Shown: one piece after another, positions 1 through 21,573 of the stretch
Layout: each line of letters starts with the position of its first letter
Position numbering within the stretch: position 1 is the stretch's first letter
From: a virus
DNA: 21,573 nucleotides
IMG/VR virus record: IMGVR_UViG_3300007960_000241
Location: 1-21,573 of that record
Strand: one strand, 5' to 3'
Program-made: the position numbers and the translations under genes
Notes under the pieces: generated by a model
Database searches by the model: none
What the model was told of the DNA's origin: nothing
The model's input: only the letters and a program-made list of their open reading frames with translations

Positions 1-1487
1 ACTTTGTTTGGATTAGTACCGTCTTGATAATATAAAGTGTCAAGTAGTGAAGACAGATAAGGAATCTCTAGAATCTGACCTAAAGTATTTCTGTAAAACT
101 CTAAACCAACAAACTGTGAACCGTAAACTACCGTGATTTTTTCTTCTGTTGGAATATTTCCTGCGGGTAATAAACGGATAGTAGGGTCTGCTGAATCACC
201 AACATAACTGATAGAATAAAAGTTTTCGTTTACTACAGTATAGAAACCCTCTTCAAATAAACCTTCGTTGACGTTTGCTACCATAGTACCGGTGTCAGCA
301 GTTAACACCTTAGTAGAACCAGCAACAGTATCACTAATAGTAAATGTTGTTGGAGAGATAATATCTTTTACATAATAGATAGTATCAACGTCTAGACCAC
401 CTAACAGTGGTAAACCGTCGGGTTGAGTAAATGTTACTGTTTGATTTTCTACTAAGGCACTAGTATCTCCTGAAGCTAATACTAAAGTAGATGTTGTAGT
501 CTGATTAATGGACAAAGTAACTGGTGCGACAATAACCGGAGTTTCTAAGTTTTCATCGTAATCTGCTTCGTCATAATATGCAGAAACGAACCCGATCTCG
601 TTAGCATCTGCGGTGTTGTAGAACATCACTGTTAAACCTTCAAGTGATGTGACACCGTCGATATTTCCTAACTCTGATAATGTTTTACCGTTGATCTCAG
701 AAAATAGTTTAGTGCTGATTAAATCAACTGTATTGTTTCCTGGAAAAATAAAATCATCTTGTGCGTTTCTGTTAGGAACTGTGAACGTGACAAATCCCTG
801 GTTAGCACCGTTATTAGAAACACCTAAGATATCTCTTGTGTTTTTATTACCATCTAATCCTGTGACCCCAGGAACACCTTGAATCCAAAATTGTGTTTCT
901 TGGTTTACTGCAAATCGATATGTGCCGCCTCGTAACAATGTAATTGTAGGATTGAGAGAACCTGATGCCGCACCTAATGCTCTAATGTTATAAGCATTTG
1001 CTGTATCTGTTACAACATAATCTGTTTCATTAAAGACTGTAGCAGATGCTACGGTAACAGCAGGAGGCCCGTCAGGCAACCAGTAGTACTGATTGTAGTT
1101 AATTAACTTGTCTAAGTTACTGAACGAATCCCATGAATAAAACTGACTAGTAAACAACTTAGAGTTGTCTGTAGTCACTCCACCTTTTAGTTTGAGAGCA
1201 TCAATAATACCTGGGTATGTGATGAAATCTTGCGCTGTGTTTTGATTTTCTTTTAAGAAAACAACACCCGGTGCTAATTGATAATCAGTTCTTGTCTTGG
1301 TTGGTTCGGTTACGTAGTAATCTTTAGCATTGATTCCATAACCAAATTTACTACCTACATAACCTTGTAGAGTTTGATTTTTAGGAGGGTTGACCAACTG
1401 GTCAAGAGTCGCTCCTAAAAACTGAGCGTTAGTAGAAGTTTTGAATATGTCTGGTAAAAAATCTAATGTTCTAATTCTGTGGCTCAT
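1..1487 (-). CDS. Large virion structural protein, gp7 position (partial)
   Basis: An open minus-strand frame starts at ATG 1487 and runs off the left edge without a stop, giving 495 codons of N-terminal sequence. The start follows the gp6 stop by 10 nt and has an AAGG-type ribosome site (AAAGGTAAG). The N-terminus (MSHRIRTLDFLPDIFKT, then NAQFLGATLDQLV) has the pattern I associate with the large structural protein that follows gp6 in marine T4-like phages. The remainder is beta-rich, threonine/asparagine-rich and low in cysteine, as in baseplate or fibre-like proteins. In T4 the gene after gp6 is gp7, a baseplate wedge subunit, so a wedge role is the natural inference from position. I see no motif that proves homology to gp7, and the C-terminus is outside the window. 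Confidence 0.7.
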   Translation of the reverse strand, partial: MSHRIRTLDFLPDIFKTSTNAQFLGATLDQLVNPPKNQTLQGYVGSKFGYGINAKDYYVTEPTKTRTDYQLAPGVVFLKENQNTAQDFITYPGIIDALKLKGGVTTDNSKLFTSQFYSWDSFSNLDKLINYNQYYWLPDGPPAVTVASATVFNETDYVVTDTANAYNIRALGAASGSLNPTITLLRGGTYRFAVNQETQFWIQGVPGVTGLDGNKNTRDILGVSNNGANQGFVTFTVPNRNAQDDFIFPGNNTVDLISTKLFSEINGKTLSELGNIDGVTSLEGLTVMFYNTADANEIGFVSAYYDEADYDENLETPVIVAPVTLSINQTTTSTLVLASGDTSALVENQTVTFTQPDGLPLLGGLDVDTIYYVKDIISPTTFTISDTVAGSTKVLTADTGTMVANVNEGLFEEGFYTVVNENFYSISYVGDSADPTIRLLPAGNIPTEEKITVVYGSQFVGLEFYRNTLGQILEIPYLSSLLDTLYYQDGTNPNK

Positions 1488-1497
1488 CTACTTACCT

Positions 1498-4400
1498 TTA
1501 AGACTGTAGAGTCGTAGGAGTTAATGCTGGTACAATAACAATATTGCTGGTTGTCGCCGCATTAACAAAAATCTCATATGGTCTACATTTGATCTCATAC
1601 AAATCACCAAACAATTTTTCAGGATCGTTTGAGACAAGAACAACTGAGCTAATCAAATCACCTATCTGTTCATGTAGATATGCACTTAGTTCTGAGAAAA
1701 AGAATGTATCTCCAAAATCCCAATTATTAATACTAAAATATCTGTCCATAGCTGATAATACCGCACTTCTGATCTCGCTGTTGCTGGCGTTTGTATTGCT
1801 TGCTTTCACTACTTTGATAGTACCCTGTAGCGCAGGATCTGCTTTAGCACCAAACAACGGTTTGAACGTAACACTATTTAATATCACTGAATCCGACAAC
1901 ATTTTGTAGTCTTGTACTAAAGGATATGCACTGTTCAATTCATTTAATGTGGGTTGATCAGGTTCCGGAATAGTATCAGTTGTGTCAGTAATCCAGTTTC
2001 TATATGCTGTGTAATAAGACTGTGTAACTACATACAGATCAATAATGTTTGTAGTCGCTGGATCAATGCGGGTTGTATTGTTAGCATTGTGTCTATACTG
2101 GTATGACAGTCCCTGTCTACCTGGTTTGACTGAGTAGTTTACTTGCTCTACTAAATTATATAAAGGAGTTACTACTGTAGGGTCTTGCACTGATTTGTAG
2201 AATCTATTATCAGTATATGCATAGAAAAGCTGTCCAACGGGGAATTCATATTTTACTACTTCGATTTGATTCTTAGTTGCATATGTGTAAACTACTTCTT
2301 CGTTAGGAACGATTAATTCTCTAACTAAGTTTACCGGATCTGTAATAGTTTCGAAAAATACATATACCCCGATATTAGCGCCATTGTTTACATATCCAGT
2401 GATCTCGTTAAAGAAATCAGGATTTAATACTAATTGTTTATTGTTTACGTCAGTAGCGGCGACTTCAACTTGGAAATCATTTACATAACCATCGCTCTCT
2501 ACTGTTTGACCTAAGATATTTACTTTAGTGTCTGCGCCCAAAGCAGTACTTGTACCGAATTCAGAGTTGATACCTAAAATGTTTACGTAATCTTGAATAA
2601 TTTTACCAGTAAAAGGATCGTAAACTAATTCGTCTTTGTTAAATGTAAAACGAGTGTCAGTAACACTACCAAAATAGTATGTCAATGATCTGTAAGTAAC
2701 GGTGTATCTGTTATTTCCCAAACTAGTAAACTTAACAAAATAGTTAGGATCTGTAAATGTACTAATTGACCAGCGTTCTTGGTTGATCAATAAAGAGTTA
2801 TTGAATACAAGTGTAAAATCTTGTTGCAATTCGATTTTGATGATACACTCTTGGATCAAGTTTGCTGATAGTGAGTTGTCAAATACCGGGATAACTTGTG
2901 CAAGAGTCACTCCGTCAGGTACATAACCATTCAATGTAACAGGACCTTGTCCGTTTGCGAAAGTTCCAGATCCGTTATTGCTACCATCACCTACTACATT
3001 TAATACAGTTGACCAGATAAAAGTAGAATCACCGATACCAGGAACGCCTGCTACTAAACGGTTATTGCTATCAAAATAGTAGCCGACTGGGGCGGTGAAT
3101 TTTAATATGGCGCCTGGCGTCACATATTTTGCATTGGTTGTAGTGAATGTACCTAAAGGTGCAGGTTGCTCTAAGCTACCTGACACTGAATATAAGTACC
3201 CTGATTCGCTAGAAGATTCTACGGAACTAGTTTTCCAATATAATACAGGTTCACCTGAACCAGGATAAGAATATCTTGGATAATTTTGAATATAGTATTG
3301 TGTAGCCCTGTTTAGCGATAATACTGCTGATAAGTCCGCAGTAAAGAATTGAATGATGTCACTAGTATTTTCTACAGTAAGGGACAAGAATCCGTCAGTA
3401 TCGCTTTGATACAATGCGCCGTCACTACCAAATGAATTTGTGCTACTGTACTTTCCGGTTGGATCTAATAAATCTAAGTTTTTAGATACACCAATAGAAC
3501 TTCTGTTTACAGCCTTAGATTTAATGATAGAATTATAAAGAGTGTACGGGAAGTTAGTGTAGTCTTCTCCGTTAACCATTCTGTTTTGTGTGTAGTAACG
3601 TGTAGGTGCTCTTTGCTTGATTGAAGCAAGTGATTCTCTGCTTTGTGCATTAGATACTGTAAGAGGTAATTGCAATCCAATAGTTAATGTTTCGTTTCTG
3701 CCCTGTCTACTAACGTATGATATAGCAACTACTACTCCGTTCATCTCTGATGGATCAATAGTATATGTCAATGCGTTACTAGAACGAACATATGCACGGA
3801 AAGTTCCTACTGGAATTTCAGAGAAGACGCCGTCACCAAAGATATATGAAACTTGGTCGTTACTACGTGATCCAACAGAAAAAATCTTTTTGGAAGAAGT
3901 TTCTGTCTGTAGATATGCATCTGCATAAACGTTTTCTACTTGTTCCCAGAGTTCTAAAGTATTATTAGTACCTCTTTGATATAACCAAGTATCAGTTTGG
4001 TTTACCCCGTCAATATCGATGTTGATAGACTGATTAGAAATAGCTTGTTGCAATGTGAAATCATAATTGTCTAGTCTACCTTGCTTAAAGTAGAACATAA
4101 AACCTGTATTTGGGCTTCCAAATCCTAGACGATCATTTCTATAAAGAATGTTTAGTCTACCACTCGGTGCAGGTGGAATCTCATAGATATAGTCTGTGTT
4201 TACTGAAGAACCGCTTACTAATTCAAAATTCATTGACTGTCCATCTACTACAGTAGAGAACGGAGCAATGGGTAGAGTGTTGTTAGGAATTCTAATAGAA
4301 TATTCACTAGTAGTAACACCTAAAATATCAGATACGTTGCCAGGACGCCCGATTCGCTGAGAATCTATCAATGTAGCATTGATCACTGTATTCATCTGAT

Positions 4401-4860
4401 CTAACCAATTTGAGTTAGCTGGGTCATTCCACAAGATAGGAACATTACTTAGATTGACGCCATTAGAATCTACGACACCTTCTGTAGTTCTAATAGAAGT
4501 TACTTTTAGATATCCTGAAGCACACGTGTTTCTTTTTGGTGTGTAGCCAACTAACGTAGCAAGTTTGATTACTGAATCTCTACGTTCAGCAGTGTCTAAA
4601 AAGTTTTCTCTAGTGTTTAAATCATTACGAAAGGCAAGACCCTGACCCATGAAGGCCATGACATCTAACAGAGCGATGAACTCTGCTGATTCGATATAAT
4701 CGTTAAAGGTCTCAGGATAGTATAGACGTAGATAGTCAATAAAACTTTTACGTAAAGTTTCATAGTCATAACTTTTAAAATCTGCTTCGCTAAACGTTTG
4801 GTATATAGCTTTCCAATCGTTTACTCCGAATAATCCTGATTGTCGTGAATTAGTGGCCAT
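1498..4860 (-). CDS. 6: Baseplate wedge subunit gp6-like
   Basis: 1120 residues. T4 gp6 forms the ring that joins the six baseplate wedges around the hub. The first ~120 residues show the family pattern: YETLRKSFIDYLRLYYPE, then a segment on a helix (SAEFIALLDVMAFMGQGL), NDLNTRENFL, and LVGYTPKR. The last ~120 residues (around SAVLSAMDRYFSINNWDFGD and SELSAYLHEQIGDLISSVVL) match the C-terminal part of gp6/gpJ-type wedge proteins. T4 gp6 is about 660 residues, so some 450 residues of extra beta-rich sequence sit in the middle. It lies 53 nt after gp25, with a late-promoter-like box at 4881-4888 in the gap, and its stop is 10 nt before the next structural gene. The ribosome site is weak (AAGAGAA). 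The identification is firm; the role of the extra middle part is unknown. Confidence 0.88.
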   Translation of the reverse strand: MATNSRQSGLFGVNDWKAIYQTFSEADFKSYDYETLRKSFIDYLRLYYPETFNDYIESAEFIALLDVMAFMGQGLAFRNDLNTRENFLDTAERRDSVIKLATLVGYTPKRNTCASGYLKVTSIRTTEGVVDSNGVNLSNVPILWNDPANSNWLDQMNTVINATLIDSQRIGRPGNVSDILGVTTSEYSIRIPNNTLPIAPFSTVVDGQSMNFELVSGSSVNTDYIYEIPPAPSGRLNILYRNDRLGFGSPNTGFMFYFKQGRLDNYDFTLQQAISNQSINIDIDGVNQTDTWLYQRGTNNTLELWEQVENVYADAYLQTETSSKKIFSVGSRSNDQVSYIFGDGVFSEIPVGTFRAYVRSSNALTYTIDPSEMNGVVVAISYVSRQGRNETLTIGLQLPLTVSNAQSRESLASIKQRAPTRYYTQNRMVNGEDYTNFPYTLYNSIIKSKAVNRSSIGVSKNLDLLDPTGKYSSTNSFGSDGALYQSDTDGFLSLTVENTSDIIQFFTADLSAVLSLNRATQYYIQNYPRYSYPGSGEPVLYWKTSSVESSSESGYLYSVSGSLEQPAPLGTFTTTNAKYVTPGAILKFTAPVGYYFDSNNRLVAGVPGIGDSTFIWSTVLNVVGDGSNNGSGTFANGQGPVTLNGYVPDGVTLAQVIPVFDNSLSANLIQECIIKIELQQDFTLVFNNSLLINQERWSISTFTDPNYFVKFTSLGNNRYTVTYRSLTYYFGSVTDTRFTFNKDELVYDPFTGKIIQDYVNILGINSEFGTSTALGADTKVNILGQTVESDGYVNDFQVEVAATDVNNKQLVLNPDFFNEITGYVNNGANIGVYVFFETITDPVNLVRELIVPNEEVVYTYATKNQIEVVKYEFPVGQLFYAYTDNRFYKSVQDPTVVTPLYNLVEQVNYSVKPGRQGLSYQYRHNANNTTRIDPATTNIIDLYVVTQSYYTAYRNWITDTTDTIPEPDQPTLNELNSAYPLVQDYKMLSDSVILNSVTFKPLFGAKADPALQGTIKVVKASNTNASNSEIRSAVLSAMDRYFSINNWDFGDTFFFSELSAYLHEQIGDLISSVVLVSNDPEKLFGDLYEIKCRPYEIFVNAATTSNIVIVPALTPTTLQS

Positions 4861-4880
4861 AATGATTCTCTTGTTTCATA

Positions 4881-4888
4881 TATTTATC
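4881..4888 (-). promoter_or_regulatory. Late promoter box upstream of gp6
   Basis: Minus strand GATAAATA followed by TAT, 20 nt upstream of the gp6 start in the 53-nt gap after gp25. It matches the T4 late consensus TATAAATA at 7 of 8 positions and shares GATAAATA(T/C)AT with the boxes before gp48 and gp25. A start site 5-7 nt further on would give a 5' leader of roughly 15 nt. Confidence 0.6.
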
Positions 4889-4913
4889 ATTACGGAAAAT
4901 CGGTTTTTTAATA

Positions 4914-5372
4914 TTAAAGCAAGACGGCTGAATTAGTTTGCTGATCGAAAAATAGTGCGAGGTCACCGGCGTTATTAAAAGGGTTGATAGAAAGTTGCAT
5001 CTCTACTAAGATACCGTTATCTCTAGGATATGCTACGACCGTATTTACATAAAGTCTAGGGTCTAATGAGGCCACTCTACGGACTTCGTTCTGTAATTGT
5101 TGCACTACGTCTATAGTGTTAGGTTCAAAAACAAAATCCCAAAGCGTTGTGCCATACGCAGGGTTACCTACTTTCTCTCCCTTACGGATGTTCAATGCGT
5201 TGATAAAGTCTTGAATTACAAGTTGTTCGTCTACAAGTCTAAACTTTTTACCATACTTGATACCACCAGAACGAATAATGCCCTGGCCTGCTTGGTTGAC
5301 AGGCGGATTGACATTGTTAGTCGTTCTAGCTTTATCAGCATTGATTGTTGAAAATCCTACGTATGTTGGCAT
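4914..5372 (-). CDS. 25: Baseplate wedge subunit gp25-like
   Basis: 152 residues, close to the family's usual 130-150. gp25 is the small wedge protein with a lysozyme-like fold but no lytic activity; it holds the wedge core and helps nucleate sheath assembly. The visible family pattern is an N-terminal GGIKYGKKFRLVDEQLV segment, the central IRKGEKVGNPAYGTTLWD, and FEPNT at residues 82-86, matching the conserved E-P-R/N turn of the GPW/gp25 family. A C-terminal amphipathic segment ending in NNAGDLALFFDQ follows. It starts 12 nt after the gp5 stop. Within that gap a late-promoter-like box (5377-5384) overlaps an AGGA ribosome site 10 nt before the ATG, so promoter and ribosome site are superposed. 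Confidence 0.88.
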   Translation of the reverse strand: MPTYVGFSTINADKARTTNNVNPPVNQAGQGIIRSGGIKYGKKFRLVDEQLVIQDFINALNIRKGEKVGNPAYGTTLWDFVFEPNTIDVVQQLQNEVRRVASLDPRLYVNTVVAYPRDNGILVEMQLSINPFNNAGDLALFFDQQTNSAVLL

Positions 5373-5376
5373 AATG

Positions 5377-5384
5377 TATTTATC
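5377..5384 (-). promoter_or_regulatory. Late promoter box upstream of gp25/gp6
   Basis: Minus strand GATAAATA followed by CAT, directly after the gp5 stop and ending only 4 nt before the gp25 ATG at 5372. The sequence matches the other two boxes. A start site 5-7 nt downstream would fall on or next to the ATG, so the transcript would be nearly leaderless for gp25 or would mainly serve gp6. It also overlaps the AGGA that could be the gp25 ribosome site. Confidence 0.45.
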
Positions 5385-8300
5385 CTATTTTTTATCCCAG
5401 TATATACCTTCGTTTTTAACGTTGTGGTGTAAGATAAACGCTTCGTTTGTTTCACCTGCCCAGAACGCTGTGTCTCCAGCATTGATTACTGCAACAAACT
5501 TGTACCCCATGTCTTCAATAGAAACAACTTCGTCCCAGAAAGTTTCGTCATTCCTCATACATGCTACTTCTTTATTCATAAGATCAGGAGCACTAACGAA
5601 CGTTAAATCTTTAGTAAAGATGGGCGCAGTTGTAGAACACACTAATGATACACCTGTTTTAGTCACTAATCTTACGCAAGGTTGATGATCTACGTGATTG
5701 AATACTACGGTTCCTAGATAAACTTCTAAATCTTTGCTGTCTTTACCTAGAGAAATATCATGACCTTCTCGTAGTTGCCACGCTTGTTCAATAGCTCTAC
5801 CATTCCAAATAGTAGTTTCTACCGCAGGTATATAGCTGTCTAAGACTACGCACCCGCCGCCACCAGGTGGTGGAGTCGTTGGTGGGGGTGGAGGAGGTGG
5901 TGGTGGAGGAGGTGGAGGATTTGGTGGCGGTATCGGACCGACAACTGCTCCTATTGTGTTCTCCTCGACTGGTTCATCATCTTCATCTACTAAGTCCGGT
6001 GGAGGCGGAGGTGGGGGCGGAGCAACATATTGTTGATGGCTCTCGAATCCCGTAGTAGAAGTCAATGCATTAGAGAATCTAGTAAATGTAAACGATTCTC
6101 CGGTTAGAGGATTTAGATAATATTCTTCTCCGGCTGAAGCTGGTGCGAACACACCTGAATTACTATCAAAACTAAACTGTCCAAGACTTGATCCAGGTGT
6201 TTGGGTAGTTGCTAGTAATGCAAGAGTAGTGTCTGCTTTTGCCGCATCTTGAATCGCAGTTTCTAAGTCTTGGAATGCTTCTTTAGTCTCACTTAGTAAG
6301 GTTGCGCCGGCTGGTACTTTTTCTGTAACTGCATTAGGTGCAGTCGATAGTATTGATTGTACTATATTTCTTGCGATATCTAATTCTGCAACCGATGTCT
6401 GATATGCGGCTAATGCAGTTGCTATTTCAGGTGATCCTGCAGGTAAATTAGCTAACGCTTCTGCATATGCAGATTGAGCTTTAGTAGCTTTCTTGCTGGC
6501 TGCTGTAAGTTTTCTAGCGGCTGTTGATAATTCTTTACGTTGTTTTATCAGCGATTCGGCCGCGCCTATTGCAGAAGGTGCAATCTCCCCTAATAGATTA
6601 GGTCTTGGGATAATGCTGGGACCTAAAACATTGTTAATCATGGCTGTTAGCGGAGCCCTATTAAATGTGTTGACACCGATGCTAGGTAATTTGACTGTAG
6701 AGCCACCACCTGAAGTTAATGATGCGAGTGCTGATTCTACTATAGCTTGTACGCCTGGAGGCAAATTGCTAGTTAATTTATTAGTCACACCACCTAATAA
6801 AGTTGAACCTGAAATGTTAGTAGGTAATGCAGGTAATCCAGAGAATGCTTTGGTAGCTAAGTTTTCTATCTGCCCGGTCAGACCTGTAAGGTTAGTTGAT
6901 ACAGGATTTATTGCTCCTTTAGCACTGTCAACAATCGCACCTGCAATCGCAGTTCCACCGGGTAAATCTTTCAAGCCGGTCGCGGCTGCGGCTGCGGCTC
7001 CAGCAGATAGACCTTGCTGAACTTGCTGAGCCGCATTTGCCAATTGATTTTGTTGTGTAAGAGCAGTGGCACTCTTACTTAAGGCATCCGTTGCGTTTCC
7101 TGCTATGTTAACAGCATCAGAAATAATGTCATTGGTGATTCCACCGACTGCATCTTTAACTGCTCCTGTGACTGCTGATGTTGCGCTGTCTAAAGCACCT
7201 TCGATTGCACCGGCACCAACTCTGGCTGCTCCGCTACTACCGATCTCGTCTATGATACTAGAAGCACCTTTACCAATAACATCTGAGATGATTCCCGAAG
7301 ATACTCCTTTTGCTATATCAGTAAGATCGATAGGTTGGCCAGCCGGGAAAGGCTTAAACGTTTTAGTAATTGTCTTAAACGCTGATGCTACAGGACCAAT
7401 ATTACTATCTAAAGAATTACCAAAATCAGGTACTTTACCGATAGCATTGAGAGATTTAGTGATACCTCCTAATCCTCCAGTCAACGTAGAAGCGATTGCC
7501 GCTGATGTACCTTGTTTGATAGAATCTAGTGCGGCTGATTTTACTGCCCCGGATACACTTGATGTGCTTAAACCATTCTTGACTAGATTTACTGTACTAG
7601 AAATTTGATCTCCCACACTTCTTGCTGAAGCAGTACCGCCGGCGGCTGCCGCTACAATACCACCAATAGCGCCGGGCGCTTCTTTACCTGTGATGGCTCC
7701 TGCTAATGCTAATCCAGTCTGTGCTTTTTGCATGTTAGTCACAACTGATTTTGCTTGAGCGTTTACACTTCCAGTCAGGCTATTTAAATTATTAACACCC
7801 TCTTTACCACTAAAGATAGATTGAGGCATTGCTTGTTGTACTGTTGCTTTGCCGGCCGCTACAAGAGTGTTTACCATGTTGTCAGAACCAGGTTTCAAGA
7901 TACCACCTGATGCTAATTGTGATGGTGTCTGAGCAAAAGCGCCAACTGCCGCGGCTATTTTACCTGTAGTGTTATCTACGAAAGTAGTAACACCTTTAGT
8001 GATTGCGGCTGCACCCGCAGATGCGGCTGCTTGTGTTGCTACTCCTCCTAACATTGAAGTAGTTGCATTCTTATCAAATGATTTTGATATCGCAGATACT
8101 TCAGGAACACTAGCAACTGTTGCGTCTGATACTGTATTTGGTTGTCCTTGACCTACTGCTGATGTGTTAAGGTCAGCAACATTTTCGGCTGGTGAAGGTG
8201 GAAGGGCGCCATCTGCACTGCTGTCAACAGTAACATCTACACCCTGACCGGCTCCTAACCAAGGACAGTGTGCAGGCGCACGTGAAGTGATACTGTCTAA

Positions 8301-9644
8301 TTTACCGGGGGCCGCTGACCATCCTGTTGCTTCGTCAAATAAAGTATCAGTGTGCTTGACAATAGGAATAGGTTCGATCTTTACTGGAGTGATTCCAGCA
8401 CTGCCGTCGTTCAAATGAATCTTACTACCTTCATAATAAGATTCACCGCCTGATTTTACTGATGATTTGCTTGCGGCATCCAATGCAATATTAGTATCGC
8501 TTTTGAATAATAAATCTTTTAGTGAATATAATTCATAGTTTTCACCTACACGTTGCATAAACTTCTTGTCAGAGTTTACATTAATATTTTCAGTAGCATT
8601 GATATTAATGTCTTTACCGGCATGGATATTAACCATGTTATCTGCGTGTAAGTTTAAATCTCCTTGTGTTCTAAGGTTGATTGAGTTGGTAGCAAATACG
8701 TCTACAGTACCCTCTTTACCTAATTCGATATAAGACTGACCATTAGAGTGTAACAGCATTAAAGTTTGCCCGTCATCACTCATTAATATCTGATGACCCA
8801 ATGCTGTTCTAATTCTGATAAGCTGGTCTCTGCCGATAATATCACCGTCATCCATCACGATGCTGTGACCGCCTCTACGAGCAACAACTTTTAGATTAGT
8901 AGGTTCTGCTGATAGATTAGACGGCAGTGTCTCGTCAGTATATCCACCTTGATAGATAGGTCTACCCGGAGTGCTTACGCCCCAACCTACCCTACTTGAT
9001 GCTTCACGTGATGCACTAGAACTGATAGGTCCTCTGATTCTGTCACGCAAGATACCTTGCTGTTGCATGATCGTAGCTGTATAGCTGTGTACAGGTTTAG
9101 CGGCTTGTAGATAGTCTGGGTTATCTGATACGTCAGGGTTATTAGTATTGATGTTTGTAACAGGAAGTGTAGTGGCGCCGCCATAGCTTTGTGCTTCACC
9201 CTCGTTTGCGATAACTCTGTCAGAGCTACCGATAGCAGGAACCATTTGCAGTTCCGAACCATCAGCGACAGCACCAATATAAAAACCATAGTTCATATCA
9301 CCGTTGACGAATATACACAATACTTTTGTACCGATGTCAGGTGGTGCGTTCCATTGACCATAAGAGCTAGGGTTAGATACATAATCACCTAGCTCATCAT
9401 CACCTGCTTGCGGTTTTACTACACCAAAGAAAGTGCTTAGTCTTCTTACAGGAATCCAGGTTGATTTATCATAACCTGCTTTGTCTAGTGATTCAGAGGG
9501 GTACACTTCGATTCTACCTGAGTTGGTAGGGTCGATGTTGTTCATAACTGTTGCGATAATAGGTACTTCAGCCGCTTGACCTTTACCGGCGCCTGGCTCG
9601 TATTTTTTTAATTTACCTGTCGGTTTGAATACGTCTTGACTCAT
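5385..9644 (-). CDS. 5: gp5-like central spike fused to a C-terminal Hint domain
   Basis: 1419 residues. The order is: an OB-fold region typical of gp5/VgrG (about 25-130, with IIATVMNNIDPTNSGRIEVY and GTKVLCIFVNGDMNYGFYIGAV); a linker; a spike-like repeat region (about 255-415) with the alternating polar/hydrophobic pattern of gp5/VgrG triple beta-helices (INLRTQGDLNLHADNMVNIH, ININATENINVNS); a very Ala/Gly/Ser-rich region (about 480-1120); two polyproline runs around an acidic linker (about 1205-1260); GGGG; and a 155-residue Hint-type domain from Cys1265 (CVVLDSYIPA) to HHN at 1406-1408, with 11 residues after it. T4 gp5 carries a lysozyme domain between the OB fold and the beta-helix; none is visible here. 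In T4 this trimer is the puncturing tip beneath the hub. It starts 3 nt after the preceding gene, with a GGAGG site. The spike assignment is firm, the Hint assignment good, and processing activity uncertain. Confidence 0.85.
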   Translation of the reverse strand: MSQDVFKPTGKLKKYEPGAGKGQAAEVPIIATVMNNIDPTNSGRIEVYPSESLDKAGYDKSTWIPVRRLSTFFGVVKPQAGDDELGDYVSNPSSYGQWNAPPDIGTKVLCIFVNGDMNYGFYIGAVADGSELQMVPAIGSSDRVIANEGEAQSYGGATTLPVTNINTNNPDVSDNPDYLQAAKPVHSYTATIMQQQGILRDRIRGPISSSASREASSRVGWGVSTPGRPIYQGGYTDETLPSNLSAEPTNLKVVARRGGHSIVMDDGDIIGRDQLIRIRTALGHQILMSDDGQTLMLLHSNGQSYIELGKEGTVDVFATNSINLRTQGDLNLHADNMVNIHAGKDININATENINVNSDKKFMQRVGENYELYSLKDLLFKSDTNIALDAASKSSVKSGGESYYEGSKIHLNDGSAGITPVKIEPIPIVKHTDTLFDEATGWSAAPGKLDSITSRAPAHCPWLGAGQGVDVTVDSSADGALPPSPAENVADLNTSAVGQGQPNTVSDATVASVPEVSAISKSFDKNATTSMLGGVATQAAASAGAAAITKGVTTFVDNTTGKIAAAVGAFAQTPSQLASGGILKPGSDNMVNTLVAAGKATVQQAMPQSIFSGKEGVNNLNSLTGSVNAQAKSVVTNMQKAQTGLALAGAITGKEAPGAIGGIVAAAAGGTASARSVGDQISSTVNLVKNGLSTSSVSGAVKSAALDSIKQGTSAAIASTLTGGLGGITKSLNAIGKVPDFGNSLDSNIGPVASAFKTITKTFKPFPAGQPIDLTDIAKGVSSGIISDVIGKGASSIIDEIGSSGAARVGAGAIEGALDSATSAVTGAVKDAVGGITNDIISDAVNIAGNATDALSKSATALTQQNQLANAAQQVQQGLSAGAAAAAATGLKDLPGGTAIAGAIVDSAKGAINPVSTNLTGLTGQIENLATKAFSGLPALPTNISGSTLLGGVTNKLTSNLPPGVQAIVESALASLTSGGGSTVKLPSIGVNTFNRAPLTAMINNVLGPSIIPRPNLLGEIAPSAIGAAESLIKQRKELSTAARKLTAASKKATKAQSAYAEALANLPAGSPEIATALAAYQTSVAELDIARNIVQSILSTAPNAVTEKVPAGATLLSETKEAFQDLETAIQDAAKADTTLALLATTQTPGSSLGQFSFDSNSGVFAPASAGEEYYLNPLTGESFTFTRFSNALTSTTGFESHQQYVAPPPPPPPPDLVDEDDEPVEENTIGAVVGPIPPPNPPPPPPPPPPPPPTTPPPGGGGCVVLDSYIPAVETTIWNGRAIEQAWQLREGHDISLGKDSKDLEVYLGTVVFNHVDHQPCVRLVTKTGVSLVCSTTAPIFTKDLTFVSAPDLMNKEVACMRNDETFWDEVVSIEDMGYKFVAVINAGDTAFWAGETNEAFILHHNVKNEGIYWDKK
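5850..6040 (-). repeat. Polyproline/glycine low-complexity tract in gp5
   Basis: This coding tract for two proline runs and GGGG is strongly purine/pyrimidine-biased. The plus strand is a chain of GGTGG, GGAGG and GGGGG units (about 5866-5927 and 5998-6020). At protein level it is an extended, flexible linker that sets the Hint domain apart from the Ala-rich part of the spike. Such tracts often change length by slippage. Confidence 0.8.
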
Positions 9645-9647
9645 TTA

Positions 9648-12536
9648 TTAACCTCCACCGGGTAACTCTCCGCCTGCTATCCCGCGGGGGCCATCCCCCT
9701 CATCTTCAGGAAGTCTGCCATCTCCTGTTCCATCACCGCCTGGTAAAACGCCATTGCCTGTACCGGGACCACCGTCAGGTAAAGCTACAGATCCAGCATC
9801 ATCATCTGCGCTAGGTTGTAGTGGTGAGGGAGGAGCAGTTCCATTGCCTTCTCCACCACCTGGTAACTCTACAAAATCTGGATCTTTAGTTAAACCAGTA
9901 TTACCTGTAGCCGCTCTACCATCAGCCGTTGCAGTGCCTTCACCTGATGCTCCTGCTGCCGCACCTCTAGTAGTTCCTTCACCTGATGCTCCTGCTGCCG
10001 CACCTTCTGATTCTGCTCTTTCTTCTTGATTTTCTACTTCTGGATCAGGGAAGGTGTTTATAGCCGCTTCGATCTCTTGAACGAACCGCCCGTCGCTAAA
10101 TTGAGATGTTAAAGTAATTATTTTATAACTAACGCCTTTGATTTTTTTAGAGATCGAATCCGGATACTTAAAGAAAAGAATAGAATCATTTATATCCATA
10201 GTACCGGTAGTTGTATTGTAATCAACGGCTTCTTTAAAATCTATTTCCATGAATACTTGCCCGCCGTTAGCATTAACTCTAAATCCATCATCACCGTAAA
10301 ATCTTTGATATACGGTATTAATATCACCCCTAGATTCTTGTACTAAGAAATCAGGGTCTCCCATAACTTTTATTTTTGCAGTAGCGTAAGCATCAGGTGA
10401 ATACAAACTTGTTACATAGTTGTTTTGTGCTTCTCTACCGCCACCCAGACTGTTGAATTTAGGTTCGGCAGTTTGCTGTCCAGGAACAGAAGGAGTGTCT
10501 GCTGAACCGCCTGTACCTACACCATCTTCGTCCGGTGTCTCACCTAATACTTCATTGTAATATAAGTTATCTAATTGCTGAGTATATTCTAAAATCTCTC
10601 TATTTTCACCTGTATACCAATATTCATATCTTTTATGGGGTCCATAATAAGCCATACCCGGATTAACTGTAGACGATATGATGACCGGTGTCTGATATGT
10701 TTCTATCCTAAATGTAGTTACATAAGCCCAGTCTGCAATTTTTGGATCCCATTTCGCATTAGATAGTTGAGAAGTAACATGATACCAAGCAATCTTTTTA
10801 TTAGAAGCGGGCTTGTTTTCAGGTTGAGTTCTTGACTCGTCAGGAGTAGGATTATTTTCATATACGACTTTTAGTGCGTCTCTCAAATATGTACTTGATT
10901 TTACTAATTCATCAAAAACCTCAATCAAAGATGTTCCTTGATTGAATACAATTTGTCTTTTTGTGTTATCTGGAGTTGCTTTTGCGGCTTCTGCGTCTGT
11001 AGATTCTTCCGCATTTTCAATATCTGGCGTAGGCCATTTACCTTTGTCAACATCTTCAGGAGTGATCAACGTAGCGGTTCTTAGTGCATCGATGTCGGGT
11101 CCGATAAATTCTACTCTATACTCATTTGGAAATTCTTGTGCTCCTTCAGCAACTAAGTTAGCTTGATGCTGATTCATTTGCGTGAATAGACCGTTCTCTC
11201 CTGAAAGTGCCTCTTCGAATGTAGATGCTGTAACTGTTCTATTAGCTAACAAGCGGCCTCGTTTTGTACCGAATGAAGTTCCTGGACCGGGGCAACCGCA
11301 TGTAATGTTATATGTTGTAGCAGACCCTTCAATTTTAAATTTAATACCGGTGAAAAGAATATCGTAGTATGTTTGAAACAGATATTCATTACTAGTGTTT
11401 GGATCTAACGCTTGACCTTCAAAATCTTTATCGCCGGTTACAATGTTGCCTTCAGCATCATATCCTAAAAATTTGATACCTAATATAAAAAGCTGTTTAG
11501 TTGGATTCTCTAACCCGCCTTTACTATATCCAGAATCATTTGAATACTGAATTAACGCATCTGATACTTGTCTTAATTTAGTAACAAACGAGAATCCGTA
11601 AGGTTCTACAATAGTGAAATTAATATCGTAAGTGTTTGTAGCACTTTGTGTAGATTCGCCGCCTAACGCTTGCTTAATTTTTACGTTGTCAATATAATAG
11701 TCAAGATCAAAACCTGGAGCCCTACGAGAAGTATTATTATTAATACCACCTGATTGTGCGATAAGATATGCACCGCCTGAGCTAGCTCCACCGTTTGCAA
11801 GAGCATCAATGTCTTTTCTACCAGATGCTACAAAAGCATCGTATGCATCAGGTGTAATCATATACAATGACAGTTGATAGTTATATGATGATAAAGATCC
11901 GAGAGGATTTTTTAAACGTCTACCCGGTGCATCTGTTGGGTTAGTAGCGGCATTGGATTGTGCGTTACCCTTGCCTTCTAAGTTTGGGTTATCGCTTTGT
12001 TCTGTTCCAGCAGTTCTAGCGGCTTGAGCATCCTGTGAAGCATTAGTAGGATCACTGGCGCCTGTTGTTCCACCTTCAGTAGATACACTTGCATCGTCAT
12101 TTGCTTGATTATCTCCCTCTGATGGGGGAGGTGTATCACCCTCTTGTGGGCTAGACTCAGGTTCTGGATCTGGGTAAGGTTGTGTTTCTTGTTCTTGCTG
12201 TTCTTGCGCTAATTGTTCTTGTGTTTTTTGCCAGTTTTCGTTTAAAACATCAATTGCCGCTTCAGTCTGCCTTGTAATTCTTCCTGCGATATTTATTAAT
12301 ATACCAAGACCGGAAACTTTCGTACATTGATTTTTTTCTACGTCACTTTGTAGTTGTGCTATTACGTCTCGTAGATTATCTGCGGTAGAGATTATTGTTC
12401 TAGCTTTATCCAAATTAGCCTGGTACAAACTTTCATTAGCAGCCGTAAGATTAAGCCGGTTTTTTTCACTATCAAGGGAATTTAACTCAGATTTTATAGA
12501 GTTCCGTTGAGCTAATAGATCGTCACAGATTGCCAT
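9648..12536 (-). CDS. Large virion structural protein, baseplate hub candidate
   Basis: 962 residues. The first ~115 residues are charged and helical, consistent with a coiled coil (DDLLAQRNSIKSELNSLDSE onward, ending in WQKTQEQLAQEQQEQET). A Pro/Glu/Asn-rich linker follows (about 115-205). The folded body (about 210-830) includes LSSYNYQLSLYMITPDAYD, a CGCPGPG turn, and WYHVTSQLSNAKWDP. The last ~130 residues are Gly/Glu/Asp/Ala-rich with a 13-residue tandem repeat. I do not recognise a named domain. Its place between gp53 and gp5, and its body's tail-protein-like beta composition, suggest a hub component that docks the spike, the role T4 gives to gp27; this is inference from position. It starts 8 nt after gp53 with an AAGGTG site, and its 3' end supplies the gp5 ribosome site. 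Confidence 0.7.
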   Translation of the reverse strand: MAICDDLLAQRNSIKSELNSLDSEKNRLNLTAANESLYQANLDKARTIISTADNLRDVIAQLQSDVEKNQCTKVSGLGILINIAGRITRQTEAAIDVLNENWQKTQEQLAQEQQEQETQPYPDPEPESSPQEGDTPPPSEGDNQANDDASVSTEGGTTGASDPTNASQDAQAARTAGTEQSDNPNLEGKGNAQSNAATNPTDAPGRRLKNPLGSLSSYNYQLSLYMITPDAYDAFVASGRKDIDALANGGASSGGAYLIAQSGGINNNTSRRAPGFDLDYYIDNVKIKQALGGESTQSATNTYDINFTIVEPYGFSFVTKLRQVSDALIQYSNDSGYSKGGLENPTKQLFILGIKFLGYDAEGNIVTGDKDFEGQALDPNTSNEYLFQTYYDILFTGIKFKIEGSATTYNITCGCPGPGTSFGTKRGRLLANRTVTASTFEEALSGENGLFTQMNQHQANLVAEGAQEFPNEYRVEFIGPDIDALRTATLITPEDVDKGKWPTPDIENAEESTDAEAAKATPDNTKRQIVFNQGTSLIEVFDELVKSSTYLRDALKVVYENNPTPDESRTQPENKPASNKKIAWYHVTSQLSNAKWDPKIADWAYVTTFRIETYQTPVIISSTVNPGMAYYGPHKRYEYWYTGENREILEYTQQLDNLYYNEVLGETPDEDGVGTGGSADTPSVPGQQTAEPKFNSLGGGREAQNNYVTSLYSPDAYATAKIKVMGDPDFLVQESRGDINTVYQRFYGDDGFRVNANGGQVFMEIDFKEAVDYNTTTGTMDINDSILFFKYPDSISKKIKGVSYKIITLTSQFSDGRFVQEIEAAINTFPDPEVENQEERAESEGAAAGASGEGTTRGAAAGASGEGTATADGRAATGNTGLTKDPDFVELPGGGEGNGTAPPSPLQPSADDDAGSVALPDGGPGTGNGVLPGGDGTGDGRLPEDEGDGPRGIAGGELPGGG
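9937..10005 (-). repeat. 39-bp tandem repeat (2 copies) in the hub gene
   Basis: Two copies of an identical 30-nt core lie at 9937-9966 and 9976-10005, offset by exactly 39 nt (13 codons). They encode GAAAGASGEGT twice in the low-complexity C-terminal tail. The in-frame period and near identity point to a recent slippage duplication in a tail that tolerates length change. Confidence 0.85.
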
Positions 12537-12544
12537 TTAACACC

Positions 12545-12859
12545 TTAAATACCTAATACTCTTTTTAGAGTGTCTAATCTTGGAACATAGATAGAAGTTC
12601 CAGCAGTAAAATTAAAATAAGGATCAGGTCCTAACTTATTAGGATTACGTGAAGCAAACACCCACCATAGTCTAGGATTATTATACAAATGTTGTGCTAA
12701 CAAATCAGGTCTGTATTCATACTGAGGAGTGATAGTGAAAGTAGCATCAGAAGAATCTTTAGGAATAGCACGATAAGGCACCATTACATCCAAGAACTTA
12801 TTCTTAACTACACTTGCATTATAGTATGGACTTGATTTAGGATAGATATTATTAGCCAT
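12545..12859 (-). CDS. 53: Baseplate wedge subunit gp53-like
   Basis: 104 residues, shorter than T4 gp53 (about 196) but with its recognisable core: PQYEYRPDLLAQHLYNNPRL, then WWVFASRNPNKLGPDPYFNF and AGTSIYVPRLDTL. The layout (a Tyr-Arg-Pro-Asp-x-Leu-Ala helix, a Trp-Trp strand, Asn-Pro, and a 'G-x-x-I-x-V-P' end) is LysM-like and is shared by gp53 of T4-like phages. gp53 closes the link between wedges in the assembling baseplate. The ATG at 12859 overlaps the end of the upstream micro-ORF (12852-12941) by 8 nt. The function is well supported by motif and position. Confidence 0.8.
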   Translation of the reverse strand: MANNIYPKSSPYYNASVVKNKFLDVMVPYRAIPKDSSDATFTITPQYEYRPDLLAQHLYNNPRLWWVFASRNPNKLGPDPYFNFTAGTSIYVPRLDTLKRVLGI

Positions 12860-12941
12860 TTCTAGGATCCTGCGCTTGTTTTTTCTTTTCTTCTTCCTGC
12901 TCTTTTGTAGGTCTAGGCTGTTGTTGTTGAGGTATGCTCAT
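12852..12941 (-). CDS. 29-residue translationally coupled micro-ORF
   Basis: ATG at 12941 shares its A with the TAA stop of the upstream gene (TAATG), and the frame ends inside the first codons of gp53. A strong AGGAGGT ribosome site (12950-12956) stands 9 nt before this ATG; a second in-frame ATG at 12947 would be only 3 nt from it, so 12941 is preferred. The product, starting MSIPQQQQPRPTKEQEEEKK, is a Gln/Glu/Lys-rich, probably disordered or helical peptide with no known family. It may be a real small virion or assembly peptide, or simply a relay that couples gp53 translation to the upstream gene. The GGA GGA GGT also encodes glycines of the upstream protein, which weakens the ribosome-site argument a little. 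Confidence 0.5.
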   Translation of the reverse strand: MSIPQQQQPRPTKEQEEEKKKQAQDPRNG

Positions 12942-13726
12942 TACCATAAACCTCCTCCCTGACGCTGAGAACCTCTCAGCAATTTACCGCTAGCATAATC
13001 TTTAAGACTAAACGAATTACTGATATCGTTCCTGCTGACGACAGGTAAACAAGTGATGGTCATGGTTAATTTTGTAGGAACATAAGTGATAGCCTGATCA
13101 CCTGTATCTGTAAATGTAGCAACCGGTCTAGTACCACCTGGCTCTAGTTGGCCTCCAATGAGTTGAATACCAGCTCCGCCTGAGGCTGCCTCATTGTTAG
13201 TTGCTCTGATATAGTCTACGTCTTTTGGTAATGCATATGTGAAGTTATTCACCAATAAAGGGTGCTTGTTGAACTGGAACGCCCCCATACCGTACAAAAA
13301 TACTAAAGGAGGAGGAGTTCCGTTCTTTGGATTCTCATCTTGTCCATAAAACATCTTTGTCATTGATTTAAAAAAGTGGATGCACGCCAAGACATAGTTA
13401 GCTTCAAACGTGTCCTGTGCCGTAAATTCTGCTGTGATAGTAAAGTTATCTACTGAACTGTTTTGATAATGATGCAGTTTGTAGTTACTGTGTGTGGGAG
13501 AGACAGAATCGTAAGCAGCCGCATAAGTTACGTTGATTGTGGGTGTATAGGGGAAGATTACCCCATCGGTTGCTCTAAGAGGTAACAAGATTCCAGGCGC
13601 GCCGGGTGCTTTATATAGATAATTAGCGGTCTCAGCAAGCGACATACGAACTCGCCAATCTGCCGCGGCGTTAAAGCCTTCACTTGTTTCTGCCATATAC
13701 TCTTCTCCACTGAATTTGATAGCCAT
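12941..13726 (-). CDS. Baseplate tail-tube junction protein, gp48-like (or gp54-like)
   Basis: 261 residues. The pattern VIFPYTPTINVTYAAAYDSV, then THSNYKLHHYQNSSVDNFTI, a helix FEANYVLACIHFFKSMTKMF, then GTPPPLVFLYGMG and LPKDVDYI, is one I associate with the tube-cap protein of marine T4-like phages. In T4, gp48 and gp54 are related to the tail tube protein and sit on the hub to start tube polymerisation. This is the first gene of the minus-strand baseplate block and follows a late-promoter-like box (13760-13767). No good ribosome site is seen before the ATG at 13726. Its last codons contain the AGGAGGT used by the micro-ORF. Whether it answers to gp48 or gp54 cannot be settled by eye. Confidence 0.65.
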   Translation of the reverse strand: MAIKFSGEEYMAETSEGFNAAADWRVRMSLAETANYLYKAPGAPGILLPLRATDGVIFPYTPTINVTYAAAYDSVSPTHSNYKLHHYQNSSVDNFTITAEFTAQDTFEANYVLACIHFFKSMTKMFYGQDENPKNGTPPPLVFLYGMGAFQFNKHPLLVNNFTYALPKDVDYIRATNNEAASGGAGIQLIGGQLEPGGTRPVATFTDTGDQAITYVPTKLTMTITCLPVVSRNDISNSFSLKDYASGKLLRGSQRQGGGLW

Positions 13727-13736
13727 ATCTATGATG

Positions 13737-13744
13737 TATAAATA
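13737..13744 (+). promoter_or_regulatory. Perfect T4-type late box facing gp55
   Basis: TATAAATA on the plus strand, the exact T4 late -10 consensus, pointing toward gp55 from within the divergent intergenic region. It lacks the G and the (T/C)AT extension seen in the three minus-strand boxes. It could let late transcription feed back on gp55, or be chance in AT-rich DNA. Confidence 0.3.
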
Positions 13745-13759
13745 GACTATCGCATGATA

Positions 13760-13767
13760 TATTTATC
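13760..13767 (-). promoter_or_regulatory. Late promoter box upstream of the baseplate operon
   Basis: Minus strand GATAAATA followed by TAT, 33 nt upstream of the gp48-like ATG. It fits the T4 late -10 consensus at 7 of 8 positions and is identical over 11 nt (GATAAATATAT) to the box before gp6. A start site 5-7 nt on would give a leader of about 27 nt. It is read out by the gp55-type sigma factor encoded just across the divergent region, if the T4 logic holds. Confidence 0.6.
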
Positions 13768-13801
13768 GTTATCAAAAACCCCGTATTTTTACCCGTTCTA
13801 T

Positions 13802-13830
13802 TTGCTTTCAGATGCTTCTGAGAGTATACT
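13802..13830 (+). promoter_or_regulatory. Sigma70-like promoter for gp55
   Basis: TTGCTT (13802-13807), a 17-nt spacer, and TATACT (13825-13830) form a host-type promoter. Transcription would begin near 13837, leaving a leader of about 40 nt that contains a small hairpin AGTGC/GCACT (13840-13856) and the GAGGA ribosome site. A TGCTT motif resembling a MotA middle box is present twice (13803-13808 and 13813-13817), but neither stands at the usual distance from the -10. Confidence 0.5.
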
Positions 13831-13878
13831 ATGTAAATAAGTGCCTCAAAAGCACTATACCATAAAAGAGGAAGATTA

Positions 13879-14826
13879 ATGGCTGTTGCTAAAAAAGTAA
13901 ACTATTTAAATAACAAAGACATTCTAAAAGAAATTCATACCAGTAAATCATCTTACTGCTCATTCAGTAAAAAAGAGTATCATCAATATGATCTGATCAT
14001 CGATAAACCCGATGAATCGCTAGAAAAATCATTATCATATGCGTTAAAACCAGCGCAGATCAAGCAAGCAAAAGAAAACAAAGCCGCTCGTCTTTCTGCT
14101 GAACAAGGATTGACTGGAGCTAAAAAGATTGACCCAAAGACTATTGAAACTGATGGTTTGATCTTTAGGGTCATGACTTGGGATCACATTCCGTTGTCTA
14201 AAAAACAACCTCGTAAGACGGTTAAGAAAAAGACAGTTGTTGACATCATCGACTTTGAAGACGATCTAGATCCTACTGAGACATTGTTCGAAGATTTAGA
14301 AGATAAAAAGACTGCTAAAGAAGTTGATGACATGGTTCACAAGAAAGTCAATTTCCCTCCCTTTCAGCATTATAGACTAGATGCAACATCCAATTCTCTT
14401 GTTTTAGTAGGAAAATCACATTGGACAGGTGGTGTAAAGACCGGCGAGTTTTCTACTAAGGCAGGTAAGATTACTGATAAACTAGCCCGCATGTACATCA
14501 TGCTTTGTGAAAAATACGCTATGAAGTATAACTGGCGTGGATATACCTACAATGATGAGATGCGTCAAAGTGCTATCTTGCAACTTACATATGTTGGGCT
14601 TAGATTCAATGAAGCTAAATCAGCAAACCCATTCGCTTACTATACAGCGGCTATCACTAATAGTTTCTGTAGAGTGTTGAATTCCGAAAAACGTAATCAA
14701 AATATCCGTGATGATATCTTAGAGATGAACGGGCTAAACCCATCATTTACAAGACAAATGCAGGGTAAAGACTATTCGGGTGCTGGTTACAACTCCGACG
14801 TTACTATCGAACAGTATTCAGAATAG
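13879..14826 (+). CDS. 55: Late-transcription sigma factor gp55-like, with long N-terminal extension
   Basis: 315 residues against about 185 for T4 gp55. The family core lies at about 196-290: a helix DKLARMYIMLCEKYAMKYNW, RGYTYNDEMRQSAILQL (the region-2-like Arg-Gly-Tyr-x-x-x-Asp-Glu-Met), NEAKSANPFAYYTAAITNSF, and CRVLNSEKRNQN. gp55 binds host RNA polymerase and recognises the late -10 box TATAAATA. The first ~190 residues are not part of T4 gp55: a helical basic start (MAVAKKVNYLNNKDILKEIH), an acidic linker (about 122-150), and a beta-looking segment near HYRLDATSNSLVLVGKSHW. This extension may contact polymerase or DNA; that is inference. GAGGA precedes the ATG. It is divergent from the late baseplate operon it would activate. 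Confidence 0.85.
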   Translation: MAVAKKVNYLNNKDILKEIHTSKSSYCSFSKKEYHQYDLIIDKPDESLEKSLSYALKPAQIKQAKENKAARLSAEQGLTGAKKIDPKTIETDGLIFRVMTWDHIPLSKKQPRKTVKKKTVVDIIDFEDDLDPTETLFEDLEDKKTAKEVDDMVHKKVNFPPFQHYRLDATSNSLVLVGKSHWTGGVKTGEFSTKAGKITDKLARMYIMLCEKYAMKYNWRGYTYNDEMRQSAILQLTYVGLRFNEAKSANPFAYYTAAITNSFCRVLNSEKRNQNIRDDILEMNGLNPSFTRQMQGKDYSGAGYNSDVTIEQYSE

Positions 14827-14839
14827 GGTAAATTACCTA

Positions 14840-14868
14840 TTGACTTTAGTGACAATATAAACTATTAT
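14840..14868 (+). promoter_or_regulatory. Sigma70-like promoter and dyads before gp47
   Basis: TTGACT (14840-14845), 17 nt, and TATTAT (14863-14868) form a near-consensus host-type promoter in the 67-nt gap after gp55. A perfect inverted repeat ATTATT-GT-AATAAT (14864-14877) covers the -10 and the expected start site. A second, GTAATAA/TTATTAC (14870-14891), would form a hairpin at the 5' end of the mRNA with GGG in its loop, ending 2 nt before the gp47 ATG. Confidence 0.6.
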
Positions 14869-14893
14869 TGTAATAATACGGGTTTTATTACAT

Positions 14894-15910
14894 ATGACAA
14901 ATCTATTTAAGAAAGCGGCAGTTTTTACAGATATACATTTTGGACTAAAAAGTAATAGTATTCAACACAATCAAGATTGCTCTAATTTTGTTGACTGGTT
15001 CATTACCAAAGCCAAAGAAGAAAATTGTGATGTGTGTTTATTTTTGGGCGACTGGAATCATCACAGGTCGAGCATTAATATGCACACGTTGCAGTTTGGA
15101 TTACGTGCTTTAGAAAAACTAAGCAAAGCATTTGATCATGTATATTTCATTCCAGGCAATCACGATCTCTATTATAGAGATAAGCGTGATATTCACTCTG
15201 TTGAGTGGGCTAACCATTTACCAAATGTAACTATTGTTAATGATTGGTTCGAAGAGGGCAATGTAGTCATTGCCCCGTGGCTAGTGGGTGATGATTATAA
15301 ACAGATTCGAACTAAGAAGGGCAAATATTTGTTTGCTCACTTAGAACTTCCATACTTCTATATGAATGCAATGGTTGAGATGCCTGATCATGGTGAGATC
15401 AACAGCGATTACGTATCTCAATTCGACTGGGTGTTCTCAGGTCATTTCCATAAACGTCAATCAAAGAAAAATATCTGGTACATCGGTAACGCATTCCCTC
15501 ATAACTATGCAGACGCAGGTGATGATGCTAGGGGAATGATGATCTTAGAATGGGACAACGAGCCAGAGTTTCACGCTTGGCCCAATCAGCCCAAATATAG
15601 AGTGTATAAACTGAACGAGATTTTAGAAAACCCAGAAGGATTGCTGTTACCAGATTCTCATGTTAGAGTACATTTAGACATCGATATTTCTTATGAAGAA
15701 GCAAACTTTATCAGAGAAACTTTGATACCGCAACATAATTTACGAGAAATGGCATTGATCCCAATGAAATTGAGCGAGCATGCCACTGATCTTGCTCCCG
15801 GTGAACTGTCGTTTGAATCAGTTGACCAAATTATTATTGATCAGATCAGTAATATAGAGAGCCAGTTTTATGATCAAAAACTATTATTGGATATATATCG
15901 GAGTATATGA
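14894..15910 (+). CDS. 47: Recombination nuclease subunit gp47-like (SbcD/Mre11 family)
   Basis: 338 residues, equal to the usual gp47 length (~339). All metallophosphoesterase motifs are visible: FTDIHFG (Asp13, His15), FLGDWNHHR (Asp53, His56), PGNHD (Asn89-His90-Asp91), HLE (His149) and SGHFHKRQ (His184, His186). With gp46 it forms the Mn-dependent exonuclease that resects DNA ends for recombination-dependent replication and takes part in host DNA breakdown. The ribosome site is poor (GGG in a hairpin loop), suggesting controlled translation. The stop codon overlaps the ATG of the next gene (ATGA at 15907-15910). Confidence 0.93.
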   Translation: MTNLFKKAAVFTDIHFGLKSNSIQHNQDCSNFVDWFITKAKEENCDVCLFLGDWNHHRSSINMHTLQFGLRALEKLSKAFDHVYFIPGNHDLYYRDKRDIHSVEWANHLPNVTIVNDWFEEGNVVIAPWLVGDDYKQIRTKKGKYLFAHLELPYFYMNAMVEMPDHGEINSDYVSQFDWVFSGHFHKRQSKKNIWYIGNAFPHNYADAGDDARGMMILEWDNEPEFHAWPNQPKYRVYKLNEILENPEGLLLPDSHVRVHLDIDISYEEANFIRETLIPQHNLREMALIPMKLSEHATDLAPGELSFESVDQIIIDQISNIESQFYDQKLLLDIYRSI

Positions 15911-16572
15911 AAAAGATACACTATAGAAACGTGGGTTTACCAAAAACAGGTACTACTTGGCTTTGGCATCAACTCATGCGTAATCGTAATATAGACGGAA
16001 ATTTAAACGATTATTTAAAAGAATTTAAAGTAAAAACCATAGATGATTACAAACGATTGTATGAAAAGTTTGATGTTTCTGTAAATTTTAACACTCAAGT
16101 TTTTTATATTTCAAGTAATGATTTTGAAAGACCCGATAGAATCCATGAATATACTACACATATAACACTTAGTATAAGGAATCCGTATGAAATATTAGAT
16201 TCTATGTTCAACATGAGGAAGAATCGAAAAATACTAAACTTAGATACCAAATCTGCATACACCGAAGTTACAAGCATCATAGTAGAAAGACATTCCAATT
16301 TTGAAAATATTTTTGATTATTGGAAGTCTTGTAAATTAGACATCAAGTATATGCTATATGATGATCTAGTAGCAGATCCTAAAAAATACACTTATGATGT
16401 ATGTGAATATATAGGGGTTACCCCTTCGTATACGGAATTAGGTAAAATTTTGGCAACGGTCAAAGAAGATCCCTTAATATTTGACAATCAAAAAACAATA
16501 GATTATATTAACAAAAACATATGTGTGATAGAAGATCGCTTGAATCGTGACTTATCACATTGGAAAAGATAA
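15907..16572 (+). CDS. Sulfotransferase-like protein between gp47 and gp46
   Basis: 221 residues. The N-terminus GLPKTGTTWLW (10-20) is the PAPS 5'-phosphosulfate loop (P-K-[TS]-G-T-T-[WT]-L). SIRNPYEILDSMF carries the 3'-phosphate-binding pair Arg91 and Ser99 at the canonical spacing of eight. A C-terminal segment YDDLVADPKKYTYDVCEYIG resembles the Glu/Asp-x-Leu-x-x-Asp-P helix common to this superfamily. It is therefore likely to move sulfate from PAPS to a sugar or other acceptor, which cannot be told from sequence. It overlaps gp47 by 4 nt and gp46 by 1 nt (TAATG). Four sampled lines (16021-16260) average about 27% G+C, against 40-45% in samples of gp47 and gp46, so it looks like a recent acquisition fitted exactly into the operon. 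T4 also has small extra genes between 47 and 46. Confidence 0.75.
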   Translation: MKKIHYRNVGLPKTGTTWLWHQLMRNRNIDGNLNDYLKEFKVKTIDDYKRLYEKFDVSVNFNTQVFYISSNDFERPDRIHEYTTHITLSIRNPYEILDSMFNMRKNRKILNLDTKSAYTEVTSIIVERHSNFENIFDYWKSCKLDIKYMLYDDLVADPKKYTYDVCEYIGVTPSYTELGKILATVKEDPLIFDNQKTIDYINKNICVIEDRLNRDLSHWKR

Positions 16573-18341
16573 TGATAGCATTAAAAAATATTACACTGCG
16601 AAATTTTTTAAGCGTTGGATCAGTTACCCAAGCAATTAACTTAGATAATCAAGAACTTACTCTGATCTTAGGGGAAAATCTTGATCTAGGTGGTGATGGT
16701 GCAAGAAACGGTACGGGTAAGACTACTCTTATCCAAGCTATTAGCTATGCCTTATACGGTGTTCCGCTAAACAACATCAAACAAAACAATCTAATCAATA
16801 GAACAAACGGTAAAAACATGATGGTTACGCTAGATTTCGTAGCCAATGATGTTGAATATAGAATTGAACGTGGTAGAAAACCCAACGTATTAAAGTTTTT
16901 TGTTAATGGACAAACTGATGACTCGGATAATGATGCTCAAGGTGAGAACAAAGAGACACAGGATGTAATAGAAAAAATTATTAACATGTCCCCTAACATG
17001 TTTAGGAACATTATTGCTCTCAACACATACAATCAACCCTTCTTGAGTATGACTCAAGGCCAGCAACGAGACTTGATCGAACAGTTGTTGGGTATTACCT
17101 TGTTGTCTGAAAAAGCTGAAAAGATCAAGGGTCTTATCAAATCAAACAAAGAAGAACTACAGCAAGAAGAATTTAAGATCAAGGCTGTCGAAGAAGCAAA
17201 CAAAAGAATCCATGACCAAATTGATTCTTTACAAAAACGCTCTAGGTTGTGGGAAGCCAAGACAAATGAAGACATTACCAAACTAAAAGAACAACTTGAA
17301 CAATTAAAAACTTTGGATATCGAAGCCGAATTGCTTGGCCATAAAGAACTTACTGCGTACAATCAACGCAAGAAAGATCATGCAGATATCGATAAAAGTT
17401 TGACCAGAGCGCAATCAGATTTAGAAAAAGAAAATAAGACATACGAAAAAATTAATAAGGATATCAATACATTACGCACTAACAAGTGTTATGCTTGTGG
17501 TCAAGATTTTCATGACCACAGTCACGCTAAAGTATTGGAAGATAAAGAAAAAACATTAGAAGAAACTAGTGATAAGTTAGTTGAGCTAGCCGAATTCATT
17601 GTAGAGCTAGAAAAAGCAAAACAACTGCTTGGTCCTATAGGTACACAACCTAAATTGTTTTATGATTCTGAGCAAGAAGCATTTGAACATAGGAACAAGT
17701 TAGACAATCTATTGCAACAGATCGACTCTAAAGAACGAGATATCAATCCTTATATCGATCAGATCAGTGATATGCAAACTCAGGCTTTACAAGAAATCAA
17801 TTTTGACAAGATCAACGAACTTACCAAGATCGGTGAGCATCAAAAGTTCTTGTTAGACTTGCTTACTAGCAAAGACTCGTTTGTTCGTAAAAAGATTATT
17901 GATCAGAACTTGTCCTATTTGAACGCTAGACTAACTCATTATCTTGACAAGATGGGTCTACCTCATCAAGTTGTGTTCCAAAATGATCTTACTGTAGAAA
18001 TTACAGAACTGGGTAGGGAACTAGACTTTGATAACTTAAGCAGAGGTGAACGTAACAGATTGATCTTGGGTCTATCGTTTGCGTTCAGAGACGTGTGGGA
18101 GAACTTGTATCACCCAATCAATACATTGTTTATCGATGAATTGATCGATTCGGGTCTCGACACTATCGGTGTAGAAAATGCTATGGCTATTCTAAAAGAT
18201 ATGTCACGTAGACGTAGTAAGTCTATCTGGTTAGTATCTCACAGGGAAGAATTAGCAGGACGTGTACCAAGCGTATTGCAAGTTATCAAAGAAAACGGAT
18301 TCACTACGTATAATACTTCTAGAGACATGGGGAACTTATGA
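16572..18341 (+). CDS. 46: Recombination nuclease ATPase subunit gp46-like (SbcC/Rad50 family)
   Basis: 589 residues from ATG 16572; T4 gp46 is 560. An in-frame TTG at 16560 would add four residues, but the ATG forms the TAATG overlap with the preceding stop and gives the standard start (MIALKNITLRNFLSVG). Visible parts are: Walker A GARNGTGKTT (43-52); a Q-loop near ALNTYNQPFLSMT; two coiled-coil arms (about 180-300 and 318-420); a zinc hook CYACGQ (Cys306, Cys309) between them; the ABC signature LSRGERNRL (489-497); Walker B TLFIDEL (518-524); and a switch histidine in LVSHREE. It is the ATPase that opens and drives gp47. The stop overlaps the next start (ATGA, 18338-18341). Confidence 0.93.
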   Translation: MIALKNITLRNFLSVGSVTQAINLDNQELTLILGENLDLGGDGARNGTGKTTLIQAISYALYGVPLNNIKQNNLINRTNGKNMMVTLDFVANDVEYRIERGRKPNVLKFFVNGQTDDSDNDAQGENKETQDVIEKIINMSPNMFRNIIALNTYNQPFLSMTQGQQRDLIEQLLGITLLSEKAEKIKGLIKSNKEELQQEEFKIKAVEEANKRIHDQIDSLQKRSRLWEAKTNEDITKLKEQLEQLKTLDIEAELLGHKELTAYNQRKKDHADIDKSLTRAQSDLEKENKTYEKINKDINTLRTNKCYACGQDFHDHSHAKVLEDKEKTLEETSDKLVELAEFIVELEKAKQLLGPIGTQPKLFYDSEQEAFEHRNKLDNLLQQIDSKERDINPYIDQISDMQTQALQEINFDKINELTKIGEHQKFLLDLLTSKDSFVRKKIIDQNLSYLNARLTHYLDKMGLPHQVVFQNDLTVEITELGRELDFDNLSRGERNRLILGLSFAFRDVWENLYHPINTLFIDELIDSGLDTIGVENAMAILKDMSRRRSKSIWLVSHREELAGRVPSVLQVIKENGFTTYNTSRDMGNL

Positions 18342-19351
18342 GTCTTGCCCTGTGGCATTGGCATATTGAGATCAGTAGCAAGTGTACATTAAAGTGTCCC
18401 AGATGCCCTCGGCAAGAAGTACCCGACACTTTAGTGAATACAGAGCTAGACCTAATGTTCTTTAAAAAGAACTTTACGCCGGATTTTATCACACAAAGTG
18501 TCGAAAAAGTTACCTTCTGCGGTGACGACGGTGATCCTATCTATGCACATGATTTTATTCCTGTAATCAGATACTTTAAAGAAATCAAACCTAGTATTGC
18601 GTTTGTAATCGTCACTAATGGTTCATATAAATCTATGGGCTGGTGGCAAGAACTTGCAGAATTATTAGACGAACACGATCAGATTCATTTCAGTATTGAT
18701 GGTTGGGACCAACCAAGCAACAATATCTATAGAATCAATTCTAACTGGTCTAGCATCATTACAGGTGCTACAGTAATGACTCAACAGTCTAAGTGTTACA
18801 CTGTATGGGACGTTATTGGATTTAAGTTTAACGAGCATAAGATTGAAGACATGAGAGCCTATGCTACAGAGTTAGGCTTTGATGCTTTTCAATTAACGAA
18901 AAGCACGAAGTTTGGTAAGATTTATAATCACTATGGTGAAGACGATGATTTACAACCAAGTGATGAACTGCTATCATCTAGTCACAGATTTGAACGTGAA
19001 GTGTTCAAGCTGTCAGATAGAAATGTAAAACAACCTTGGATGAAAACAAATCTAAAGTTGTATAAAGAAGCACCGATCATTGGTAACGAACGCCCTCTAT
19101 GTCATATAGGTAACAAGGGCAGTTATATCAATGCTAAGGGAGAGTTTTATCCTTGTTGCTGGGTAGCAACACGTTATGGTCACAATAGCAAATGGAACGA
19201 AATAGGTAAGAAATATAACTTACATAACGTCAATTTACCCGAAGTTGTCAAAGACGAGTTCTGGAATGCCGAGTTTATTCATGGCTCTTACGAGTGTCAG
19301 ACAAAATGTGCCCATCATAGGATAGATAAAAATTACGCCACTGAGTGGTAA
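18338..19351 (+). CDS. Radical SAM protein with SPASM/twitch-like C-terminus
   Basis: 337 residues. The iron-sulfur motif is CTLKCPRC (Cys16, Cys20, Cys23; C-x3-C-x2-C). Next come FCGDDGDPIY (60-69), standing in for the usual GGEP SAM-binding strand, and VIVTNGS (90-96) and HFSIDGW (117-123), typical barrel strands. The C-terminal half has five more cysteines (255, 273, 274, 320, 324; PLCHIG, YPCCW, YECQTKC), arranged like the auxiliary-cluster part of SPASM or twitch proteins, which often modify peptides. The substrate is unknown. It starts within the gp46 stop (ATGA), so it is translated with the recombination nuclease. Whether it modifies a phage or host protein, or nucleic acid, is open. 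Confidence 0.85.
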   Translation: MSLALWHWHIEISSKCTLKCPRCPRQEVPDTLVNTELDLMFFKKNFTPDFITQSVEKVTFCGDDGDPIYAHDFIPVIRYFKEIKPSIAFVIVTNGSYKSMGWWQELAELLDEHDQIHFSIDGWDQPSNNIYRINSNWSSIITGATVMTQQSKCYTVWDVIGFKFNEHKIEDMRAYATELGFDAFQLTKSTKFGKIYNHYGEDDDLQPSDELLSSSHRFEREVFKLSDRNVKQPWMKTNLKLYKEAPIIGNERPLCHIGNKGSYINAKGEFYPCCWVATRYGHNSKWNEIGKKYNLHNVNLPEVVKDEFWNAEFIHGSYECQTKCAHHRIDKNYATEW

Positions 19352-19376
19352 GAAGATAACTATTAGTGAGAAGATT

Positions 19377-19961
19377 ATGCCATCACCATCTAAGATAAAA
19401 GGATCAAGTTTTGAACGAGATATCGCAAAATATCTCTCAGACCTCTATGGAGAGTCGTTTATCAGAGCGCCTGGTTCTGGGGCTTACGTTGGGGGTAAAA
19501 ATCAGTCACGCAAAGAAGTCTTGCATGAAGGACAGATCAGAAGTTTCAAGGGAGATATTGTTCCCGGAGAAAGTTTTAGTAATCTGAACGTAGAATGTAA
19601 AAGTTATGCAGACTTCCCCTTTCATTTAGTATTGACAGGTTCTTGCAAGCAGTTAGATGAGTGGTTAGATCAGCTAATGACTGTTGCCGAACCAAATGAT
19701 CTAAGCGTTTTGTTTATGAAATTTAATCGGAAAGGTAAATTTGTTTGTGTACCCAGCAAGTATACTTGGGTCACTGATCAATTTATGTATTACACTTCTG
19801 ATAAACACGCAGATTGGGTCATTATCGAATTCAATCACTTTTTTCAATTTAACAAAGATACTTTTAAAGCATACTCAGGCTCAACAGACAACAAGTCAAG
19901 CACACAGTCGAACCCACTAGACACCAAGTCTATCTCAACGACACCAGTCAATCTTAACTAA
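19377..19961 (+). CDS. PD-(D/E)XK-type nuclease, Holliday-junction-resolvase-like
   Basis: 194 residues. The N-terminal pattern KGSSFERDIAKYLSDLYG (Glu13) followed by RAPGSGAY (30-37), FKGDIV (Asp60) and LNVECKSY (Glu73, Lys75) is the E...GD...ExK metal site of the PD-(D/E)XK fold, in the arrangement used by Hjc-like resolvases and small phage nucleases. The last ~30 residues are Ser/Thr/Asn-rich and probably disordered. It begins 25 nt after the radical SAM gene, with GAGAAG just before the ATG, and ends the plus-strand operon that also encodes gp46/gp47. A role in cutting branched recombination intermediates is plausible. The exact substrate is not shown by the sequence. Confidence 0.75.
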   Translation: MPSPSKIKGSSFERDIAKYLSDLYGESFIRAPGSGAYVGGKNQSRKEVLHEGQIRSFKGDIVPGESFSNLNVECKSYADFPFHLVLTGSCKQLDEWLDQLMTVAEPNDLSVLFMKFNRKGKFVCVPSKYTWVTDQFMYYTSDKHADWVIIEFNHFFQFNKDTFKAYSGSTDNKSSTQSNPLDTKSISTTPVNLN

Positions 19962-19980
19962 CAATTTGTACATTTAGCAT

Positions 19981-20306
19981 GGTCGTGATTTTTGCGCTCG
20001 ACCCTCCTTGAGGACCCCTATATGGGCGACGGATCTGGAGTAGTGTGTTACACACAATAAACCGAGAGGGCAATCGTTATGGTAGCGAACCCTCAATGAG
20101 TCTATATCTATTTTGTCTTGATGATATAGAACATGCGTTGCCGAGAGGTCACATTTATTAATGTGATTGGCTCAACTACAACCCAGTAAACTTTACAGGG
20201 CAACCGGTAGCGATTGATTCATAGTAACGTGATCAGTCGGGGATAGACAACATGGACGATGGGCGGTAATGCTCCTTTGTCTTGGTAGTGCTTGAGTAGC
20301 ACTACC
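19981..20306 (+). ncRNA. Candidate structured non-coding RNA
   Basis: About 326 nt without a credible reading frame, almost fully covered by stems: GGTCG/CGACC (19981-20003); GTGTG/CACAC (20043-20055); GAGGG/CCCTC enclosing CGTTA/TAGCG (20066-20094); TCTATATC/GATATAGA (20101-20130); GTTGCC/GGCAAC (20137-20204) closing a three-way junction with TCACATT/AATGTGA and GTAA/TTAC arms; CGATTGATT/GATCAGTCG (20211-20239); AGACAACAT/ATG..TTGTCT (20245-20282); GGTAGTGCT/AGCACTACC (20284-20306). Three G-U pairs, which would be A-C mismatches on the other strand, favour the plus strand. Short words recur (CCGAGAGG at 20062 and 20141; GGTAGCGA at 20081 and 20206). I find no tRNA, tmRNA, RNase P or group I intron signatures. 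It may be transcribed on from the nuclease gene. Confidence 0.6.
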
Positions 20307-20369
20307 ATGGCTTCAAAACGGTAATAATATTCCGAATAGAACAATTAAGAGATTTTAGATTATCCTAAT

Positions 20370-20408
20370 AAAAAAAGAATTGCGAATGAGCGAAGCGAAT
20401 GAGCAATT
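20370..20408 (-). terminator. Possible terminator of the leftward gp26 transcript
   Basis: On the minus strand AATTGC...GCAATT (20378-20408) is followed by C and seven T (20370-20376), the layout of an intrinsic terminator 85 nt beyond the extension stop. The 6-bp outer stem is weak, and on this strand the inner part pairs poorly, so the call is tentative. The hairpin at 20409-20427 lies just before it and may help. Confidence 0.4.
20378..20408 (+). repeat. Hairpin with symmetric tandem G-A mismatches
   Basis: The plus strand reads AATTGC, GAATGA, GCGAAGC, GAATGA, GCAATT. The two GAATGA copies face each other as G-A, A-G, A-T, T-A, G-A, A-G, so with sheared G-A pairs the whole 31 nt can be one continuous helix capped by the very stable GCGAAGC mini-hairpin. 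It is also a direct repeat of GCGAATGAGC (20382-20391 and 20395-20404). Confidence 0.6.
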
Positions 20409-20492
20409 AGGTCTCTGTAAGAGACCTCTTGATTAACAATAGAAAAGATAATTAATTGCTGATGAAAATTTATGATACCATGGGTAATGACA

Positions 20493-20723
20493 TTAAAAGA
20501 ATGGCATCTGTGTTTTCTTGGTAGTTTCTAAATGATCTTCCACTATCTTATTTATGGCTTCACGTTCTGATTCAGACATGTTGAGAACATCTTCATAGGT
20601 GACACCGCCACGCATATACCAGGACAGACTCAAAGCATTAGCTTTGACTGCCCTGACGTAATCATCATACGATTTGATTAACTTCCTTATCCCGTCAGGG
20701 TCGAGAGAAAGAAGCCTTAGCCG
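20493..20723 (-). CDS. -1 frame extension of the gp26-like gene
   Basis: Seventy-six codons plus stop in the -1 frame relative to the gp26-like gene, beginning at the slippery site. There is no ATG, GTG or TTG ahead of the coding-like part: the first TTG and ATG fall within ALSLSWYM. The product includes DPDGIRKLIKSYDDYVRAVK, then SLSWYMRGGVTYEDVLNMSE, REAINKIVEDHLETTKK and ends MPFF. The helical, charged composition and this pattern (SWYMRGG-x-T/S-Y-E, ...TKK...PFF) resemble a small conserved protein I recall from marine T4-like phages near gp26. Expression by frameshifting would give a 351-residue fusion. It may act as the tape-measure-binding part, as the T domain does in lambda GT; this is inference. 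Confidence 0.7.
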   Translation of the reverse strand, partial: RLRLLSLDPDGIRKLIKSYDDYVRAVKANALSLSWYMRGGVTYEDVLNMSESEREAINKIVEDHLETTKKTQMPFF

Positions 20724-20729
20724 AAAAAA
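20682..20729 (-). promoter_or_regulatory. Programmed -1 ribosomal frameshift signal
   Basis: In the gp26 frame the heptamer T TTT TTC (20729-20723) has the exact X XXY YYZ phase. After 8 nt, which hold the in-frame TAA stop, comes a stem CTTCTTT (20714-20708) paired with AAGGAAG (20688-20682), enclosing a small CCC-TGAC-GGG hairpin (20700-20691). Slippery site, spacer and stem-loop are in the arrangement known from phage tail-assembly and other -1 frameshift genes. Confidence 0.7.
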
Positions 20730-21547
20730 TCGCTAACGTTCAGTGAGAATGATTGCTTGTACTCATGTTGACATTCAACACATGCGATATCTAGAGGTTT
20801 AATAGTGCTTTCTGCTCTTAATGCACTATGATAATCTCTGATAGTTTCATATGTTTTTGTATCAGCATTAGTTAAAAAGTCTTCAACAAATTCTACTTCA
20901 GTTACTTTTGCATTTGGAGTTTCTATGTACTCGACTGCTTGAGCCAAGATTTTCATAGTAAGCAATGTGATATCTTTCAATGCTTCTTGACTTAATCTAT
21001 TTCTTTCATCCACGTCTTTAACATCAGCTAAGTTTCTGTATTTGGCTTGAATCTCAAATTGACCTAGACCAGCTTGATTCATTTCTTTATAATGTAATGG
21101 TTTAAACTTGATCTTTAATTCACCGTATTCTAAAATTTTATGATAGTCACCCGGTCTTAAAGAAGATAACAGAGTTTGCATGTTAATACCATAAGTACCT
21201 AATGCCTTACAACTTGGGCATTCTGACTCAACATCAAGTGATTCTTGTCCGCCTGCCGCCCGGATCGCAATTAAAATCGAATCTAAGTCATTGCTCAATA
21301 CTTTCCATGGGTCTTTGATATTCGGCACACAACTTTTGATGATCTGCACGATTGCGTCACCGTTAAACAATGCGTCAGGAGTTTTGGTGGTAATGTCATC
21401 GATAGCAGTCATGGGGTAGACTGGAAGTTCTCCATTCTCTGTTTTTTCGATAACGTCATCAGGATAGTTTTCAATACCTGATGGCAGAGTGATATAAACT
21501 CCTGGTCTTCTAAAGTACTGTCTTAACGGATTGTCAATTGCGGCCAT
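20717..21547 (-). CDS. 26: Baseplate hub/tail assembly protein gp26-like
   Basis: 276 residues (T4 gp26 about 208). The N-terminal pattern NPLRQYFRRPGVYITLPSG, then NGELPVYPMTAIDDITTKTP, DALFNGDAIVQIIKSCVPNI and DSILIAIRAA is that of the T4 gp26 baseplate family. Two CxxC pairs (CPSC at 110-113, CVEC at 256-259) could bind a zinc ion as a split ribbon. T4 gp26 is needed for hub assembly and is not a major part of the finished tail, which fits a chaperone. GAGGAAAC stands before the ATG at 21547. It is a separate leftward unit, convergent with the recombination operon. The gene ends in a frameshift signal, so about 275 residues are shared by the short form and a predicted 351-residue long form. 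Confidence 0.82.
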   Translation of the reverse strand: MAAIDNPLRQYFRRPGVYITLPSGIENYPDDVIEKTENGELPVYPMTAIDDITTKTPDALFNGDAIVQIIKSCVPNIKDPWKVLSNDLDSILIAIRAAGGQESLDVESECPSCKALGTYGINMQTLLSSLRPGDYHKILEYGELKIKFKPLHYKEMNQAGLGQFEIQAKYRNLADVKDVDERNRLSQEALKDITLLTMKILAQAVEYIETPNAKVTEVEFVEDFLTNADTKTYETIRDYHSALRAESTIKPLDIACVECQHEYKQSFSLNVSDFFG

Positions 21548-21573
21548 TTTGTTTCCTCATAAATAATATGGTA

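Follow-up and report, generated by a model that had tools for sequence, protein, structure and literature searches.

A previously uncatalogued, elaborately folded RNA from T4-like jumbo phages

The locus and its relatives

The window, which here means the whole analysed stretch of 21,573 nucleotides, is a 21.6-kb IMG/VR virus fragment of a T4-like phage. Its T4-like gene content includes a late sigma factor, SbcC/SbcD, a radical SAM protein, a PDDEXK_15/RusA-like resolvase and a T4-type baseplate hub. Because close relatives are found on contigs of up to 524 kb, the phage can be assigned to a jumbo-phage clade; cultivated relatives of the hub are found in Atu_ph07, Phosso, PA5oct and the RaK2/121Q/GAP32 phages. 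A sulfotransferase-like gene (15907-16572) and a radical-SAM-like gene (18338-19351) adjoin SbcCD in a recombination gene cluster.

The resolvase gene (19377-19961, plus strand) is followed by the convergent hub gene of the gp26 family (20717-21547, minus strand). There is no open reading frame of 80 amino acids or more in 19962-20716, and 20493-20716 is the reading frame of gp26-C, which leaves about 530 nt of non-coding sequence. A preliminary description had placed a non-coding gap at 19981-20306, between convergent phage genes. Both the gap and its position were borne out, the position being conserved across the family, and the conserved element proved larger (19918-20430), with a core of about 330 nt or about 450-500 nt when the 3' hairpins are counted. 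Among homologues the lengths of the element fall into all three classes modulo 3 and the reading frames are broken by stops, so no coding constraint is seen. A possible peptide with its start at ATGGCTTC, downstream of P11, was rejected, since stops and frame changes, judged by eye, break it in relatives.

The end of the hub gene (window 20493-20729, minus strand) has a slippery heptamer, U UUU UUC, at 20723-20729 just ahead of the stop, and the -1 frame beyond it encodes a gp26-C extension (..SLSWYMRGGVTYEDVLNMSESEREAINKIVEDHLETTKKTQMPFF). The heptamer TTTTTTC is present in 267 of the 271 hub matches. A programmed -1 frameshift that recalls lambda gpG/gpGT is likely from this sequence pattern.

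A profile search of syntenic loci recovered the RNA element in 87 of 110 first-round loci, and after two added pattern scans it was present in at least 275 of at least 299 sequences. The copies come from IMG/VR contigs of jumbo T4-like phages; at least 244 are near full length, with at least 157 distinct cores and at least 118 copies below 93% identity. The mean pairwise identity of the collected copies is 65%, and the alignment is therefore diverse enough for a covariation test. Eleven RNA-bearing contigs of 115-525 kb were searched whole and contained one copy apiece, and genomes of the main clade have a single locus. Three pattern matches in bacterial MAGs were discarded as chance, since the profile found no RNA nearby. 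DNA comparison with cultivated phages gave only chance matches of 23-25 nt, and none with the divergent copies as queries. Covariance model R1 did not find the RNA in the whole genomes of 15 cultivated jumbo phages; two matches with E~0.08 in such phages were rejected, one having many broken pairs and the other being partial. No published description of the RNA was found in the open-access literature, a search outside which lie subscription papers, preprints and the supplementary tables of large RNA surveys that may hold an unnamed entry. The RNA is a previously uncatalogued, elaborately folded molecule with more than 150 distinct copies from jumbo phages, and one large clade of T4-like jumbo phages apparently has it in its core genome.

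The order of resolvase, RNA and convergent hub is kept in 218 of the 272 scored loci among the matches listed. In nearly all the remaining scored loci, either the contig breaks off or the spacer is slightly longer. Locus L207 is without a detectable PDDEXK relative. The phage G017 (102.8 kb) has two paralogues, scored at 74 and 79 bits by the model. One of them (L330) is located between the convergent hub and SbcCD with no recognised resolvase adjoining, and the other (L278/L329) lies amid unrelated genes. As these divergent paralogues include one with unrelated neighbours, the RNA behaves like an independent gene and not as part of one operon.

Structure of the RNA

The plus strand folds at -106.8 kcal/mol (z -3.12), and none of 100 shuffled sequences folds as low. 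The minus strand gives z -3.27, so the energy shows structure and not strand. The strand is instead given by the homologues, where G-U combinations outnumber A-C by 72:7 (77:9 over P5-PK2), an excess that identifies the plus strand as the RNA, in agreement with the G-U preference noted in the preliminary description.

Covariation was analysed with an R-scape-like test written for the purpose (not R-scape itself), using an average-product-corrected G statistic. The null comprised 40 alignments in which the tree and the substitutions per branch were kept and positions were scattered, whereby rate differences between sites are flattened. The test gave 35 pairs at E<0.05, 30 of which are at least 80% canonical, with both pseudoknots among them. 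Independent counts gave the same picture. A core alignment of 70 sequences has 96.1% of cells paired and double changes in 23 of 32 pairs, and 0 of 500 shuffles were as good. In an alignment of 45 sequences (19979-20310) 47 of 70 pairs have double changes, again with 0 of 500 shuffles as good, and with alifold 49 of 68. Nearly every stem is thus supported by covariation in homologues, as a large structured phage RNA of the GOLLD/IMES kind, proposed earlier, would have it.

In the RNA, P5 closes a multi-branch domain that contains P6, P7 and P8/P9; P10 and P11 come next, and there are two pseudoknots. The stems listed in the preliminary description were largely right; the pseudoknots were missing from it. 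The pseudoknots are out of reach of folding programs and emerge from covariation. The short word repeats pointed out in the preliminary description are present and probably incidental, since they occur in differing structural contexts and one CCGAGAGG copy, on the P8/P9 side, is not conserved.

At the 5' side all elements are on the plus strand, as are those that follow. The P1 hairpin (19981-20003; 19981-85:19999-20003) has 96% of cells paired and double changes in 5 of 5 pairs. P2 (20004-20040; 20004-07:20037-40), with the sequence CUCC:GGAG, encloses the variable P3 and is invariant in 45 of 45 aligned copies; it is thereby conserved, yet outside the reach of the covariation test. Mimicry of an anti-Shine-Dalgarno sequence by CUCCUU in P2 was considered and dropped, six invariant bases being too few for an argument. 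P4 (20043-20055) is a variable hairpin with covarying pairs.

P5 (20061-20208; 20061-64:20205-08) closes the multi-branch core, is 100% paired with double changes in 2 of 4 pairs, and forms the core of model R1. P6 (20066-20094; 20066-70:20090-94) contains the inner P6b (20074-76:20086-88); the two are 99-100% paired, and P6 has double changes in 4 of 5 pairs. P7 (20096-20134) comprises 20096-98:20132-34 and 20101-08:20123-30, which are 98-99% paired with double changes in 10 of 11 pairs. P8 (20137-20204; 20137-42:20199-204) is 96% paired with double changes in 4 of 6 pairs. The P9 hairpin (20143-20173) varies in length and sequence, is loosely aligned, and is 71% paired when the basal 3 bp are counted.

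The loop of P7 forms PK1, in which 20113-20118 pairs with 20245-20250. The positions are 98-100% paired, double changes are found in 5 of 6 pairs and the covariation is significant; over 118 copies pairing is 98.3%, compared with 34-52% when the strands are slid. Copy L330, which is divergent, has an unrelated pairing of 8 bp, CUAUGAGU:ACUCAUAG, where the others have PK1. PK2 joins 20182-20184 with 20240-20242 and is 99% paired (99.1% by the count with slid controls). Runs of C and G nearby let the slid controls here reach up to 91.5%, and it is therefore the outer pair that provides the evidence for PK2: it is significant and is seen as all four Watson-Crick types (UA, CG, AU and GC). Judged by these sequence comparisons, the multi-branch core of P5-P8, which PK1 and PK2 lock, is a compact pseudoknotted domain.

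Downstream of the core, the P10 hairpin (20211-20239) has 7 significant covarying pairs, and its alifold pairs have double changes. P11 (20284-20306) is a 9-bp hairpin of near-invariant sequence, 99.7% paired with few compensatory changes, and its 12-nt run GCACTACCATGG is at least 95% identical across 118 copies. The words ACCGA, UGCGUU, ACUACA and AACCGGU in the core are invariant. P12 (20378-20408) is an A-rich linker with a hairpin AAUUGC..GCAAUU and a significant covarying pair, 20390:20396. The terminal hairpin (20410-20426) is 97.7% paired with four significant covarying pairs. It is possibly a terminator, perhaps a bidirectional one; its short U-tract accounts for its absence from the calls of the terminator scan.

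The 3' end of the PDDEXK gene contains a mini-hairpin, tagac-ACCAA-gtcta (19918-19932, plus strand; consensus gac-ACCAM-gucA). It lies 49-106 nt 5' of P2 and was found in 112 of the 114 copies, with a mild bias in that the choice of sites favoured hairpins. Changes in its stem are compensatory (GAC:GTC, GGC:GCC, GAG:CTC), and it is the sole strongly conserved feature in an otherwise variable, G-poor gene end. Of the 11 large contigs, 8 contain the exact 12-mer, once each and in every case a short way 5' of the RNA. The mini-hairpin could be a protein-binding or processing site. No covariation was found for a pairing of its ACCAA loop with UUGGU of P11.

A second RNA beside the hub in cultivated jumbo phages

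In the phages 121Q, PBECO4, GAP32, CBB, BF, Munch and relatives, the hub is adjoined by a gap of about 700-800 nt, which in most of them has EndoVII on its other side. The gap is either unannotated or has small hypothetical genes annotated over an RNA of about 700 nt (L312 1390-2100; L303 5050-5840, minus strand; also L313-L320 and L325). In XaC1 this RNA is located away from the hub. It is conserved at 69-77% between genera, and in BF it folds with z -4.0 on the corresponding strand. Among ten sequences, double changes are found in 71 of 159 alifold pairs, a count that leans towards structure since the structure was predicted from the same alignment, and the GU:AC ratio is 159:28. The RNA is preceded by a promoter-like box, TGGAACR-N16/17-TATAAT; a similar TGAAACG/TATA promoter has been reported for CBB (PMC5259590).

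The 700-nt RNA shares with the window RNA the site convergent with a T4-like hub, the relative strand and a large covarying structure. A GUUGC:GCAAC helix whose 3' side carries ACAGRGCAAC is also common to both. It differs in being larger and in having a promoter-like box of its own. Profile search detected no homology between the two, model R1 did not match, and the 700-nt RNA belongs to no Rfam family. A ACAGAGCAACCG-like word recalls CR-II of RNase P RNA. Homology with RNase P, prompted by the ACAGAGCAAC word, was rejected, as RNase P models matched neither the window (E<=5) nor the two 121Q-type RNAs scanned (E<=10).

Three further long gaps were observed. PA5oct has a hub-adjoining gap of about 660 nt (L302 5541-6204, minus strand) that folds far better than shuffles (z -9.35) and on this folding prediction is a candidate for a further RNA or a terminator cluster. 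The long gaps of Phosso (L301 6227-7000, minus strand) and L012 (4830-5590, minus strand), likewise near the hub, fold on the corresponding strand with z -6.0 and z -4.45, respectively.

Tentatively, jumbo T4-like phages as a group may have a dedicated large-RNA locus convergent with the hub, occupied by at least two ornate RNAs that are unrelated in sequence or very anciently related, to which the gaps of PA5oct and Phosso would be added. These would form a new core viral RNA class with one shared task in infection.

Role of the RNA and comparison with known systems

On balance, the element is probably a plus-strand structured ncRNA gene, core in its clade, that most likely acts in trans during infection as a rigid scaffold or as a ribonucleoprotein. 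Transcription would probably run on from the resolvase gene, with processing freeing the RNA from the 3' end of that transcript, or else start at a promoter within the gene. A putative partner, either a protein or a host machine, would recognise P11 together with the invariant unpaired nucleotides of the core, the near-invariant and presumably rigid P11 arm and the invariant core words being the obvious candidate for a binding surface. The two paralogues in G017, one amid unrelated genes, argue for action in trans. The structured RNA that cultivated relatives have at the corresponding place, away from the hub in XaC1, also counts in favour of this reading, and the large RNAs of ICP1 and GOLLD are precedents. 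Counted against it are the lack of a sigma-70-like promoter directly upstream of the RNA and the result of a search for a partner: a Ro60-like TROVE protein, a natural candidate and the partner expected of a Y RNA, is absent from the 11 RNA-bearing contigs, some of which are fragments. Atu_ph07 encodes a TROVE/Ro60-like protein (MF403008.1 94308-95237, E 3e-34).

The near-absolute synteny with the resolvase could also mean a role in cis. The element would then be a 3'UTR element of the resolvase operon that stabilises the 3' end of the mRNA, insulates the convergent operons and ends in the terminal hairpin. The RNA does directly follow the PDDEXK gene and face the hub in the 218 loci given above, the mini-hairpin is within the PDDEXK reading frame and the terminal hairpin covaries. 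A role of this kind nevertheless seems unlikely, since two pseudoknots and an invariant core are needless for a 3'UTR stabiliser, the paralogue L278/L329 is amid unrelated genes, and L207 and L330 are without a PDDEXK neighbour.

By analogy, a large, pseudoknotted, phage-encoded RNA with no known protein partner could assemble into a homo-oligomeric particle made of RNA alone, as GOLLD, ROOL and OLE do in forming cages or dimers (PMC12286853). This is quite improbable for the window RNA, which is smaller, has no Rfam match to these three families and has no tRNA neighbours. The hairpin loops of P3, P4, P9, P10 and P11 are also variable, so that conserved kissing loops between subunits are not evident.

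A catalytic, self-processing RNA would account for the compact double-pseudoknot core with its invariant unpaired nucleotides and is very unlikely, as the RNA resembles no Rfam ribozyme and a conserved cleavage-site context was not recognised. For the neighbouring PDDEXK nuclease, whose gene is on the same strand and directly upstream of the RNA in almost all copies, the RNA might serve as cofactor or guide, much as other large RNAs near nuclease genes have proved to be nuclease RNAs (HEARO). This too is very unlikely: L278/L329, L330 and L207 carry the RNA with no PDDEXK gene adjoining, no guide-like hypervariable segment is evident, and the cultivated counterpart has next to it an EndoVII gene, which is unrelated and lies on the opposite strand.

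Very few ornate phage RNAs are known, and what they do has long been a question; the RNA, widespread and present once per genome, adds to them a well-supported large class with two covarying pseudoknots. With a counterpart RNA in cultivable jumbo phages of E. coli and Salmonella, the question of what use phages make of large structured RNAs becomes directly testable.

Having extensive covariation-supported structure in phage genomes, the window RNA is, on comparative sequence evidence, a large structured phage ncRNA in the broad sense. It resembles GOLLD and ROOL in kind and is a member of neither family. Neither at gathering score nor at E<=5 did the window match any Rfam covariance model, those of GOLLD, ROOL, OLE and IMES included. 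The preliminary description had also seen no signature of tRNA, tmRNA or RNase P, and Rfam and ARAGORN agreed; there is no tRNA or tmRNA in the 21.6-kb window. GOLLD and ROOL are often located near tRNA genes, a proximity that the window RNA thus does not share. ROOL is likewise phage-encoded with a complex multi-pseudoknot fold; the window RNA is smaller and not matched by the ROOL model. GOLLD is likewise a large ornate RNA of phages and prophages, known from lake and marine metagenomes, but its architecture is different, its model does not match and the window RNA is about half its size. GOLLD rises during phage lysis and is ribosome-bound in pull-downs (PMC12286853). The ncRNA of about 800 nt in the lytic phage ICP1 offers an analogy in that it too occupies orf-less space in a large phage; it belongs to a different phage group, and its transcription is known from RNA-seq, where it is the most abundant transcript (PMC7567579).

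Follow-up and report, generated by a model that had tools for sequence, protein, structure and literature searches.

The question raised by this locus is whether a gp26-like gene, which ends on a slippery heptamer, gives a second and longer protein by programmed -1 frameshifting, and which task such a pair of proteins would have in a phage related to T4. Frameshifted chaperones of long-tailed phages have been known since lambda. The window, that is, the whole stretch of DNA analysed, contains the 21,573 nucleotides of the virus record IMGVR_UViG_3300007960_000241, and its features are collected in Table 1. The reading preferred here, with a probability of about 0.93, is that a jumbo phage related to T4 encodes here a frameshifted tail-assembly chaperone, of the same kind as lambda G/GT.

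Table 1. Location of the gp26-like gene, its putative frameshift elements and other features of the window.
Feature	Position	Strand	Basis or remark
gp26-like gene, short form (putative TAC-N / G counterpart)	20717-21547	-	276 aa ORF
Slippery heptamer T TTT TTC	20723-20729 (read 20729-20723)	-	sequence; in phase with the gp26-like frame
0-frame stop TAA	20717-20719	-	one sense codon past the heptamer
Predicted stimulatory hairpin, 9 bp outer and 5 bp inner stem	20680-20716	-	-14.1 kcal/mol; covariation
-1 frame extension (putative TAC-C / T counterpart, gp51 C-terminal domain)	20493-20729	-	translation; 78 codons from the heptamer plus stop
Stop of the -1 frame	20495-20493	-
Conserved intergenic stretch, putatively structured (+ strand)	about 19985-20330		nhmmer, 86 matches
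Radical-SAM-like ORF	18338-19351	+	by eye (CTLKCPRCPR)
Sulfotransferase-like ORF	15907-16572	+	by eye
Baseplate protein	5385-9644	-	weak Phage_base_V match

The gp26-like gene and its -1 extension

The gp26-like protein belongs to the PF12322 / T4 gp26-gp51 family. It matches PF12322 (T4_baseplate) with an E-value of 2e-14 and 54.2 bits, against a cut-off of 24.5, over positions 35-218 of the 219 of the profile, and in PHROGs it matches phrog_150, 'baseplate hub' (7.6e-15). In BFVD its best match is 'Baseplate hub assembly protein, bacteriophage T4-like' (E 2.4e-23, TM 0.88). The 3' end of the gene reads GAT TTT TTC GGC TAA and contains, in phase, the T TTT TTC that the initial annotation had pointed out. 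The nearest upstream stop of the -1 frame lies only 13 nt ahead of the 0-frame stop and, because of the little room that it leaves, the slip must happen at the heptamer or right beside it. Read from the heptamer, the -1 frame shows a peptide of 78 aa (FFRLRLLSLDPDG...MPFF), and fusion at the heptamer gives a long form of 351 aa (275+76), so the 351 residues and the 76-codon extension proposed at first are both borne out. The extension alone shows nothing credible against Pfam, and its best match in PHROGs reaches only E 0.04; homologues of it are present in Atu_ph07 (1e-12) and Phosso (4e-10).

Conservation of the heptamer and selection on the -1 frame

The initial annotation had proposed marine T4-like phages for an alignment of homologues. 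However, the nearest named relatives of the gp26-like protein are jumbo phages, of the Atu_ph07, Phosso, PA5oct and RaK2 type, with 24-32% identity. Ten named jumbo phages (Atu_ph07, Phosso, PA5oct, XbC2, BF, PHA46, 121Q, RaK2, SCTP-2 and Vibrio 2.275) all carry an in-phase T TTT TTC at the matching point, followed by an open -1 extension which begins with FF(R/Q), mostly FFRxxLL. The same arrangement is found in 27/27 environmental contigs with a readable 3' end. Heptamer and phase are kept in 79/79 jumbo-type and 80/80 cyanophage-type contigs, and the position of the 0-frame stop is identical in 78 and 80 of them, respectively. Of the 79 jumbo-type contigs, 78 have an extension of exactly 76 codons, and in the remaining one the contig edge cuts it short. 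Heptamer and extension in the -1 frame are also present in Vibrio phage Bakedbeans and in three of the four cyanophages read individually (S-RIM8, S-CAM8 and DSL-LC02). The heptamer arrangement is kept by all close homologues whose 3' end can be read.

Among genes ending in xFF, their own codon use would produce T TTT TTC in about 12%; it was seen in 30/30 of the first set, a count drawn from sequences which share ancestry and are not independent draws, with a divergence down to 24% protein identity. The alignment of homologues that had been proposed as a check shows heptamer, phase and -1 frame conserved, and the silent sites of the heptamer are invariant in sequences that approach saturation at silent positions (mean pS 0.78). 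Differences in the extension at codon positions 1, 2 and 3 amount to 0.44, 0.28 and 0.63, and its pN of 0.37 is, on average, about half of pS; therefore, the -1 frame is under purifying selection at the protein level.

Predicted hairpin downstream of the heptamer

The heptamer has the X XXY YYZ form of a -1 frameshift site, and the 3' structure predicted behind it falls within the 5-9 nt of such sites. A hairpin had already been proposed eight nucleotides past the heptamer: a stem is predicted and shows covariation, but it begins 6 nt past the heptamer, and it is made of the outer and inner stems given in Table 1. In the window, the hairpin gives z=-1.7 against dinucleotide shuffles, which is unimpressive, and z=-2.9 against synonymous recodings. 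Over 63 aligned sites, the named stem shows 78.6% of its cells paired, versus at most 50.8% in controls slid by 1-3 columns, and its covariation score in the 63-sequence alignment, 0.248, was reached by 0/500 shuffles. Against synonymous recodings of the -1 peptide, the mean fold z at the site is -3.95 in jumbo-type (n=62) and -2.31 in cyanophage-type sequences (n=73); further along the extension it ranges from -0.16 to -0.66 (about -0.7) and from +0.08 to -0.73, respectively. RNAalifold predicts zero pairs in the 63-sequence alignment, although the named structure outscores its controls, and the case for the hairpin rests on the scores of this structure and on the comparison with synonymous recodings. 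The RaK2-type phages show no significant hairpin downstream of the heptamer, a point against the chaperone reading; the stimulator is a feature of lineages and is not universal. In the 45 nt before the heptamer, no Shine-Dalgarno-like stimulator is obvious by eye.

Relation to T4 genes 26 and 51

Unlike the window, T4 has two separate genes and no slippery site, and its gene 26 ends GAG TTC TTT GAG TTA CTA TAA. Both T4 proteins match PF12322 (8.8e-64 for gp26 and 3.9e-52 for gp51), and the end of the PHROG profile which is missing from T4 gp26 is covered by gp51. The hhalign comparison of the jumbo fusion profile with gp51 and the cyanophage fusions gives Prob 99.0 and E 3e-18 over columns 13-348, and spans the junction; the extension alone reaches only Prob 61 against the gp51 C-terminus, with a pairwise E of 8e-5. 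In cyanophages, the small ORF after gp26, a 'baseplate hub assembly catalyst' by annotation, has a match to phrog_634, which is also matched by the C-terminal part of gp51. Judged by these profiles, gp26 and gp51 are paralogues, and the short form corresponds to T4 gp26 and the long form to gp51 from end to end. Since the fusion spans gp51 and the cyanophage frame matches, one frameshifting gene would do the job of two T4 genes.

The unrooted tree of the shared domain groups T4-type gp26 and gp51 together (98/94), away from all the frameshifting groups. This topology fits a single duplication in the line of T4, with the two-gene layout as the derived state. The balance leans towards T TTT TTC frameshifting being ancestral in the chaperone gene of the T4 superfamily, genes 26 and 51 of T4 having arisen by one duplication in which each copy fixed one product. 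On this reading, which we hold with moderate confidence, jumbo phages, cyanophages and part of the Vibrio phages would still use frameshifting. The conservation of heptamer and phase, the purifying selection on the -1 frame, the covarying hairpin and the homology spanning gp51 support the programmed -1 frameshift put forward in the initial annotation, and the end-to-end homology of the fusion with gp51 speaks for its proposal that gp26 is the T4-group counterpart of G/GT.

A putative tail-assembly chaperone and its neighbour

A short and a long form with a common N-terminal domain can be predicted in about 190 homologues. Most ribosomes would end at the TAA and give the short chaperone of 276 aa, while a minority, stalled by the hairpin 6 nt downstream, would slip from T TTT TTC to TTT TTT and continue in the -1 frame. 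This slip would add a helical domain of 76 aa and give the long form of 351 aa. If the parallel with lambda G/GT holds, the tape-measure protein would be coated by many copies of the short form and a few of the long one, whose extra domain would recruit tail-tube subunits, and neither form would remain in the virion. The slip itself, the slip rate and the role as chaperone are what we infer from the locus.

In the closest relatives, the divergent neighbour gene encodes a protein of 1240-1280 aa in which TM-like stretches occur together with an embedded cell-wall hydrolase; this tape-measure-like neighbour is known from the contigs of the relatives, its locus falling past the end of the window. 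Tape-measure proteins often carry cell-wall hydrolase domains. In RaK2-type phages, PHROGs call the neighbour a 'virion structural protein'. Its divergent transcription, which differs from lambda, counts against the chaperone reading. The hydrolase domain varies among contigs: it is of the GH19 chitinase type in L013:109-3963 (-), an amidase_2 in L014:104-3934 (-) and an M15-type peptidase, below cut-off, in L018:168-3947 (-).

Folding covered the window and contig sequences only, and the AlphaFold model of the gp26-like protein of the window has a pLDDT of 86.9. The HK97 tail-assembly chaperone 2ob9 can be superposed on this model over 101/107 of its residues with a Z of 6.3. The alignment speaks for the chaperone reading and its Z, middling by the scale of the tool, against it; the fold alignment, which has no sequence match behind it, is suggestive only. 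No PDB chain shows a sequence match to the gp26-like protein, and Foldseek with the model against PDB gives nothing at E below 0.001.

Alternative explanations

The frameshift may be real and the protein a structural subunit of the baseplate hub instead of a chaperone, as the family name 'baseplate hub' and the genetic work that locates gp26 there would have it. However, the review which collects this work lists gp26 and gp51 as hub-assembly chaperones, with gp51 absent from the particle (PMC3004832), and the GenBank annotation of AM101 names gp26, gp51 and gp28 as tape-measure assembly chaperones. The two-form architecture and the tape-measure-like neighbour also argue against a hub subunit, which is unlikely.

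A very unlikely alternative is that ribosomes translate the extension by itself, as a small gene which has its own start or depends on reinitiation, and not as part of a fusion. The annotations of XbC2, BF, 121Q, Phosso and Vibrio 2.275 have a small ORF here which starts at the overlap or close to it. In the window, however, the -1 frame reaches its first ATG, GTG or TTG at codon 31 of its extension (TTG) and the next at codon 37 (ATG), yet the residues before codon 31 are conserved, and so the earlier statement that there is no standard start ahead of the conserved part is right. Seven phages, including that of the window, show none of these codons in the first 28 of the extension, where FFRxRLL is conserved, and PA5oct shows none in its whole extension, a pattern for which a separate gene cannot account. 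The invariance of the heptamer, silent sites included, would be unexplained by a separate gene, and T4 gp51 is colinear with the fusion. A separate gene is favoured by Cygsa01, a distant Pseudomonas phage which has lost the heptamer and ends AGC ATT TTC ACC TAA TG; its gp51-type ORF (L049:3260-3482) starts at the TAATG stop/start overlap. This suggests a switch from frameshifting to reinitiation in Cygsa01. The loss of the heptamer with both frames persisting had been named beforehand as evidence against a frameshift; it counts against the chaperone reading here, but it is seen only in this distant phage.

S-SCSM1 shows another exception (L045:3681-3880): the heptamer is there, and the gp51-type extension is in the +1/-2 frame. 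This is either a sequencing indel or error, or a real variant with a -2 shift, and it also stands against the chaperone reading.

The frame could also be changed by the RNA polymerase slipping on the run of six T, and not by the ribosome. Such a run is a possible site, although six T are short for it; the phase is fixed in every sequence, and polymerase slippage needs no hairpin, yet a covarying one sits at ribosomal spacing, so that this explanation is highly improbable. An assembly error or a decayed fusion gene, which has nothing more than the interrupted frame in its favour, is ruled out by the identical break at the identical place in about 190 sequences, ten named phage genomes among them.

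Other elements of the window

The intergenic stretch in Table 1 recurs in dozens of related contigs with a DNA identity of about 73-81%, and the adjoining proteins are mostly about 50% identical. Its + strand shows 65 consensus pairs, with 97% of the cells paired and compensatory changes in 37 of the pairs, and the - strand is weaker. It has no Rfam match, no tRNA and no match in named phages, and it resembles a structured non-coding RNA, so far undescribed, of this group of jumbo phages, which may be a more novel item than the frameshift. The baseplate protein contains a proline-rich linker near its end, and its C-terminal segment (CVVLDSYIP...HHNVKN) has, by eye, a Hint/intein-type look. The radical-SAM-like and sulfotransferase-like ORFs are located among T4-type recombination genes.

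Relation to known systems and significance

Lambda G/GT (Xu, Hendrix & Duda 2004) has the organisation predicted here, a short form and a -1 frameshifted long form, and adjoins the tape-measure gene, to which the tape-measure-like neighbour in the relatives may correspond. The present locus differs in its T TTT TTC and in that the tape-measure-like gene is divergent, and the likeness is one of architecture. The Vandenendeviridae/Andersonviridae locus described for Pseudomonas phage Adele (PMC12846349) is alike in that the -1 frame is open across the locus in every genome, in its T-rich slippery motif and in an extension mis-annotated as a hypothetical gene. It belongs to other phage families and has GTTTTT, versus TTTTTTC here.

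Frameshifting in several T4-like groups is reportedly described in the abstract of the study which identified their chaperone genes. The initial annotation knew of no standard annotation of this kind for T4-type phages, which is out of date: according to the abstract, T4-like chaperone genes were identified by Vladimirov, Gautam & Davidson (2022, Virology 566:9-15, doi 10.1016/j.virol.2021.11.003), a work cited in PMC12846349 for polyT slippery sequences in these genes. In 2016, a review of frameshifting in the chaperones of long-tailed phages still read 'except T4' (PMC5009743). The central idea of a frameshifted T4-like chaperone is already published; the literature search found no paper on chaperone frameshifting in jumbo phages, and the reach into these phages, the covarying hairpin and the evidence for the T4 two-gene layout as derived are new.

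The finding mends a systematic annotation error, in that the ORF after gp26, called 'hypothetical' in jumbo phages and 'baseplate hub assembly catalyst' in cyanophages, would be part of one frameshifted protein. It provides a large comparative set with a covarying stimulator, directly testable in cultured phages, and it supports the view that gp26/gp51 of T4 correspond to lambda G/GT.
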